Shown in pieces: positions 1 through 64,000 of a stretch of DNA of 64,000 bases. Within the stretch, counting starts at the first letter, position 1. Every line of letters begins with the position of its first letter. Location: the NCBI RefSeq assembly GCF_004209755.1, contig NZ_CP035913.1:5022001-5086000 (forward strand), in the 5' to 3' direction. The position numbers were made by a program, and so were the translations under genes. This DNA comes from Pseudoduganella lutea. Lineage in GTDB: Bacteria > Pseudomonadota > Gammaproteobacteria > Burkholderiales > Burkholderiaceae_D. The notes beneath the pieces were generated by a model, which was given only the letters and a program-made list of their open reading frames with translations, was not told the DNA's origin and ran no database searches.

Positions 1-1632
1 GCGCTGAACGTGTACCTGTTCGCGGCCGCGCCGAAAGGCTTCTTCCCGCGCCAGGACACGGGGCAGGTCAATGGCGGCCTGCGCGCCGACCAGAGCATCT
101 CGTTCCAGGCCATGCAGCAAAAGCTGCGGCAACTGGTGGACATCATCCGCAAGGATCCGGCCGTCGACACCGTGGTGGGCTTCACGGGCGGTTCGCGCGC
201 CGGCGGCGGTTTCATGTTCGTCAACCTGAAGCCGGCGGACGAGCGCGACGTGGCGGGGCAGGCCGTGATCGACCGCCTGCGCCCGCAACTGGCGAAAGTG
301 ACGGGCGTGCAGCTGTTCCTGAACCCCGTGCAGGACTTGCGCATGGGCGGGCGCTCCAGCAACTCCACCTACCAGTACACGCTGAAAAGCGATAACCGGG
401 AAGACCTGAAGAACTGGGCGATGAAGCTGGCCGACGCGATGAAGAACGCGCCGGAAATGACGGACGTCGATACCGACCAGCAGGACAACGGCGTGGAAAC
501 GTTCGTGACCATCGACAAGGAAACGACGGCGCGCTTCGGCATGACGGTGCGCGACGTAACCAACTCGCTGTACAACGCATTCGGCCAGCGCCAGGTGGCG
601 ACCATCTACGATGAACTGAACCAGTACAAGGTGGTGATGGAAGTGGCGCCGGAGTATGCGCAAAGCCCCGAGGCCCTGCGCGATGTCTACGTGCCGAGCA
701 AGGCTGCCGCGACAACCGATGTGGTGGCCAACACCGCGGCCAACACCGCGACCGACACCGCGTCGACATCCGGCGGCAGCAACGCATCGGCCAACAATGC
801 GCAGGGCCAGCGCGACTCGTCGACCGGTTCGGCGCTGTCGACGGCACGCTCGGCGATGGTGCCGCTGTCGGGTATCGCCTCGTTCGCGGAAAGCGCCACG
901 CCGACGTCCGTCAACCACCAGGATGGCGAACTGGCAACGACGATCTCGTTCAACCTTTCGGAAGGATTCACGCTGAGCCAGGCGCAGGAGGCGGTCAAGC
1001 AGGCCGAGGCCGATATCGCGATGCCGAACAATGTGCGCGGCAGCTTCGAGGGCCAGGCGAAACAGGCCGAGGAATCGAACCGGCAGCAGCCCTTGCTGAT
1101 CCTGGCGGCGATCGTCGTCATCTACATCGTGCTGGGCATCCTGTACGAAAGCCTCGTGCACCCGATCACGGTATTGTCCACGCTGCCGTCGGCCGGGGTG
1201 GGCGCCGTGCTGGCGCTGCTGCTGTTCCGCATGGAGTTTTCCATCATCGCGCTGATCGGCGTGTTCCTGCTGATTGGCATCGTGAAGAAGAATGCGATCC
1301 TGATCATCGACTTCGCGCTGGAAGCGGAGCGGGCCCGCGGCATTCCGGCCATCGAGGCGGTGCGCGAGGCGTGCCTGCTGCGCTTCCGCCCGATCCTGAT
1401 GACGACGCTGGCCGCGGCGCTGGGCGCGCTGCCGCTGGCGATCGGCTTTGGCGAAGGGTCCGAGCTGCGCCAGCCGCTGGGCATCGCCATCATCGGCGGC
1501 CTGATCGCCAGCCAGCTGCTGACATTGCTGACGACGCCGGTCGTCTACATCCTGCTCGACAGGCTGCGCACCCGCAACCCCGAAGAACGCAAGCTGAGCC
1601 GCGCCGCCGGCGACGCGCCCCTGACCACATGA
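1..1632 (+). CDS. mdtC: RND multidrug efflux permease, MdtC-like (C-terminal part, cut by window edge)
   Basis: Inner-membrane proton-driven efflux permease of the HAE1/RND family; about half the protein is visible. The reading frame is open from base 1, so the start lies outside the window. Family-typical stretches are seen: GFFPRQDTGQ at the start of the second porter half, DQQDNG and GQRQ in the porter domain, then the membrane segments with VYIVLGILYES, GIVKKNAI and TTLAAALGALPL. From memory these align closely with E. coli MdtC. An oddity is about 50 extra codons (703-852), rich in Ala, Thr, Ser and Asn, inserted between the strand ending VYVPSK and the conserved MVPLS. The stop overlaps the start of the outer-membrane factor gene (ATGA), so the two are translationally coupled parts of one tripartite pump. 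Confidence 0.9.
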   Translation, partial: ALNVYLFAAAPKGFFPRQDTGQVNGGLRADQSISFQAMQQKLRQLVDIIRKDPAVDTVVGFTGGSRAGGGFMFVNLKPADERDVAGQAVIDRLRPQLAKVTGVQLFLNPVQDLRMGGRSSNSTYQYTLKSDNREDLKNWAMKLADAMKNAPEMTDVDTDQQDNGVETFVTIDKETTARFGMTVRDVTNSLYNAFGQRQVATIYDELNQYKVVMEVAPEYAQSPEALRDVYVPSKAAATTDVVANTAANTATDTASTSGGSNASANNAQGQRDSSTGSALSTARSAMVPLSGIASFAESATPTSVNHQDGELATTISFNLSEGFTLSQAQEAVKQAEADIAMPNNVRGSFEGQAKQAEESNRQQPLLILAAIVVIYIVLGILYESLVHPITVLSTLPSAGVGAVLALLLFRMEFSIIALIGVFLLIGIVKKNAILIIDFALEAERARGIPAIEAVREACLLRFRPILMTTLAAALGALPLAIGFGEGSELRQPLGIAIIGGLIASQLLTLLTTPVVYILLDRLRTRNPEERKLSRAAGDAPLTT

Positions 1633-3023
1633 AGACCACCATGATTTATCGCCTGTCCGCCATTGCCCTCGCCGCCGCCTTGTGCGGCTGCGCCGTCGGC
1701 CCGAAGTACGAGGTGCCAACCACCGCGGCGCCGGCCACGTTCAAGGAAGCCGAGGGCTGGACGCCAGCGGCACCCGCCGATGCGATGGAGCGCGGCCCGT
1801 GGTGGATGCTGTTCGGTGATCCGCTGCTGAACGAACTGGCCGCGTCGGTCGACGTGAACAACCAGAACGTGGCGCTGGCCGCCGCGCAGTACGCGCAGGC
1901 GCGCGCAGTCGTTGCCGAGCAGCGAGCGTCGCTGTTTCCCAGCGTGGCGCTGAACGGCTCGGGCAACCGGTCCGGCGGGGGCGAGACCCGGCCGTCGAAC
2001 AATTACCGCGTCGATATCGGCGGCAGCTGGGAGCCGGATACCTGGGGCAGCCTGCGCGCCGGCGTGACAGGTGCGCAGGCGAGCGCCCAGGCCAGCGCGG
2101 CGGACCTGGCGGCGGCCCGGCTGTCCGCCCAGGGCGAACTGGTCGCGAACTACATCGGCCTGCGCCAGGCGGACGTGGAACGGCAGATCCTCGACACCAC
2201 GATCCAGGGCTACCGGCGCGTGCTGCAGATCACGCAGAACCGCGTGGACGCGGGCGTGACGGCCCGCTCCGACCTGCTGCAGGCGCAGACGCAGCTGTTC
2301 AATGCCGAAGCCGACCTGCTCACCGTGATCCGGCAGCGCGCCGTGTACGAGCATGCGATCGCCGTCCTGCTGGGCAAGGCGCCGGCCGAATTCTCGCTGG
2401 CGCCGGCATCGTGGAGCATCGTGGTGCCCGAGGTGCCGCTCGGCGTGCCGTCGACCCTGCTGCAGCGCCGGCCGGACATCGCCGCCGCCGAACGCGACGT
2501 GGCCGCCGCCAACGAGAACATCGGCATCGCCCGCGCGGCGTATTTTCCGTCGCTGAACCTGTCCGCCTCGTACGGCTATGGCAACAGCCAGGTCGGTGGC
2601 CTGTTCAGCGCCTCGAACAGCCTGTGGTCGCTGGGCCTGTCGGCCGCGCAAACGCTCTTCGACGCCGGCGCCATCGCCGCCCGCGTCGAGCAGACCAGGG
2701 CCGCGCGCGATGCCGCCATCGCCCGCTACCGGCAGACGGTGCTCGATGCCTTCGCCGACGTGGAAGACCAGCTTGCCGCGACCCGCGCGCTGGCGCAGCA
2801 GCAGGAGCTGCGCCGCCAGGCCTCCGAGGCGGCCGACCAGGTTGAGCAGCAGATGGAAAACCGCTACCGCGCCGGCCAGGTGAACTACACCGAAGTCGTC
2901 AGCGCCCAGGTCACCGCGCTGTCCGCCCGGCGCGCGCTGATCCAGGTGCAGGCGGACCGGCAGACCACCGCCGTCGCCTTGATCCAGTCATTGGGCGGCG
3001 GCTGGCAAAGTTCGCAGCCCTAA
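1629..3023 (+). CDS. RND efflux outer-membrane lipoprotein, NodT family
   Basis: TolC-like outer-membrane channel subunit (464 aa) for the upstream RND pump. The start is the ATG that overlaps the permease stop by four bases. The N-terminus is a lipoprotein signal ending in a lipobox (ALCGC), followed by the family hallmark VGPKYEVP. Two OEP repeats follow, rich in Ala, Gln and Arg heptads (long alpha-helical barrel segments), with the NodT-type phrases WWMLFGDPLL and LLQRRPDIAAAE. Length is normal for the family. The coupled arrangement points to one tripartite system exporting drugs or other small molecules. Substrate cannot be read from sequence. Confidence 0.93.
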   Translation: MKTTMIYRLSAIALAAALCGCAVGPKYEVPTTAAPATFKEAEGWTPAAPADAMERGPWWMLFGDPLLNELAASVDVNNQNVALAAAQYAQARAVVAEQRASLFPSVALNGSGNRSGGGETRPSNNYRVDIGGSWEPDTWGSLRAGVTGAQASAQASAADLAAARLSAQGELVANYIGLRQADVERQILDTTIQGYRRVLQITQNRVDAGVTARSDLLQAQTQLFNAEADLLTVIRQRAVYEHAIAVLLGKAPAEFSLAPASWSIVVPEVPLGVPSTLLQRRPDIAAAERDVAAANENIGIARAAYFPSLNLSASYGYGNSQVGGLFSASNSLWSLGLSAAQTLFDAGAIAARVEQTRAARDAAIARYRQTVLDAFADVEDQLAATRALAQQQELRRQASEAADQVEQQMENRYRAGQVNYTEVVSAQVTALSARRALIQVQADRQTTAVALIQSLGGGWQSSQP

Positions 3024-3071
3024 AGTAGGACACTGCGCGCCCATTCCTGCCCGCAACGCCTTGCTGTCCAA

Positions 3072-3215
3072 CAAAACTGGGGACGTACCCCTGTTTCCAG
3101 GAAATTCCGGAAGCCTTTCCATAGAGGGCAAGTATGCCGGGAAACAGGGTGACAAGAGGCTCGCTCCCTGTTTTGCAGAAACTTTCCTCTAAACAGGGGT
3201 ACGTCCCCAGTTTTG
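3072..3215. repeat. Long intergenic inverted repeat (REP-like hairpin)
   Basis: Positions 3072-3096 and 3191-3215 are exact reverse complements (25 bp each), each containing a GGGGACGTACCCC-type core. Inside lies a second, shorter inverted pair (AAACAGGG with CCCTGTTT). The whole element would fold into one long hairpin between the efflux operon and the S46 peptidase gene. It resembles in style three other intergenic elements in this window that carry GGGGTC/GACCCC cores. Confidence 0.85.
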
Positions 3216-3269
3216 CCGGTTTTCACCGTATACTTCCCCGGCTTTTCATCAACCCCAGGGGAACATATC

Positions 3270-5420
3270 TTGTTCAAAAAACTAGTCCTGCCGGCCACTC
3301 TGCTGGCCGCCTTCGGTACCGCACACGGCGACGAAGGCCAGTGGCAACCCCACCAGCTGCCGCAACTGAAATCGGAACTGAAGCGCATCGGCATCCAGAT
3401 CCCCGCCGAGCGCATCGCCGACCTGACGAAGCATCCGATGAGCGCCATCGTGTCGCTGGGCGGGTGCTCGGCGTCGTTCGTGTCGCCGGACGGCCTCGTG
3501 GTCACCAACCACCACTGCGCCTACGGCTCGATCCAGCGCAATGCCACGGCCGAGAAGAACTACATCGTCGATGGCTTCCTGGCGAAGACGCGCGCCGAGG
3601 AATTGCCGGGCGGCCCGAACGCGCTGGTGTACGTGACCGAGAAGGTCGAGAACGTGTCCGACCGCGTGCTGAAAGGACTGGACAACGTGGGCGGCAAGGC
3701 GCGCCACGAAGCGATCCAGGGGCGCATCAAGGCGTTGATCGCCGAATGCGAAACCGATAAATCCTACCGCTGCTCGGTGCCCGCGTTCCACCGCGGCCTG
3801 GAGTACTACCGCATCCGCCAGATGATGATCCGCGACGTGCGCCTCGTGTATGCGCCGGCGGACATGGTGGGCAACTACGGCGGCGATATCGACAACTACG
3901 AATGGCCACGCCACACCGGCGACTATTCGTTCCTGCGCGCGTACGTGGGCAAGGATGGCCGCCCGGCCGATCCCTCGCCGGACAACGTGCCTTACAAATC
4001 AAAGGACTTCCTCGTGGTGTCCGCCGAAGGGCTGAAGGCGGGCGATCCGATCCTGCTGGCCGGCTACCCGGGCCGCACGAGCCGCTACAAGCTGCCGGCC
4101 GAGATCCGTTTCGCGCGCAACGTGAGCTACCCTGCGATGGTCGCCGAATACCAGGCCGACCTCGACACGATCGCCGCGGCCACGAAGAACAGCAAGAACG
4201 ACGAAGTGCGCTATGCATCCGTGGCGAAGTCGATCAACAACCGGATGAAGAAGACGCAGGGCCTGCTGGACGGCTTCGCGCGCAAGGACATCGCCGCCAT
4301 CAAGGACGTGCAGGATGCCGACTTCCGCGGCTGGTATCAGAAGTACAGTTCGACCTTGCAGCCGAATCTTTCCCAGGCCATGCTGGCCGAGCTGGACGCG
4401 GCGATCGCTGCCGACATGGCGCTGGAACAGCAGACGTTCGCATGGAACCTGGCCACCAACTCCGACCTGTTCAAGGGCGCCCGCACGCTGTATCGCCTGG
4501 CGCTGGAGCGCAGGAAGCCGGACGCGCAGCGTGAATCCGGCTACCAGGACCGCGACCTCGCCATGATCCAGGCCCGCCTGGCGCGCCTGGAACAGTCGTA
4601 CGTGGGCAGCGTCGACCAGGCCCGCTTCACGGCTGGCCTGCAGCGCTATGCAAAGCTGCCGGCGGCATTCCACCCGCAAGGCCTCGATGCGCTGCTGCCG
4701 GCCGTGGGCGACGTGCCCGCGCTGTATCAAAAGTCGACGCTGGGCGATACGAAGACGCGCCTGGCGCTGATCGACGCCGATGCCGCCGCGCTGGAAAAAT
4801 CCGACGACCCGTTCATGCAACTGGCCGTGAAGATGCATGCGTTCGCGCTGGCGCTGGAAGAGCGCACGAAGGAGTCGGAAGGCAACCTGGAAAAGGTGAT
4901 CCCGCAATACATGAGCGCCGTGATCGCCTGGAAGAAGTCGCAGGGCAAGCCGGTGTACCCGGATGCCAACTCGACGCTGCGCGTGACCTACGGCACCGTG
5001 GATGCCTATTCGCCGAAGGACGGCATCACGAAAGGGCCGTTCACGACGGTCGAAGGCATCGTGGAAAAGCACACGGGCAAGGATCCGTTCAACGCACCAA
5101 AGGCCTTGCTCGATGCGGTGAAGGCAAAACGCTACGGCCAGTTCCGGGACCCGGTGCTGGGTACCGTGCCGGTGAACTTCCTGTCCAGCGCCGACACCAC
5201 CGGCGGCAATTCCGGCTCCGCGATCGTCAACAAGCGCGGCGAACTGGTCGGCCTGAACTTCGATTCGACGTATGAATCGATCACGAAGGACTGGTACTTC
5301 GACACGGCGATCACGCGCGCGATCCACCTCGACGTGCGCTACATGCTGTGGGTGATGAAGGAAGTCGACGGTGCCGACAACCTGCTGAAGGAAATGACGA
5401 TCAGGTATCCGAAGAAGTAA
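3270..5420 (+). CDS. Peptidase S46 family dipeptidyl-peptidase (DPP11-like)
   Basis: Secreted or periplasmic serine exopeptidase of 716 aa that removes dipeptides from peptide N-termini. I start it at TTG 3270 because it gives a compact signal peptide (FKKLVLPATLLAAFGTAHG) and is preceded by AGGGGA seven bases upstream; the in-frame alternatives further up lie within the repeat. The catalytic His lies in VTNHHCAYGS (His82) and the nucleophile in TGGNSGSA (Ser648). Eighteen residues after that Ser, right after LNFD, is a Ser (Ser666). In S46 enzymes Gly at this place is reported for DPP7 and Arg or Ser for the Asp/Glu-specific DPP11, so acidic P1 preference is predicted. Monocistronic by context. 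Confidence 0.93.
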   Translation: MFKKLVLPATLLAAFGTAHGDEGQWQPHQLPQLKSELKRIGIQIPAERIADLTKHPMSAIVSLGGCSASFVSPDGLVVTNHHCAYGSIQRNATAEKNYIVDGFLAKTRAEELPGGPNALVYVTEKVENVSDRVLKGLDNVGGKARHEAIQGRIKALIAECETDKSYRCSVPAFHRGLEYYRIRQMMIRDVRLVYAPADMVGNYGGDIDNYEWPRHTGDYSFLRAYVGKDGRPADPSPDNVPYKSKDFLVVSAEGLKAGDPILLAGYPGRTSRYKLPAEIRFARNVSYPAMVAEYQADLDTIAAATKNSKNDEVRYASVAKSINNRMKKTQGLLDGFARKDIAAIKDVQDADFRGWYQKYSSTLQPNLSQAMLAELDAAIAADMALEQQTFAWNLATNSDLFKGARTLYRLALERRKPDAQRESGYQDRDLAMIQARLARLEQSYVGSVDQARFTAGLQRYAKLPAAFHPQGLDALLPAVGDVPALYQKSTLGDTKTRLALIDADAAALEKSDDPFMQLAVKMHAFALALEERTKESEGNLEKVIPQYMSAVIAWKKSQGKPVYPDANSTLRVTYGTVDAYSPKDGITKGPFTTVEGIVEKHTGKDPFNAPKALLDAVKAKRYGQFRDPVLGTVPVNFLSSADTTGGNSGSAIVNKRGELVGLNFDSTYESITKDWYFDTAITRAIHLDVRYMLWVMKEVDGADNLLKEMTIRYPKK

Positions 5421-5490
5421 GCCGGCGCCGGCGCGCACCGCCGTTCGGAAGAGCAGGCGGTGCGGTCGTTGCGCGTGTCGACCATTATCC

Positions 5491-5518
5491 TTGTAGTCTG
5501 GCGATGGCTTTCTATACT
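5491..5518 (+). promoter_or_regulatory. Candidate sigma-70 promoter for the PEP-CTERM gene
   Basis: TTGTAG and TATACT are separated by 16 bp, about 40 bp before the ribosome-binding site of the following gene. Moderate match to the -35/-10 consensus in an otherwise GC-rich region. Confidence 0.35.
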
Positions 5519-5559
5519 AGTTGTGAGCAAGGCGCCGTCTTGCTACACCAGGAGTCGCC

Positions 5560-6264
5560 ATGCAATGCAAGGATGTTCCGGGATGGGCCAGGGCTGCCGC
5601 CGCCACCGTGCTGCTGTGTGCCGCCTCAGGCAGTGCCATTGCCGATACCTATCGCATCACCACGCGCGCCGCGGGCGACAATGGATTGTTTTCCCTGGGT
5701 TCGATGTTCGAGCTTCCGGGGCCGGAAGCCACCGGGCCCTATGAATGGCGCCTGACCACCGAATTCAGCACTCCCGAATTCGAGCACGGAGGGCAGATCG
5801 CCCAGGTGGTCGCCTTCGATGTGGCCATGTCACTGGAACTGACGGTAGGGGGAGCGCACTATTCGACGGTGCAGGACAACGCGATCGTCCGGCTCCAGTA
5901 CTTTTCTTCCTTCCAGGGCGGACCGTTGTACGACATGCGCTACAGCGTCTACTTCACGCCGCCCCAGACCGCCAATCACGCCCAGCTGACGCAGTCGTTC
6001 CTGATCGACCCGATGCTGCTGGCGCCTGCCGACCTGCTCAGTCCCGTTTCGCTGGCGATACCGCAGATCGCGTCGGCAGCTTTCGAGGCCGACAGCTACT
6101 ACCAGGATCTCGATAATTACCTGTTCCTCGGCTTCGCACACGGCGCCGCCACGACGTTTTCCTATGAAGTCTCGATGGTGCCCGAACCGGCATCCTATGC
6201 AATGACATTGCTGGGCTGCGCGGTCGTGGCGGGGGCGGCGTGGCGGCGCCGCGCGGCGGCGTAG
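5560..6264 (+). CDS. PEP-CTERM sorting domain protein, otherwise unknown
   Basis: Exported protein of 234 aa. The N-terminus is a signal peptide ending near SGSAIA. The C-terminus is a typical PEP-CTERM tag: VPEPASYAMTLLG, a hydrophobic segment, and the basic tail WRRRAAA. This tag is recognised by exosortase in exopolysaccharide-making bacteria, which places the mature protein at the surface or in the matrix. AGGAG precedes the ATG by six bases. The body (residues 30-205) is beta-rich with no domain I recognise. A second PEP-CTERM protein lies near 60 kb; no exosortase gene is in the window. Confidence 0.85.
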   Translation: MQCKDVPGWARAAAATVLLCAASGSAIADTYRITTRAAGDNGLFSLGSMFELPGPEATGPYEWRLTTEFSTPEFEHGGQIAQVVAFDVAMSLELTVGGAHYSTVQDNAIVRLQYFSSFQGGPLYDMRYSVYFTPPQTANHAQLTQSFLIDPMLLAPADLLSPVSLAIPQIASAAFEADSYYQDLDNYLFLGFAHGAATTFSYEVSMVPEPASYAMTLLGCAVVAGAAWRRRAAA

Positions 6265-6271
6265 CAGGTAG

Positions 6272-6691
6272 TCACTTGTCGAGCAGCTCAACCGTGGCCT
6301 GGTCCGCTTCGCCATCGTGGAAGGTTGCCAGCGCCGTGGCAAAGGGAGCATCGCCCACGGCCGCCGCCGCAAACAATGTCATCGACGAGCGAAACTTCAG
6401 CGCGTCCACATGGCCCAGGATCGTGTCGATCCGCGTGCCCCCATGCGCGTTGACGAGGGCCGTGCATTCACGCAGCCGCGCGCCAAGGACAGGGTGCGCG
6501 AGATAGGCGCGCGCCTCGTCGAGCGAGGCAATACCATAATACTGCGCCGTTTCCGAGCGGCCCAGCCCCTGCAGCTGGGGAAAGATGAACCACATCCAGT
6601 GGCTGGTCTTGCGCCCCGCGCGCAGTTCGCGCAGCACGTCGTCATAAATGCGGTCCTGGGCGGCGATGAAGCGGTCGAGATTGAATGGCAT
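6272..6691 (-). CDS. DUF1810 family protein
   Basis: Small cytoplasmic protein of 139 aa. The conserved DUF1810 pattern is clear: FNLDRFIAAQD at the start, then SHWMWFIFPQ, a GRS..YYGI segment and the LK/SSMTLF segment. I choose the inner ATG because GGAGG sits six bases upstream; an upstream ATG in frame lacks this. The family has no settled biochemical role. It lies convergent with the PEP-CTERM gene and eight bases from its stop. Confidence 0.88.
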   Translation of the reverse strand: MPFNLDRFIAAQDRIYDDVLRELRAGRKTSHWMWFIFPQLQGLGRSETAQYYGIASLDEARAYLAHPVLGARLRECTALVNAHGGTRIDTILGHVDALKFRSSMTLFAAAAVGDAPFATALATFHDGEADQATVELLDK

Positions 6692-6776
6692 GCTGTCCTC
6701 CGGAGTGAGCATGCAGTCTACAACGGGCCGCCATCCGATGCCGCCTGCCGATCCCTGCCGATGCTATTTGCTGATG

Positions 6777-8732
6777 CTACTTGCCGATGTGTTTCGCCAG
6801 GAAGGTTTCCAGCTTGCGGTACACCTCGGCCTGGTTTTCGCTGTCGTAGAACCCGTGCCATTCATAGTCCACGTAATACCACTCGGGTGGTCGGCCGGCC
6901 TTCGTCAATGCCTCGCGCATGCGGAACGCGTGCTCCTTGGGTGCGATCGTGTCCTTGCCACCGTGAATCAGCAAGACCGGTGCCTTGATGGTGCCCGCAT
7001 GCAGCGCGGGGGAGATGCGGTCCAGTTCCGCGACATCGTCGCCCACATACAGCTTGTTGTAGCTCCTGGCGGTCTTGGACCGTTTCATTTCTTCCTCCTC
7101 CAGGAACAGCTTCAGGTCATACACGCCGGCGTAGCCGATGGCGCACTTGAACAGCTCAGGGTCGCGCGATGCCAGCGTCAGCGCCGCGTAGCCACCGAAG
7201 CTGGCGCCGAACACGCACATCCGGTCGCCATCGATGCCGGCATTGGCGACTGCCCAGCGTACGCCATCCACCAGGTCGTCCATGATCTTGCCATGCCACT
7301 GGCGATAGCCGGCCTCGCGGAACGTCTCGCCGCGGCCGCCCGAGCCACGGAAGTTCACCTGCAGCACCGCGTAGCCGCGGCTGGCCAGGAATTGAGCGTC
7401 GGTGTCGAAGTACCAGGTATCGTATGGACCGTGCGGGCCGCCGTGCGGAATCAGCACCAGCGGCACCTTGCCGCTTGTCCGGTTGCGCGGCATGGTCAGG
7501 TATCCATGCAGTTGCAGGCCGTCACGCGCCTTGAACGAGACAGGCGTGCGTTCCGCCATCTGGTCCGGCTCGAGCGCCTCCATGGCGGCGAACAGCATGT
7601 CGGCGCGTCCGCTCTTGCGGTCGAACAGGTAGTAGGTGCCGGGATCGCGGTCGCTCCGGACGACGAACAGCAGCTTGTCGCCATCCCGGGTAACGTCGAG
7701 GAAGCGTACGACGTCGCCCGGGAATTGCGCGGCAAGCTGCTTGTGCAGGATCACGTCCGGATGGCTGTCCGGTTCCAGGTAACGCACTTCCGGCTTGCCG
7801 ACGGACGTGAAAGCGGCGATCGGCAGGTAACGGCTGGTGCCGAACATGGCACTGCCGACAGAGCCTTCCGCATGCGAGGCCACCACGTGCCGCGCGCCCG
7901 TCGAAAGGTTTTCCCGCACCAGCACCTGGGGACCGCCGCGCTCGGCGTGCCACGCCATGAATTCGCGGTCGTCCGCCGAGAACGCGAAGGGTTGGAGCAG
8001 CGTGCCGGTTTTTGCCTGCGGAACCCGGGTCCACCTGGCACTGTCGCCTTCGCGGCGCAGCAGTGTGAAATGCGCGTTGTCGTCGCTGCCGGTGGCGAAG
8101 CGGGGCTGGCCATCGTTCTGCACCAGGAAATTGAAGCGTGGATGCGGCACGCGTGCTACCGTGCGGCGCCTGCCCTTGAGCGAGTCGACATCGAGCAGTT
8201 CGCTCACATCGGCGCCCCACAGGTAGGCGGACAGAAAGACGCGGCCAACGCGTTCGGCCGGGATGTCCGAGACGTAGGCGAAGCCATGGTCGTCCTGGTA
8301 GCCACTGGTGCGCCCCGAGTTCAGGAACCGGTCGTAGCCGTACAGGTATTCCTGCTTCTTGCCGTCGTAATCCATGGCCAGCACCTCGCCATACGAGGTC
8401 GGTACTTCGCGCGAGCCCTGTTCGTGGCCCTTGCGCACGACCAGCCGCGTGTTGCTGACCCAGTAGTAATCGAGCGGCACCTGGAACGCCGGCAGGCGGA
8501 CGACGCTTTCGATCGCCAAGTCGGGCAGGCTGTAGAACGTCATCGTCGGCACGTCGCGCTTGCCGATCGGCATGCGCACGGTGACGGCCAGGTGCTTGCC
8601 GTCGGGCGACAGGCGCGGCTGGGAAAACTGTTCTTGCCTGGCAAACGAGAGAACGGGAATCGGGGACGCCGGTGCTTGCGCGATCGCGGGCAGGGAAGGC
8701 AGGGCGAGCAGGAGAGGGATCAAGCGGTGCAT
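6777..8732 (-). CDS. S9 family prolyl-oligopeptidase-type peptidase
   Basis: Exported serine peptidase of 651 aa. It has a signal peptide (MHRLIPLLLALPSLPAIAQA), an N-terminal beta-propeller-like region (about 30-400), and a C-terminal alpha/beta hydrolase domain. The nucleophile elbow is GASFGG (Ser511), the Asp lies in HGGKDTIAP and the His in EWHGFYD, completing the catalytic triad. HGGPHGPYD supplies the oxyanion-hole segment. Members are acylaminoacyl- or dipeptidyl-peptidases; exact specificity is not visible. Its promoter must lie in the AT-rich 8740-8800 stretch shared with the divergent transporter gene. Confidence 0.93.
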   Translation of the reverse strand: MHRLIPLLLALPSLPAIAQAPASPIPVLSFARQEQFSQPRLSPDGKHLAVTVRMPIGKRDVPTMTFYSLPDLAIESVVRLPAFQVPLDYYWVSNTRLVVRKGHEQGSREVPTSYGEVLAMDYDGKKQEYLYGYDRFLNSGRTSGYQDDHGFAYVSDIPAERVGRVFLSAYLWGADVSELLDVDSLKGRRRTVARVPHPRFNFLVQNDGQPRFATGSDDNAHFTLLRREGDSARWTRVPQAKTGTLLQPFAFSADDREFMAWHAERGGPQVLVRENLSTGARHVVASHAEGSVGSAMFGTSRYLPIAAFTSVGKPEVRYLEPDSHPDVILHKQLAAQFPGDVVRFLDVTRDGDKLLFVVRSDRDPGTYYLFDRKSGRADMLFAAMEALEPDQMAERTPVSFKARDGLQLHGYLTMPRNRTSGKVPLVLIPHGGPHGPYDTWYFDTDAQFLASRGYAVLQVNFRGSGGRGETFREAGYRQWHGKIMDDLVDGVRWAVANAGIDGDRMCVFGASFGGYAALTLASRDPELFKCAIGYAGVYDLKLFLEEEEMKRSKTARSYNKLYVGDDVAELDRISPALHAGTIKAPVLLIHGGKDTIAPKEHAFRMREALTKAGRPPEWYYVDYEWHGFYDSENQAEVYRKLETFLAKHIGK

Positions 8733-8900
8733 GGATGGCCTTGGAATAAGTGGATATTATTATCCAAGTAATTATTATTAACAATACGCAATAATTGGAG
8801 AGAATTGCCGTGCACGTTGTGTTTCGGCAGCCGGTACAAGGCAATGTGGCTCCGCGACCACCCTCATGGCATAATCCGCAGTCCTCCAGCACGCTGCCTC

Positions 8901-9536
8901 ATGAACGAATCCCTCAACCTGCTCGGCTTGTCCACCACGCCGCTCGAACTGCTGTCCTTTGTGCTGTCGATCGCCACCGTCTGGCTGAACATCCGCCAGA
9001 ACCACTGGGCGTGGCTGTTCGCGATCCTGTCTTCCGCGCTGTACGGCGTGGTGTTCTTCCAATCGAAGCTGTATGGCGACATGGGGTTGCAGCTGGTGTT
9101 CATCACGGTGTCGTTCTGGGGCTGGTACCAGTGGCTGCATGGCGACGACACGCATGCGCGCCTGCCGGTGACGGGGCTGTCGTGGGCGGGCAGCGGAGCG
9201 GCGGCGCTCGGCTGGATCATGGGCTTCATCGCGCTGGCGTGGTTCCTGATGTCGTTTACCGATACCGACGTGCCGTTCGCGGACGGCTTCCTCACCGCGG
9301 GCAGCCTGGTGGGGCAGTTGCTGCTGTCCCGGAAAAAGCTGGAGAACTGGCATGTGTGGATCATCGTCGACGTGCTCTACGTGGCGCTGTACGTGCACAA
9401 GGGCCTCATGCTGACGGCCGTGCTGTATGGACTGTTCGTGGTGATGGCCACGATCGGCCTGCTGGCATGGCGCAAGTCGATGCTGGCCGAAGCGATGGGT
9501 GACGAGCCTGCCAGCAAGGCAATGGTGCTGCGATGA
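8901..9536 (+). CDS. pnuC: PnuC/PnuT-family vitamin transporter (nicotinamide riboside or thiamine)
   Basis: Inner-membrane facilitator of 211 aa with about seven membrane segments. Family marks are WLNIRQNHWAW, the FFQSKLYGDMGLQ region, WGWYQW, and ENWHVWIIVDVLY near the C-terminus. Start chosen at MNESLNLLG, where family alignment begins; upstream in-frame codons give no sensible protein. Its stop overlaps the next gene's ATG, so transporter and kinase are co-translated; the kinase would trap the substrate by phosphorylation. PnuC homologues called PnuT carry thiamine. Here the E. coli PnuC phrase WVIINV reads WIIVDV, and the facing TonB receptor is under a TPP riboswitch. Thiamine is therefore a real alternative to nicotinamide riboside. 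Confidence 0.88.
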   Translation: MNESLNLLGLSTTPLELLSFVLSIATVWLNIRQNHWAWLFAILSSALYGVVFFQSKLYGDMGLQLVFITVSFWGWYQWLHGDDTHARLPVTGLSWAGSGAAALGWIMGFIALAWFLMSFTDTDVPFADGFLTAGSLVGQLLLSRKKLENWHVWIIVDVLYVALYVHKGLMLTAVLYGLFVVMATIGLLAWRKSMLAEAMGDEPASKAMVLR

Positions 9537-10048
9537 AGACGATGCGCATCGCGATCGTCGGCAGTGCTTCTTCGGGCAAGACGACGCTGGCCCAGGCGCT
9601 GGCCGAACGCTACCGCGACGTGTGGGTGCCGGAATACCTGCGCGAATTCGTCGAGCTGCGCCGGCGCGTGCCGGTGGAGGGCGACCAGCTGCACATCGCC
9701 GAAACGCAGGCCGCGCGCGAAGATCTCGCCATGGCGCGCGCCGGGCGCTTCGTGTTCTGCGATACCACGCCGCTGATGACGGCCGTGTACAGCCGCCATT
9801 ACTTCGGTCGCGTCGACCCGCGCCTGGAACAGCTGGTGGCGGCGCGGCGCTACGATGTCACGCTGGCCTGCGCGCCGGACATCCCATGGACACCGGATGG
9901 CCTGTGCCGCGAGCCGGAAGACCAGAGTGCGCCGGTGAATGCGATCCTGGCCGAGGAACTGGCCGCGCGCGCGATCGCGCACGTGCGTATCCACGGGCCG
10001 CTCGAAGAGCGGCTGCGGCAGGTGGAAGAGGTGCTCGGCCGCGGCTGA
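9533..10048 (+). CDS. NadR-like P-loop ATPase/kinase
   Basis: Cytoplasmic nucleotide-binding protein of 171 aa resembling only the C-terminal ribosylnicotinamide-kinase domain of NadR; the DNA-binding and adenylyltransferase parts are absent. A Walker A motif (GSASSGKTT) is at residues 10-18, followed by the E-Y-x-R-E-F segment and FCDTTPLMTAVYS. It overlaps the transporter gene by four bases. In family terms it would phosphorylate the imported nucleoside-like vitamin and so trap it. Whether the substrate is nicotinamide riboside or thiamine is undecided; the TPP riboswitch on the neighbouring receptor gene favours looking at thiamine. Confidence 0.82.
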   Translation: MKTMRIAIVGSASSGKTTLAQALAERYRDVWVPEYLREFVELRRRVPVEGDQLHIAETQAAREDLAMARAGRFVFCDTTPLMTAVYSRHYFGRVDPRLEQLVAARRYDVTLACAPDIPWTPDGLCREPEDQSAPVNAILAEELAARAIAHVRIHGPLEERLRQVEEVLGRG

Positions 10049-10127
10049 GCAATGTTGCCGGCCTCGTGTTGTGGGGCCGCTGGTCCCGCCGCCTGGCGAC
10101 GGGACATCGGGTTCAACCGCGGATGCT

Positions 10128-12215
10128 TCAGAAGTTCAGCTGCGCCGACACCCGGAACGTGCGTCCCAGCCCAGGCATCAGGTAGCCGCCCAGGTCGGGC
10201 GTCACATCGCGCCAGTAGAACTTGTCCAGCGCGTTGCGCACCTGCGCGCGCACGACCAGCGGCATGCCGTTGACGCGAGTGACGTACGACGTGCCGAAGT
10301 TCACCAAGTGGTACTTCGGCACGAATACCGTGTTTTCCTCGTCAAACGCTTTCTTGCCGGCGAATTGCCAGTCGCCGTTCACCTTAAAGGCCGGCGACAG
10401 CGCATATTCGGCGAATACCGTCGAACGGATGGCAGGCACGTTCGTCACGCGCTTGCCGTCGTAGAAGCTCTGTCCGGTGCCGCCCTGCTGCGTGCTCAAT
10501 GCGGCCAGCGAGGCGCCGATCGTCAGTTCTCGCGTGGCCTTGCCCTGCGCGGAGAATTCAAAGCCGCGGTGCTCGGCCTGGCCGTTGCGCACGAAGGTAT
10601 TGGCGGCGTCGGTGTATTCCAGGCCCTTCTCGATCTGGAACAGGGCGGCCGTATAACTGATGCCGTTCAACTCGGCCTTGGCGCCGATTTCCACCTGCTT
10701 CGACTTCGACGGTGCCAGTGCACGGTCTTCGTTGATGGTGCCGAGCGGCGCGATGCCGCCGTGCTGGAGGCCGCGCGCGTAGGTGGCGTACAGCGCCACG
10801 TTGCTGCGCGGGCTGTAGACCAGCGCCACGTTCGGCAGCCAGAAGTTGGCGCTGCTCGGCGCCACGCCCAGTTCATCGCGCTTCAGTTTCACGTAGCGCG
10901 CGCCCGCGTGCAGGGTCAGTTCGCTCGTGATGCCGACGATGTCCTGCACGAACAATGCGCGCTCGTTGTCCTTGCGGCGCACCGATGCGGGGCCCGTTTC
11001 CAGGTCGCTCCGCGGCGGCACCACCACGGGGCGGTAGATGTTGCTGGTGCCGGCCCATTCATAGACATCGTCGCCCCAGCTTTCCTTGTTGCCGTAGAAG
11101 GCGAAACCGGTCGACAGGTCGTGCGTCACGGTGCCGGTGGCGAAGCGGCCCTGCAGCATTGCCTGCGCGGTGAGCGGCTTCTTCTGTTCATCGAGGCTGC
11201 GGTAGTCATACACGTCGTAGTCGCCATTGCCGCAGAAGCCGGGCCACAGCAGCTCGGCCCCGCAGCCATAGGGGAAGGCCGTGTAGTCGTCACGCTTGAA
11301 TACGTGGCGGTTCGCCTTCACTTCGAACTTCCAGTCCGGCGCCAGCTGGTACAGGAAACGGGCGCCGAAGTTCATGCTTTCGGTGGCCACCGGGTAGCTC
11401 CATGGCTGGTCGTTGAGCAGCGTGTCGGCATCGACGACCGGCAGCGACACGCCATTGATCAGCTGGAAGCCGGGTGCCGACACCTGCGATTTCTTCTGGT
11501 AGTCGGCATCGACCTGCAACAGCGCCTGCGGCGAAATCTGCCAGTCGAACGCGCCGGAAACAAAGCTGCGGCGGCCGTCCGCGCCATCCACCCACGAGCG
11601 CAGCCGTTCGCCGGCCACGTTGATGCGGTAGCCGAAGCGGCGATCGTCGAAGCGGCCGCCTAGGTCCACGGTGCCCAGCAGGGTGCCGCGCTCGCTCACT
11701 TCGAACAGCACGGAGCGCAACGTCGTGCTGGTGGGGCGCTTGGTGACGTAGTTGACCACGCCGCCCGGCGCCGCCACGCCGGCCGTGATGCCCGCCAGGC
11801 CCTTCAGCACTTCGATGCTTTCCTTGTTTTCCAGCGGGATCTGGGTGTCGGCCGAAATCGCCAGGCCATCCTTGCGATAGCTGTTCGCATTGTCCAGCTT
11901 GAAGCCGCGGATCGAGAATTGCTCGGCATAGCCCACGGCGTTGTAGGCATCGCTGATGCTCGCGTCGTAGCGCGCCGCATCGGTGGTGGAGCGGATGTTC
12001 AGCGCCTGCATCTGCTCGCGCGTGATCACGCTGACGGACGTGGGCGTCAGCAGCAGCGGCCGTTCCGAGAAGCCGGCGACGGAAGCGGTTTCCGCCGTGC
12101 CGCGCACGGCGGTGACGACGACCTCGGTCATCGCGGGTTCATCGGCTTGCTGGGCGAAAGCGGGAAAAGCCTGCGCGATGGCCAGCGCGGCGGCGGAAAA
12201 AGTGGTCTTGTTCAT
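10128..12215 (-). CDS. TonB-dependent outer-membrane receptor under TPP-riboswitch control
   Basis: Outer-membrane active transporter of 695 aa. It has a signal peptide (to about residue 21), a plug domain with SVSVITREQM and IRGFKLDN, the GGVVNYVTKRP boundary, and a 22-strand barrel ending in a C-terminal Phe (VSAQLNF). By sequence alone it would be filed with siderophore receptors such as FhuE/FpvA. A TPP riboswitch 108 bp upstream instead indicates thiamine or a thiamine precursor as ligand, as for THI-regulated receptors known in other bacteria. The gene converges with the PnuC-family transporter/kinase pair 80 bp away, giving a plausible outer- plus inner-membrane uptake route. Confidence 0.93.
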   Translation of the reverse strand: MNKTTFSAAALAIAQAFPAFAQQADEPAMTEVVVTAVRGTAETASVAGFSERPLLLTPTSVSVITREQMQALNIRSTTDAARYDASISDAYNAVGYAEQFSIRGFKLDNANSYRKDGLAISADTQIPLENKESIEVLKGLAGITAGVAAPGGVVNYVTKRPTSTTLRSVLFEVSERGTLLGTVDLGGRFDDRRFGYRINVAGERLRSWVDGADGRRSFVSGAFDWQISPQALLQVDADYQKKSQVSAPGFQLINGVSLPVVDADTLLNDQPWSYPVATESMNFGARFLYQLAPDWKFEVKANRHVFKRDDYTAFPYGCGAELLWPGFCGNGDYDVYDYRSLDEQKKPLTAQAMLQGRFATGTVTHDLSTGFAFYGNKESWGDDVYEWAGTSNIYRPVVVPPRSDLETGPASVRRKDNERALFVQDIVGITSELTLHAGARYVKLKRDELGVAPSSANFWLPNVALVYSPRSNVALYATYARGLQHGGIAPLGTINEDRALAPSKSKQVEIGAKAELNGISYTAALFQIEKGLEYTDAANTFVRNGQAEHRGFEFSAQGKATRELTIGASLAALSTQQGGTGQSFYDGKRVTNVPAIRSTVFAEYALSPAFKVNGDWQFAGKKAFDEENTVFVPKYHLVNFGTSYVTRVNGMPLVVRAQVRNALDKFYWRDVTPDLGGYLMPGLGRTFRVSAQLNF

Positions 12216-12322
12216 CGATGTGCTCTTCTAATTCTCTTCTAGTTCTCAAGAACCAGCGAGGAAGCACACCAGGGGACGTTGGAAGGGACGAAGACTGCCT
12301 TGTGACGAACACCGCACTGCGC

Positions 12323-12437
12323 TTTCCTTCGCTGGCATTATCCAGATCAGGTACGAAGGGTATCTCTCACCCGGAGCAGGAAGCGTGAATTACTCTTTGA
12401 ATAATTCAGCAACCCGCCCAGGACCCCTAGCGAAGCC
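12323..12437 (-). promoter_or_regulatory. TPP riboswitch (THI element)
   Basis: On the minus strand the sequence starts CTTCGCTAGGGGTCC, continues through GGGTGAGAGATACCC, and ends with CTGATCTGGATAATGCCAGC followed by GAAGG. These are the hallmark P2/P3 and P4/P5 segments of the thiamine pyrophosphate aptamer. The 5' CTTCGCT and 3' AGCGAAG close stem P1. It lies 108 bp upstream of the TonB receptor start and in the same orientation. Confidence 0.96.
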
Positions 12438-12570
12438 GAGAGCTTATCATAGTTGCATACAATGTCGTGCGCCATTCGTCCGGGCCTATTGTTATACTTG
12501 TGGAAACATGGACTCCCAACGACAATATTGCATTGAACCGTCATCAACGTTCCACGCACAGGAGACCGCC

Positions 12571-12879
12571 ATGACGCAGGAACATGTCATAGAAAACCGC
12601 GAGAGCCTGGATGCCCAGGTGCTCGACATGCACCGCGCGCTGACCTCGCTGATCGACCGGCTTGGCGCGCTGGACATGTATAACCAGCGCTGCGCCGCCT
12701 GCACCGATCCGGAGTTGAAACTGGTGCTGGCAAGCCAGCGCGACAGCACGCGCAGGCACGTGGCGATGCTGCTTGAGTGGGCGCGGCGGCGCGATCCAAA
12801 GCTTGACAAGGAGTTGCGCGACGCGCTGTTCAAGGCTGGCCCGATCGCCGCCCAATACCGTTACGATGAGAACATGTAA
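12571..12879 (+). CDS. Encapsulated-ferritin-like (EncFtn-like) protein lacking metal ligands
   Basis: Protein of 102 aa, all alpha. It matches the encapsulin-associated ferritin family over most of its length: DMHRAL, DMYNQR, DPELK.VLA..RD, HVAMLLEWARRRDP and LDKELRD. AGGAGA precedes the ATG. In R. rubrum EncFtn the ferroxidase ligands are E32, E62 and H65. The corresponding residues here are Arg30, Thr60 and His63, and W38 is Met36, so two of the three ligands are missing. No encapsulin shell gene or encapsulin-targeting tail is seen. It may keep the helical-hairpin dimer fold but not iron oxidation. The next gene starts 25 bp downstream. Confidence 0.75.
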   Translation: MTQEHVIENRESLDAQVLDMHRALTSLIDRLGALDMYNQRCAACTDPELKLVLASQRDSTRRHVAMLLEWARRRDPKLDKELRDALFKAGPIAAQYRYDENM

Positions 12880-12903
12880 GGCAGTCCACATAATGAGAAT
12901 CGA

Positions 12904-13359
12904 ATGAAGCAGCCGTATCACGAAGGAAGCTGGTTTGCCGTCCCCCTGATCAATGGCGGTTACGCGGCCGGGCTCGTTGCCCGCATGTCCCCGCAGGGGA
13001 AGATCATGCTGGCCTACCTGTTCGGGCCCAGGCGCGCCGTGATGCCCACGCTGGCCGACGTGCTGGCGCTGAAGGCGGGCGATGCCGTCAAGGCCATCCG
13101 CACCGGCGACATGGCGCTGGCCAACGGCCGCTGGCCGGTGCTCGGCGAGGCCGAGCATTTCGACCGCAACGACTGGCCGGTGCCGGTGTTCATCCGCCGC
13201 TCCGATGCGCTGAAGCGGGCCTGGCAGGCCACCTACGCGGACGACCCGGCCAAGCCGGAGCGCGAAGTGTCGGTGCCGTATGAAACGGCGGGCCTGGAAA
13301 GCGATTCGCTGTTCGGCTATGGATCGACCGAACTGCTGCTGACCAAGCTGCTGGAATAG
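12904..13359 (+). CDS. Imm26-family immunity-like protein
   Basis: Cytoplasmic protein of 151 aa. It carries the Imm26 pattern: GSWFAVPLINGGYAAGLVAR, YLFGPRR, GRWPVLG and RNDWPVPVFIRR. Imm26 proteins are predicted antidotes of polymorphic toxins, but many family members, like this one, stand without any toxin gene beside them. It follows the EncFtn-like gene at 24 bp and precedes the GFA gene at 14 bp, so the three are probably one transcript. Function here is unproven. Confidence 0.78.
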   Translation: MKQPYHEGSWFAVPLINGGYAAGLVARMSPQGKIMLAYLFGPRRAVMPTLADVLALKAGDAVKAIRTGDMALANGRWPVLGEAEHFDRNDWPVPVFIRRSDALKRAWQATYADDPAKPEREVSVPYETAGLESDSLFGYGSTELLLTKLLE

Positions 13360-13373
13360 CAGGCGGAGGAATC

Positions 13374-13787
13374 ATGCACCTGGGAGGCTGTTTCTGCGGT
13401 GCCGTGCGCTACCTGGTCACGGCCGAAACGTGCAACAGCACGCTGTGCCATTGCACGATGTGCCGCCGCGCCAGCGGCGCGCCCTGCGTGGCGTGGTTTA
13501 CGGTGGCACGGACCGGCCTGCATTTTTCTTCCGGCAGCCCGGCCTGGTACCATTCCAGCCCCGGCGTGCGCCGCGGCTTCTGCGCGGCCTGCGGCACGCA
13601 GTTGACGTTCGAGGATGACGCCTGCCCGGGCGAACTCGATGTCACCACGGCCAGCCTGGACGACCCCGAACGGGTGCCCCCCGGCGACCATATCTACATG
13701 CAAAGCCACCTGCGCTGGCTGCAGCTGGCCGACAGCCTGCCGCGCTACGTGCGCACGCGCGCCGAAGGCGCGCGCCAGGTGCCCTAG
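13374..13787 (+). CDS. GFA family (Mss4-like) zinc-binding protein
   Basis: Protein of 137 aa from the glutathione-dependent formaldehyde-activating family. The zinc-binding cysteines are present: GGCFCGAVRY, CHCTMCRRASG and FCAACGTQL. GGAGG precedes the ATG. The family name comes from one enzyme; most members are uncharacterised CENP-V/GFA zinc proteins, so a formaldehyde role should not be assumed. It converges with the sigma factor gene five bases away. Confidence 0.9.
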   Translation: MHLGGCFCGAVRYLVTAETCNSTLCHCTMCRRASGAPCVAWFTVARTGLHFSSGSPAWYHSSPGVRRGFCAACGTQLTFEDDACPGELDVTTASLDDPERVPPGDHIYMQSHLRWLQLADSLPRYVRTRAEGARQVP

Positions 13788-13792
13788 CGCAT

Positions 13793-15094
13793 TCAGCTTT
13801 CTCCGCCCGGCAGCGCCGGGCAGGCGGCCGCGCGCGACAGCAGCAGCGTGCGTTCGCGTGCGTTCTGCGTCAGGTCCGCCGCGCGCATGAATTCGGCGCG
13901 CGCTTCTTCCGGCCGGCCCAATTTGAACAGGAAATCGCCGCGCACGCTGGGCAGCAGGTGGTAGTTGCGCAGCGCCGGTTCATCCACCAGCGTATCGGCC
14001 ACTGCCAGGCCGGCGGCCGGGCCGAAGGCCATCGCCAGCGCCACGGCGCGGTTAAGCTCCACCACCGGCGATGGCGCCAGCTGCGCCAGGCCATCGTACA
14101 GCGCGGCGATGCGTTGCCAGTCGGTGTCGGCCGCCTTGCGTGCGCGCGCATGGCAGGCAGCGATCGCGGCCTGCAGGCCATAGGGGCCGAGGCTCTTGCC
14201 GAGCTGCCCGGCACGGTCCAGCGCGGCCAGTCCCCGGCGGATCAGCAGCTGGTCCCAGCGCGCGCGATCCTGGTCCAGCAGCAGCACGGGCGAGCCGTCG
14301 GCCGCGACCCGGGCCCGGGCGCGGGACGACTGGATTTCCATCAGCGCCACCAGGCCATGCACCTCGGGCTCCTGCGGCACCAGCCCGGCCAGGATGCGCC
14401 CCAGGCGCAGCGCCTCGTCGCACAGCGCCGGGCGCATCCAGTCGGCGCCGGCGCTGGCCGAGTAGCCTTCGTTGTAGATCAGGTAGATCACTTGCAGCAC
14501 GGAGGAAAGCCGCTGGACCAGCTCGTGCTCCGCCGGTACCTCGAACGGCACGCGCGCTTCGAGCAGCGTGCGCTTGGCGCGCACGATGCGCTGCGCCACC
14601 GTGGGCTCGGGCACGAGGAAGGCACGGGCGATTTCCTCCGTGGTCAAGCCACCCAGCAGGCGCAGGGTGAGCGCCACGCGGCCTTCGGTCGGCAGCACCG
14701 GGTGGCAGGCGATGAAGACGAGGCGCAGCACGTCGTCGCCAATGCGCTCGTCGAGCGCCCGCTCCAGCGCCTGTTCGCCATTCTGGGCGGCATCTTCGAG
14801 CAGGCTTTCGATTTCATACGTGAGCTGCGGTTCCTTGTCCTGCACCAGCTTGCGGTGACGCAGGTGGTCGAGCGCGCGGTTCTTCGCCGTGGCCATCAGC
14901 CACGCGGCCGGATTGTCCGGCGTGCCACTGTCGGGGAATTGCACCGGCCACGTCTCGAGGGCCGCCACGAGCGCTTCCTGCGCCATTTCCTCGGCCAGGC
15001 CCACGTCGCGCAGCAGCCGCGCCAGCGCGCCGATGATCCTTGCCGATTCGATGCGCCAGACCGCCTCGACGGTGCGATGGACCCGGTCGCTCAA
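13793..15094 (-). CDS. ECF42-type RNA polymerase sigma factor
   Basis: Sigma factor of about 433 aa with sigma2 (VGLAEEMAQEALVAALE, NPAAWLMATAKNRALDHLR) and sigma4 (LTLRLLGGLTTEEIARAFLVPEPTVAQRI) at the N-terminus and a long C-terminal helical (TPR-like) extension typical of ECF42. I start it at TTG 15094, where the codon overlaps the upstream YCII stop (TTGA) and gives SDRVHRTVEAVWRIESAR, the usual family N-terminus. ECF42 sigma factors are characteristically encoded beside YCII/DGPF proteins, as here, and have no classical anti-sigma factor; the C-terminal extension is thought to modulate activity. It is the last gene of the operon. Confidence 0.92.
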   Translation of the reverse strand: MSDRVHRTVEAVWRIESARIIGALARLLRDVGLAEEMAQEALVAALETWPVQFPDSGTPDNPAAWLMATAKNRALDHLRHRKLVQDKEPQLTYEIESLLEDAAQNGEQALERALDERIGDDVLRLVFIACHPVLPTEGRVALTLRLLGGLTTEEIARAFLVPEPTVAQRIVRAKRTLLEARVPFEVPAEHELVQRLSSVLQVIYLIYNEGYSASAGADWMRPALCDEALRLGRILAGLVPQEPEVHGLVALMEIQSSRARARVAADGSPVLLLDQDRARWDQLLIRRGLAALDRAGQLGKSLGPYGLQAAIAACHARARKAADTDWQRIAALYDGLAQLAPSPVVELNRAVALAMAFGPAAGLAVADTLVDEPALRNYHLLPSVRGDFLFKLGRPEEARAEFMRAADLTQNARERTLLLSRAAACPALPGGES

Positions 15095-15816
15095 TGCGGC
15101 AACGGGCACGCCAGCGCCCGCAGTTCCAGCGTCACGTCGGGCCAGGGGAACGGATAGCTTTTCACCCAGGCGATCGCCTCGTCGCGCGAGGCGGCCTGGA
15201 TCAGCCAGAAGCCGGCGATCAGTTCCTTGATCTCGGTGAACGGGCCGTCGACGACCGATGGGCGGCCGCCCTTGAACTTGACGCGCGCACCTTTGGCCGT
15301 GCCTTTCAGGCCATCGCCGGCAAGCAGCACGCCGGCCTGCGCATCCCGGGCATTGCGCGCGTTCATGCGGGCGATGACGTCCGGCGGCGGCGGCAGGTCG
15401 GCTTCCAGGGCATCGCTGGAGCGGATCAGGACAGCATAGGGCTCGAGGCGGACAGGCTCGAGATGCGGGGCTGGCCGATGCACGGGCGCGTCGATCCCCG
15501 CGCAACCGCCCGTGCACCCCGTTTCACGCACTTCGAGCACGGCATCGCCTTCGGCATCGGCCGTGGGCCAGGCCATGGCCCAGGCGATGGCCTCTTCCTT
15601 CGATGCCACGTCGACGATCGCAAAGCCGGCCGCCAGTTCGCTCGCCGGGAAGGGGCCGTGTTCGATGGACCATGCGCCGGCGCTGCGGTGCAGGCGCGTG
15701 GCCTGGTGGCCGGGATGCAGCCAGCGCGCGGCCGGCACCGCGTCGACCAGCGACGCGGCGGGAAAAGCGCCGCTTTCGGAACCGGCGTCCGCGCGCCGTA
15801 TCACCATGAAATGCAT
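15091..15816 (-). CDS. Tandem YCII (DGPF) domain protein
   Basis: Protein of 241 aa made of two YCII-like halves. The C-terminal half (about 125-235) is canonical, with VVDGPFTEIKELIAGFWLIQ and DEAIAWVKSYP. The N-terminal half (1-110) is a diverged copy: IEHGPFPASELAAGFAIVDV and EEAIAWAMAWP. YCII proteins form ferredoxin-like dimers; a covalent duplication would mimic the dimer. It is co-transcribed with the ECF42 sigma factor, whose start overlaps its stop, and is presumed to take part in its signalling. Confidence 0.88.
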   Translation of the reverse strand: MHFMVIRRADAGSESGAFPAASLVDAVPAARWLHPGHQATRLHRSAGAWSIEHGPFPASELAAGFAIVDVASKEEAIAWAMAWPTADAEGDAVLEVRETGCTGGCAGIDAPVHRPAPHLEPVRLEPYAVLIRSSDALEADLPPPPDVIARMNARNARDAQAGVLLAGDGLKGTAKGARVKFKGGRPSVVDGPFTEIKELIAGFWLIQAASRDEAIAWVKSYPFPWPDVTLELRALACPLPH

Positions 15817-15846
15817 CCCCGTCCCTCCCGGTATGGTCCGAAAAAA

Positions 15847-16266
15847 TCAGGCCGAATCCGCGATGCGCTCGCGCAGCCTGTCCTCCTGTTCGCGCAGTTC
15901 CGGCGTGAATTCGGCACCGAAATCCTCGGCCTCGAACACCTGGCGGATCTCGATCTCGTCGCCGTCTTCCATGGGCGCGCGCTTGAGCCACTCGATGGCT
16001 TCCTCGCGCGACTTTACCTGAATCAGCCAGAACCCCGCAATGAGTTCCTTGGTCTCGGAAAAGGGGCCGTCGATCACGGTGCGGTCCTTGCCGTGGTAGC
16101 GGATGCGCACCCCCTTCGAGCTGGGATGCAGGCCTTCGCCGGCCAGCATCACGCCGGCGTTGACCAGTTCCTCGTTGTATTTGCCCATCGCCTCGAGCAG
16201 CTCGGTGGATGGCATCCTGCCCGCCTCGGAATCCGGGGTGGCTTTCACGATGATCATGAATCGCAT
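15847..16266 (-). CDS. YCII (DGPF) family protein
   Basis: Single-domain YCII protein of 139 aa. It begins MRFMIIVKATPDSEAG and has the hallmark VIDGPFSETKELIAGFWLIQ with an EAIEWLKRAP follow-on. Its downstream neighbour is the tandem YCII protein (30 bp apart) and then the ECF42 sigma factor. Genes of this type are the usual companions and likely targets or partners of ECF42. No catalytic activity is established for this subfamily. Confidence 0.92.
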   Translation of the reverse strand: MRFMIIVKATPDSEAGRMPSTELLEAMGKYNEELVNAGVMLAGEGLHPSSKGVRIRYHGKDRTVIDGPFSETKELIAGFWLIQVKSREEAIEWLKRAPMEDGDEIEIRQVFEAEDFGAEFTPELREQEDRLRERIADSA

Positions 16267-16300
16267 GGTGGTTTCTCCCTGTCGCGTGCTTGTGGGGTAG

Positions 16301-16786
16301 TTACTGGACCAGTTCCGGGCAGTTCATCGCCGTCTTCGATGCTTCGATGGCTTCCTCGGGCGGTACGTCGCGGATATGCGTGGCCAGCGACCAGCTGTGC
16401 CCGAACGGGTCGCGCAGCACGCCATAGCGGTCGCCCCAGAACATGTCCGCCGGCGGCATCTGCGCCGCCGCGCCGGCATCGACCGCGCGCTGGTAAGCCG
16501 CGTCGACATCCTCGACATAGCAGTGCAGCGTGACGGGGGAACTGGGCAAGTCTTGCGGGCCGAAGCTGCCATGCTCGGGGAATTCGTCGACGAGCATGAT
16601 CTTGGTATCGCCGATGCGGATCATTGCGTGCATCAGCTTGCCGCTACCGTCCGGCACCGCCATGCGCACCAGCTCGACAGCGCCAAACGCCTTCTTGTAG
16701 AACTCGATCGCCTCGGCGGCGTTGCGGCAGACGAGGTGCGGCGTCACGGTGGGCATGTCCGCAGGAATTTTTTCGACTTCGCTCAT
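16301..16786 (-). CDS. VOC family protein (PhnB/glyoxalase-like)
   Basis: Vicinal-oxygen-chelate fold protein of 161 aa. It reads TPHLVCRNAAEAIEFYKKAFGAVE at the start, then IGDTKIMLVDEFPE and WGDRYGVLRDPFGHSWSLATH, a layout shared with PhnB-like proteins. I choose the inner ATG because AAGGAG lies at normal distance; an upstream in-frame start is weaker. It is the first gene of the operon leading to the YCII proteins and the ECF42 sigma factor. Substrate unknown. Confidence 0.9.
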   Translation of the reverse strand: MSEVEKIPADMPTVTPHLVCRNAAEAIEFYKKAFGAVELVRMAVPDGSGKLMHAMIRIGDTKIMLVDEFPEHGSFGPQDLPSSPVTLHCYVEDVDAAYQRAVDAGAAAQMPPADMFWGDRYGVLRDPFGHSWSLATHIRDVPPEEAIEASKTAMNCPELVQ

Positions 16787-16971
16787 GGCTATCTCCTTCA
16801 TGGTTGTGAGGGAACACGCACTGCGTTCCCATACTCCCACGACGAACGGCGAAACGCCAGATCGACAAAACGCTGAAAATATTTTTCGCCGCTGCGGCGA
16901 GGGGAGGGAACGTCAGCCACCGATCGTAGACGCGGCGGCTGACAGTTCATGTCAGGAGCTTGCGCACCGCG

Positions 16972-18324
16972 TCAGATCGCATCCATCGTGATCTGGATCG
17001 ACAGGCCGCCGCCTTCGCGATTGCTCAGTTGTAATTCCGCACCATGCCGCAGCAGCACGCGCTCGACGATTGCCAGGCCGAGGCCGGCACCATTGGCCTG
17101 GCTGCGCGATTCGTCCAGCCGGGTGAACGGCTTCAGCAGCTCGGCCATCCGATCTTCCGGCACGCCCACGCCATGGTCCTGCACTTCGATGGTTACCCGC
17201 CTCGCCGTGTGCATGCCCTTGACGGTACAGCGGATGTCTATCTCGGCCACGTCCGTGCCCGGAGTCTTGCCATAGCGGCGCGCGTTCTCGATCAGGTTGT
17301 GGAACACCCGTTTCAGGTCGGTGACGTTGCCGCGCAGCTGGACATCGCAGGCGATGTCGGTGGTGACTTTCACGTCCGGCAGGCGGGAAACCTCATGGGC
17401 CACTTCGTCCAGCATGGCCGGCACGTCCACCGGCACGAAGGTGGACGATTCGGTCGGCTTCGCGTAATCGAGGAACTGGGCGATGATCGCATCCATCTGC
17501 GCGAGGTCGGATTTCATGCCGTCGCGCGCGTCCGGCGTCAGGTCCGCCATCTCCACTTCAAGCTGCATCCGCGTCAGCGGTGTGCGCAGGTCGTGCGAAA
17601 TGCCGGCCAGGATCACGGCGCGGTCCGATTCGACCTGCTGCAGGTCGTCCACCATCTGGTTGAAGCTGCGGTTCGCCTGCCGGATCTCCTGCGGCCCCTT
17701 CTCGGGCAGCGGCTCGGGCCGGCGGCCTTGCGCGATGGCGCGGGCCGCGACCGTGAGCCGGCGCAGCGGCGCATTGACGAGGCTGGAAATGGCGGCTGCG
17801 CCCAGCAGCGAGACAAGCGATACCACGGCGGCCCAGCCGAGCCACTGGATGCCCGTCAGCCAGGGAATGCGCTCGCGCTCGAGCATCAGCCAGTAGGCAT
17901 CCTCGCCGATATTGAAGCTGACCCAGAAGCCGCGCATGCCGTTGACGCGCGCGGAAAAGCGCGTGTTCTTGCCCAGCTTGGCCTTGACGAGCCGCTCGAT
18001 ATCCGGCATCAGCGCGATGTCGGGCGGCGGGTCGACTTCATCGTTTTCTTCCAGGAGGAAGACGCGGATGCCTTCGTTGGAAACCAGGTCGAACAGGAGC
18101 TCGGTGCGCAGCTCCGGGGCGGAGTGCGTCAGCGCCGCGCGCGTGATGGTGACGACCGAGATCACCTGCGCGGCCAGCTGCTGCGCCTGCGGGCCGCGCT
18201 GGACCCAGCTGATCATGCCGGTCCACGACGCCATCGACAGCGTCGTGAGCACGCCGAGCAGCAGGAAGGTGCGCCAGAACAGCCCGCTCTTCAGGCGGGC
18301 CAGCGAAATGCGACGGAACTTCAT
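16972..18324 (-). CDS. envZ: EnvZ-like sensor histidine kinase
   Basis: Inner-membrane sensor kinase of 450 aa. There are two membrane segments (about 17-37 and 160-185) flanking a periplasmic domain, a HAMP linker, the H-box ISHDLRTPLTRM, the N-box NLIENARRYG, and the G1 (DHGVGVP) and G2 (GAGLGLAI) boxes. The H-box phrase is the EnvZ one. It starts 13 bp after the OmpR stop in the same transcript. Expected role: phosphorylate and dephosphorylate OmpR in response to osmotic or envelope conditions. Confidence 0.93.
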   Translation of the reverse strand: MKFRRISLARLKSGLFWRTFLLLGVLTTLSMASWTGMISWVQRGPQAQQLAAQVISVVTITRAALTHSAPELRTELLFDLVSNEGIRVFLLEENDEVDPPPDIALMPDIERLVKAKLGKNTRFSARVNGMRGFWVSFNIGEDAYWLMLERERIPWLTGIQWLGWAAVVSLVSLLGAAAISSLVNAPLRRLTVAARAIAQGRRPEPLPEKGPQEIRQANRSFNQMVDDLQQVESDRAVILAGISHDLRTPLTRMQLEVEMADLTPDARDGMKSDLAQMDAIIAQFLDYAKPTESSTFVPVDVPAMLDEVAHEVSRLPDVKVTTDIACDVQLRGNVTDLKRVFHNLIENARRYGKTPGTDVAEIDIRCTVKGMHTARRVTIEVQDHGVGVPEDRMAELLKPFTRLDESRSQANGAGLGLAIVERVLLRHGAELQLSNREGGGLSIQITMDAI

Positions 18325-18337
18325 CGGACGGCACGCA

Positions 18338-19168
18338 TCAACGCGGCTGTCCCTCCGGGATGAACACGTAACCCAGGCCCCACACGGTCTGGATGTACAG
18401 CGGGCTGGAAGGATCCGGCTCGATCAGCTTGCGCAGGCGCGAGATCTGCACGTCCAGCGAGCGGTCGAACACCTCGTACTCGCGGCCGCGCGCCAGTTCC
18501 ATCAGCTTTTCGCGCGACAGCGGCTGGCGTGCATGGCGGGCAAACACTTTCAGCACGGAGAATTCGCCGGTGGTCAGCGGCACCGTTTCGCCATTCTTCT
18601 TCAGCGTGCGCGTGCCCAGGTCCAGCACGAACTGGCCGAACTCGAAGGTTTGCGGCGTTTCCGATGGCGCGCCGGGGATTTCATCGGGCCCCTTGCGGCG
18701 CAGCACCGCGCCGATGCGGGCCACCAGTTCGCGCGGGTTGAATGGCTTGGGCAGGTAGTCGTCCGCCCCCATTTCAAGGCCGACGATGCGGTCCACATCC
18801 TCGCCCTTGGCTGTCAGCATGATGATCGGCGTCTGGTCGCCGGCGCCGCGCAGGCGGCGGCAGATCGACAGGCCATCCTCGCCCGGCAGCATCAGGTCGA
18901 GCACCAGCAGATCGTAGCGTTCGCGCAGCCACAGCTTGTTCATCGCGGTGGCGTTTTCCGCGGTGAAGACATTGAAGCCCTGTTCGGTCAGGTAGCGGCG
19001 CAAGAGGTCGCGCAGGCGGACGTCGTCGTCCACGACCATGATCTTGGCCTGGTGGCCGCCATGCGAGGCACTGGTGGAAGAGGTGGAGCCCGCGGTGGAG
19101 CCCGCATTGGAACCCGCATTGGAACCCGCATTGGAACCATTACTGCTGGAATCGGTCGAAGTAGTCAT
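18338..19168 (-). CDS. ompR: OmpR response regulator with a GSNA-repeat N-terminal extension
   Basis: DNA-binding response regulator of 276 aa, closely matching E. coli OmpR: VVDDDVRLRDLLRRYLTEQGF, VLDLMLPGEDGLSICRRLR (phospho-acceptor Asp), KPFNPREL, and a winged-helix effector domain ending QTVWGLGYVFIP. E. coli OmpR starts almost directly at the receiver. Here about 40 extra residues precede it, rich in Ser, Gly, Asn and Thr and encoded by 12-bp tandem repeats (GSNA units). The only in-frame ATG giving the whole receiver is at the far end, so the extension is probably translated, although no strong ribosome-binding site precedes it. It is followed by envZ. Confidence 0.92.
   Translation of the reverse strand: MTTSTDSSSNGSNAGSNAGSNAGSTAGSTSSTSASHGGHQAKIMVVDDDVRLRDLLRRYLTEQGFNVFTAENATAMNKLWLRERYDLLVLDLMLPGEDGLSICRRLRGAGDQTPIIMLTAKGEDVDRIVGLEMGADDYLPKPFNPRELVARIGAVLRRKGPDEIPGAPSETPQTFEFGQFVLDLGTRTLKKNGETVPLTTGEFSVLKVFARHARQPLSREKLMELARGREYEVFDRSLDVQISRLRKLIEPDPSSPLYIQTVWGLGYVFIPEGQPR
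19083..19142. repeat. Five 12-bp tandem repeats inside ompR
   Basis: Five consecutive 12-bp units of the type TTGGAACCCGCA (three TTGGAAC units, two GTGGAGC variants). Read on the minus strand they encode GSNA/GSTA tetrapeptides. The unit length is a multiple of three, so gain or loss of units keeps the frame. Confidence 0.9.
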
Positions 19169-19245
19169 ATTGCTGTCGGAATTGTCAGAAGCATGTCGCT
19201 ATGGTAACGTCTTAACGCAATGAAAAGCGCGCACGCATGGGCCCA

Positions 19246-19269
19246 TTACAAAGTGTTACAAACTTTACC
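19246..19269. promoter_or_regulatory. Candidate OmpR-type operator (10-bp direct repeats)
   Basis: TTACAAA occurs twice exactly 10 bp apart (19246 and 19256) and is followed by a TTTACC half-copy. Direct repeats with one-turn spacing and the element GTTACA are what OmpR-family regulators bind. The site lies between ompR and the divergent small secreted gene and could serve both. Confidence 0.45.
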
Positions 19270-19351
19270 CAATCACCCTTATACCCATGGGGAAAGGGGC
19301 ATACACTTCGTCCATCGGGTACAGGTTACCAGACACGAACGAGGACATGGC

Positions 19352-19720
19352 ATGAGCAAGCAGGCACACGATCGAAGCAGGGCAAACGCGCAATGCGCGC
19401 GTGCCGCGATCGCGTCGCTGCTGGTGGCGGTATGCGGCTTGCTGCCCTCGCTCGCCCATGCAGGCCCGAATGACGGGCCACCACGGCGCGACAACCAGCA
19501 GCAGCAACAGCAGCGTCGCGACAGCCAGTGGGGCGATGGCGCCGATGCACGGTCCTTCGAGGCGCGCGCCGAAGAGCAGCGCCGGATCATGCAGGAGAAT
19601 GCCAGCAATGCGGAAATTTCCCGCCGCATGAGCCGCATGACGCCCGACGAGCGGCGCGACCTGCGCCGCCAGATCAACGATGCGCGCATCGAAGTGTATT
19701 CAAACCCACCGCGCCGCTGA
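19352..19720 (+). CDS. Small secreted protein, Gln/Arg-rich, unknown function
   Basis: Exported protein of 122 aa. A long signal peptide ends near LPSLAHA. The mature part starts with a Gln run in a basic, Asn-containing region, then a helical Glu/Arg-rich part ending MTPDERRDLRRQINDAR. GAGGA lies before the ATG. Small periplasmic proteins with a TPDER..LR..I motif are frequent in Burkholderiales and uncharacterised. It is divergent from ompR and next to a possible OmpR site, so it may be an OmpR target. It ends before a strong terminator. Confidence 0.75.
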   Translation: MSKQAHDRSRANAQCARAAIASLLVAVCGLLPSLAHAGPNDGPPRRDNQQQQQQRRDSQWGDGADARSFEARAEEQRRIMQENASNAEISRRMSRMTPDERRDLRRQINDARIEVYSNPPRR

Positions 19721-19741
19721 TCTTCCCGCCACTCCTTTCAA

Positions 19742-19769
19742 GGCCGGTCACTACCTGACCGGCCTTTTT
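19742..19769 (+). terminator. Rho-independent terminator
   Basis: Perfect 9-bp stem GGCCGGTCA / TGACCGGCC with a 5-base loop, followed by TTTTT. It sits 22 bp after the stop of the small secreted protein gene. Confidence 0.92.
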
Positions 19770-19939
19770 GCTGTCGATCGCATTGGCCGGACGACTTTCC
19801 TGCGTTGCGCCTTGTCTGCAGCACGACACATTTTCCACTACATCATAGATGCTTGGCGGCAATCAAATTGCCGATAGGGAAAAATTCTTAAAGTATCTCC
19901 TACAGCGTTTCTTGATTCTGAGAAATATTGGGGATTCCA

Positions 19940-21834
19940 ATGGAAATCGGTGGCGAAACGGCAGTCATGCCGGATGAGGAAATGGCCGAACCCATCGTCG
20001 GGCGCGACGATGGCATCTGGCTGCGCGCCGATGCGCCGCCATCGGCCCTGGCGGCGGCTGTCGACGCCCTGTTCCAGGCCGGTGCCTTCCTGGCCGGTCT
20101 CGATTACGCCGTGTTCCAGCGCATGCTGTACGGGGCCGGGCCCGCACTGCCCGCGGCGTGGCATGGCCAGCCGCTCGTGCGTGTGGCCGATGCCATGGTG
20201 TCGTTCGAACCAGCCCGTCGTGGCCTGTACCGGTCCCCCAGGATCGAGTCCGGCGTTGCCTCGTGCTTTTTCGAGCCGGTGCTGCTTGCCAATGCCGTCG
20301 GCATCCCGGAACTGTCCAGGCTGGAATTCGACGAATTCGTGGCCGACATGTGGTGCAAGGGCATCCGCTTCGGCATCGATGTACCGACCGTGCGGGCCGT
20401 GATGGCTGCCGGAGGAAGGGCACGCATCGTGGTTGCCCGCCGCCTCGACCCCGTGGATGGACGCAATGCGACCATCGTCGAGGTATCGCCGCAACTGCGC
20501 CGCTGCAATGCGCCACGCGCATTGGCCAATGGCCGCTTCGACCTGCACGCATTTGAAAACCGCTTCCCGCAAGTGAAGGCGCAGGTGCGGCTGTTGCGCA
20601 AGGACCCGTGCACCGCCGGCACGCGCGGTATCGACCTGTCCGGCGAGCCGATCGAGGCGACGGCCGGCACGGACCTGGAGCTCACGGCCGTTGCCGGCCC
20701 GGGTACCGTGATCGAGCACCTGGACGGCCACGACTACCTGGTTTCCGCCGCCGAGGGTTTCGTCAACATCGACCGGAACGGCCGTCTGTCGATCGGGCCA
20801 AAGATCGTCGGCCGGGATGGTGCCAGCGTGCGCACCACCGGCAACCTGCAACTGGCCGGCGACTATGAGGAATTTGGCGACGTGGAGGAAAACGTCATCG
20901 TCGAAGGCAGTGGCATCACCATCCACGGCAACGTGTTCGGCCATATCGCCTCGCGCGGCGGCGCCGTGCACCTCAAGCGCAACCTGATGGGGGCAGCGTC
21001 GTCAATGGCGCCGGTGCGATCCGCGTGGGCGGCGTCGCGGCAAACGCGGTGCTGCAGGCGGCAGGTGGCGAAGTAACGATCCGCGAGGCGCAGAACTGCG
21101 TAATCAGCGCCGCCCGGGTGACGATCGGCGAAGCGACCAACTGTGAAATCGTGGCCGACGAGGTGGTGATCGGCATCGCCAGCGGCTGCGCGATCGCCGG
21201 CCGCAACATGGCAATCACCGTGGCCGGCCCCCGCAAGGGCAGCGAAATGCTGCTGTTCGCGCTGGTCCCCGACACCCGCGACGACGACGAAGCCATTACC
21301 GACCTCGCGGCCCGCGCGGCCAGTTGCCGGGCCACGGTGCAGGCATACAGTGCCATGGTCCACGATATCGGCAGCCGCCAGGATGTGCGCAGCTACCTGG
21401 CGCTGGCCACCCGCGTGCGGGCCGGGGAAGTCGCGCTGACCGCCCCGCAGCAGGCGCTGTTCAGGAAAATGGGGGAACAGCTCGCGCCGGCGCTGAACGA
21501 GATCGCCCAGGTGTCGCTTGCCGGCAACGGCGCGCGGGTGCAGTTGAACGATCTTCAAGGCCAGCTGGAAAAGGCACGGCAGCGCCGCGGCGCAATCGCC
21601 GCCACGGCCTCTTGCGCGGTCAAGGTCATCGATGGCGACACCGTACTGCGCACCATGCTGTACCACCCGGATACCGGCCTGCCCACCCGCCTGGCGACAA
21701 AGGACATCAAGGCGCACCTGCGGGCCGGCTCGTGGAGCCACGCGTCCGTGCTGCAGGCTGCCGACGGTGCGTTCGACTGGTCATCCGCTGCGTCACATCC
21801 GATCCGTCAGGATAGTCCCGACAGGAAACATTGA
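19940..21834 (+). pseudogene. FapA-like (DUF342) protein, interrupted by a one-base frameshift
   Basis: Two overlapping frames together encode one DUF342/FapA protein of about 631 aa. The first runs from ATG 19940 (GGGGA just upstream) to the repeat region IVEGSGITIHGNVFGHIASRGGAVHLKRNLMG; the second continues with GGSVVNGAGAIRVGGV and the following beta-helix repeats, then a C-terminal coiled region. The junction is the G-run at 20989-20993: five Gs are present and six are needed. The same-frame continuation meets a stop at 21076. Explanations are a true inactivating mutation, a read error in a homopolymer, or slippage. FapA proteins are linked to flagellar assembly or polarity, and the next gene is a CheW. 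Confidence 0.8.
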
Positions 21835-21914
21835 GCATCCTCAACACTGGAACGGGGGGCAACCTTAGCATGGAGAATGCGCAACTTTGCCGCATGACGG
21901 ACGAAAGGAACACC

Positions 21915-22439
21915 ATGCAAACCAAGCACTCACCAGCAACGATCAAGGCGCTGGCATCACCCGGATCCGGCGGCCCGCAGGGCGACGCCGAGGCGCGGCA
22001 ATATCTCACGTTCCGTCTCGGCGGGCTGGAATATGCGCTCGATTATGCCAACGTGCAGGAACTGCGGCCGCTGCAGGCGCTCGAACGCTTCGCAACCGAC
22101 GGCGAAATCATCAGCGGCGTCGCCGTTTCGCGCGGCATCATCATGCCGGTCGTCGACATGCGCATCGCGTTCGGCCCGCGGCCGTCGGAGCACGACCCGC
22201 AGACCGACGTGATCATCCTCAAGCTGTCCACCTGCGTGATGGGCATGGTGACCGATGGCGTGACGGACCTCGTCATGCTGGCCAGCCGGGACATCAAGCC
22301 GATCCCGAACGTGGCGGCGGAAGTCGACTATCTGCTGGGCCTTGCGGATGCGGGCGGCCGCCGGTTGATCGTCGTCGACATCGACAGGCTGATGGCGATC
22401 CGCCGCACCAGGCCGGACAGCCTGCACGCCGCCGCGTGA
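21915..22439 (+). CDS. CheW-like chemotaxis coupling protein
   Basis: Cytoplasmic adaptor of 174 aa linking chemoreceptors to CheA. The CheW domain runs YLTFRLGGLEYALDYANVQELRPL, VSRGIIMPVVDMRIAFG, and a GRRLIVVDIDRLM end. I start at ATG 21915, which has AAAGGA at good distance. A TTG at 21831 that overlaps the FapA stop would add 28 residues and allow coupling. The N-terminal 30 residues are low in conserved features. Probably a specialised CheW since no other chemotaxis gene is near, apart from the FapA-like gene before it. Confidence 0.9.
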   Translation: MQTKHSPATIKALASPGSGGPQGDAEARQYLTFRLGGLEYALDYANVQELRPLQALERFATDGEIISGVAVSRGIIMPVVDMRIAFGPRPSEHDPQTDVIILKLSTCVMGMVTDGVTDLVMLASRDIKPIPNVAAEVDYLLGLADAGGRRLIVVDIDRLMAIRRTRPDSLHAAA

Positions 22440-22450
22440 TGTGGCGGACG

Positions 22451-22480
22451 CAAAAGAAAACGCCGCCCGAGGGCGGCGTC
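22451..22480 (-). terminator. Rho-independent terminator, mainly for the minus-strand ABC-F gene
   Basis: CGCCGCCC / GGGCGGCG stem with a two-base loop (22461-22478). On the minus strand it is followed by TTTTCTTTTG, a good U-tract, 26 bp after the ABC-F stop. On the plus strand it may also end the cheW transcript, with a poorer tail. Confidence 0.78.
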
Positions 22481-22506
22481 GTTGTATTGCCGTTCCGTTT
22501 CCTCGC

Positions 22507-24504
22507 TCAGGCCAGCGCCTCGAGCTGTTCCTGCAAGCCCAGCCATTCCTCTTCCAGCTGCGCCAGGTCTTTCGTGTAGAAAGCCTGGTCCGCCAGCAGC
22601 GTCTTCAGTTTCGGCTTGTTGGCCGCTTCGTAGATTGCCGGGTCCTGCAATTGCGCGTCGACGTCGGCCTTTTGCGCATTGCGCTTGGCGATCTGCTCTT
22701 CCAGCCGCTTGATCTTGTTCTCGATCGGCTTGCGTTGCGCGGCCAGGCGCTGGCGCTGCTCCGCTTCCAGCCGCTTCTGTTCGCGCTTGTCGACGGCTGG
22801 CGCGGCCGGCGGCGGCGCCACCGGTGAAGTCGAAGGATACGCCGTCTTGTGTTCCTTGCCGGCCGCCGGCAGCACGTCGGTTCCCTTGCCCAGCTTGGTC
22901 TTGAACAGCCAGTCCTTGTAGTCGTCCAGGTCGCCATCGAACGGTTGCAGCATGCCGTCGGCAACGATGATGAACTGGTCGGTCGTCGCCCGCAGCAGGT
23001 GCCGGTCGTGCGATACCACCACCAGCGTGCCCTCGAACTGTGCCAGCGCCTCGGTCAGCGCCTCGCGCGTTTCCAGGTCCAGGTGGTTGGTCGGTTCATC
23101 GAGCAGCAGCAGGTTTGGCCGCTGCCACACGATCAGCGCCAGCGCCAGGCGTGCCTTCTCGCCGCCGGAGAACGGCGCGATCGAACTCGTCACCATCGTG
23201 CCGGGGAAGTTGAAGCCACCGAGGAAGTTGCGCAGCTCCTGTTCGCGCACCGTGGGCGCGATCTTCTGCAGGTGCCACAGCGGCGATTCGTCGTGGCGCA
23301 GCATCTCCACCTGGTGCTGGGCGAAATAGCCGATGATCAGGCCCTTGCCGGTGGTCGCCGTGCCGGCCAGCGGCGCCAGGTCGCCGGCCACCGTCTTGAT
23401 CAGCGTGGACTTGCCGGCACCGTTCACGCCGAGCAGGCCGATGCGCTGGCCCGTCTGCAGGCTGAAGTTGATGCCGTGGACGATCGTCTTTTCCTTCACC
23501 TCGTAGGTGACGGGATCTTCGCTGCGGTAGCCGGCATCCACATCCTCCAGCACCAGCAGCGGATTCGGCGCGGAGAGCGGCTCGCGGAACTCGAACGAGA
23601 ATTCGGCGGCGGCGCGCAGCGGCGCCAGTTCTTCCATCTTCGCCAGCGCCTTCATGCGGCTCTGCGCCTGCTTGGCCTTCGACGCCTTGGCCTTGAAGCG
23701 GTCGATGAACGACTCCAGGTGCGCCTTCTTGCGCGCCTGCTTCTCGGCGGCGCCGGCCATCAGCACCATCTGCGCGGCGCGCTGGCGCTCGAAACTCGAG
23801 TAGTTGCCGGAGTAGCGCTTCAGCTTGCGGTCGTCGATGTGCACGATCACGTTGACGATCTCGTCGAGGAAATCGCGGTCGTGGGAAATGATGATCAGGG
23901 TGCCGGCATAGCGCTTGAGCCAGTCCTCGAGCCAGATGATCGCGTCCAGGTCCAGGTGGTTGGTCGGTTCATCGAGCAGCAGCAGGTCGGAAGGGCACAT
24001 CAGCGCCTGCGCCAGGTTCAGGCGCATGCGCCAGCCGCCGGAGAAACTGGCCACGGGCTGCTGCATCTGGTCCAGCGTGAAGCCCAGGCCCAAGAGCAGC
24101 TGTTCGCCGCGCGACTGCACCGTGTACGCATCGGCATCGGCCAGGGCCACGTGGGCATTGCCCAGCGCAAGCCCCTGCTCGGCGGAGTCGGGCAGCGATT
24201 CCAGCCGCTCCAGCTCCGCCTGCAGTTTGCGCAGGTTGACGTCGCCATCGATCGCGTAGTCGAGCGCATTGCGCTGCAGCGGCGGCGTTTCCTGCGCCAC
24301 GTAAGCCATGCGCCACTTGGCCGGGAAATCGATATTGCCCTGGTCCGGGTGCAGCTCGTTGCGCAGCATGGCGAACAGGCTGGATTTGCCGGCACCATTG
24401 GCGCCGATGAGGCCGATCTTGTCACCGGGGTTCAGTGTCAGGTCGACGTTTTCCAGCAGCGGCTTCACACCGCGCATCAGGCTTACTTGTTCGAGACGAA
24501 TCAT
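22507..24504 (-). CDS. ABC-F family ATPase (YheS-like)
   Basis: Soluble twin-ATPase of 665 aa without membrane segments. ABC domain 1 has GANGAGKSS, LSFSGGWRMRL-type signature and DEPTNHLDLDAI; domain 2 has GVNGAGKST, FSGGEKARLALAL and DEPTNHLDLETRE. The inter-domain linker is basic and helical. The C-terminus is a predicted coiled coil (about 565-665). This is the ABC-F plan of ribosome-associated translation factors; the layout fits YheS/Uup-type housekeeping members rather than antibiotic-resistance ones. It is the last gene of the dap-prmB cluster, 111 bp after prmB. Confidence 0.93.
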   Translation of the reverse strand: MIRLEQVSLMRGVKPLLENVDLTLNPGDKIGLIGANGAGKSSLFAMLRNELHPDQGNIDFPAKWRMAYVAQETPPLQRNALDYAIDGDVNLRKLQAELERLESLPDSAEQGLALGNAHVALADADAYTVQSRGEQLLLGLGFTLDQMQQPVASFSGGWRMRLNLAQALMCPSDLLLLDEPTNHLDLDAIIWLEDWLKRYAGTLIIISHDRDFLDEIVNVIVHIDDRKLKRYSGNYSSFERQRAAQMVLMAGAAEKQARKKAHLESFIDRFKAKASKAKQAQSRMKALAKMEELAPLRAAAEFSFEFREPLSAPNPLLVLEDVDAGYRSEDPVTYEVKEKTIVHGINFSLQTGQRIGLLGVNGAGKSTLIKTVAGDLAPLAGTATTGKGLIIGYFAQHQVEMLRHDESPLWHLQKIAPTVREQELRNFLGGFNFPGTMVTSSIAPFSGGEKARLALALIVWQRPNLLLLDEPTNHLDLETREALTEALAQFEGTLVVVSHDRHLLRATTDQFIIVADGMLQPFDGDLDDYKDWLFKTKLGKGTDVLPAAGKEHKTAYPSTSPVAPPPAAPAVDKREQKRLEAEQRQRLAAQRKPIENKIKRLEEQIAKRNAQKADVDAQLQDPAIYEAANKPKLKTLLADQAFYTKDLAQLEEEWLGLQEQLEALA

Positions 24505-24516
24505 GCTTTACTTATC

Positions 24517-24538
24517 AGAGCTTCAGTTGGTCGGCGGT
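24517..24538. repeat. Remnant duplication of the prmB 3' end
   Basis: These 22 bases match the last codons and stop region of prmB at 24618-24639 with one mismatch; weaker similarity continues for about 30 bases upstream on the minus strand. It lies between prmB and the ABC-F gene and looks like the scar of a short tandem duplication. Confidence 0.7.
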
Positions 24539-24615
24539 CGGGAGGAAGACCCCAGGTCCATCTTGTCGCCCATGGGGAGACGACGGTCCGGGGCCTCGAT
24601 GAGCCACAGTGTTTA

Positions 24616-25500
24616 TTAGAGCTTCAGCTGGTCGGCGGTGAGGAGAAACACCATGTCGTCTCCCTGGCTGGTGGTCAGCCACGTCAGGCCCATGTCGCCG
24701 AAGGCCGCTTCCGCGAACGCCTTCTCGTTGCCGATCTCGACGATCAGCAGGCCGTCGTCGGTCAGCCGCTCGGCGGCGCCGGCCACGATCCGGCGCACCA
24801 GGTCCATGCCGTCCACGCCGCCATCGAGGGCGATCTGCGGCTCATGGCGGTATTCCTGCGGCAGCCGCGCCATGGAACCGGAATTCACGTACGGCGGGTT
24901 GGTGATGATCAGGTCGTATTTTTTCTGCGGCACGGCGGCGTACAGATCCGACTGGATCAGGTTCACGCGGTCTTCCAGCTTGTAGGTTTCCACGTTGCGG
25001 CGTGCCACTTCCAGCGCATCGGCCGAGATGTCGACGGCATCGACCTGCGCGTCCGGGAACGCGTCCGCCATCATGATCGCCAGGCAGCCGGACCCCGTGC
25101 ACAGTTCCAGCACGTTGGCGATGCCTTCCGGGTTGTTGACCCATGGCGAGAAGTACTCGGGAATCAGCTCGGCGATGTAGGAGCGCGGCACGATCGTGCG
25201 CTCGTCCACGTAGAACTGGTAGGTGCCCAGCCATGCCTCGTTGGTGATGTAGGCGGCCGGCACGCGCTCGGTGGCACGGCGCTCGATCACGTCCAGCACG
25301 CGCTGGATTTCGTCGGGCAGCAGCCGCGCGTCGAGGAAAGGATCGAGCCTGTCCAGCGGCAGCTTGAGCGTGTGCAGGACCAGGTAGGCCGCCTCGTCGA
25401 AGGCCTCGGCGCTGCCATGGCCAAAGAACAGTTTCTCGGTGTTGAAGCGGGTCGTCGCGTAGCGCAGCAGGTCGCGCGGCGTGGCAAAGATGGTGGTCAT
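24616..25500 (-). CDS. prmB: Ribosomal protein L3 N5-glutamine methyltransferase PrmB
   Basis: SAM-dependent methyltransferase of 294 aa that methylates a glutamine of ribosomal protein L3. The N-terminal helical domain contains LFFGHGSAEAFDEA, typical of PrmB rather than PrmC. The Rossmann domain has LELCTGSGCLAIMMA, VDAVDISADALEVA and the catalytic NPPY (TNPPYVNSG). Length matches E. coli PrmB. It lies 13 bp downstream of dapE, a gene order common in beta-proteobacteria. Confidence 0.95.
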   Translation of the reverse strand: MTTIFATPRDLLRYATTRFNTEKLFFGHGSAEAFDEAAYLVLHTLKLPLDRLDPFLDARLLPDEIQRVLDVIERRATERVPAAYITNEAWLGTYQFYVDERTIVPRSYIAELIPEYFSPWVNNPEGIANVLELCTGSGCLAIMMADAFPDAQVDAVDISADALEVARRNVETYKLEDRVNLIQSDLYAAVPQKKYDLIITNPPYVNSGSMARLPQEYRHEPQIALDGGVDGMDLVRRIVAGAAERLTDDGLLIVEIGNEKAFAEAAFGDMGLTWLTTSQGDDMVFLLTADQLKL

Positions 25501-25513
25501 GGTGTTCCTTCGT

Positions 25514-27017
<1,504 letters not shown>

Positions 27018-27128
27018 GGGTATTCGGGTGGGCGCGCGGCCGCCGGCGGCCGGCCAAAGTGCGCCATTATAGCCGGTCGAACCGGCCACGGAGCCGGCTT
27101 GCCGCACCTGGCGCCCGCGGCTGTTGAC

Positions 27129-28274
27129 TCAGCGGTCGAGCGTGAACTCCGTGAAGGACGCTTCGGCCACCGGCCTGGCTTCGGGCTCGCCCGCTTGTTG
27201 CCCTGCCGGGCGGCCTTCGGGCCCGTTGTTCAGCAGCCAGAGCAGGTTGGTGGCCGAGTCGGCGTTGGCCAGTGCCTCGTCCTGCGTGATGCGGCCTTCC
27301 TGCACCAGCTTGTACAGCGCCTGCTCGAACGATTGGGAGCCAGGCGACAGGCTCCGGTCCAGTGCCTCCCTGATCTGCCCGATCTCGCCTTTCTCGATCA
27401 GGTCGGACACGTAGCGCGTGTTGACCATCACCTCGACGGCGGGCGTGCGGCTGCCGCCACCGCTCGAGCGGAGCAGCCGCTGCGACACGATGGCGCGCAC
27501 CGTCGACGACAGGTCCTGCAGCAGGGCGGGGCGGTTCTCCACCGGATAGAAGCTGATGATGCGGTTCAGTGCGTTGTAGCTGTTGTTCGCGTGCAGCGTG
27601 GCCACGACCAGGTGGCCCGACTGCGCATAGGCCAGCGCGGCGGCCATCGTTTCGCGGTCGCGGATCTCGCCGATCAGGATGCAGTCCGGCGCCTGGCGCA
27701 TCGAGTTGCGCAGCGCGGTATCGAAATCCTTTGCATCGCTGCCGATCTCGCGCTGGTTGACGATGCATTTCCTGTTCTTGAACAGGTATTCGATCGGGTC
27801 TTCGAGCGTGAGGATGTGGCCGGAACGCAGCGCGTTGCGGTGATCGAGCATCGCCGCGATCGTCGTCGACTTGCCGGACCCGGTGGCGCCCACCACGAGC
27901 ATGAGGCCACGCTTTTCCATGACCAGCTCGGCCAGCACGGGCGGCAGGCCCAGTTCGGCGAGCGCGGGAATACTGGCGGGAACGTAGCGGAACACGGCGG
28001 AAATCGTGCCGCGCTGCCGGAAGGCGGAGAGCCGGAACCTTCCCAGGCTGGGCACGGAGATACCCATGTTCAGTTCATTGGTCTGCGCCAGTTCCTGCAA
28101 TTGCGCCGGCGTGCAGATCTCCGCCAGCAGCGCATCGATGTTTTCCGGCTCCAGCTTCTGCTGGTTGACCGGAATGAGGTTGCCGTTGATTTTCAGGTGC
28201 ACCGGCGAGTTCACGGCGAAGAACATGTCCGACGCGTTCTTCTCTTTCATCAGCTGGAACAGGCGGTCCATCAT
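27129..28274 (-). CDS. PilT/PilU-family type IV pilus retraction ATPase
   Basis: Hexameric secretion-type ATPase of 381 aa. The N-terminal domain starts MMDRLFQLMKEKNASDMFF; the core has Walker A GATGSGKST, the Asp box LTLEDPIEYLF, Walker B CILIGEIRD and the His box VVATLHANN. The C-terminal 35 residues (Pro, Glu and Gly rich) extend beyond PilT, more like PilU. It powers or assists pilus retraction at the inner-membrane machine. No other pilus gene is nearby; it sits inside the lysine-biosynthesis cluster, 167 bp after dapD, behind a hairpin-rich spacer. Start could also be the second Met (28271). Confidence 0.92.
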   Translation of the reverse strand: MMDRLFQLMKEKNASDMFFAVNSPVHLKINGNLIPVNQQKLEPENIDALLAEICTPAQLQELAQTNELNMGISVPSLGRFRLSAFRQRGTISAVFRYVPASIPALAELGLPPVLAELVMEKRGLMLVVGATGSGKSTTIAAMLDHRNALRSGHILTLEDPIEYLFKNRKCIVNQREIGSDAKDFDTALRNSMRQAPDCILIGEIRDRETMAAALAYAQSGHLVVATLHANNSYNALNRIISFYPVENRPALLQDLSSTVRAIVSQRLLRSSGGGSRTPAVEVMVNTRYVSDLIEKGEIGQIREALDRSLSPGSQSFEQALYKLVQEGRITQDEALANADSATNLLWLLNNGPEGRPAGQQAGEPEARPVAEASFTEFTLDR

Positions 28275-28297
28275 CGTAAATGCCCTCGGTCTTCTCT

Positions 28298-28435
28298 GGA
28301 CCCCACAAGCAGATTCCGGGGTCAGGATAGTCGCTGGCTTGCAAGCCAGCGCCGTTTCGCAGGCGGCGAGCCTTGCTCGCCGAAACCCCTGCTTCACCCC
28401 GCTGGGTCTGACCCCAGTCTCTGCCTCTGGGTCAA
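28298..28435. repeat. Hairpin-rich intergenic element with GGGGTC/GACCCC cores
   Basis: Between dapD and the PilT-like gene lie GGACCCC (28298) paired with GGGGTC (28318), the perfect palindrome GCTGGCTTGCAAGCCAGC (28333-28350), a hairpin GGCGAGC-CTT-GCTCGCC flanked by GTTTCG/CGAAAC (28354-28386), and TGGGTCTGACCCCA (28403-28416). The core is shared with elements near 40.5 and 59.5 kb. Confidence 0.8.
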
Positions 28436-28441
28436 ACCGCC

Positions 28442-29269
28442 TTAAACGCCGCGCAGCAGTTCGTTGATGCCGGTCTTCGCGCGGGTCTGCGCATCGACGC
28501 GCTTGACGATCACGGCGCAGTACAGGCTGTACTTGCCGTCGGCCGACGGCAGCGAACCGGACACCACGACGGAGCCGGACGGGATGCGGCCGTAGCTCAC
28601 TTCGCCGGTGGCGCGGTCGTAGATCTTGGTCGACTGGCCAATGTACACGCCCATCGAGATCACCGAGTTCTCTTCGACGATCACGCCTTCGACGATTTCG
28701 GAACGGGCGCCGATGAAGCAGTTGTCCTCGATGATCGTCGGATTGGCCTGCATCGGTTCCAGCACGCCGCCGATGCCCACGCCGCCGGACAGGTGCACGT
28801 TCTTGCCGATCTGCGCGCACGAACCCACCGTGGCCCACGTGTCGACCATGGCGCCTTCATCGACATACGCGCCGATGTTCACGTAGGAGGGCATCAGCAC
28901 CACGTTCTTGCCGATGAACGAACCGCGGCGTGCCACGGCTGGCGGCACCACGCGGAAACCGCCCTTGGCGAAATCTTCCGGCGTGTAGTTGGCGAACTTG
29001 GTCGGCACCTTGTCGTAGAACTGCATGGTGCCGTCGGACGGCAGCACCACGTTGTTCTCGAGGCGGAACGACAGCAGCACGGCTTTCTTGATCCACTGGT
29101 TCACCACCCAGGTGCCGGTATCCTTCTGCGCCACGCGCAGGCTGCCGTCGTCCAGGCCGGCCAGCACGTGGTTGACGGCATCGCGCACTTCGGCGGTGGC
29201 GTTCGACGGATTGATTTCGGCGCGGTTGTCCCATGCCTGTTCGATGATTTGCTGGAGTTGTTGAGTCAT
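28442..29269 (-). CDS. dapD: Tetrahydrodipicolinate N-succinyltransferase DapD
   Basis: Acyltransferase of 275 aa with a left-handed beta-helix that succinylates tetrahydrodipicolinate using succinyl-CoA. It has the helical N-terminal domain ([19 protein letters not shown]), hexapeptide repeats from about residue 105 ([18 protein letters not shown]), and the DapD phrase [16 protein letters not shown]. Length equals the family norm. Its start overlaps the dapC stop by four bases (ATGA), so the first two enzymes are translationally coupled. Confidence 0.97.
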
Positions 29270-30507
29270 GATTCGTGTGATGAAGTGAGGGATTTGCAGA
29301 AGCGGACGATGCGCTGCGCGGCTTCCAGCCCTTCGGCCGTTTCCGCCACGAGCGCCATCCGGATGCGGTTGCGGCCGGGGTTGCTGCCGTGGGCTTCGCG
29401 CGCCAGGTAGCTGCCCGGCAGGACCGTGACATTATATTCGGCGTACAGGCGACGCGCGAACTCGGTGTCCGACAGACCGGTACGGCTGACGTCGGCCCAC
29501 AGGTAGAAGCCGGCGTCCGGCAGTGCCACGTCGAGCACTTCGGCCAGCAGCGGCGTGATGGCATCGAACTTCGCGCGGTATTGGGCGCGGTTCTCCGCGA
29601 CGTGGGACTCGTCGTTCCACGCCGCGATCGATGCGGCCTGCACCGGCGGGCTCATGGCGCCGCCGTGGTAGGTACGGTACAGCAGGAATTTCTTCAGGAC
29701 TTCCGCGTCGCCGGCCACGAAGCCCGAGCGCAGGCCCGGCACGTTCGAGCGCTTCGACAGGCTGGAGAATACCACCAGCCGCGCATATGGCCTGTCGACC
29801 GAGGACAGGCCCAGCATGTGGGCGGCCTGCAGCGCGCCCAGCGGCGGCTCGTCGCCATGGTAGATCTCGGAGTAGCACTCGTCGGCCGCGATGATGAAGT
29901 CGTGGCGTTCGGACAGCGCGAACAGGTTTTCCCAGTCCGTCAGCGACAGCACGGCGCCGGTCGGATTGCCAGGCGAGCACAGATACAGCAACTGCACGCG
30001 CTGCCACACGTCGGCCGGCACGCTGTCGTAGTCGCAGCCGAAATTGCGCGCCGGGTCGGAATTGACGAAGTAAGGTTCGGCCCCTGCCAGGAACGCGGCG
30101 CCCTCGTAGATCTGGTAGAACGGGTTCGGGCACACCACGAGCGCTTGCTGATCGCCATCCTTCGCGGCCGGGTCGATCACGGCCTGCGCGAAGGCGAACA
30201 GCGCCTCGCGCGATCCATTCACGGGCAGCACCTGCGTGGCCGGATTCAGCGCCGGCAGGCCATAGCGGCGCTCGAGCCATGCCGCGATCGTGCCGCGCAG
30301 CGCTTCGGAGCCGGCGGTGGCCGGATACATGGCCAGGCCGGACAGGCTGTCGGCCAGCGCCGCGCAAATAAAGGGCGGCGTGGGGTGTTTCGGCTCGCCG
30401 ATGCCCAGGCTGATGGCGCGGTACTGCGCGTCGGGTGTCACGCCCTCGAACAGCCGGCGCAGTTTTTCAAACGGGTAGGGGTGCAGTTTGTCGAGTAATG
30501 GATTCAC
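29266..30507 (-). CDS. dapC: Succinyldiaminopimelate transaminase DapC
   Basis: PLP-dependent class I/II aminotransferase of 413 aa making N-succinyl-LL-diaminopimelate. I start at GTG 30507, giving [20 protein letters not shown], the usual DapC N-terminus; upstream codons in frame do not look coding. [12 protein letters not shown] and [10 protein letters not shown] are subfamily marks, [10 protein letters not shown] carries the PLP lysine, and NRIRMALV the carboxylate-binding Arg. First gene of the dapC-dapD-pilT-like-yffB-dapE-prmB cluster. Confidence 0.95.
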
Positions 30508-30619
30508 GTCGGATCTCGGGAAAAGGCGCACGCCGGAGCGTGATTTCTGGTGATGCATGAATGTCAGCCGGCCATTATAGCCCGCGTGCCGCCGGCGCGC
30601 CCGGCACCGTCCCGTCACT

Positions 30620-31324
30620 TCAGCCCATACCGTCGAGCAGCGCGCGCATGCGCCGCCAGTGCGAGCCTTGCCAGAACACGCCGCCGCACCGCGGGCAGCC
30701 CAGGAATGCGTCCTGCGTGGCACGCACGGAGGACGGCAGCCGGTCGAGCACATCCTCCTTCGCGCGCGGCTGCAGGGGCACGTTGCACGCAAGGCACAGT
30801 GTGAATGGCCGCATCGCCGCCTGCAGGCCGTAACGGGAAAACACTTCGCGCAACTGCGGTTCGGGCTTCAGCGCGCGCACGTAGCAGCCGCGCAGCACGC
30901 CGCGCCGCTTGAGCAGCTCGCGGTCGCGGGTCAGGGCGATGCGCCCGCCGAGTTCGGAGAAGGCTTCCACTTCGCCATCGTCGATGGCATTGTCGTACAG
31001 CGTATCGAAACCGGCCATGCGCAGCAGCCTGGCCAGGCCGCCCAGGTGGGCGTCGGCCACGAAGCGTGCTTCCGACGGCGTCAGCAACACCGGGCGCGCG
31101 GCTGGCACATGCACGTCGTCGCCATCTTCGAGCAGATGGTCGAGCGGCACCGGCGCGCCGTTGACGAGCACTTCGCCCGCTTCGGTATGCGGCACGCCCA
31201 GCGCCTCGACCATGTGCTTGACGGTGGCGGCGCGCGCGCACGGTGCGGCGAACGCGCGGCCGCGGTGCTCGCGCGCGAGGAACATGTCCAGCGCGCTGTC
31301 GAACCGGAACGTGGCGGTGACCAT
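30620..31324 (-). CDS. Mut7-C RNase-domain protein with ubiquitin-like N-terminus
   Basis: Predicted nuclease of 234 aa. Residues 1-80 form a ubiquitin/MoaD-like beta-grasp domain (Ub-Mut7C) ending LEDGDDVHV. Residues 85-230 are the Mut7-C PIN-like domain (RFVADAHLGGLARLLRMAGFDT, ALTRDRELL) followed by a CxxC...CxxC zinc ribbon (CLACN, CPRCGG). Aspartates in FVADAHLG and TRDREL are the likely catalytic acids. The fusion is known from genomics but not biochemically defined. It starts six bases after the MerR gene stop, so both are co-transcribed. Confidence 0.9.
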   Translation of the reverse strand: MVTATFRFDSALDMFLAREHRGRAFAAPCARAATVKHMVEALGVPHTEAGEVLVNGAPVPLDHLLEDGDDVHVPAARPVLLTPSEARFVADAHLGGLARLLRMAGFDTLYDNAIDDGEVEAFSELGGRIALTRDRELLKRRGVLRGCYVRALKPEPQLREVFSRYGLQAAMRPFTLCLACNVPLQPRAKEDVLDRLPSSVRATQDAFLGCPRCGGVFWQGSHWRRMRALLDGMG

Positions 31325-31330
31325 CGATGC

Positions 31331-31693
31331 TTACGGCGCGGGGCGCAGCGGGCATTCGTCCATGTCGTCGAGCCGCGCCGCGAGGTCGGTGCGCAGCGCC
31401 ACCAGGCCACCGATGCGCCGGTCGATCTCGGCGAGCTTGGCCCGCAGGGCGGCACGCAGCGCTTGCGCCGAGGCGCCGGGATCGGCAAGCAGCGGCAGGT
31501 CGGCCTCGATCTCGGCCAGCGTGAAGCCGAGCGATTGCGCAGTGCGGATGTAGGTCAGCCACTGCACCGCCTCGGGCGCATAGTCGCGATAGCCGTTGCC
31601 GCTGCGCCGCGCGGTGAGCAGGCCGCGCTTTTCATAGAAGCGCAGCGTATCCCGGCTGATGCCGGTCGCCTGCGCGATGTCGCCGATCCGCAT
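31331..31693 (-). CDS. MerR-family transcriptional regulator
   Basis: DNA-binding regulator of 120 aa. The winged helix-turn-helix is MRIGDIAQATGISRDTLRFYEKRGLL, followed by the dimerisation helix and a short C-terminus with one Cys (DECPL). GGAGG lies just before the ATG. The short effector part is like stand-alone redox/aldehyde-type MerR proteins, not metal sensors with several Cys. The intergenic region to the divergent small membrane gene holds a perfect MerR-type dyad, so that gene is the probable target. Confidence 0.92.
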   Translation of the reverse strand: MRIGDIAQATGISRDTLRFYEKRGLLTARRSGNGYRDYAPEAVQWLTYIRTAQSLGFTLAEIEADLPLLADPGASAQALRAALRAKLAEIDRRIGGLVALRTDLAARLDDMDECPLRPAP

Positions 31694-31713
31694 GACACCT
31701 CCGCAAAGAATGC

Positions 31714-31735
31714 TTGACCCTGGAGTGTACTCCAG
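31714..31735 (+). promoter_or_regulatory. MerR-type operator within a promoter
   Basis: TTGACC (31714-31719) is followed directly by the perfect dyad CTGGAGTGTACTCCAG (31720-31735), the arrangement typical of MerR-regulated promoters with long spacers. It lies 21 bp before the merR-like ATG and 38 bp before the membrane-protein ATG on the other strand. The -10 box is poor, as expected if activation is needed. Confidence 0.75.
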
Positions 31736-31772
31736 CGTTCATCATCGGGCCACGACAATTCACGGAGCTCCC

Positions 31773-32192
31773 ATGCTTGCCACCACGTATTCGCGCATCG
31801 TCCGCGCCAGCGGGCTGTACGACCTGATCGTGACCGCGCCATTCGCCACCCCATGGACGTTCGCGCTGCTGCACGCGCAGTTATCCGCCACCAACGTGGC
31901 GCTGGGCGGCACGCCGTTGCCCGCCTTCGCGCCCATGCACGTGCTGTTCGCCTGCCTGATGGGCACGGTCGTGCTGTTGTGGTCCGTGCTGCGCATCACC
32001 GACCCGCAGCCCCGTTTCGGCCGCTACGACGGCATTGGGCGGTTCGCGTTCAGCCTGTGGATGGCGTGGACGCTGGCACTCACCGGCATGCCGCTGCTCT
32101 GGCTGTTCATCGTGCCCGAACTGGCATGGGGCATCGTGCAATGGCTGCCGCTGCGGCGCCCGCCGGTCCCGCGAAACGGCGCGCGCGGCTGA
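31773..32192 (+). CDS. Small integral membrane protein, unknown
   Basis: Inner-membrane protein of 139 aa with about four hydrophobic segments (near residues 15-35, 52-72, 88-108 and 108-125). The ATG is preceded by CGGAG. I recognise no characterised family. Its promoter carries a MerR-type operator facing the adjacent merR-like gene, so it is probably induced by that regulator; this is the main clue to its role. Confidence 0.7.
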   Translation: MLATTYSRIVRASGLYDLIVTAPFATPWTFALLHAQLSATNVALGGTPLPAFAPMHVLFACLMGTVVLLWSVLRITDPQPRFGRYDGIGRFAFSLWMAWTLALTGMPLLWLFIVPELAWGIVQWLPLRRPPVPRNGARG

Positions 32193-32238
32193 GCTGCCCG
32201 GTGCTATGCTGTGCGCTCCTCGTTCAACGGAGGTGTCC

Positions 32239-32628
32239 ATGCAAGCGCAACCCCTGATCGCCGTGTCCGACGTCGACGCCGCGAGCCGCTGGTACCAGGC
32301 CGTATTGGGCTGCAAGAGCGCCCACGGCGGCAGCGAATATGAACAATTGACGTTCGACGGCCGCATGATCCTGCAACTGCACCGCTGGGATGCGCACCAT
32401 CATGCGCACATCGGCGATCCCGCCTGCCGGCCCTACGGCAATGGCGTGCTGCTGTGGTTCTGGACCGACGACTTCGACGATGCCGTCGACCGCGCCGCCG
32501 TGGCGGGCGTCACGGTGCTCGAAGGCCCGAAGGAAAACCGCAACGCCCAGCACAGGGAAATATGGCTGCGCGATCCCGATGGCTACGTGGTCGTGCTTGC
32601 CGGACCTTACGGCGACGTGGGCATGTAA
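32239..32628 (+). CDS. VOC family protein (glyoxalase/bleomycin-resistance-like)
   Basis: Small metal-binding-fold protein of 129 aa. It has DVDAASRWYQAVLGCKSA at the start and NAQHREIWLRDPDGYVVVLAGP at the end; this end is the most conserved VOC feature. GGAGG precedes the ATG. No substrate is suggested by neighbours: a small membrane protein upstream and an RNA helicase downstream. Confidence 0.88.
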   Translation: MQAQPLIAVSDVDAASRWYQAVLGCKSAHGGSEYEQLTFDGRMILQLHRWDAHHHAHIGDPACRPYGNGVLLWFWTDDFDDAVDRAAVAGVTVLEGPKENRNAQHREIWLRDPDGYVVVLAGPYGDVGM

Positions 32629-32706
32629 GGGGGCGCGAATCCGGCTGCGGCGGCTGAGCTGGCCGCGTGCTTTATACTGCGCGCTCATTCACCTGCCAGT
32701 ACCCTC

Positions 32707-33960
32707 ATGTCCTTTGCTTCCCTGGGCCTCGCGCCCGCCCTGCTCGATGCCGTGGCCGCCATCGGTTATGCCACTCCCACCGCCATCCAGGCGGCCGCCG
32801 TTCCCGCCGCGCTGCAGGGGAGGGATGTCCTGGGCGCCGCGCAGACAGGTTCCGGCAAGACGGCGGCGTTCGCGCTGCCGATGCTGCACGCGCTGCTGGC
32901 GCGCCAGGGCACGCGTCGCGGCCTGCATGGCCTGGTGCTGGTGCCCACGCGCGAACTGGCGGCCCAGGTGGGCGACGCGATCCGCGCGCTGGTGCAGCAC
33001 CTGCCCTCCACGATCAAGGTGTCGATCGCCTTCGGCGGCGTGTCGATCAACCCGCAGATGATGGCGCTGCGCGGCGGTACCGACATCATCGTCGCCACGC
33101 CAGGCCGCCTGCTCGACCTGGCGCGCCACAATGCCATCAAGCTCGACGGCGTCGCCACGCTGGTGCTCGACGAAGCGGACAAGCTGCTCGACATGGGCTT
33201 TGCCGACGAGATCGCGGAAATCCTCGCGCTGCTGCCGGCCCGCCGCCAGAACCTGTTCTTTTCCGCCACGTTCCCGACCGCCGTGCAGTCGCTTGCCGCC
33301 TCGCTGCTGCAGGAGCCCGTGCGCGCGCAGGTGGACAACGACGCCGCGCACGAGCCGGACATCGCCCAGCGCGCGATCGAAGTGGATGCGCCGCGCCGCC
33401 TGCAACTGCTCAAGCACCTGATCAGGGAGCATGGCTGGAAGCAGGTGCTCGTGTTCACCGCCACCAAGTACGCGTCCGAGCACGTAGCCGACAAGCTGCG
33501 CCGCAACGACGTGGCCGCCGAAGCGTTCCACGGCGATTTCAGCCAGGGCGCACGCACCGGCGTGCTGGCCGACTTCCGCGCCGGCCGCCTGCACGTGCTG
33601 GTCGCAACCGACGTGGCCGCGCGGGGTATCGACATCGCGCAGTTGCCGGTCGTCGTCAATTTCGACCTGCCGCGCGCCGCTGCCGACTACACGCACCGCA
33701 TCGGCCGCACCGGCCGCGCCGGCGCCAGCGGCAGCGCCATCAGCTTCGTCACGCCGGATGCGGAAGCGCACTTCCGGCTGATCGAGAAGCGCCAGGGCCT
33801 GCGCGTGCCGCGCGAGCGCATCGCCGGCTTCGAGCCGGTCGAGGCAGACACCGAATCCCTGACCGGCGCGCCGGCCGCCGATCCGAATGGCGGCATCAAG
33901 GGCAAGCGCAAGAGCAAGAAGGACAAGCTGCGCGAAGCGGCGGCCAAGCAGCCGGCGTAG
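32707..33960 (+). CDS. DEAD-box RNA helicase (RhlE-like)
   Basis: ATP-dependent RNA helicase of 417 aa. Motifs in order: the Q motif near residues 19-24 (TPTAIQ), I (AQTGSGKT), Ia (PTRELAA), Ib (TPGRLLDL), II (DEAD), III (FSATF, with Ser-Ala-Thr), V (ATDVAARGID) and VI (HRIGRTGRAG). The C-terminus is a basic Lys-rich tail (KGKRKSKKDKLRE), common for RNA contact. RhlE/DbpA-type members act in ribosome assembly or mRNA decay. Single gene by context. Confidence 0.95.
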   Translation: MSFASLGLAPALLDAVAAIGYATPTAIQAAAVPAALQGRDVLGAAQTGSGKTAAFALPMLHALLARQGTRRGLHGLVLVPTRELAAQVGDAIRALVQHLPSTIKVSIAFGGVSINPQMMALRGGTDIIVATPGRLLDLARHNAIKLDGVATLVLDEADKLLDMGFADEIAEILALLPARRQNLFFSATFPTAVQSLAASLLQEPVRAQVDNDAAHEPDIAQRAIEVDAPRRLQLLKHLIREHGWKQVLVFTATKYASEHVADKLRRNDVAAEAFHGDFSQGARTGVLADFRAGRLHVLVATDVAARGIDIAQLPVVVNFDLPRAAADYTHRIGRTGRAGASGSAISFVTPDAEAHFRLIEKRQGLRVPRERIAGFEPVEADTESLTGAPAADPNGGIKGKRKSKKDKLREAAAKQPA

Positions 33961-33982
33961 CCTGCACAACAACGAAGCGTGT

Positions 33983-34018
33983 CATCCGCGCTGGTGCTCC
34001 CGCGCGCCACGCTGGTGC
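33983..34018 (+). promoter_or_regulatory. Candidate NtrC binding sites
   Basis: GCGCCA-CGC-TGGTGC (34004-34018) differs from the 15-bp NtrC consensus GCACCA-N3-TGGTGC at one base. A second TGGTGC half-site (33992-33997, left arm poor) lies 21 bp, two helical turns, upstream. Both are 50-90 bp before the sigma-54 promoter, the normal enhancer position. Confidence 0.65.
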
Positions 34019-34069
34019 AAAAATATTCTCTTCCTCCCCGCGGCCGGCGCCCTGCCGGTCATAAAACGC

Positions 34070-34085
34070 TGGCACGGCGTTTGCA
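34070..34085 (+). promoter_or_regulatory. Sigma-54 (RpoN) promoter
   Basis: TGGCACG-N4-TTGCA is a perfect match to the -24/-12 consensus with correct spacing. It reads toward the ABC transporter/Rieske operon and has NtrC-like sites upstream, indicating nitrogen-limitation control. Confidence 0.9.
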
Positions 34086-34110
34086 TTAACTCTCGTATGA
34101 GTAGAAGCGG

Positions 34111-34214
34111 CTAGTGTTCCGCGGCGACGGCCAACGTCGCCACTAGAACATGGGGCATTGCTCTTGTGGATGCGTCCCCGGGACGTGCATCTGGTTGTCT
34201 ACAGACCTCAAGAG
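34111..34214 (+). ncRNA. Structured leader RNA, candidate NMT1-motif (xanthine/urate) riboswitch
   Basis: The transcript from the sigma-54 promoter begins near 34095 and has a leader of about 300 bases. It contains a stem GGCGACG / CGTCGCC (34123-34129 with 34135-34141), closed by either CTAGT/ACTAG or the competing GTGTTC/GAACAT pairing. A second hairpin is GATGC-GTCC / GGAC-GT-GCATC (34169-34191), enclosed by CTCTTG / CAAGAG (34161-34166 with 34209-34214). The last arm overlaps an AGAGAG that could be a ribosome-binding site for an in-frame ATG at 34223. Identification as an NMT1-type aptamer rests on the downstream genes (NMT1-domain protein, 8-oxoguanine-deaminase-like enzyme), not on an alignment. 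Confidence 0.5.
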
Positions 34215-34393
34215 AGAACGCCATGCCGCACCTTTTCGCTTCCCGCATTTTTCGCTTCCTGCATTGCCGCTGCCCGGCGGCCCTCCCGGTTTCATTTCCC
34301 CGCGATGCAAGCCCCTCCATGCCGTTCGCACGGCGTGTGGCTGGCCGCATCCCGCATCGCGTCGTTCCCGCTTTCCAACCCCAGAGAGTGCCC

Positions 34394-35398
34394 ATGAAAT
34401 CCATCCCCGCCATGAACCCCGCGCGCCGCGCCGCGCTGGCCTTCTGTTTCGTCACCGCTTTCGGCGTGGCCGCCGGCAATGCGGCCGCCGCCGACAAGGT
34501 CACCTTCCTTACCTCCTGGTATGCCCAGGCCGAACACGGCGGCTTCTACCAGGCTGTGGCCGAAGGCATCTACCGCAAGCATGGCCTCGACGTCACCATC
34601 AGGATGGGCGGCCCACAGGTCAACGGCATGCAGCTGCTGGCCACCGGCCAGGCCGACTTCTTCATGGGCTACGACCTGCAGGTGCTGAAAAGCGTGGAGC
34701 AGGGCATTCCCGCCACCACCGTGGCGGCCAGCTTCCAGACCGACGCGCAGGGCATGATGACGCATACCGATGTGAAGGGCCTGGCCGGCCTGAAGGACGG
34801 CAAGACCGTGCTGGTGTCGACCTCGGGGCGCACCACATGGTGGCCGTGGCTGAAGGCGAAGTATGGCCTGACCGAGGCGCAGGGCCGGCCCTACACGTTC
34901 AACCTGCAGCCGTTCCTGGCCGACCCCGATTTCGCCCAGCAGGCCTACCCGTCGTCCGAACTGTTCCAGGCCGCGAAGGCCGGCGCGAAAACCAATTTCT
35001 ACCTGTTCGCCAACGACGGCTACCCGCCCTACGGCACAACCGTGGTCGCCATGCAGAAGCTGGTCAAGGACAAGCCGGACCTGGTGGCCCGCTTCGTGCG
35101 CGCGTCGATGGAAGGCTGGAAAAGCTACCTGGCCAACCCGGCGCCGGCCAATGCGCTGATCAAGAAGGAAAACCCGAACATGAAGGACGACCAGCTGGCC
35201 TACGCCGTCGGCAAGCTGAAGGAATACAGCTTCGTCACGGGCGGCGACGCGGCGCAGCAGGGCATCGGCACGATGACGGATGCGCGCTGGCGGCGCACCT
35301 ATGACTTCATGGTGTCGGCTGGCCTGCTGAAGAAGGAAACCGACTGGAAGCAGGCCTACACCACGCAGTTCGTCAAGGGCCTGAACGTCATGCCCTGA
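34394..35398 (+). CDS. ABC transporter substrate-binding protein, NMT1/SsuA-like
   Basis: Periplasmic binding protein of 334 aa for the adjacent importer. The signal peptide is AALAFCFVTAFGVAAGNAAAA; the mature part has FLTSWYAQAEHGGFYQAVAEGIYRKHGLDV and ATGQADFFMGYDLQVLKS, typical of the NMT1/THI5 family that binds pyrimidine, purine, taurine or nitrate-like ligands. ATG 34394 gives a normal signal peptide. The frame is open back to ATG 34223, just after the structured leader, which would add 57 residues; this is a less likely but testable start. First gene of a six-gene operon behind a sigma-54 promoter. Confidence 0.92.
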   Translation: MKSIPAMNPARRAALAFCFVTAFGVAAGNAAAADKVTFLTSWYAQAEHGGFYQAVAEGIYRKHGLDVTIRMGGPQVNGMQLLATGQADFFMGYDLQVLKSVEQGIPATTVAASFQTDAQGMMTHTDVKGLAGLKDGKTVLVSTSGRTTWWPWLKAKYGLTEAQGRPYTFNLQPFLADPDFAQQAYPSSELFQAAKAGAKTNFYLFANDGYPPYGTTVVAMQKLVKDKPDLVARFVRASMEGWKSYLANPAPANALIKKENPNMKDDQLAYAVGKLKEYSFVTGGDAAQQGIGTMTDARWRRTYDFMVSAGLLKKETDWKQAYTTQFVKGLNVMP

Positions 35399-35473
35399 GC
35401 ACCACCGCATTGCAGCACCCCGGGCGAAGGCGACCATTCTGGCACGCCGGCCCACCTGTAACAGGAGTCAACC

Positions 35474-36502
35474 ATGCTCGTCACCCAACAGAAAGTCCTC
35501 CGCAAATTCTGGTATGCGCTGATGCCGATGTCCGCGCTGGACAAGGGCCCGCAACCATTCACGCTGCTGGGCGAAAACATCGTCGTGTGGAAGGGCGCCG
35601 ACGGCAAGCCGGCCGCGCTGCGCGACCGTTGCTGCCACCGCACCGCGAAGCTGTCGAAAGGCTTCGTCGAGAACGGCAACATCGTGTGCGGTTACCACGG
35701 CTGGACGTACGATTGTTCGGGCACCTGCGTGCGCATTCCGCAAAACCCCGATGCTAGCATCCCGGCCGGTGCGCGCGTGCCGGCCTACCACTGCGATGAG
35801 CGCTATGGCTATGTGTGGGTGGCGCTGGAAGAGCCGCTGCAACCGATCCCGTACTTTCCCGAGGAAGAGGCGCCCGGCTACCGACGCATCCTGCAGTTCT
35901 ACGAACAATGGAAGACGTCGCCGCTGCGCGTGATGGAAAACTCGTTCGACAATTCGCACTTCAGCTTCGTGCACAAGGCGAACTTCGGCATGATCGACAA
36001 CCCGGTACCGGCAAAGTACGAGTTCCGTCCGAACGACTGGGGCTTCGAGGCGGAGACCCACGTGCCGGTCAGGAACCCGGAAGCGAGCTTCCGCATCACC
36101 GGAACCTCCGAGCCGGTCACCGAACGGCACCTGACGAACCGCTGGTACATGCCGTTCTCGCGACGCTTCGGCTGCGTGTACCCGGCATCGGGCATCCATC
36201 ACATCATCTACAACTGCGCCACGCCGATCGACGACGGCACGCTGATGCTGGTGCAGTGGCTGTACCGCAACGACAGCGAGGAAGCCTGCTCGACGCAGGA
36301 GCTGATCGACTGGGACCGGCCGATCACGACGGAAGACCGCGACATCCTGGAAGCCACCGATCCCGATGCCTGCGTCGACACGCGGCGCCGCGTCGAATTC
36401 CACATGGAGTCCGACAAGCCGGGCCTGATGATGCGCCGCATGCTGATGGACCTGCTTACGCGGCATGGCGAATCCGAAGTGCACAACCCGCCGGAGGCAT
36501 GA
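35474..36502 (+). CDS. Rieske non-heme iron oxygenase, alpha subunit (VanA-like)
   Basis: Oxygenase of 342 aa. The Rieske cluster ligands are C53-x-H55 (RCCHR) and C72-x2-H75 (CGYHGW). The catalytic mononuclear iron site begins N156-x2-D159-x2-H162-x4-H167 (NSFDNSHFSFVH), with electron-bridging Asp159. Single-subunit oxygenases of this kind, paired with a VanB-type reductase, typically demethylate or hydroxylate small ring compounds. The reductase is encoded four genes on. Set between a purine-type ABC importer and a deaminase, it is likely to oxidise or N-demethylate a nitrogen heterocycle; substrate unproven. Its stop overlaps the ATPase gene start. Confidence 0.92.
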   Translation: MLVTQQKVLRKFWYALMPMSALDKGPQPFTLLGENIVVWKGADGKPAALRDRCCHRTAKLSKGFVENGNIVCGYHGWTYDCSGTCVRIPQNPDASIPAGARVPAYHCDERYGYVWVALEEPLQPIPYFPEEEAPGYRRILQFYEQWKTSPLRVMENSFDNSHFSFVHKANFGMIDNPVPAKYEFRPNDWGFEAETHVPVRNPEASFRITGTSEPVTERHLTNRWYMPFSRRFGCVYPASGIHHIIYNCATPIDDGTLMLVQWLYRNDSEEACSTQELIDWDRPITTEDRDILEATDPDACVDTRRRVEFHMESDKPGLMMRRMLMDLLTRHGESEVHNPPEA

Positions 36503-37338
36503 TGAAACGCGACGACGAGCTGCTGCTGGCCGGGGCCGGGGCTGGGGCCGTGGCCGCGGCTTCCCCGGCGCCCGCGGTACTGTACGCCAACGGGGTGGAG
36601 AAAACCTATCCCAACGGCACCCGCGCACTGGACCGCGTGAAGCTGCGCATCGGGCGCGGCGAATTCGTGTCGCTGCTGGGGCCTTCCGGCTGCGGCAAGA
36701 GCACGCTGCTGAAGATGTTCGCCGGGCTGGAAACCCCGTCGGCCGGCCACGTGCGCTGGTGGGGCGAGGGTATGGCCACCGTCGACACGCCGGGGCGCAC
36801 GCTGGCGATGGTATTCCAGGAGGCGACCCTGATGCCGTGGGCCCGGGTGCATGACAACGTGCGCCTGCCGCTGGACCTGAAAGGCGTACCGCGCGCGCAG
36901 GCGGCGCCGCGCGTGGACCAGGCGCTCGAGCTGGTCGGCCTGGCGAAGTTCGGCCACGTCTACCCGCGCGAGCTGTCCGGCGGCATGCAGATGCGTGCAT
37001 CGATCGCCCGGGCGCTGGCCACCGAACCGAACCTGCTGCTGATGGACGAGCCGTTCGGCGCGCTGGACGAATTCACCCGCAACCGGCTCGATGCCGACCT
37101 GCGCGACCTGTGGGCCCGGCGTGACCTGACCGTGGTGTTCGTCACGCACAGCATCTACGAGGCGGTGTACCTGTCGTCGCGCGTGGTGGTGATGGCGGCG
37201 CGGCCCGGCCGCGTGATCGCCGACGTGGCCATCGAAGGGCCGCGCGTGCGCGACGACGATTTCCGCATCTCGCCGGCCTTCATGGCCTATTGCAAGCAGC
37301 TGTCCGACCTGCTGGTCGAGGCCAACGGCCAACACTGA
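36502..37338 (+). CDS. ABC transporter ATPase (SsuB/TauB family)
   Basis: ATP-binding subunit of 278 aa. It contains Walker A GPSGCGKST, Q-loop VFQEATLMPW, signature LSGGMQMR, Walker B LLLMDEPFGALDE and the H-loop VTHSIYEAVYL. This is the nitrate/taurine/pyrimidine-importer class. About 27 Ala/Gly-rich residues precede the ABC domain. GGAGG is four bases before ATG 36502; the ATG three bases earlier overlaps the Rieske stop and is also possible. It works with the binding protein and permease of the same operon. Confidence 0.94.
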   Translation: MKRDDELLLAGAGAGAVAAASPAPAVLYANGVEKTYPNGTRALDRVKLRIGRGEFVSLLGPSGCGKSTLLKMFAGLETPSAGHVRWWGEGMATVDTPGRTLAMVFQEATLMPWARVHDNVRLPLDLKGVPRAQAAPRVDQALELVGLAKFGHVYPRELSGGMQMRASIARALATEPNLLLMDEPFGALDEFTRNRLDADLRDLWARRDLTVVFVTHSIYEAVYLSSRVVVMAARPGRVIADVAIEGPRVRDDDFRISPAFMAYCKQLSDLLVEANGQH

Positions 37339-37349
37339 GGAGAAGCGCC

Positions 37350-38150
37350 ATGCTAAAACAACCCCTGATCGCCGACGCGCGCGTGCGCCGCGCACTGGCG
37401 CCGCTGGCACTCGGCCTGCTCTTGCTGGCGGTGTGGCAGGCCGTCTGCGTGACGCTGCAGGTGCCGGTCTACCTGGTGCCGTCGCCTGCCGCCATTGCCG
37501 CCACGCTGGCCGAGGACTGGCAACTGCTGCTCGATGCGCTGCTCGTGACCTTGCGCATTACCTTCTTTGCGTTCGCGCTGGCCACGGTGGTGGGCGTGGC
37601 CGTGGCGTTCCTGTTCGTGCAGAGCAAGCTGCTCGAAGCCTGCCTGTTCCCGTACGCGATCCTGCTGCAGGTCACGCCGGTGGTGGCGATCGCGCCGCTG
37701 ATCATCATCTGGGTCAAGACGCCGGCCGCCGCGCTGACGATCTGCGCCACGATGATGGCCGTGTTCCCGATCATCTCGAACACCGTGCTGGGACTGCGCA
37801 GCGTGAATCCAGGCCTGCTGAACCTGTTCCGGCTGAACCGCGCCACGCGCTGGCAGGTGCTGGTGCGGCTGCGCGTGCCGAGCGCGTTGCCCAGCTTCTT
37901 CGGCGGCCTGCGCATCGCCAGCGGGCTGGCGCTGATCGGCGCCGTCGTCGCCGAGTTCGTGGCCGGCACGGGCGGCAGCAGCACCGGGCTGGCCTACCAG
38001 ATCCTGCAGGCCGGTTTCGAACTGAACATCCCACGGCTGTTCGCTGCACTGTTCATGATCACCGTCACCGGCGTGCTGCTGTTCGCGCTGATGTCGACGC
38101 TGGCCCGCGTGTGCCTGGCCCACTGGCATGACAGCGAGGCCGAAGCATGA
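37350..38150 (+). CDS. ABC transporter permease (SsuC/TauC-like)
   Basis: Inner-membrane permease of 266 aa with about six membrane segments (BPD_transp_1). It contains the EAA-type loop around LFRLNRATRWQVLVRLRVPSALP and the segment LQVTPVVAIAPLIIIW. GAGGAG precedes the ATG. It is 11 bp after the ATPase gene and completes the importer for the NMT1-like binding protein. Its stop overlaps the start of the reductase gene, so transport and oxidation genes are tightly coupled. Confidence 0.93.
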   Translation: MLKQPLIADARVRRALAPLALGLLLLAVWQAVCVTLQVPVYLVPSPAAIAATLAEDWQLLLDALLVTLRITFFAFALATVVGVAVAFLFVQSKLLEACLFPYAILLQVTPVVAIAPLIIIWVKTPAAALTICATMMAVFPIISNTVLGLRSVNPGLLNLFRLNRATRWQVLVRLRVPSALPSFFGGLRIASGLALIGAVVAEFVAGTGGSSTGLAYQILQAGFELNIPRLFAALFMITVTGVLLFALMSTLARVCLAHWHDSEAEA

Positions 38151-39097
38151 TGGCCACGTTCACGGTGCGGGTGGCCCGCAAGTGGCGCGAGGCGGACCGC
38201 GTGCACGCCTTTGAACTGCGCGATCCGGATGGCGCGGCGCTGCCGGCTTTTTCCGCCGGTGCCCACGTGGACGTGCATCTGCCGGGTGGACTGGTGCGCC
38301 AGTACTCGCTGTGCAACGATCCGCACGAGACCGCGCGCTACGTCATCGCCGTGCTGCTGCAGGAGGGTGCCGGATCGCGGGCGATGCACGCGCTGGAAGA
38401 GGGCGCGCTCGTCACGATCGGTGGTCCGCGCAATCACTTCGGGCTCGATGCCGGCGCGCGGCGCTCGCTGCTGGTGGCCGGCGGCATCGGCATCACGCCG
38501 CTGCTGGCGATGGCGGAACGGCTGAACAGGCTCGATCGTCATTTTGCCCTGCATTACTGCGTGCGTTCGGCAGGCGCCGCTGCGTTTGCCCGCAGCCTGC
38601 GCGAGGCGCCTTATGCCCACTGCGTGCAGGTGCATGCGGACGACGGCCCCGTGTCGCAGCGGCTCGACCTGGCGGCGCTGCTGGCCGGTGCCTGTGCGAA
38701 TACACACCTTTACGTCTGCGGCCCGGCCGGCTTCATCGCGATGGTGCGGGAGGCGGCGCTGGCGCATGGCATCGCGGCAGGGCGCATCCATAGCGAACAT
38801 TTCGCCAATGCGGGCCCCATCGCCGACGTGTCGTCGTTCGACGTGCGCCTCGCCAACAGCGGCAGGACCATCGCCGTGCCGGCCGGGCAGAGCGTCGTCG
38901 ACTGCCTGGCCGCGCATGGCGTGGCGATTCCGGTCTCGTGCCGGCAAGGCGTGTGCGGCAGTTGCCTCACCACCGTGCTGGAAGGCGAGCCGGATCACCA
39001 GGATTGCTATCTCACCGAGACCGAGCGGGCGCTGGGCGACCGTTTTTTACCTTGCTGCTCGCGTTCCCGGACGCCGCTGCTGGTGCTGGACCTTTGA
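38147..39097 (+). CDS. PDR/VanB-family oxidoreductase (reductase for the Rieske oxygenase)
   Basis: Electron-transfer protein of 316 aa with three parts in order: a flavin-binding barrel (QYSLCNDP, residues about 62-69), an NAD(P)-binding domain (LLVAGGIGITPLLAMA), and a C-terminal plant-type [2Fe-2S] ferredoxin with cysteines in SCRQGVCGSC and a later Cys near LPCCSRS. This is the phthalate-dioxygenase-reductase/VanB order. It would pass electrons from NADH to the Rieske oxygenase encoded upstream. ATG 38147 overlaps the permease stop; ATG 38150 is also possible. Confidence 0.94.
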   Translation: MMATFTVRVARKWREADRVHAFELRDPDGAALPAFSAGAHVDVHLPGGLVRQYSLCNDPHETARYVIAVLLQEGAGSRAMHALEEGALVTIGGPRNHFGLDAGARRSLLVAGGIGITPLLAMAERLNRLDRHFALHYCVRSAGAAAFARSLREAPYAHCVQVHADDGPVSQRLDLAALLAGACANTHLYVCGPAGFIAMVREAALAHGIAAGRIHSEHFANAGPIADVSSFDVRLANSGRTIAVPAGQSVVDCLAAHGVAIPVSCRQGVCGSCLTTVLEGEPDHQDCYLTETERALGDRFLPCCSRSRTPLLVLDL

Positions 39098-39106
39098 AAG
39101 ACAACG

Positions 39107-40516
39107 ATGAATAATTTTTTGATCAAGAACGCCGCCGCGATCGTGACCGGCTTGCAGGGCGAGGCCGCGCGCCATGCCGGCCCGGACATCCGCGTGGTGA
39201 ACGGGCGCATCGCCGCGCTGGGACGGCTGGAAGCGCTGCCGGGCGAGCGCGTGGCCGATGCCGCGGGCTGCGTCGTCTACCCGGCGTGGGTGAACACGCA
39301 CCACCATCTGTTCCAGTCGCTGCTCAAGGGCGACGCGGCCGGCATCGACCTGCCGCTGACGCCGTGGCTGGCCGCGACGCCATACCGCTTCCGCGCCGCG
39401 TTCGACGAGCACCTGTTCCGGCTCGCCGCGCGCATCGGGCTGGTCGAACTGCTGCGCTCCGGCTGCACGACGGTGGCCGACCACAACTACCTGTACTGGC
39501 CCGGTATGCCGTTCGACGGTTCGGCGATCCTGTTCGAGGAAGCGGAGCGGCTGGGCATGCGCTTCGTGCTGTGCCGCGGCGGCGCCACGCAGACGCGCCA
39601 GCTGGAAGCCGACTTGCCCGCCTGCCTGCGGCCGGAAACGCTCGATGGCTACCTGGCCGACATGGAGCGCATCACGCAGCGCTGGCACGATCCGGCGCCG
39701 GACGCGATGCGCCGGGTCGTGATGGCGCCGACGACACCGCTGTACTCGATGGCACCGGCCGAGCTGCGCACCGTGGCGGCGGAAGCGCGGCGGCTGGGCA
39801 TCCGGCTGCACAGCCACCTGTCCGAAACGGTCGAGTACCAGAACGCCGCGCACGGCAAGCATGGCACGACGCCAGTACGCTTCGCCGCCGAGCAGGACTG
39901 GCTGGGCAGCGACGTGTGGTTCGCCCACCTCGTCAAGCTGGACGACGAGGAAATCGCGCTGCTGGGCGCCACCGGCACCGGCGTCGCCCACTGCCCGCAG
40001 AGCAACGGGCGCCTGGGTAGCGGCATCGCGCCGATCCGCCAGCTGGAGGCGGCCGGCGCCGCGATCTCGATCGGCGTCGACGGTGCCGCCTCGAACGAAG
40101 CGGCGGACATGATTTCCGAAACCCACGCCGCCTGGCTGATGCAGCGCGCGCGGGGTGGACAGGATGCGCGGCCCGTCCACCGCGGCGGCACGTTCGAAGG
40201 CGGCGCCGACGCCGCCACCATCGACGACGTGGTGCGCTGGGGCACGCGCGGCGGCGCGCAAGTGCTCGGCCTCGATGGCCTGGGCACGCTGGAAGTGGGC
40301 ATGGCGGCCGACATCGCCGTCTACAGTCTCGACGACCCGCGCTACTTCGGGCTGCACGACGTCGCCATCGCCCCCGTCGCCTCCGGCGGCCGCCCCGCGC
40401 TGCGCCTGCTCACCGTGGCCGGCAAGCCCGTCGTCGAACACGACACCATCCCCAACCTCGACCTGCGCGAACTGGCCGCCGACGCCCGCAGCGCAGTCGC
40501 CCGGTTGCTGCGGTGA
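39107..40516 (+). CDS. Amidohydrolase, 8-oxoguanine deaminase-like
   Basis: Metal-dependent hydrolase of 469 aa of the ATZ/TRZ amidohydrolase group. Zinc ligands are visible: H65-x-H67 (NTHHHLF), the His in RLHSHLSET, and the Asp in IGVDGAASNEAADM. The composite GLVELLRSGCTTVADHNY and HCPQSNGRLGSG match enzymes annotated as 8-oxoguanine deaminase (8-oxoguanine to urate) and hydroxyatrazine hydrolases. Last gene of the NMT1-ABC/Rieske operon, nine bases after the reductase gene. A urate-forming deaminase would fit a leader RNA sensing xanthine or urate. Exact substrate not provable from sequence. Confidence 0.9.
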   Translation: MNNFLIKNAAAIVTGLQGEAARHAGPDIRVVNGRIAALGRLEALPGERVADAAGCVVYPAWVNTHHHLFQSLLKGDAAGIDLPLTPWLAATPYRFRAAFDEHLFRLAARIGLVELLRSGCTTVADHNYLYWPGMPFDGSAILFEEAERLGMRFVLCRGGATQTRQLEADLPACLRPETLDGYLADMERITQRWHDPAPDAMRRVVMAPTTPLYSMAPAELRTVAAEARRLGIRLHSHLSETVEYQNAAHGKHGTTPVRFAAEQDWLGSDVWFAHLVKLDDEEIALLGATGTGVAHCPQSNGRLGSGIAPIRQLEAAGAAISIGVDGAASNEAADMISETHAAWLMQRARGGQDARPVHRGGTFEGGADAATIDDVVRWGTRGGAQVLGLDGLGTLEVGMAADIAVYSLDDPRYFGLHDVAIAPVASGGRPALRLLTVAGKPVVEHDTIPNLDLRELAADARSAVARLLR

Positions 40517-40596
40517 AATATTACTCAAAACCGGGGTCTGACCCCGATTCTGAGTAATATTTCCCAAAACCGGGGTCAGACCCCGGTTTTGGGAAA
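40516..40596. repeat. Double palindromic intergenic element with GGGGTCAGACCCC core
   Basis: Two nested structures. AAATATTACTCA (40516-40527) pairs with TGAGTAATATTT (40551-40562) around a GGGGTCTGACCCC core. Then 40560-40596 is a near-perfect 37-base palindrome centred on GGGGTCAGACCCC, flanked by TTTCCCAAAACC/GGTTTTGGGAAA. It separates the convergent deaminase and lipoprotein genes and may also act as a bidirectional terminator. Confidence 0.9.
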
Positions 40597-40599
40597 CAA

Positions 40600-41253
40600 T
40601 CAGCGGGGCGGGGTGTCGACGAGCGCGATGCGGCGGCGGATCCGGGCGGCTTCGTCGGTGTCGCCGGCCTTGTCGGCGCGCAGGGCCTGCACGTTCAGCC
40701 AGGCGAGCAGGGGGCGGCGCCAGCCTTGGTCGGAAGACGTGGCGATCGCCTGGGCAATGAGCTCGGGCGTGGCGCGGTTGGCCTTGAACAGCGCGCCGGC
40801 GGCAACCAGTTGCGACAGCGGATCGGCGATGGCTTTCACGGCCGCGGCGGCCGCGGTATCGGAGCCCGCCGCCAGTACGGCGCGCTGGGTTTCGGGCAGC
40901 AGCGCGGCGTCCGACGGCTGGCCGGCGAGATACGCGGCGTAGGCGATATCGGCCGCCGAGGCATCGGCGCGCAGCGCGGCGAAACCGGCGCATTCGTCGA
41001 ACACCAGCGCGGCGGTGCGCGCGGCGCAGCGGATCAGTTCCGCGCGGATCAGCAGGTCGACCTTGCCGGTGGCGGCGATGTCGCTGCGCGCATGGGCGAA
41101 CTCGTTCTGCTCGACGAGGTCGCGGCCAGCCATCCAGGCGCCGGTGGCGCGCTCCAGCGCGCTCTGCGCATTCATCTTCCAGTCGGGAACGGGCGGCCCG
41201 CTGCTGCAGGCGGCGAGCAGCACGGACAGGGCAAGCACTGGGGCGAGTTTCAT
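40600..41253 (-). CDS. Putative lipoprotein of the MlaE/MlaD locus
   Basis: Predicted lipoprotein of 217 aa: signal MKLAPVLALSVLLAAC with lipobox LAAC. The mature part is alpha-helical and Ala-rich with no recognised domain. Its start overlaps the stop of the MCE-domain gene by four bases, so it belongs to that operon and is probably its periplasmic or outer-membrane partner, in the way auxiliary lipoproteins accompany Pqi/Mla systems. I cannot align it to PqiC or MlaA. Confidence 0.8.
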   Translation of the reverse strand: MKLAPVLALSVLLAACSSGPPVPDWKMNAQSALERATGAWMAGRDLVEQNEFAHARSDIAATGKVDLLIRAELIRCAARTAALVFDECAGFAALRADASAADIAYAAYLAGQPSDAALLPETQRAVLAAGSDTAAAAAVKAIADPLSQLVAAGALFKANRATPELIAQAIATSSDQGWRRPLLAWLNVQALRADKAGDTDEAARIRRRIALVDTPPR

Positions 41254-42218
41254 GGCAGCTTGATCTCCGCTTCACGCTTGAACGGCCACTTGCGGTTGAT
41301 CTCGTTGACGAGCTGTTCGATCTTGCGCAGGTTGGCATCGACGTCGGCGCGCAGCGCGCCCAGGTCCTCGGTGGCCACGCGGGCATTGCTGCCGACTGCC
41401 TGCGCTTCCACCAGCACCGCGTCGAGCTTCTTCATGCTGGCGCGCGCATCGGCCAGCAGGCCGTTCAGCTGCACGATCGCTGCCTGCGCATCGGTGGCCA
41501 CGCCCTTGTCGCCGAAGACCTTGCTGTCCGCGTTGCCCACCAGCCGGTCGGCCCGCACGATCAGCGAGTTGGCATTGGCCAGCAGTTCGCGGGCACTGCG
41601 GTCTTCGCCCGCGATGTAGCCCATCGCGCCGCCCGGCCCGTTCAGTTTCTCGGTCACGCCCTGCACGTTGGCCAGGCTCTGGCCCAGCGCCGAATCGGCG
41701 GCCGTCAGCGCCGTCACATTGGCGAGGATGTCGCGCGCGGCGGTCAGCAGCCGCGGGATCTCGGCCGCCACGTCGCCCACCAGCAGCGGCCGCTCGGCCT
41801 TGTCAGGCAACGGTGGATCGGTCGGGATGCCGGTGAACGCGCGCAGCTTCGCGCCACCGACGATGCCTTTTTCCAGCGTGAAGATGCTGCTCGACCGCAG
41901 CCAGTGCGCATCTTTCTCGGGTACGTCGACCAGCACGCGCGCCTTGCCTTCGCGCGACAGCTCGATGCTGCGCACGCGGCCGATCGGGAAGCCGGCGAAC
42001 GTCACGTCCATGCCAACGGCGACGCCTTCGGAATCGTCGGCCGTGAGCACCAGGCGCTGCGTGGCTTCGAACGCGCCGCGCGCGTACAGCAGGTACAGCC
42101 CGGCGCCGGCGATCAGCGCCACCATCAGGATCAGCAGCAGCGCCGCCTTGACTTCGGCATTGCGCACCGGCGCGGGTTCGGAGGGCGCCGCGGGCGCGGG
42201 AGGAGAGGTGTCGGTCAT
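41250..42218 (-). CDS. MCE/MlaD-domain lipid-transport protein
   Basis: Membrane-anchored periplasmic protein of 322 aa. One membrane segment (about 22-45) is followed by a single MCE domain (LVLTADDSEGVAVGMDVTFAGFPIGRVRSIEL and ITLEKGIVGGAKL-type strand), then a long helical tail with heptad character. Single-MCE proteins form hexameric rings that carry phospholipids between membranes. ATG 42218 is preferred; a TTG nine bases upstream is possible. The permease gene upstream and lipoprotein downstream are in the same operon. No MlaF-type ATPase gene is adjacent. Confidence 0.92.
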   Translation of the reverse strand: MTDTSPPAPAAPSEPAPVRNAEVKAALLLILMVALIAGAGLYLLYARGAFEATQRLVLTADDSEGVAVGMDVTFAGFPIGRVRSIELSREGKARVLVDVPEKDAHWLRSSSIFTLEKGIVGGAKLRAFTGIPTDPPLPDKAERPLLVGDVAAEIPRLLTAARDILANVTALTAADSALGQSLANVQGVTEKLNGPGGAMGYIAGEDRSARELLANANSLIVRADRLVGNADSKVFGDKGVATDAQAAIVQLNGLLADARASMKKLDAVLVEAQAVGSNARVATEDLGALRADVDANLRKIEQLVNEINRKWPFKREAEIKLP

Positions 42219-42233
42219 GTCAATCAACAGGAA

Positions 42234-43067
42234 TCAGTAGTAATTGCCCATCAGGGAAGCGGCTTCGATCAGCAGGACCACGGAAAACATCCGCACCATG
42301 TCGGCAAGCCCGTGCGTCGAACGCAAGCGCGCCGCGAACGGGTTGGCGGCCGCGTCGTAGTAGGACGAGGCGAGCGGGATGATGCCCACCGCCAGCGAGA
42401 AAAAGAAGATCTTCAGCATCAGGATCAGCGCCACGGCCGGGTTGAAGATCTGCCCGACCACGCGCGTGTAGCCGCGCAGCGCGTACGGCGTGAAGCCGTA
42501 GATGATCAGGTAGGCCAGCACCAGGGTCAGGATGCAGCTGACGGCGGCCAGCAGCCAGACGGCGAAGATGCCGGCCGACGCGCGCGGATAGAATTCGCGG
42601 CGCAGCGCCTCGGCGGGATCGGCTGCCGGGCCGGCCGATCCCGCCGGCGCGGCGGCCGCCGCCGCAAGGCGCCGCTGGGTGAATTCGACGCCCGCCGGCA
42701 GCGTGCTGCGCAGCGCCACGAACAGCGCGGCCGTCAGCGGGATCAGTTCCAGAACCAGGACGCGCACCACCATTTCCAGCGCATAGCCGGACAGGCCGTA
42801 CGACGTGGCCGTGACGACGACGATGCGGATGATGACGAGGCTGATCAGCGCCGACAGCACGCAGAACCACAGCAGGTTCGGCGCCGTGCCGAGCACCAGG
42901 TGGCTGGCCAGAGCACGGTGGTTGTCGCGGTGATAGGTCGAGGGCGCGACGCCGCGTGCCAGGATCAGCGCGGCGAACTGCAGCAGGCGCCACCAGCTGG
43001 TGAGCCAGATCATCGTGGCGCGGTGCAGGCGCGCCAGCGACGGGAACAGTGATGCATGGGTGAACAT
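42234..43067 (-). CDS. MlaE-family ABC permease
   Basis: Inner-membrane permease of 277 aa with five to six membrane segments. The MlaE signature is VLVLELIPLTAALFVALRST, and the C-terminal VGIIPLASSYYDAAANPF and VLLIEAASLMGNYY are also typical. An Ala/Gly/Pro-rich insertion of about 25 residues sits near the middle (RRLAAAAAAPAGSAG). It is the first gene of a three-gene operon with the MCE protein and a lipoprotein; the ATPase needed to drive it must be encoded elsewhere. Confidence 0.9.
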   Translation of the reverse strand: MFTHASLFPSLARLHRATMIWLTSWWRLLQFAALILARGVAPSTYHRDNHRALASHLVLGTAPNLLWFCVLSALISLVIIRIVVVTATSYGLSGYALEMVVRVLVLELIPLTAALFVALRSTLPAGVEFTQRRLAAAAAAPAGSAGPAADPAEALRREFYPRASAGIFAVWLLAAVSCILTLVLAYLIIYGFTPYALRGYTRVVGQIFNPAVALILMLKIFFFSLAVGIIPLASSYYDAAANPFAARLRSTHGLADMVRMFSVVLLIEAASLMGNYY

Positions 43068-43096
43068 ATTGCGATCTTATCATCCAATAACGCCGG

Positions 43097-43969
43097 CTAC
43101 GGTACAGGATGGCCGAACCGGGCAACGATTGCATCGGCCACGGCGCGCACCCGCGCGCTGCGATGCAGGTCGCCATGCATCACGAGATACATGTCGTACT
43201 GGTGCACCCGGTCGGAGAAGATGCGCACCAGCCGCGCATCCCGCTCCGCCATGTGCACCGGCAGTTCGGCGATACCGATGCCGGCGCGCGCCGCTTCCAT
43301 CAGCATCAGCCCCGTGTTGGCTTCGAGCGCGATGCGGGCGCCGGCCACGGGCACGCCGGCCACGTGGGTGGCCTGGCGCGGCACCACCGATGCGTGATAG
43401 ATGACGAGGTCGTGGCCGGCCAGGCCGTCCTCGATGCGCGGCGTGCCCCGTGCGCGCAGGTAGGCCTTGCTGGCATACAGGCCGGCCGTGCGCCGCGCCA
43501 GGTGGCGCGACACCAGGTCGGGGTCGGTGGGTTTCACCGTGCGCACGGCGAGGTCGGCCTCGCGCCGTGTCAGGTTCGACACGGCCGTGGTCACGTGCAG
43601 CACCACGCGAATGTCCGGATGTTCGGCGTGCAGCGCGCGGATCGCATCCATCACGAAGTGCTGCGCCATCGTGTCGGTGGTGGCCACCCGCACCGTGCCG
43701 GAGAGCCGGTTGTCGATGCCCTGCATTTCCCGCTCCAGCTGGTGGGCCGCCTGTTCCATCCGCTCGGCCGGGCGCGCCGCCATGTCGCCGGCCGGCGTGG
43801 GAACGTAGCCCGATGGCGTGCGCAGGAACAGCTTGGCGTTCAGTGCCGCCTCCATCGCGGCGAGGCGCCGCCCGGCCGTGGCCTGGTCGATGCCCAGTTG
43901 CGCCGCGGCGCCACGCAGCGTGCCGGCGCGGTAGATGCCCAGGAATATGCGGGCGTCGTCCCAGTCCAT
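43097..43969 (-). CDS. LysR-family transcriptional regulator
   Basis: Regulator of 290 aa. The N-terminal helix-turn-helix reads MDWDDARIFLGIYRAGTLRGAAAQLGIDQATAGRRLAAME; the rest is the LysR substrate-binding domain. It has an unusual Gln-Ala-Thr-Ala-Gly-Arg recognition helix typical of the subgroup that starts MDWDD. GGAG lies five bases before the ATG. It is divergent from an MFS exporter gene 115 bp away, which it probably controls. Confidence 0.92.
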   Translation of the reverse strand: MDWDDARIFLGIYRAGTLRGAAAQLGIDQATAGRRLAAMEAALNAKLFLRTPSGYVPTPAGDMAARPAERMEQAAHQLEREMQGIDNRLSGTVRVATTDTMAQHFVMDAIRALHAEHPDIRVVLHVTTAVSNLTRREADLAVRTVKPTDPDLVSRHLARRTAGLYASKAYLRARGTPRIEDGLAGHDLVIYHASVVPRQATHVAGVPVAGARIALEANTGLMLMEAARAGIGIAELPVHMAERDARLVRIFSDRVHQYDMYLVMHGDLHRSARVRAVADAIVARFGHPVP

Positions 43970-44084
43970 GTCTTCTCCGGTAATGCATTTTTGCATCAAG
44001 TCGCCGATGGTATGCGTGTTTACTGCATCGGGCAAGCGGCTTAACCTTTCGCCATCCAATGAGGAGCAAGATCGAGGAGTCACC

Positions 44085-45440
44085 ATGCTGCTGTTCACCC
44101 TCGCCATCGGTTTCGTGATGGCGATGATCGACGTGACGGCCGTGAACACGGCCCTGTCCGCCATTTCCGCCGACCTCGGCGTACCGCTGGAAGGCCTGGT
44201 CTGGGTCGTGGACGGCTACACGCTGACGTTTGCCGCGTTGCTGCTGGCAGGCGGCGCGCTGGCCGACCGCCACGGGCCCCGGCGCATCTACCAGGCAGGC
44301 CTGGGCACCTTCGTGATCGGTTCCGTACTGTGCGCGCTGGCACCATCCGGCGCGGCCCTGATCGCGGCGCGCCTGCTGCAGGGTAGCGGCGCGGCACTGT
44401 TCATGCCCAGTTCCCTCGCGCTGCTGACGCATGCCGAGGAAGACGAGAAACGCCGTGCCAGGATGTTCGGCACGTGGGCGGCGATCGTCAGCGCCGCCGC
44501 CACCGTCGGGCCGCTGGCCGGCGGCCTGCTGGTGGAAGCGTTCGGTTGGCGCAGCATTTTCTGGCTGAACCTGCCGCTTGGGCTGCTCGGCATCGCGCTG
44601 GCGCAGGTGAAGGCGCCCGCGCCGCCACCCCGGAAGCGCGAGCTGCGCCTGGCCAGCCATGGGCTGGGTGCCGGCGCGCTGGCGGCGCTGGCGTTCGTGC
44701 TGATCGAAGGCCCGGTGCTGGGCTGGCTTTCCGTGCCGGTCATCAGCGCATCCATTGCCTCGGTCGCGATGGCATTGCTGCTGGCCTGGGATGAACGCGC
44801 CACGGCGCAACCCATCCTGCCGCGCGCGCTGTACGGCATCGCGCCGTTTCGCGCCGCGGTCATGACGGGCATGCTGATCAACTTCGGCACGTTCGCCCAC
44901 ATGTTCGTGGTCAGCCTGTGGATGCAGGATGTGCACGGCAGCGGCGCACTCGGCACCGGGCTGGCGATCCTGCCGATGACGGCGGGGGCGGGTATCGGCA
45001 ACGTGTTGTCGGGTCGCGCGGTGGCCAGGCACGGCACGCGGATGCCACTGCTGTTGGGGATGGGCAGCGGCGCCGTGGCCGCGCTGCTGCTGGCGCAGGC
45101 ATCGGCCGGCACGCCGCCCTGGTTATTGATCGTTGGCGGAACGCTGATGTTCGCGGCGGTGGGTTATGCGATCCCGGCCATGACGGCCACCGTGATGGGC
45201 ACCGGTGGCAAGGGCAATGCCAGTGCCGCCGGCGCCGCGCTGAATGCCAGCCGCCAGGTCGGCGCACTGCTCGGCGTGGCCGTGGCCGGCTCCATCCTGC
45301 ACGCGGTGCCGGCCTGGGGAGCGCGGCTGGCCATCGTCTACGGCACCATCGCGGCGGCCTATGCGCTGGCATGGTTCGCCATCCATCGCCACGTGCAGCC
45401 GGCCGCCACGGGCGTGGCCGCCGCTGTCATGGCGGATTGA
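44085..45440 (+). CDS. MFS transporter, DHA2 (EmrB/QacA-like)
   Basis: Inner-membrane drug:proton antiporter of 451 aa with 12-14 hydrophobic segments. Motif A-like GGALADRHGPRR follows the second segment; IDVTAVNTAL in the first segment is the DHA2 motif D1. GAGGA precedes the ATG. It lacks the long extracellular loop of the largest members. The divergent LysR gene is the likely regulator. Substrate unknown. Confidence 0.92.
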   Translation: MLLFTLAIGFVMAMIDVTAVNTALSAISADLGVPLEGLVWVVDGYTLTFAALLLAGGALADRHGPRRIYQAGLGTFVIGSVLCALAPSGAALIAARLLQGSGAALFMPSSLALLTHAEEDEKRRARMFGTWAAIVSAAATVGPLAGGLLVEAFGWRSIFWLNLPLGLLGIALAQVKAPAPPPRKRELRLASHGLGAGALAALAFVLIEGPVLGWLSVPVISASIASVAMALLLAWDERATAQPILPRALYGIAPFRAAVMTGMLINFGTFAHMFVVSLWMQDVHGSGALGTGLAILPMTAGAGIGNVLSGRAVARHGTRMPLLLGMGSGAVAALLLAQASAGTPPWLLIVGGTLMFAAVGYAIPAMTATVMGTGGKGNASAAGAALNASRQVGALLGVAVAGSILHAVPAWGARLAIVYGTIAAAYALAWFAIHRHVQPAATGVAAAVMAD

Positions 45441-45630
45441 CGGATCAGCCGTGCAGGGTGCACCAGGCGATCATCCCGGCGATCGTCAGGATCGGCATGC
45501 CGTGCTGCGCGGCGCACGTTCGATGTCGTCGCCGGTCGGTCGGCGCGGCGTGCGGCGGGGGCGGCGTTTGTAGCAGAGCCTTCCGTTTCTGGTGTATCGT
45601 GGCGCTTCGCCCACCTGATCGCCCCATTCC

Positions 45631-48450
45631 ATGAAGTTGAGTCCATTCAAGCTTGCCACCGCCGCCACGCTGCTCGGCGCCTCCCTGCTGGCCCACGCCG
45701 CGCCGCTGCCGGCGCCCGGCGATACCTTGCCGGTGGCACCGTATGTGAAGGTGGGCAGGCTGGCCAACGGCCTCACCTATTACATCCAGAAGAATGCGCG
45801 GCCCGAGAAGCGCCTGGAATTGCGCCTCGTCGTCAAGGCCGGCTCGATCCTCGAGGATGAAGACCAGCTGGGCCTGGCGCACTTCACCGAGCACATGGCA
45901 TTCAACGGCTCCACCCATTTCAAGCGCCATGAACTGGTGTCGTACCTGCAGTCGATCGGCGTCAAGTTCGGACGCGACCTGAATGCCTACACGAGCTTCG
46001 ACCAGACCGTGTACATGCTGCCGATTCCCACCGATTCCAGGGAAGCCGTGGAGAAGGGCTTCCTCGTGCTGGAAGACTGGGCGCACGGCATCACGTTCAA
46101 CGAGGCCGACATCGAAAGCGAGCGTGGCATCGTGCTCGAGGAACTGCGGCTCGGCAAGGGCGCCAACGACCGCATGAACCAGGTGCTGTATCCCAAGCTG
46201 TTCAACGGTTCGCGCTATGCGGAGCGCCTGCCGATCGGCAAGGCCGACGTGCTGCGCACCTTCAAGCCCGACGCCATCAAGCGCTTCTACCGCGACTGGT
46301 ACCGGCCCGACCTGATGGCCGTGATGGCGGTGGGCGACATCGATCCTGCCGAGGCGGAAAAACTGATCAAGGCGCATTTCGGCAAGCTGAAGAACCCGGA
46401 AAATCCCCGTCCGCGCGACTATGCGGTGATCCCCGAGCGCAAGACCGATGAAGGGCTCGTGGTCACCGACCGCGAAGCGCCGGCCGACGTGCTGTATATC
46501 CGCTACCCGATCGTGCCGCACCCGGAAGACCCCACCTATGGCGGCTACCGGCGCGACCTCGTGGATAAACTGGTCGGCGCGATGCTGAGCCAGCGCATCA
46601 TGGAACTGACGCAGCAGGCCGACCCGCCGTTCATCCAGGGCGGCAGCGGCACGGGCAAGGTGGTGCGCGGCTATCGTTCGTTTTCCGTGACGGCGATGCT
46701 CGGCAAGGGCGGCCACGTGCCGGCGATCAACGCGCTTGTGCAGGAAGACGAGCGCGCGCGGCAGTTCGGCTTCACCGCGTCCGAACTGGACCGCGCAAAG
46801 AAAACCATGCTGCGCGGTTACGAGCGCATGTACGCCGAGCGCGACAAGTCCGACTCGGCCGCGTTCGTGAACGAATACATCCGCAATTTCCTCGAGGGCG
46901 AACCGATTCCGGGCATCCAGAACGAGTATGCGTATGCGCAGGTGCTCGTGCCGGGCATCACGCTCGACGAAATCAACGCGGCGGTGCGCGACGCCATCCC
47001 TTCCGACGACAAGAAGCTCGTCATCCTGATGAGCGGCCTGAAGGACCGGCTGCCGCCGACCGGCAACGAGCTGCTGGCCGCCGTCGACAATGCGCACAAG
47101 CTCACCGTGACGGCCCGCGAGGACAAGGCCTATGGCAGCAGCCTGCTGGAGAAACCGCCGGCACCCGGCCGGATCGTGGCCGAGAAGGAAAACAAGGCGC
47201 TCGGCACCACGGAGCTGACGCTGTCGAACGGCGTGAAGGTGGTGCTCAAGCCCACCGATTTCCGCAACGACCAGGTGCTGATGAGCGGCGTGCGCTTCGG
47301 CGGCCAGTCGCTGTTCGGCAACGACGATATCTTCAATGCCCGCTATGCCAGCGTGGTGATGGCGCAGATGGGCGCGATGAACCACTCGCCGGCCGACCTG
47401 CAGAAGATCCTGGCGGGCAAGAGCGTGAGCGCGGCCGTGACGATGTCCGACCTGACCGAGAACGTGGCCGGCAATGCCGGCAGCGCCGACATCGAGACGC
47501 TGCTGCAACTGACGCATGTGAAGCTCACGCAGCCGCGCCGCGACGAGGCACTGTTCCAATCCTTCCTCGCGCGCCAGCGCGACGCCGCGCTCAACGCGAT
47601 GGCCCGGCCCGAGGCGGAGTTCGCCGACACGGTGCGTGCCGCGCTGTACGGCGACCATCCGCGTGTGCCGCGCACGCCGCGGCCGGAAGATTTCGACAAG
47701 GTGCAGCTCGACCGCGTGCAGCAGATCTACCGCGAGCGCTTCTCCAGCATGAAGGGCATGACGTTCTACTTCATCGGCAGCTTCGATGCCGCGAAGCTGA
47801 AACCGCTGCTGGCCACTTACCTGGGATCGCTGCCGGCACCCGATATCGCGGTCGCCTGGCGCGATACCGGCGTGCGGCCGGTACGCGGCGTGGTGAAAAG
47901 GGAAGTCCGGCGCGGCAAGGAAGCCAAGAGCAATATATCGATCTCGTTTACCGGCGAGGCCGACTTCTCGCAGGCAGCGCAGATGCGCATGCAGGCCATG
48001 GTGGAAGTGCTGAACCTGAAACTGACCGACGTGCTGCGCGAACAGCTGGGCCTGATCTATGGCGGCGGTGCCAGCGGCGGTATCGCGAAACTGCCGTATG
48101 CGAATTACTCGTTGTCGCTGGCACTGCCCTGCGGGCCCGAGAACGTGGACAAGGTCATTGCCGCCGCGTTCGCGGAAATCCGCAAGCTGCAGGAAAACGG
48201 CCCGGACGCGGCCGACCTGGCGAAGGTGCGGCAGAACTGGCTGACCAGCCACCGGCGCGCATTGCGCGAAAACGGATACTGGATGGCCCAGTTGCAGACG
48301 GCGCACCTGAACGGCTTCCCGCCGGAATCCCTCCTCGGCTTCGAGGAGCGGGCCATGGCGGTCACGCCGGCGGATGTACAGGCGGCTGCGCAACGCTACT
48401 TCGACTTCAACAATTACGTGCAGGTCGTGCTGTATCCGGAAGCGAAATAA
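45631..48450 (+). CDS. M16 (pitrilysin) family zinc metallopeptidase
   Basis: Exported peptidase of 939 aa with a signal peptide (to about residue 25). The inverted zinc motif is H84-F-T-E87-H88 (HFTEHMAFNG), with the distal Glu in the ESERGIVLEELRL segment about 75 residues later. The other halves (residues about 210-420, 520-720 and 740-930) are the inactive M16 repeats that close the chamber. The layout matches periplasmic M16B-like PqqL/zinc-protease proteins that degrade small peptides. Single gene by context. Confidence 0.94.
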   Translation: MKLSPFKLATAATLLGASLLAHAAPLPAPGDTLPVAPYVKVGRLANGLTYYIQKNARPEKRLELRLVVKAGSILEDEDQLGLAHFTEHMAFNGSTHFKRHELVSYLQSIGVKFGRDLNAYTSFDQTVYMLPIPTDSREAVEKGFLVLEDWAHGITFNEADIESERGIVLEELRLGKGANDRMNQVLYPKLFNGSRYAERLPIGKADVLRTFKPDAIKRFYRDWYRPDLMAVMAVGDIDPAEAEKLIKAHFGKLKNPENPRPRDYAVIPERKTDEGLVVTDREAPADVLYIRYPIVPHPEDPTYGGYRRDLVDKLVGAMLSQRIMELTQQADPPFIQGGSGTGKVVRGYRSFSVTAMLGKGGHVPAINALVQEDERARQFGFTASELDRAKKTMLRGYERMYAERDKSDSAAFVNEYIRNFLEGEPIPGIQNEYAYAQVLVPGITLDEINAAVRDAIPSDDKKLVILMSGLKDRLPPTGNELLAAVDNAHKLTVTAREDKAYGSSLLEKPPAPGRIVAEKENKALGTTELTLSNGVKVVLKPTDFRNDQVLMSGVRFGGQSLFGNDDIFNARYASVVMAQMGAMNHSPADLQKILAGKSVSAAVTMSDLTENVAGNAGSADIETLLQLTHVKLTQPRRDEALFQSFLARQRDAALNAMARPEAEFADTVRAALYGDHPRVPRTPRPEDFDKVQLDRVQQIYRERFSSMKGMTFYFIGSFDAAKLKPLLATYLGSLPAPDIAVAWRDTGVRPVRGVVKREVRRGKEAKSNISISFTGEADFSQAAQMRMQAMVEVLNLKLTDVLREQLGLIYGGGASGGIAKLPYANYSLSLALPCGPENVDKVIAAAFAEIRKLQENGPDAADLAKVRQNWLTSHRRALRENGYWMAQLQTAHLNGFPPESLLGFEERAMAVTPADVQAAAQRYFDFNNYVQVVLYPEAK

Positions 48451-48482
48451 TCCCCGCCGCCGCGGCAATCCTGCCGCGGCAC

Positions 48483-48579
48483 TCCCATCGATGCATTCCG
48501 CCGATTGCCGTACCCCATCGATTGCCGCATCCCATCGATTGCCACGTCCCATCGATTGTTATCCATTGATTGCTCATGC
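48483..48579. repeat. Degenerate 17-bp tandem repeat with CCCATCGATTGCC core
   Basis: Five to six imperfect units of CCATCGATTGCCGCATC type follow the M16 gene. The middle three are nearly identical; the outer ones have decayed. The 48451-48848 stretch has no gene; apart from this repeat I see only AT-richer sequence that should hold the promoter of the next gene. Confidence 0.8.
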
Positions 48580-48848
48580 ATTTTATTGCTGCACTGCCGC
48601 GATAATGTGTGAGTTTTCGGCGCTGTTTTTGCTGCTATGCTTTCCTGGGCCGGGAGTTTAATCGTGCTTCCGTTGATAGCGTTTCATAAGTTGCTGATTC
48701 GAATGCGTTTTCAACTATCGAAATAAGATATCCGGTGAATACGCCTGTCCCGAACAAACTGCGTTGAAATAATATGCGAATGTTCCGACTTTATTTGCAT
48801 CGGTTTCATGAACAGCTGCCCGGACCTGATCCAGGCACCGGAGCGAAC

Positions 48849-49133
48849 ATGACCGGCATTCCTTATGTGACCCTGGCCCTGGCAATGATCGCCGGCGTGC
48901 TGGCCGTGCTGCTCTCCGTGATGAGCTCGCCCAAGTACCTGGCCGTGTTCGTGCTCACGATCATGTCGGGGCTGCTGGCGGCCGCCAGTGCCGTGCACTT
49001 TTGCCGCACGAAGTCGCCCCTGATGTTCGTGTCCCTGCTGCCGGGCGTGTTCGGTGTGTATGCGATCGCCGACGTGTTCACGCGCCTGGTGGGCGGCGTG
49101 CGGCTGCTGGACCTGTTCGGTCTCCTGGACTGA
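48849..49133 (+). CDS. Small membrane protein, unknown
   Basis: Protein of 94 aa with three hydrophobic segments. ATG 48849 is preceded by GGAG at five bases; an upstream in-frame ATG (48774) would add 25 polar residues and lacks a ribosome-binding site. No family recognised. It is followed by a strong hairpin. Confidence 0.6.
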   Translation: MTGIPYVTLALAMIAGVLAVLLSVMSSPKYLAVFVLTIMSGLLAAASAVHFCRTKSPLMFVSLLPGVFGVYAIADVFTRLVGGVRLLDLFGLLD

Positions 49134-49136
49134 CGG

Positions 49137-49167
49137 AGAGAACGCGGCGCGGACCGCCGCGTTCTCT
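49137..49167 (+). terminator. Strong hairpin, probable terminator without U-tract
   Basis: Perfect 13-bp stem (AGAGAACGCGGCG / CGCCGCGTTCTCT) with a 5-base loop, four bases after the stop of the small membrane protein. No T-run follows, so termination is likely but unproven. Confidence 0.55.
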
Positions 49168-49214
49168 GTGCTAGCCTTGTGCCATCGCGCCAAGCGCCAT
49201 GCCTTGAGTCCGCC

Positions 49215-49748
49215 ATGTGGAAAAGGTTCCTGCTCGCAGTCGTCATCCTTGCCGCCGTTCTCACCGGCCTTGCACTCATGCAGCCCGACACCTTCCGGAT
49301 CGAGCGCAGTGTGTTGATCAAGGCGCCGCCGGAACGGGTGTTCGCGTACCTGGACGATTTTCGCCAGTGGCCCGCCTGGTCGCCATGGGAGCGGCTGGAT
49401 CCGGCCATGCAGCGCGACTACAGCGGTGCCCCGCGCGGGCAGGGCGCGATCTACACATGGAATGGCAACGACGACGTGGGGCAGGGCCGGATGGAGATCG
49501 TCGATCGCACGCCGCCGCGCATGCTCGCCATCCGGCTCGACTTCACCAAGCCGTTCGAATCGCACAACCAGGTGCGCTTCGTGCTGACGCCACGGCCGGA
49601 CGGCACGGCGGTCAGTTGGGCGATGAGCGGCGAAAGCCCGTTCGCAATGAAACTGGTCGAAGTGTTCACCAGCCTGGAAGACATGGCCGGACCCGATTTC
49701 GAACGCGGTCTGGCACAGCTGAAGGAAGTGGCGGAAAAACCGCGCTGA
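49215..49748 (+). CDS. SRPBCC-domain protein with N-terminal anchor
   Basis: Protein of 177 aa. A single hydrophobic segment (residues 4-22) precedes a START/Bet v1-like SRPBCC domain: IERSVLIKAPPERVFAYLDDFRQWPAWSPWERLDP is the diagnostic opening, ending with the long C-terminal helix (DMAGPDFERGLAQLKEVAE). Such domains bind hydrophobic ligands. Genes around it give no partner. Confidence 0.88.
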   Translation: MWKRFLLAVVILAAVLTGLALMQPDTFRIERSVLIKAPPERVFAYLDDFRQWPAWSPWERLDPAMQRDYSGAPRGQGAIYTWNGNDDVGQGRMEIVDRTPPRMLAIRLDFTKPFESHNQVRFVLTPRPDGTAVSWAMSGESPFAMKLVEVFTSLEDMAGPDFERGLAQLKEVAEKPR

Positions 49749-49800
49749 CCCGGACGGGCGCTGCCATGGCATGATGCGTGTTCTCCACCGCCATGCCGCC

Positions 49801-51369
49801 ATGCCTGAACCCTGCATCCTCGCCATCGACAACGGCACGCAAAGCGTGCGCGCACTGCTGTTCGACACGCGCGGCGAACTGGTGGCGAAGGCGCAGGTGC
49901 CGTTGCAGGCGTATTACGCGGATCATCCCGGGTGGGCCGAACACAAGGCCGAAGACTACTGGGAAGCCGTATGCGAGGCTTGCCGCCGCCTGTGGCTCAT
50001 CGCGCCGGCCGCGCGCGGCCGCGTCGCCGGCGTGGCCGTGACGACGCAGCGCGGCACCGTCGTCAATGTCGATGCGCAGGGCCGCCCGCTGCGCCCGGCG
50101 ATCACGTGGCTGGACCAGCGCCGCACGAACCTGGCGCAGGTGCCGCGCGTCGGTCCGCTGTGGCGCGCGGGCTTCCGCCTGGCCCGCGTCGACGGCACGC
50201 TGCGCTACTTCCAGCGCGAGGCCGAAATCAACTGGATCGCCGCGCACGAGCCGGAGATCTGGCAACGCACCCACAAATTCCTGCTGTTGTCCGGCTACCT
50301 GAATTTCCAGCTGTGCGGCCGTTTCGTCGATTCGACCGGGTCGCAGGTGGGCTACGTGCCGTTCGACTACCGCCGCCACCGCTGGGCCGGCGCGCGCGAC
50401 TGGAAATGGCAGGCGCTGGCGATCCGCCCCGGCATGCTGCCGGCGCTGGCGCCGCCCGGCACGGTGATCGGCGCCATCACGCCGGCCGCGGCGGCGGCCA
50501 GCGGCATCCCGGCCGGCCTGCCGCTCGTTGCCGCCGCCGCCGACAAGGCCTGCGAAGTCATCGGGTCCGGCGCGCTGGCGCCGCACATCGGCTGCCTGTC
50601 GTATGGCACCACGGCCACGATCAACACGACGAGCACGAAATACGTCGAGGTCACGCGCTTCATCCCTCCCTATCCGGCTGCGCTGCCCGGCGCGTGGAGC
50701 ACCGAGGTGCAGATCCTGCGCGGCTACTGGATGGTGAACTGGTTCAAGGAGCAGTTCGGCGACCGTGAACTGGCCGCCGCCACGGAGCACGGCCTTGCGC
50801 CGGAAGCGCTGTTCGACCGGCTCGTGGAAACAGTGCCGCCGGGGTCGATGGGCCTGATGCTGCAGCCTTACTGGAGCCCGGGCATCCGCGTGCCGGGGCC
50901 GGAAGCCAAGGGCGCGATGATCGGCTTCGGCGACGTGCACACGCGCGCCCACATGTACCGGGCGATCCTGGAAGGCCTGGCATATGCATTGCGCGAGGGC
51001 AGGGAGCGCATCGAGCGGCGCAGCGGCACGCGCATCACCGAGCTGCGCGTGGCCGGCGGCGGTTCGCAAAGCAACGCGGCGATGCAGCTGACGGCGGACA
51101 TCTTCGGCCTGACCGCCGTGCGCGCGCACGTGCATGAAGCATCCGGTCTCGGGGCCGCGATCGCCGGGGCCGTCGGCCTTGGCCTGCACCGCGATTTCGC
51201 CACGGCCGTGGCGGCGATGACGCGCCCCGGCCGCGCCTTCGCGCCCGATGCCGCCAACCGCCGCCTGTACGACCAGCTGTACCGGCGGGTCTACCTGAAA
51301 ATGTATGGCCGGCTGCGGCCACTGTACGAGGACATCGCGGCCATCACGGGCTATCCGCCGCGTCCTTGA
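49801..51369 (+). CDS. FGGY-family carbohydrate kinase
   Basis: Sugar or polyol kinase of about 522 aa. FGGY_N: CILAIDNGTQSVRALLFD (phosphate loop 1), VTTQRGTVV, and WLDQRR. FGGY_C: SYGTTATINTTS and RVAGGGSQSNAAMQLTADIFG, the adenosine motif. The start is ATG 49801, where homology begins, although ATG 49771 is open too. The protein is near GlpK/XylB in length. No transporter or sugar dehydrogenase is next to it, so the substrate cannot be guessed. The 3' end overlaps the convergent cyclase gene by 26 bp. Confidence 0.9.
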   Translation: MPEPCILAIDNGTQSVRALLFDTRGELVAKAQVPLQAYYADHPGWAEHKAEDYWEAVCEACRRLWLIAPAARGRVAGVAVTTQRGTVVNVDAQGRPLRPAITWLDQRRTNLAQVPRVGPLWRAGFRLARVDGTLRYFQREAEINWIAAHEPEIWQRTHKFLLLSGYLNFQLCGRFVDSTGSQVGYVPFDYRRHRWAGARDWKWQALAIRPGMLPALAPPGTVIGAITPAAAAASGIPAGLPLVAAAADKACEVIGSGALAPHIGCLSYGTTATINTTSTKYVEVTRFIPPYPAALPGAWSTEVQILRGYWMVNWFKEQFGDRELAAATEHGLAPEALFDRLVETVPPGSMGLMLQPYWSPGIRVPGPEAKGAMIGFGDVHTRAHMYRAILEGLAYALREGRERIERRSGTRITELRVAGGGSQSNAAMQLTADIFGLTAVRAHVHEASGLGAAIAGAVGLGLHRDFATAVAAMTRPGRAFAPDAANRRLYDQLYRRVYLKMYGRLRPLYEDIAAITGYPPRP

Positions 51370-52804
51370 TCAGTTGCGCCGCCAGCCTGGCAGCCGCCTC
51401 GCTGGCGCCCTGGCCTCCGCTTTCCTGCCCGCTGCGTTCATGACCGCCGCGTTCATGACATATGCCGCGTACCTGGTTGCGCCCGCCTTCCTTGGCCGCG
51501 TACATCGCGCGGTCGGCGGCCACGAACAGCGCCTGCACGCCCGGCGCCACGCCTGCCTGCTCGCCAGGCTGGGGGCCAGGTGTCATCGTCGCCACGCCGA
51601 TGCTGACGGTAATCCAGGCCGACGTGGGAGACCTCGGGTGCGGCAGTTGCAGCGCCTCGACATGGGCGCGGATCGCCTCGCCCAGCGCCAGCGCCGCGTC
51701 GCCATCCGTTTCGGCGAACAGCAGCACGAATTCCTCGCCGCCGTAGCGCGCCGCCAGGTCGGTGCCGCGCAACGCATGCGCACCCAGCGCCTGCGCCACC
51801 TGCTGCAGGCACACGTCGCCGGCGGCATGACCCAGCGTATCGTTGTACAGCTTGAAGTGGTCGACGTCGAGCACCACCAGCGACAGCGGCGCACTGGTGC
51901 GCATGGCGCGCTGCCACTCCTTTTCCAGGAAGCTGTCGAAGTGGCGGCGGTTGGCGATCTTCGTGAGCGGGTCCAGCATCGCGGCGCGCTGCAGCGCGTC
52001 TTCCGACCGCTTGTGGTGCGTGATGTCGTGCAGCAGGCCGATGAACAGCGGCTGGCGCACGAACATCGGCGTCAGCGTCAGGTCCATGCATACCGAGCCG
52101 CCATTCTTGTGGCGGATGACGACTTCGCGCGTGCCGTGGCCGTGCGCAGCCCCGGGCTGAGCCGCGTGGCGGGCGAAATAGTCGAGGTATTCCTGCGCCA
52201 CCTCGGGAGGGAGCAGGTCGCCGATGTGGCGGCCTGCCAGCTCGCCCGGTCCGTAGCCCAGGTAGCCGTCGCAGGCGGGGTTGGTGGACTGGATGCGGCC
52301 GCACGGCTCGATGATCAGCAGCCCCTCGGCCATGTGGTCGACGATCGTGCGCAGCCGCTCGGCCTGTTCCTGCTGGGTGGCGCTGCTGGCGCGCAGTTGC
52401 AGCTGGGTGCGCACCCGCGCACGCACCTCCGCCATGCGCAGCGGCTTGCCGATGTAGTCGACGGCGCCCAGGTCGAAGCCGGCCACCACGTCTTCCGTTT
52501 CCGTGCGCGCGCTCATGAAGATCACGGGAATGGCCTGCGTGACCGGGTGCGCCTTCAGCAGGCGGCACGTCTCGAAGCCATCCATGCCGGCCATCACGAT
52601 GTCGAGCAGGATCAGGTCCGGCAGCACGCGGCGCGCCAGTTGCAGCGCCCGCTCGCCGCTGTTGGCGACAAACGTCTGGTACCCCTGTTCGACCATCAGC
52701 ACGCGCAGCGCCGCGAGGTTGTCGGGCGCGTCGTCGACGATCAGGATCGCGGCGCCACGCTGTCCGGTGGGACTGCCGGCGCCGGTGCTTCCAACTGGAT
52801 CCAT
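51344..52804 (-). CDS. Response-regulator diguanylate cyclase (REC-PAS-GGDEF)
   Basis: Cytoplasmic signalling protein of 486 aa. A REC domain (ILIVDDAPDN, phospho-acceptor Asp in LILLDIVMAGMDG) is followed by a PAS domain (about 145-265) and GGDEF domain. The active-site loop is YGGEEF, so cyclase activity is likely; RGTD five residues upstream is an intact inhibitory I-site, implying feedback by c-di-GMP. A Gly/Glu/Ser-rich tail follows. No cognate kinase is adjacent. Confidence 0.94.
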   Translation of the reverse strand: MDPVGSTGAGSPTGQRGAAILIVDDAPDNLAALRVLMVEQGYQTFVANSGERALQLARRVLPDLILLDIVMAGMDGFETCRLLKAHPVTQAIPVIFMSARTETEDVVAGFDLGAVDYIGKPLRMAEVRARVRTQLQLRASSATQQEQAERLRTIVDHMAEGLLIIEPCGRIQSTNPACDGYLGYGPGELAGRHIGDLLPPEVAQEYLDYFARHAAQPGAAHGHGTREVVIRHKNGGSVCMDLTLTPMFVRQPLFIGLLHDITHHKRSEDALQRAAMLDPLTKIANRRHFDSFLEKEWQRAMRTSAPLSLVVLDVDHFKLYNDTLGHAAGDVCLQQVAQALGAHALRGTDLAARYGGEEFVLLFAETDGDAALALGEAIRAHVEALQLPHPRSPTSAWITVSIGVATMTPGPQPGEQAGVAPGVQALFVAADRAMYAAKEGGRNQVRGICHERGGHERSGQESGGQGASEAAARLAAQLIKDAADSP

Positions 52805-52898
52805 GGCGTTATTGTTGAGGTGACGATCGTTAGATCATACCGGCAGGAAACTTGGAATGCTTGGGAAAATGCGGGGATTGGCTAAAAAGATACGAAAT

Positions 52899-52926
52899 CA
52901 GGCAAGATCCTTGGGAACCTTGCCTG
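52899..52926 (-). terminator. Probable terminator of the RidA-aminotransferase unit
   Basis: CAGGCAAG / CTTGCCTG stem with a 12-base loop, 37 bp past the aminotransferase stop on the minus strand; a T-rich stretch (TCTTTTT) follows a few bases later in that orientation. Confidence 0.4.
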
Positions 52927-52962
52927 CGAAACAAGCTCTGGTACGGATGCTGCGGACGCCTT

Positions 52963-54156
52963 TTACATCCGTGCCGCGATCAGCTTGCCCAGCACCGCGA
53001 TCCCCTGGCGAATCCGCTCGGGCGGCACCGTGACGAACGACAGCCGCAGCGTATTGGTTTCCGGCTCATTGGCGTAGAACGGCGCGCCCGGCACGAACGC
53101 GACCTTTTCCTTGATCGCTTCGTCGAGCAGTTCCATCGCGTTGATGTGCTTTGGCAGCGTCACCCAGATGAACATGCCGCCTTCCGGCTTCGTCCACGTG
53201 GCGCCGGCGGGGAAGTGCTCGGCCATCGCATCGAGCATGGCCTGGCACTGGTTGCCGTACAGTTCACGGATCGTGGGGATGTGGCGGTCCAGGAAACCGT
53301 CCTTGATCACTTCGTGCACGACCATCTGCGTCAGCTGCGCCGTGTGCAGGTCGGCGGCCTGCTTGGCCAGTTCCAGGCGGCGCACCAGCGGTAGCGGCGC
53401 TACCACGTAGCCGAGGCGGATGCCTGGCGTCAGCACCTTCGAGAACGACCCCATGTAGATCACGCCGTCCGGGTTCATCGCCACCATCTTCGGCATCGGC
53501 GCGCCACGGTACGACAGGGCACCGTACGGATCGTCCTCGATCAGCGGCAGGCCGAGGCGGGCGCAGGTTTCCACCAGTTCGTGGCGGCGTGCGATCGACA
53601 GCGTGCGGCCGGTGGGGTTCTGGAAGTTCGGCAGCGAGTACAGCAGGCGGGCACCGTCGGCGACCGGCGCGATCGATGCGGGCACGAGGCCATCGTCATC
53701 GGTGCGCACGGAGGCGAATTCGGGGCGATACACGGAAAACGCCTGCAGCGCGCCCAGGTAGCTCGGCGTTTCCACGAGCACGCGGCTGCCTTCGTCGATC
53801 AGCACCTTGCCCAGCAGGTCGAGCGCCTGCTGCGAGCCCGATACCATCAGCACCTGCTCCGGCACGATTTTCGCGCCATCCTTCGAGAGCGAATCGGCGA
53901 TCCACTGGCGCAGCGGCATGTAGCCGTCCGTCGGGCCATATTGCAGCGCCGTCTTGCCCGTCGTCGTCAGCACCTTGTCGAACGCGGCCTTCATTTCCTC
54001 GACCGGGAACGTGGCCGGCGAGGGCAGGCCGCCCGCGAAGGAAATGATTTCCGGCTGCTGCGTGATCTTCAGGATCTCGCGGATGAAGGAGCTTTGCAGC
54101 TGCTGGGCGCGTTCGGAAAAACGCCATTGGATCGGGTTGGGATTTTCGATTTTCAT
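52963..54156 (-). CDS. PLP-dependent aminotransferase (2-aminoadipate/LysN-like)
   Basis: Fold-type I aminotransferase of 397 aa. It has SFAGGLPSPATFP at the start, QYGPTDGYMPLRQWI, the PLP lysine in YMGSFSKVLTPGIRLGYV, and the Arg in NTLRLSFV. These marks are shared with LysN/ARO8-type enzymes of broad specificity acting on aminoadipate, aromatic or branched amino acids. The RidA gene lies 112 bp upstream in the same direction; RidA enzymes destroy reactive imines made by PLP enzymes. Confidence 0.92.
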   Translation of the reverse strand: MKIENPNPIQWRFSERAQQLQSSFIREILKITQQPEIISFAGGLPSPATFPVEEMKAAFDKVLTTTGKTALQYGPTDGYMPLRQWIADSLSKDGAKIVPEQVLMVSGSQQALDLLGKVLIDEGSRVLVETPSYLGALQAFSVYRPEFASVRTDDDGLVPASIAPVADGARLLYSLPNFQNPTGRTLSIARRHELVETCARLGLPLIEDDPYGALSYRGAPMPKMVAMNPDGVIYMGSFSKVLTPGIRLGYVVAPLPLVRRLELAKQAADLHTAQLTQMVVHEVIKDGFLDRHIPTIRELYGNQCQAMLDAMAEHFPAGATWTKPEGGMFIWVTLPKHINAMELLDEAIKEKVAFVPGAPFYANEPETNTLRLSFVTVPPERIRQGIAVLGKLIAARM

Positions 54157-54268
54157 ACGACTCTCTCGGAGAAAGGGCTGTGGGCAATGCCCGGCCAGCG
54201 AAAAGCGCGCTTGTGGCGGCTCGGGGGAGCGCGGCCGGGTAGGCCGCGCCCTTGATACGGGTCGGAAA

Positions 54269-54727
54269 TTATGCGATCTCGGCGATCATTTCGATTTCCA
54301 CGCAGGCGCCCATCGGCAGCTGCGCCACGCCGAACGCGGAACGGGCATGGCTGCCGGCCGCGCCGAAGACTTCGCCGAGCAGCTCGGAAGCGCCGTTGGT
54401 GACGAGGTGGTGTTCGGTAAAGTCCGGCGTGGAGTTCACCAGGCTCATCACCTTGACGATGCGCTTCACGCGGTTCAGGTCGCCGCCGCAGGCTTCCTGC
54501 AGCGTGCCGAGCAGGTCGATCGCCACGGCGCGCGCGGCTTCCTTGCCCTCGGCCGTATCGATATCCTTGCCCAGCTGGCCCACCCACACGGCGCCTGCCT
54601 TCTTGGCGATGTGGCCGGACAGGAACACGGTATTCCCGGTTTGCACGTGCATGACGTAGGCGGCGGCGGGCTTGGCCGGTGCGGCCAGGGTGATATCGAG
54701 CGACTTCAGTTTTTCATAGACAGACAT
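54269..54727 (-). CDS. RidA/YjgF family enamine/imine deaminase
   Basis: Small trimeric hydrolase of 152 aa. It has VFLSGHIAK, the central helices LLGTLQEACGGDLNRVKRIVKV and the C-terminal HARSAFGVAQLPMGACVEIEMIA, in which the Arg is the key catalytic residue of active RidA proteins. AGGAG lies before the ATG. The family member type (about 150 aa, with PAAYVMHVQTGN) is the longer YjgF variant. It is encoded ahead of a PLP aminotransferase. Confidence 0.93.
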   Translation of the reverse strand: MSVYEKLKSLDITLAAPAKPAAAYVMHVQTGNTVFLSGHIAKKAGAVWVGQLGKDIDTAEGKEAARAVAIDLLGTLQEACGGDLNRVKRIVKVMSLVNSTPDFTEHHLVTNGASELLGEVFGAAGSHARSAFGVAQLPMGACVEIEMIAEIA

Positions 54728-54830
54728 CGGGTCTCCTGATGGGTTTGTAAAGCTGTAATAAGTATGTGTAATAAATTTGCTGCAATTTCCCGGTATTGTA
54801 CGACCAGCGTGCCGGTTTGCCACCAGCGCA

Positions 54831-55754
54831 TCAGCGCCGCACGGCCATCCGGCGGCCCAGTGCCACGGTGCCGATCACGGCCAGCGCGAACAGCAGGTGC
54901 GTGGCCTGCAGCGGTTCGCCCAGCACGGCCGCCGCGCCCAGCAGCGTGAGGAAGGGCTGGAGCAACTGCACCTGCCCGACCCGGGCCACGCCACCGCGCG
55001 CCATGCCGCGGTACCAGAACACGAAGCCGACGAACATCGAGAAAACGCAGGTGTAGGCGAAACCGGCCCACGCCGCCGGCCCGGCCGCGCCGAGGCTGGC
55101 GCCGTGACGCCAGACGTCCCACGCGGCCAGCGGCAGGGCGACGGGCAGCGACAGCAGCAGCGCCCAACTGATCACCTGCTGGCCGCCCAGTGCCTGCGCC
55201 AGCCGTCCGCCTTCCGCATAGCCCATGCCGGCCGCCGCCACGGCGCCGAGCATCAACGCGTCCGCCACGTGCAGCGTGCCGCCACTCTGGCCCAGTGCGA
55301 AGCCGATGACGAGGCTGGAGCCGGCCAGGGCAACGCACCAGAAGCCGATCGACGGCCGCTCGTGGCCGCGCAGGGCGGAAAACAGCGCCGTGGCCAGCGG
55401 CAGGATGCCGACCAGCACGGCACCGTGCGATGCCGGCAGCGTGCGCATCGCGATCGACGTCAGCAGCGGAAAGCCGATCACGCAGCCGGCCGATACGATG
55501 GCCAGCCCCGGCAACGCGGCGCGGCCTGGCAGCGGCGCACGCCGCCACCACAGCCACAGCCCCGCCAGCATGGCGGCCACGACAGCGCGGCCCATCGTGG
55601 CGAACAATGGATCGAGCCCTGTCACGGCAAGCCGGGTAAACGGGAGCGTGAGGCTGAAGATCGCCACGCCGGCCAGGCCCAGCAACATGCCGGCCGTTTC
55701 GTCGGTGCGCGACGAGACCGTGGAAATGCGTGGCATGACCACGTGGCCGTTCAT
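54831..55754 (-). CDS. EamA/DMT family transporter
   Basis: Inner-membrane transporter of about 307 aa with ten membrane segments in two EamA repeats (about 25-145 and 160-290). The MNGHVVMP start is chosen for length; an ATG 18 bases later (MPRIST) is also possible. DMT proteins export amino acids or other metabolites. It is divergent from a MocR-type regulator 248 bp away, a common pairing in which MocR controls the exporter or metabolic gene. Confidence 0.9.
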   Translation of the reverse strand: MNGHVVMPRISTVSSRTDETAGMLLGLAGVAIFSLTLPFTRLAVTGLDPLFATMGRAVVAAMLAGLWLWWRRAPLPGRAALPGLAIVSAGCVIGFPLLTSIAMRTLPASHGAVLVGILPLATALFSALRGHERPSIGFWCVALAGSSLVIGFALGQSGGTLHVADALMLGAVAAAGMGYAEGGRLAQALGGQQVISWALLLSLPVALPLAAWDVWRHGASLGAAGPAAWAGFAYTCVFSMFVGFVFWYRGMARGGVARVGQVQLLQPFLTLLGAAAVLGEPLQATHLLFALAVIGTVALGRRMAVRR

Positions 55755-55864
55755 GCCGTGCCGCCCGCCGGATCGCCTGCGGGTTCGATGGTGGACAAGG
55801 TGGACGGCTTGGTCATGGCGGTGGTGGCGTTGAGCAGGGGATGGGTGTATCGTAGAATAATTGG

Positions 55865-55931
55865 CCAGTACAGTGCCAATACACTTGTCCGCATGATTTG
55901 AAATACTGTAGCGGCCGATCGACCAGTACAG
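55865..55931. promoter_or_regulatory. Candidate MocR-type operator repeats
   Basis: CCAGTACAG occurs at 55865-55873 and again at 55923-55931, with an inverted TACTG copy between them (near 55905). Direct repeats in the divergent region next to a mocR-like gene are typical of this regulator class. Confidence 0.35.
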
Positions 55932-56002
55932 CACGACCGGCAAGCATGATCGATACAGCGTGATTGACCAGCGTGACCAACCAAAGCCTCGATAACGACA
56001 GC

Positions 56003-57454
56003 ATGACCACGACGCCACCCTCGACCCCGCCTGTCGGCACGCTCAGCCGCGATGCCGGTGAATCGCTGACCGACCAGATCGTGCGCACGGTGGCGGCGCG
56101 CATCGATGAACGCGTGCTGCGCAATGGCAGCCGCATGCCGTCGATCCGGCGCTTCGCCGAAAGCCACGGCGTGTCGCCATTCACCGTGGTGGCTGCGTAC
56201 GACAAGCTCGTTGCCCGCGGCTACCTGGAATCGCGGCGCGGCGCCGGCTTCTTCATCCGCGAACGCACGCCGCTGCACATGGCGGCACCGGCGCCGAGCA
56301 TGCCGGCACCGGATGGCGAGGTGGCAGGGCATTCGCTGGACGTCGTCTGGCTGGTGCGCAATATGTTTCGCCAGATGCCGCACCAGCAGATGCCAGGAAC
56401 GGGCGTGCTGCCCAGCGAGTGGCTCGATGGCGACAGCGTGGCCAACGCGCTGCGCGCGATCGGGCGCCAGAATGCCAGCCTGTTGCTGAACTATGGCGTG
56501 CCGCAGGGCTTCGTGCCGCTGCGCCAGCAGTTGCAGCGCAAACTGGCCGAGCTGGAGATCGGCGCGGCGCCGGAACAGATCGTGACCACGGCCGGCGTCA
56601 CGCAGGCGCTGGACATGGTGGCGCGCGAATTCACGCGGCCGGGGGACACGATCCTCGTCGACGACCCGGCCTGGTTCCTGATGTTCGGTTCGTTCGCGGC
56701 GCTGGGCGCGCGCGTGATCGGCGTGCCGCGCCTGGCCGATGGCCCCGATATCGCCCGGCTGGCCGAGCTGGCGGCGCTGCACAAGCCCAAGCTGTACGTG
56801 ATCAACTCGGTACTGCACAATCCCAGTTCCACGTCGCTGTCCGCGGCCAAGGCCTACCAGGTGCTGCGCATCGCGGCCGAACACGACATCACGATCGTCG
56901 AGGACGATATCTATTGCGACCTGCACCCCGGCAGCGCCGTGCAGCCGGCCACGCGGCTGGCCGCGCTGGACCAGTTGCAGCGGGTGATCTACCTGTCCGG
57001 GTTTTCCAAGACGATGGCGGCCAACCTGCGGGTGGGCTTCATCGCCACGTCGCACGAGCTGGCGCGGCGGCTTGCCGACCGCAAGATGCTGCAGACGCTG
57101 ACGACGAGCGATATCGGCGAGCGCGCCGTCTACAAGATCCTGTCCGAAGGCGCGTACCGCAAGCATGCCGAACGCATGCGCGCCCGGCTCGACGGCCTGC
57201 GCGCCCGCACGGTGCGCCAGCTCGAGCGGGTGGGCCTGCAGATCAACATGGCGCCGCCGGCCGGCATGTTCGTGTGGGCCGATGCCGGCCGCGACACCAA
57301 TGTGCTGGCGGAGCGGGCGATGGCGCAAGGCATCCTCCTGGCGCCCGGCAGCCTTTTTTCGCCCAGCCAGCTGCCCTCCACGTTCATGCGGCTGAACGTG
57401 GCGGCCATGCAGGATCCGGCGATCTGGCGCTTCCTCGAGAAAGAGCTGCGGTAG
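56003..57454 (+). CDS. MocR-family regulator (GntR helix-turn-helix plus aminotransferase domain)
   Basis: Chimeric regulator of 483 aa. A GntR winged helix (about 20-90: LTDQIVRTVAARIDERVL, MPSIRRFAESHGVSPFTVVAAYDKLVARGYLESR) is fused to a fold-type I aminotransferase-like domain (130-483) with the PLP lysine in YLSGFSKTMAANLRVGF. MocR proteins bind PLP and often an amino acid and control the neighbouring gene, here probably the divergent EamA exporter. ATG 56003 is preferred to a TTG 39 bp upstream. Confidence 0.92.
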   Translation: MTTTPPSTPPVGTLSRDAGESLTDQIVRTVAARIDERVLRNGSRMPSIRRFAESHGVSPFTVVAAYDKLVARGYLESRRGAGFFIRERTPLHMAAPAPSMPAPDGEVAGHSLDVVWLVRNMFRQMPHQQMPGTGVLPSEWLDGDSVANALRAIGRQNASLLLNYGVPQGFVPLRQQLQRKLAELEIGAAPEQIVTTAGVTQALDMVAREFTRPGDTILVDDPAWFLMFGSFAALGARVIGVPRLADGPDIARLAELAALHKPKLYVINSVLHNPSSTSLSAAKAYQVLRIAAEHDITIVEDDIYCDLHPGSAVQPATRLAALDQLQRVIYLSGFSKTMAANLRVGFIATSHELARRLADRKMLQTLTTSDIGERAVYKILSEGAYRKHAERMRARLDGLRARTVRQLERVGLQINMAPPAGMFVWADAGRDTNVLAERAMAQGILLAPGSLFSPSQLPSTFMRLNVAAMQDPAIWRFLEKELR

Positions 57455-57493
57455 AGGAACGGGGGCCGGGAGGCCGGGCTTTGTCAAAAAGCT

Positions 57494-57522
57494 CTTGAAA
57501 GATAGAATCAGCGGTCCCATAT
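57494..57522 (+). promoter_or_regulatory. Sigma-32 heat-shock promoter of htpG
   Basis: CTTGAAA-N14-TCCCATAT matches the sigma-32 consensus (CTTGAAA, CCCCATNT) with only one difference and correct spacing, 47 bp before the htpG ATG. Confidence 0.87.
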
Positions 57523-57568
57523 CGCTGAAACTGAAAAATTTCCGGCCAACAAGACTAAAGAGGTAACG

Positions 57569-59476
57569 ATGTCTGATAATAAAGAAACCCTGGGCTTCCA
57601 GGCGGAAGTGAAACAGCTGCTGCAGCTGATGATCCACTCGCTGTATTCGAACAAGGAAATCTTCCTGCGCGAGCTGATTTCCAACGCGTCCGACGCGGCC
57701 GACAAGCTGCGCTTCGAAGCGATCAACAACGACGCCCTTTACGGCAACGACCATGAACTGAAGATCAAGGTGTCGTTCGACAAGGCGGCCCGCACGATCA
57801 CGATCTCCGACAACGGCATCGGCATGAGCCGCGACGAAGTCATCAGCCACCTGGGCACGATCGCCAAGTCGGGCACCAAGGAATTCTTCGGCAAGCTCTC
57901 CGGCGACCAGCAAAAGGATGCCGCACTGATCGGCCAGTTCGGCGTGGGCTTTTACTCCGGCTTCATCGTGGCCGACCGCATCACGGTCGAAACCCGCCGG
58001 GCCGGCCTGCAGCCGGCGGACGCCGTGCGCTGGGAATCGGCCGGCGAGGGCGACTACAGCGTGGAAGCCATCGAAAAGACCAACCGCGGCACCGACATCA
58101 TCCTGCACCTGCGCGAAGGCGAGGACGAGCTGCTGTCGGCGTGGAAGCTGAAATCCATCATCACCAAGTATTCCGACCACATCTCGCTGCCGATCCAGAT
58201 GGCCAAGGAAGAGTGGGACGAAGAGAAGAAGGAGATGGTCACCAAGGATGAACCGGAGACCATCAACCAGGCCAGCGCGCTGTGGGCCCGCTCCAAGAGC
58301 GACATCACGCCGGAGCAGTACGAGGAGTTCTACAAGCACGTGTCGCACGACTTCGGCGCGCCGCTGACCTACACGCACAACCGCGTGGAAGGCCGCAGCG
58401 AATACACGCAACTGCTGTACATTCCCGCCAAGGCGCCGTTCGACCTGTGGGACCGCAACAAGCGCGGCGGCATCAAGCTGTACGTCAAGCGCGTGTTCAT
58501 CATGGACGACGCCGAACAGCTGATGCCGACGTACCTGCGCTTCGTGAAGGGCGTGATCGATTCGGCCGACCTGCCGCTGAACGTTTCCCGCGAAATCCTG
58601 CAGGAGTCGCGCGACGTGAAGGCGATCCGCGAAGGCTCGACCAAGCGCGTGATCAGCATGCTGGAAGAACTGGCGAATGCCGACGAGCAGGAAAAAAAGG
58701 ACAAGTACACCACCTTCTGGAACGAATTCGGCCAGGTGCTGAAGGAAGGCATCGGCGAAGACCATGCCAACAAGGACCGTCTCGCCAAGCTGCTGCGCTT
58801 TGCTTCCACGCACAACGATTCCGCCGAGCAGACCGTGGCGCTGGCCGACTACGTGGCCCGCATGAAGGAAGGCCAGGAAAAGATCTACTACGTGACCGGC
58901 GAGAGCTTCACGGCCGCGAAGAACAGCCCGCACCTGGAAATCTTCCGCAAGAAGGGCGTGGAAGTGCTGCTGCTGACCGACCGCGTCGATGAGTGGATGC
59001 TGTCCTTCCTCAGCGAGTTCGAGGGCAAGGAACTGGTGTCCGTCGCCAAGGGCGGCCTGGACCTGGGCAAGCTGGAAGACGAAGCCGAGAAGAAGGAGCA
59101 CGAGGAAACCGAGGCGCAGTACAAGGAACTCGTCGACAAGATGAAGACCGCGCTGGGCGACAAGGCCAAGGACGTGCGCGTGACGTTCCGCCTGACCGAC
59201 TCACCGGCCTGCCTCGTGGCGGACGAGCACGAACTGTCCGGCAACCTGCTGCGCATGCTGAAGGCCGCGGGCCAGAACGCGCCGGAAAGCAAGCCCATCC
59301 TCGAGATCAACCCGAACCACCCGCTGGTCACGCGCCTGAAGTACGAAAGCGACGACAGCGGCAAGTTCGGCGACTGGTCGCACATCCTGTTCGACCAGGC
59401 CCTGCTGGCGGAAGGCGGCACCCTGGAAGACCCGGCGGCGTTCGTGAAACGCATGAACGAGATGCTGCTGAAATAA
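57569..59476 (+). CDS. htpG: Hsp90 chaperone HtpG
   Basis: Cytosolic ATP-dependent chaperone of 635 aa, a normal length. The GHKL ATPase domain has [26 protein letters not shown] and [11 protein letters not shown]; the middle domain has [21 protein letters not shown] and [14 protein letters not shown]; the C-terminal domain gives dimerisation. AGAGG precedes the ATG. A sigma-32 promoter is visible upstream. Monocistronic, with a repeat element after the stop. Confidence 0.98.
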
Positions 59477-59498
59477 TGCTGACCTGAGCGGGCGGCAT

Positions 59499-59636
59499 TG
59501 CCGAGCCCGTGTCCACCCTGGGGTCAACCCCGGAATCGGACACGAACTGGGCAGTCCGGATCGCACATGGTGTGCATTACTGTCGAGGCCGTGTCCACTT
59601 TTGGGGTTGACCCCAGGGTGGACACGGCCTCGGCAG
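59499..59636. repeat. Intergenic inverted repeat with GGGGTCAACCCC core
   Basis: The arms 59499-59531 and 59603-59636 are reverse complements of each other except for one or two bases; each contains GTGTCCACCCTGGGGTC (or its complement). It lies between the convergent htpG and CHRD protein genes. Style and core relate it to the elements at 28.3 and 40.5 kb. Confidence 0.88.
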
Positions 59637-59678
59637 TATCTGCCTTGCCGGCTTCTTTACTTTTCTACTCTTTACTTC

Positions 59679-60302
59679 TTACTTGCCGCGCCGGCGCCGC
59701 GCCGCCAGCAGCACGACGGGTGCGCCCAGCGCCAGCAGTGCGAACGTGGCCGGTTCCGGCACCGGTTGCAGGAAGCCGCGGATTTCGCCACCCCCGGCGA
59801 ACGACGTGTGCAGGTTCAGGTAGGCGCTGCCGGATTCGAGGCCGGCCATGAAGGCGGTTTCGGCGCCGGCGATGGTGCCGCCACCGAAGGTGTTGACGAA
59901 ATTCGGATTCCATGTCGCGGCCAGCGATGTGTCGAAGACATGCGAGTAGGTGCCGAAGGTTACGCCGATGGGGAAGCCGGTGAAGGTCGGCAGTTCCGTG
60001 GCCACGCCGGCGGTTCCCGTTCCCGGCACGGCCGTGCAGCAATGGATGTGCGCGGCGGTCGTATTGCCCAGCAGGCCGGAGAAGGTGACGTCGATCGTCA
60101 TCGTGTGCGTGGCGATGTCGAAATCCACCGTGACCGTGCCCGTGCCGGGCGACTCGTTCGGCGGCGCTTCCACCGCGCCGGACAGTGTGGCCGTGTAGAT
60201 GTTGGCGTTCGCGGACATGGCCGCCAGCCCCAGTACCATGGCGGCACAGCCTTTCAGCATGCCTGCGTTGAAAGTTCCCCGTTGCGGCTTGACAGCGTTC
60301 AT
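59679..60302 (-). CDS. CHRD-domain PEP-CTERM protein
   Basis: Exported protein of 207 aa. The signal peptide ends near MSANA; a CHRD domain follows (IYTATLSGAVEAPPNESPGTG at the start, AAHIHC in the middle, LNLHTSFAGGGEIRGFL at the end). The C-terminus is a PEP-CTERM tag: VPEPATFALLALG, a hydrophobic stretch and RRRRGK. AGGAGA precedes the chosen ATG. CHRD domains occur in chordin and many bacterial surface proteins, function unknown. Exosortase processing is expected. Confidence 0.92.
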   Translation of the reverse strand: MNAVKPQRGTFNAGMLKGCAAMVLGLAAMSANANIYTATLSGAVEAPPNESPGTGTVTVDFDIATHTMTIDVTFSGLLGNTTAAHIHCCTAVPGTGTAGVATELPTFTGFPIGVTFGTYSHVFDTSLAATWNPNFVNTFGGGTIAGAETAFMAGLESGSAYLNLHTSFAGGGEIRGFLQPVPEPATFALLALGAPVVLLAARRRRGK

Positions 60303-60555
60303 GAAGGTCTCCTGTTTGAGTGGAAAAGGATGACAAGCAAGTTGCACGCCTGCATGCGCAGTCATTGTCGAATCAGATACTTATCGCCGTGCCGCGTCCG
60401 CGATTGTGGATGAGCTGTCAAATCGCTCGACAGCATCGACCCGTACCAGACTGGCCGGCGGTGCGCACGGTTGACACCGCATGCAATGGCCTCCAACGGG
60501 TGTAGTAGAATGCAATCTTGCTCTTTGTTCACTTATCCGGGCCGCCACAAGCGTT

Positions 60556-62154
60556 ATGCAATCGAGTTCCTGTTCCGTCCTCTTGATCGACGATGAACCC
60601 CTGGCACAGGACTACCTGCTGCACTGCCTGGAAGGCCATGCCGATGTCGCCCTGTGCTACGAGCATTGCGCCGACCGCGCCGTGGACCTGGCGCTGGAAA
60701 TCGATGCGACCGTGGTGCTCGTCGACTTGCGCATGCCCGGTACCGATGGCTTCGCCGTCGTGCGCAACCTGCGCGCCGATGCCCGCACCGAGCACATTCC
60801 CATCATCATGCTGTCATCCGAGCACGACGCGCAGGTCAAGGTGCAGGCGTTCGCGGCCGGCGCCAGCGATTACCTCGTGAAGTGGCCGGATGCGCGCGAA
60901 CTGGTGGCGCGGCTGCGTTACCACAGCGCGGCCTGCCTGGCGCGCCGCCAGCGCGACGTGGCCTTTGCATCGCTGGCACGCAGCCAGGAAGAATTGCGCG
61001 CCAGCCAGGCAGCGCTGCACCAGGCGCAAAAGATGGAAGCGATCGGCCAGCTGACCGGCGGCGTGGCGCACGACTTCAACAATGTCCTGCAGATCATCGG
61101 CGGCAACCTGCAACTGGTGAAGCTGATGGGAGGCCTGAACGACAATGCCCGCGGCCGCGTCGATGCGGCACTGGCCGGCGTGGAACGGGGCGGACGGCTT
61201 GCTTCGCATCTGCTGGCGTTCGCGCGGCGGCAGCCCTTGCAGGCGATCGTCATCGATCCGTCCGTGGTGCTGGGCGACATGGAAGAGATGCTGCGCCGCG
61301 TGCTCGGCCCGCAGGCCCGCATCGAGACCGATATCGCGCCCGGCGTGTGGAGCACGGCTGTCGACCCGAGCCAGTTGCACAACGTGATCCTGAACCTGGC
61401 GATCAACGCGCGCGACGCGATGCCGCACGGTGGCACGCTGACACTGCGCGCGTGCAATATCCCGGCCGGTTCGCCCGATCTGGCCGAGGTGGGCCAGGAT
61501 GAATACGTGATGATCGAAGTGGCCGACACCGGCAACGGCATGCCGCCCGAGGTGCTGCAGCGCGCCTTCGAGCCCTTCTTCACCACCAAGCCGACCGGGC
61601 AGGGTACCGGCCTGGGATTGTCGATGGCCTATGGCTTCGTCAAGCAGTCCGGTGGCGAAATCGTTCTCAAGAGCACGCCGGGCAGCGGCACCAGCGTGCG
61701 CATCTTCCTGCGCCGCAGCGCCACCCAGGCCATGCCCGCCGAAGACGATGGCGCGGCAACGCCGCTGTTCGGCGGTATCGAGACGGTGCTGGTGGTGGAA
61801 GACGAGGACGACGTGCGCGACGCCACCGCGCAACTGCTGCTGGCGCTGGGCTACCACGTGCTGCAGGCGCCGGACGCGGACCATGCCGCCCGCATCGTCG
61901 AGAACGGCGTGCGCGTCGACCTGCTGTTTACCGACGTGATGATGCCTGGGAAGATGAGCAGCCTGGAACTGGCGGACCTGGTGCGCCGGCATTGCCCCGA
62001 CGCGCAGATCCTGTTTACATCCGGCTACGCGGAAGGCGTGCTGACGCATGAGGGCCGGATGGACCCGAGCATCAGCCTGCTGCCAAAGCCCTATAACCCG
62101 GACGTGCTGAGCGCACGGATCCGGCATCTGCTGCGGCGGCGCAAGGCCGCCTGA
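60556..62154 (+). CDS. Hybrid histidine kinase with REC at both ends
   Basis: Soluble signalling protein of 532 aa. N-terminal REC (VLLIDDEPLAQDY, phospho-acceptor in VVLVDLRMPGTDG), a short coiled linker, HisKA with GGVAHDFNNVLQII, HATPase with NLAINARDAMPHGG and DTGNGMP, and a C-terminal REC (VLVVEDEDDVRD, LLFTDVMMPG). HDFNN kinases are typical of hybrid systems. No membrane or sensory domain is present, so it is activated by phosphotransfer or partner binding to the first REC. It converges with the bacteriophytochrome-type pair. Confidence 0.93.
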   Translation: MQSSSCSVLLIDDEPLAQDYLLHCLEGHADVALCYEHCADRAVDLALEIDATVVLVDLRMPGTDGFAVVRNLRADARTEHIPIIMLSSEHDAQVKVQAFAAGASDYLVKWPDARELVARLRYHSAACLARRQRDVAFASLARSQEELRASQAALHQAQKMEAIGQLTGGVAHDFNNVLQIIGGNLQLVKLMGGLNDNARGRVDAALAGVERGGRLASHLLAFARRQPLQAIVIDPSVVLGDMEEMLRRVLGPQARIETDIAPGVWSTAVDPSQLHNVILNLAINARDAMPHGGTLTLRACNIPAGSPDLAEVGQDEYVMIEVADTGNGMPPEVLQRAFEPFFTTKPTGQGTGLGLSMAYGFVKQSGGEIVLKSTPGSGTSVRIFLRRSATQAMPAEDDGAATPLFGGIETVLVVEDEDDVRDATAQLLLALGYHVLQAPDADHAARIVENGVRVDLLFTDVMMPGKMSSLELADLVRRHCPDAQILFTSGYAEGVLTHEGRMDPSISLLPKPYNPDVLSARIRHLLRRRKAA

Positions 62155-62190
62155 CCGGAACCCGGCAACCCCGGGAAAGAACGGTAGCGG

Positions 62191-62649
62191 TCAGCCGATC
62201 GGGCGCATGTAGCGCTGCGAGCCGGGTGGTGGTTCGTTCAGCACTGCCCAGAAGATGCCGAGGTCGGAGATCGCACGCACGAACTCCTTGAATTCGACCG
62301 GCTTCACGACATAGGCATTCACATTCAACTCGTAGCTGCGGATCAGGTCCTGCTCCTCGCGCGACGAGGTCAGCATCACCACCGGCAGCGCCCGCAGGTC
62401 GGGCGTAGTGCGGATCTCATTGAGCACTTCGAGCCCGTCCACCTTCGGCAGTTTCAGGTCGAGCAGCACGACGGCGGGGTTGCCTTTCTGCCGCTGCGCA
62501 TATTCGCCCCGGCAGAACAGGTAATCCAGGGCTTCGGCACCGTCGCGAACGACGATCACCTCGTTGGCAAGCTGGCTCTTTTCCAGCGCGATCAGGGCCA
62601 GTTCGAGGTCATGCGGATTGTCTTCCACGAGCAGGATGGGCTTTAGCAT
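62191..62649 (-). CDS. Rcp1-type single-domain response regulator
   Basis: REC-only protein of 152 aa. ILLVEDNPHDLELALIALEKSQLANEV and EALDYLFCRG, with phospho-acceptor Asp in VVLLDLKLPKVDG, match the Rcp1 class that pairs with phytochrome kinases. It begins five bases after the phytochrome kinase stop, so it is its direct partner. There is no output domain, so it probably passes the phosphate on or acts by protein contact. Confidence 0.92.
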   Translation of the reverse strand: MLKPILLVEDNPHDLELALIALEKSQLANEVIVVRDGAEALDYLFCRGEYAQRQKGNPAVVLLDLKLPKVDGLEVLNEIRTTPDLRALPVVMLTSSREEQDLIRSYELNVNAYVVKPVEFKEFVRAISDLGIFWAVLNEPPPGSQRYMRPIG

Positions 62650-62654
62650 ACGAT

Positions 62655-64000
62655 CTATAACGTGTTGGGAATGGAAAATGTAAAGGTGGCGCCCTGGCCG
62701 GGCACCGCGGCGGCGGTGACGGCGCCGCCATGGCGTTCCACGATGCGGCGCACGTTGGCCAGGCCAATGCCGGTACCCTGGAAGTCTTCCATCCGGTGCA
62801 GGCGCTGGAAGACGCCGAACAGCTTGTGCACGTAGTCCATGTTGAAGCCGATGCCATTGTCGGCCACCGTGAACACCGTCACGGCGGCTTCGCGCCGGCC
62901 GTCGACGCGGATCACGGCGGGATCTTTCTTGCCCGTGAACTTGACCGCGTTGGACAACAGGTTGTAGAGCGCCAGCTGGAGGAACGTGGGATCGGCGACA
63001 ACCGGCGGCAGGTCGGCCACGTGCCACTCGACGCGGCGGTCGCCGGTATCGAGGGCCAGCTTGTCGATGCATGATTTCACCAGCTCGTTCATGTCGATGC
63101 GCACGGGGCGCAGCGAGGCGCGGCCCATCTGGGAAAAGCTCAGCAGGTCGTCGACGAGCTTGCCGGCCAGCCGTGCCGATTCCTTGATGTTGACGAGGAA
63201 GCGCTGCTGCTTTTCCGGCGAGCCGGTGCCGGCCGTTTCCAGCAGCAGGTCGGAAAAGCCGACGATGTGGCGCAGCGGCGCGCGCAGGTCGTGCGACACG
63301 GAATAGGAAAACGCCTCTAGCTCCTTGTTGGCGCGGCCCAGTTCCTCGGCCAGTTCGGCCATCTGCTCGGCGCGCTCCAGCGCGATGCCCAGCAGCGCCG
63401 TGCGAAATTCCAGCGCCATCTCGATTTCGCCCGGGTGCCACGGCGCGGCGGTGCCATGCACCGTTTCGCGCCATGACGCAAAGCTGGTGCGGGGACTGAG
63501 CTGCGTCGGCGCGCCGGGTGCCGCTTCCTTGGCGTGGGGGTTCCCGGCCCAGTCGATCGTGTACACGAACTCCGGGCGGAACCACAGCAGGTAATGCTTG
63601 TGGATGCGCGAGATCGGCATCGCCAGCAAGCCGCTGGCACTTTGCCGATAGGCCCCGGCGGGCGGGAATTCGGCGGCCAGCCGGTCGGTGTGATACAGGT
63701 CTTCATGCGTGTTCACCTGCAGCCAGCCGATCAGTTCGCGCAGCTGCGCCTCGTCCGGCGTGTCGCCATAGCTGACGATGCGGTCGTCGACGATGATCGC
63801 GGCGCCGCCGGCGCGCGCGAAATGCAGCAGCTGCGGGAAGACGCTGCCCATGTTCTCGATGAAGTTGGCGCCCTGCGTGAGCCCCGCCAGCACCGACACC
63901 ATGATGCGCCGCACTTCCAGCCGGAACTGCAGTTCGTCGCGCACTTCCCGGCTCTCCACGCGCAACGCCAGGATCTGCCCCAGCTGTTCGCAGGCGGTGC
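62655..64000 (-). CDS. Bacteriophytochrome-type histidine kinase (C-terminal part, cut by window edge)
   Basis: The frame is open through base 64000, so the N-terminus with PAS/GAF chromophore domains lies outside. The visible part is the end of the GAF (LGQILALRVESREVRDE), a PHY domain (ASGLLAMPISRIHKHYLLWFRPE, with SPRTSFASWRETV), then HisKA with YSVSHDLRAPLRHIVGF and HATPase with LLSNAVKFTG and DNGIGFN. PHY plus kinase plus an Rcp1-type regulator is the classic red/far-red light sensing pair. Chromophore Cys not visible here. Confidence 0.92.
   Translation of the reverse strand, partial: TACEQLGQILALRVESREVRDELQFRLEVRRIMVSVLAGLTQGANFIENMGSVFPQLLHFARAGGAAIIVDDRIVSYGDTPDEAQLRELIGWLQVNTHEDLYHTDRLAAEFPPAGAYRQSASGLLAMPISRIHKHYLLWFRPEFVYTIDWAGNPHAKEAAPGAPTQLSPRTSFASWRETVHGTAAPWHPGEIEMALEFRTALLGIALERAEQMAELAEELGRANKELEAFSYSVSHDLRAPLRHIVGFSDLLLETAGTGSPEKQQRFLVNIKESARLAGKLVDDLLSFSQMGRASLRPVRIDMNELVKSCIDKLALDTGDRRVEWHVADLPPVVADPTFLQLALYNLLSNAVKFTGKKDPAVIRVDGRREAAVTVFTVADNGIGFNMDYVHKLFGVFQRLHRMEDFQGTGIGLANVRRIVERHGGAVTAAAVPGQGATFTFSIPNTL

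Follow-up and report, generated by a model that had tools for sequence, protein, structure and literature searches.

A sigma-54 promoter and a xanthine-I riboswitch precede a Pseudoduganella lutea operon predicted to scavenge a modified purine

A six-gene operon of Pseudoduganella lutea, preceded by a sigma-54 promoter and a xanthine-I riboswitch, encodes an NMT1-type ABC importer, a Rieske oxygenase of the purine-type group with a reductase, and a PRK12393-family deaminase. We consider it probable that this operon scavenges a modified purine during nitrogen starvation; as this estimate covers demethylation as well as hydroxylation, it overlaps in part with the C8 hydroxylation route weighed below. 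The most likely substrate is a modified guanine, perhaps N-methylated, which would be converted to xanthine or urate. The sequence analysed, hereafter the window, is a 64,000-nt stretch of this soil bacterium (assembly GCF_004209755.1, contig NZ_CP035913.1, positions 5,022,001-5,086,000, forward strand).

Table 1. Features of the operon and its leader (window coordinates).
Feature	Position	Strand	Basis
NtrC-like 17-mer	34003-34019	+	10/12 positions of TGCACYN5GGTGCA
Sigma-54 promoter, -24 TGGCAC, -12 TTGCA	34070-34085	+	Sequence; conserved position in relatives
Xanthine-I riboswitch aptamer (RF03054, NMT1 RNA)	34094-34168	+	47 bits (gathering cut-off 36), E 2.8e-7 for the window
Aptamer stem P1 3' strand, CUCUUG	34161-34166	+	Complementary to CAAGAG 34209-34214; sequence and fold
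Shine-Dalgarno-like AAGAGAG and ATG (34223)	34210-34225	+	Upstream start in frame with binding protein
NMT1/THI5-type substrate-binding protein, ABC importer	34394-35398	+	PF09084 NMT1, 98.6 bits (gathering cut-off 20.5)
Rieske non-heme iron oxygenase of the purine-type group, in a separate clade	35474-36502	+	PF00355, PF19112
ABC importer ATPase	36502-37338	+	PF00005
ABC importer permease	37350-38150	+	PF00528
Reductase, PDR/VanB-type domains	38147-39097	+	PF00970, PF00175, PF00111 (FAD, NAD, 2Fe-2S)
PRK12393-family deaminase (amidohydrolase), purine type	39107-40516	+	NF009059, 767 bits (cut-off 543)

All six genes of the original prediction were found in the order and on the strand that it gave, between 34394 and 40516. 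Its two ATGA overlaps were read from the sequence at 36499-36502, where an alternative start of the ATPase gene at 36499 overlaps the Rieske gene, and at 38147-38150. The best PDB matches of the substrate-binding protein are 4nmy and 3ix1. "VanB-type" is a fair description of the reductase as a resemblance, and this protein presumably feeds the oxygenase.

The xanthine riboswitch had been overlooked in the first reading of the sequence. Its aptamer carries the conserved core of the RF03054 alignment, GAGUAGAAGCGG ... CAUUGCUC, and a counterpart of G10 of the crystal construct. The riboswitch was found in 70 of the 80 loci of relatives and not in the other 10, some of which are incomplete. It starts where the sigma-54 promoter would begin the transcript, presumably at about 34096 given the usual sigma-54 spacing. 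This promoter had been predicted, and TGGCAC-N5-TTGCA is indeed present; because the pattern TGGCAYN7GC is no commoner in the window than chance (11 found, 12.6 expected), the site owes its credibility to its conserved place in relatives alone. The same pattern, chosen after inspection of these very sequences when a narrower one had matched 28/62, lies at the same place before all 62 riboswitch cores found by pattern. Among 22 further riboswitches found with Rfam, 16 are preceded by a sigma-54-like site at the -22 to -25 geometry, 13 with TGGCAY and three with only GGCAT (L028, L044 and L048); L050, L062 and L083 were not counted, as their sites are off this geometry and lack TGGCA. In total, a sigma-54-like site stands at a fixed distance before 78 of the 84 riboswitches of the window and its 80 relatives, the six without one belonging to Ramlibacter and Caenimonas. 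In a sample of 300 genomes of the order, GG-N10-GC occurred at -27 to -31, a range read off the same data, before 16/16 riboswitches over the cut-off (chance 5.9% each). The element thus has the -24 GG and the -12 GC of a sigma-54 promoter, ten bases apart and at a fixed distance from the transcript. The upstream 17-mer was scored against TGCACYN5GGTGCA, which we take to be the NtrC consensus; the best NtrC-like site matched at least 10/12 positions in 26 of the 62 leaders, which are related sequences, and in 3% of shuffled regions. These sites make NtrC a candidate activator of the operon.

Downstream of the aptamer, a Shine-Dalgarno-like sequence with an ATG is present in 30 of 44 leaders and absent from 14; in this set of related sequences, 22 of the 30 read into the binding protein in frame and without a stop, and eight do not. 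As the P1 3' strand could pair with CAAGAG, this pairing may have a regulatory role. Two divergent Pseudomonas riboswitches differ by one compensatory change (UCUUGC/GCAAGA vs UCUGGC/GCCAGA), and covariation between the two strands showed no excess over shuffled data in 12 distinct combinations (observed 16, mean 16.7, 3658 of 5000 as high), the AGAG anchor of this test being present in only 33/62 leaders. Next to the divergent Pseudomonas riboswitch is a family of 250-residue proteins, of which one member was searched and had no PDB, NCBIfam or Pfam match. In the unconstrained minimum fold of the window leader the Shine-Dalgarno-like stretch is paired; three other leaders (L020, L046 and L053) fold into the aptamer state. 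When P1 was enforced, 13 of 31 leaders gained more than 0.1 in Shine-Dalgarno accessibility and three lost more than 0.1, with a mean change of +0.10 compared to +0.05 with shuffled linkers. The folding results are mixed and lean weakly toward an ON switch.

The importer and deaminase genes recur in relatives: of the 68 with enough flanking DNA, 62 have the binding protein, ATPase, permease and deaminase genes close to the Rieske gene. A reductase was found close to the cassette in no more than 21/80 loci. A xanthine permease gene adjoins the cassette in L057, and also in L061 as identified by clustering. The urate-pathway enzyme OHCU decarboxylase was found in 49/49 carrier genomes tested, and XdhB (xanthine dehydrogenase) was over its cut-off in 49/49, only carriers being tested. 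In the 300-genome order sample, with p values that ignore kinship, OHCU decarboxylase was found in 12/14 Rieske carriers and 62/286 other genomes (p 1.4e-6), a PRK12393 protein over the cut-off in 10/14 and 7/286 (p 1.3e-11), and a riboswitch match at E<=0.001 in 9/14 and 5/286 (p 8e-11); two carriers of this sample thus lack the decarboxylase and five the riboswitch match. As the carriers keep XdhB, the cassette is no simple replacement of xanthine dehydrogenase, and replacement of the molybdenum enzyme was rejected as a general role. That every one of the 49 carriers tested has both XdhB and OHCU decarboxylase suggests a substrate that lies before xanthine or urate and outside the usual route. 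The prediction that a purine is imported, oxidised and deaminated under nitrogen control is supported, as this tie to urate catabolism, the riboswitch, the conserved sigma-54 site and the NtrC-like sites agree with it.

The oxygenase has the complete set of Rieske ligands that had been predicted (C53, H55, C72 and H75) and a complete mononuclear-iron motif (N156/D159/H162/H167 with E287-D288), all of them invariant in an alignment of close relatives comprising 35 sequences. In the tree it belongs to a separate clade (100/100) beside HpxD and the methylxanthine demethylases NdmA and NdmB. It falls outside the Ndm clade, and its sister relation to Ndm is weak (86/49) in a tree that warns of long branches. 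Orthology to HpxD was rejected, at 26.6% identity to an annotated HpxD and in another clade. This distance also bears on the idea of a molybdenum-independent bypass of the HpxDE type, in which the oxygenase would convert xanthine or hypoxanthine to urate and the deaminase guanine to xanthine. The dioxygenases of this riboswitch class resemble the hpxD and hpxE products according to Yu and Breaker (PMC7373994), but the retention of XdhB in the carriers and the score of the deaminase with the guanine deaminase model TIGR02967 (106 bits for a curated cut-off of 375.4) make such a bypass quite unlikely. A purine N-demethylation is itself weakened by the neighbourhood: formaldehyde handling is encoded next to the Ndm genes on the caffeine plasmid, but no gene for it turned up in the limited set of neighbour proteins classified here.

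The deaminase had been called 8-oxoguanine-deaminase-like, which is fair as a resemblance: 8-oxoguanine deaminase (PRK08203) is its second-best family model after PRK12393. Identity with that enzyme was rejected, since the score of 392 bits is below the curated cut-off of 532 whereas that of PRK12393 is exceeded. The top three structures in the PDB were a putative cytosine/guanine deaminase, an amidohydrolase without a name and an 8-oxoguanine deaminase; triazine hydrolases ranked lower. The grouping with non-purine hydrolases that the original prediction had named as evidence against itself was not observed. By motif, Q70, E240, H274 and D325 correspond to the Gln, Glu, His and Asp tetrad of guanine-type deaminases (subtype III; PMC13054789).

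The resemblance to 8-oxoguanine deaminase would suit a C8 route, in which the Rieske enzyme makes 8-oxoguanine from guanine and the deaminase converts it to urate, bypassing xanthine. Such a route is possible though unlikely. It is consistent with the distant relation of the Rieske gene to HpxD, whose annotation is xanthine hydroxylase, and with the report of urate as a ligand of the riboswitch (PMC7373994); against it, the deaminase scores below the 8-oxoguanine deaminase cut-off, a protein that exceeds this cut-off is encoded elsewhere in the genome, beside a guanine deaminase and a xanthine permease, and the genome's guanine deaminase and XdhB would already convert guanine to urate. A route from adenine through isoguanine (2-hydroxyadenine) to xanthine would, by reasoning from the two steps, need both enzymes, the oxygenase making isoguanine and the deaminase xanthine, but none of the computed results indicates adenine and the catalytic residues are those of guanine deaminases, whose target is the 2-amino group (tetrad per PMC13054789); we regard it as highly improbable. 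The PDB matches of the binding protein also include thiamine-precursor binders and enzymes, and promiscuity is a trait of deaminases in this superfamily (PMC13054789), as would be expected if the cassette handled a non-purine heterocycle, either a pterin or a thiamine-related pyrimidine, and if xanthine and urate merely reported nitrogen status. The riboswitch, the co-occurrence with the urate pathway, the purine-type Rieske group and the guanine-type tetrad render this very unlikely; as to pterin, the pterin deaminase cloned from Variovorax is described as a 399-residue relative of Arad3529 (PMC9513972), which would set it apart from the present enzyme.

We therefore favour the scavenging of a modified guanine. 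When nitrogen is short, RNA polymerase with sigma-54, probably with NtrC, would transcribe the operon, and the xanthine/urate-sensing riboswitch at the RNA 5' end would tune translation of the importer. The importer would take up a guanine-like base that is a poor substrate for guanine deaminase. The oxygenase and reductase would then strip a methyl group from a ring nitrogen or, with lower probability, hydroxylate a ring carbon, the deaminase would take off the exocyclic amine, and the xanthine or urate formed would pass through xanthine dehydrogenase and the urate-allantoin route to ammonium. As the genome already has a guanine deaminase, an 8-oxoguanine deaminase and XdhB, the need for the cassette is only inferred. 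In a more specific and unlikely version, the sigma-54/NtrC promoter and a xanthine/urate-induced ON riboswitch would form a composite AND gate driving a new pathway, in which N-methylguanines from RNA turnover are demethylated by a third purine-type Rieske clade and deaminated to xanthine. The ON sign is proposed because the P1 3' strand can sequester the Shine-Dalgarno-like sequence when ligand is absent; it is the opposite of the OFF switch reported for xanthine-I from one E. coli reporter (PMC7373994).

Yu and Breaker left unanswered for what purpose cells sense xanthine and which reactions the oxygenases under riboswitch control carry out (PMC7373994). The sigma-54-like site before most of the riboswitches makes nitrogen scavenging a candidate answer, and two orphan families, the Rieske clade and PRK12393, become testable purine enzymes. 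The original interpretation is partly supported overall; its statement that the gene set had no assigned substrate was right in part, as such genes, PRK12393 included, had been tied to purine oxidation (PMC7373994).

The hpx system, whose HpxDE is named molybdenum-independent xanthine hydroxylase in RefSeq, shares with the cassette a Rieske oxygenase beside a PDR/VanB-type reductase and action on purines, predicted in the case of the cassette; the latter is extended by an ABC importer and by a deaminase of family PRK12393, and its carriers keep XdhB. NdmA and NdmB are of the same purine-type Rieske group with a similar fold, the oxygenase being 31% and 28% identical to NdmA- and NdmB-like proteins, but it forms a separate clade, and the operon has no NdmC-, NdmD- or NdmE-like gene and has a deaminase and an ABC importer. 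PRK08203 and the N2,N2-dimethylguanine hydrolases (NdmH, PMC13054789) are of the same superfamily as the deaminase, with the tetrad recognised by motif; the deaminase differs from PRK08203 in belonging to PRK12393. A further close precedent is the set of xanthine-I (NMT1 RNA) operons reported in 2020 by Yu and Breaker, which have the same riboswitch family and likewise NMT1/tauA, hcaE-type oxygenase and PRK12393 genes (PMC7373994). In the main text of that report "sigma" occurs only as Sigma-Aldrich; the present analysis adds the constant spacing between promoter and aptamer and the connections with the urate pathway and XdhB. Xanthine-riboswitch purine-oxidation operons were thus already known (PMC7373994), and what is new is the combination of promoter and riboswitch and the assignment of the two enzymes to their clade and family.

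The original prediction holds for the six genes of the cassette and the order in which they stand, for the two ATGA overlaps and for the sigma-54 site; as it also stated, the oxygenase has a complete set of iron-ligand residues, which at both sites are conserved as well. The window is part of a single-contig genome of 7.5 Mb. The main addition to this picture is a xanthine-I riboswitch in the leader of the operon: the predicted sigma-54 transcription start coincides with the first paired bases of the riboswitch. Just past the operon, a REP-like dispersed element is formed by two copies of the palindrome GGGGTCWGACCCC, 39 bases apart; the genome holds 71 copies against 0 for the reversed control, often paired likewise among the places listed. 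Elsewhere in the window, a TPP riboswitch precedes a long ORF that resembles, by eye, a TonB-dependent receptor.

Features in the window, the genome (G000) and related loci (L)
Feature	Position	Strand	Remark
Window	G000:C1:5022001-5086000	+	
Sigma-54 promoter	34070-34085		
Transcription start	~34096		presumed from the usual spacing
Xanthine-I riboswitch	34094-34168		Rfam, 47 bits (gathering 36)
Start closest to aptamer	ATG 34223		behind AAGAGAG; in frame with binding protein
Palindrome pair	40533-40545, 40572-40584		
TPP riboswitch	12307-12438	-	
Long ORF	10128-12215	-	
Second PRK12393 place	G000:C1:275218-281376		= L017:10218-16376
~250-residue protein	L036:6507-7259	-	
Extra binding protein and oxygenase	L057:10141-12202		Pseudomonas lopnurensis
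c-di-GMP-I riboswitch	L086:13465-13553		Burkholderia sp. 8Y

The cassette is real and conserved. A relative of the oxygenase is encoded in 315 genome-contig stretches, from which 80 loci were kept (Noviherbaspirillum, Paraburkholderia, Caballeronia, Cupriavidus, Ramlibacter, Polaromonas, Thiomonas, Pseudomonas, Stutzerimonas and others), the closest oxygenase among them being that of Pseudoduganella umbonata (97% identity). Counted, here as below, over related and hence dependent sequences, binding protein, ATPase, permease and deaminase are encoded on the same strand and within 7.5 kb in 62 of the 68 loci whose flanks are long enough on either side, and a reductase (at least 35% identity) is nearby in 21/80. 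A riboswitch lies upstream of the oxygenase in 70/80 loci, 48 identified by the core pattern and 22 of the remaining 32 by Rfam; neither method found one in ten loci, some of them shortened (L025, L026, L035, L043, L052, L063, L072, L084, L085 and L091).

The sigma-54 site also recurs among the relatives. In all 62 pattern-found riboswitches (the window, 48 plus-strand and 13 divergent minus-strand cases; 59 distinct upstream stretches), TGGCAY-N7-GC lies 29-32 bases ahead of the GTAG core, the chance of this being 0.003 per case; an initial, narrower sigma-54 pattern matched 28/62. GG-N10-GC recurs at this geometry in 16 of the 22 Rfam-found riboswitches (13 TGGCAY, 3 GGCAT); it is absent from six Ramlibacter or Caenimonas loci (L034, L050, L062, L065, L080 and L083), and the site is present in three further Ramlibacter loci. 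Across 300 sampled Burkholderiales genomes, whose species may overlap with those of the 80 loci, GG-N10-GC was found at -27 to -31, a range taken from the same data, in 16/16 riboswitches over the cut-off (own genome counted; chance 5.9% each). Two of the five below the cut-off have it farther upstream, and three, including the own genome's second copy, lack it. NtrC-like sites (at least 10 of 12 positions of the consensus) occur upstream in 26/62 leaders vs 3% of shuffles. The cassette is very probably nitrogen-regulated and purine-directed.

Several loci carry further elements. The divergent riboswitch with its sigma-54 site, found in 13 loci, was read as adjacent to a ~250-residue protein in L033 and L036; this protein clusters in 17 loci, mainly of Pseudomonas, and the single member searched gave no hit in Pfam, NCBIfam or the PDB. 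Riboswitch, sigma-54 site and oxygenase also occur on a contig binned as Edaphobacter (Acidobacteriota; L092), possibly misbinned or transferred. In P. lopnurensis the cassette includes an extra binding protein of the NMT1 type along with a 2-oxoglutarate/Fe(II) oxygenase, as though every oxygenase were paired with a binding protein of its own. Ramlibacter-type loci (L026, L027 and similar) place it beside a GlcD-like FAD protein, a Rid protein and a creatininase-like hydrolase, some with a flavodoxin-like oxidoreductase and a RutR-like regulator, and in Burkholderia sp. 8Y a c-di-GMP-I riboswitch lies 3' of it.

As to the direction of the switch, a Shine-Dalgarno-like sequence with an ATG, as closest to the aptamer in the window, is present in 30/44 leaders, 22 of these 30 starts being open and in frame. 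The 3' strand of the aptamer stem P1, CUCUUG, can pair with CAAGAG at the Shine-Dalgarno-like sequence, an arrangement in which ligand binding would release the latter. This pairing appears in the minimum-energy fold of the ligand-free window leader (-56.5 vs -52.1 kcal/mol with P1 enforced). Other leaders fold differently, the effect is weak over 31 leaders, and the covariation test of the pairing across leaders was negative. In the relevant passages of PMC7373994, PMC8266621 and PMC9295807, xanthine-I RNA is reported to bind xanthine and urate, an OFF switch is inferred from a single E. coli reporter, and NMT1/tauA, hcaE-like and PRK12393 genes are listed downstream; no mention of sigma-54 was found in their main texts.

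The tie of the cassette to the urate pathway is strong. Fourteen genomes of the 300 carry the oxygenase (E below 1e-80). In counts that ignore relatedness, OHCU decarboxylase of the urate pathway is encoded in 12/14 carriers (not G137, G181) vs 62/286 non-carriers, PRK12393 over the cut-off in 10/14 (not G049, G137, G144, G180) vs 7/286, and a riboswitch match at E<=0.001, some below the Rfam cut-off, in 9/14 (not G052, G137, G180, G181, G240) vs 5/286. In 49 carrier genomes (the own genome and 48 picked from the 80 relatives, mainly named isolates), OHCU decarboxylase, by which alone the pathway was judged, was present in 49/49. XdhB was also over the cut-off in 49/49, a count covering carriers only; because it is kept, the cassette does not replace xanthine dehydrogenase, and this argues against its acting simply as an HpxDE system.

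The deaminase is a PRK12393 member (its best PDB match, at 717 bits, is 2paj, a putative cytosine/guanine deaminase by name) in which a motif search found the guanine-deaminase tetrad described in PMC13054789. Since guanine deaminase and a protein that passes the cut-off for 8-oxoguanine deaminase are encoded elsewhere in the genome, side by side with a xanthine permease, PRK12393 probably acts on another guanine analogue. A second PRK12393 deaminase (56% identity) has a BMP-type binding protein upstream; after it come a xanthine riboswitch that scores below the threshold (33 bits, without sigma-54 site) and then two Amidohydro_2 genes and a UbiD-type decarboxylase.

Riboswitch ligands, deaminase type and urate pathway together point to a substrate upstream of xanthine or urate; as GuaD and XdhB are already present, a modified guanine would be the simplest need for an additional importer, oxygenase and deaminase. 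C8 oxidation of guanine fits the kinship to HpxD and to 8-oxoguanine deaminase. We modestly prefer an N-methylguanine, which would fit an oxygenase akin to Ndm; this reading is weakened in that the caffeine plasmid has formaldehyde-handling genes beside its Ndm genes, whereas none was seen among the classified neighbour proteins of the cassette.

In a maximum-likelihood tree, cassette oxygenases form a 100/100 clade within a 100/100 group that holds HpxD and Ndm and is separate from three further own-genome Rieske proteins; their sister position to Ndm has support of 86/49, with long branches flagged by the program. Tandem copies (~60% identity) occur in 17/80 loci. The predicted fold (pLDDT 86.7) is closest to SxtT/GxtA and NdmA, and identity is 26.6% to a RefSeq-named HpxD of Pantoea and 31% and 28% to NdmA-like and NdmB-like proteins. 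The cassette belongs to an already known kind, and its new regulatory arrangement is well supported.
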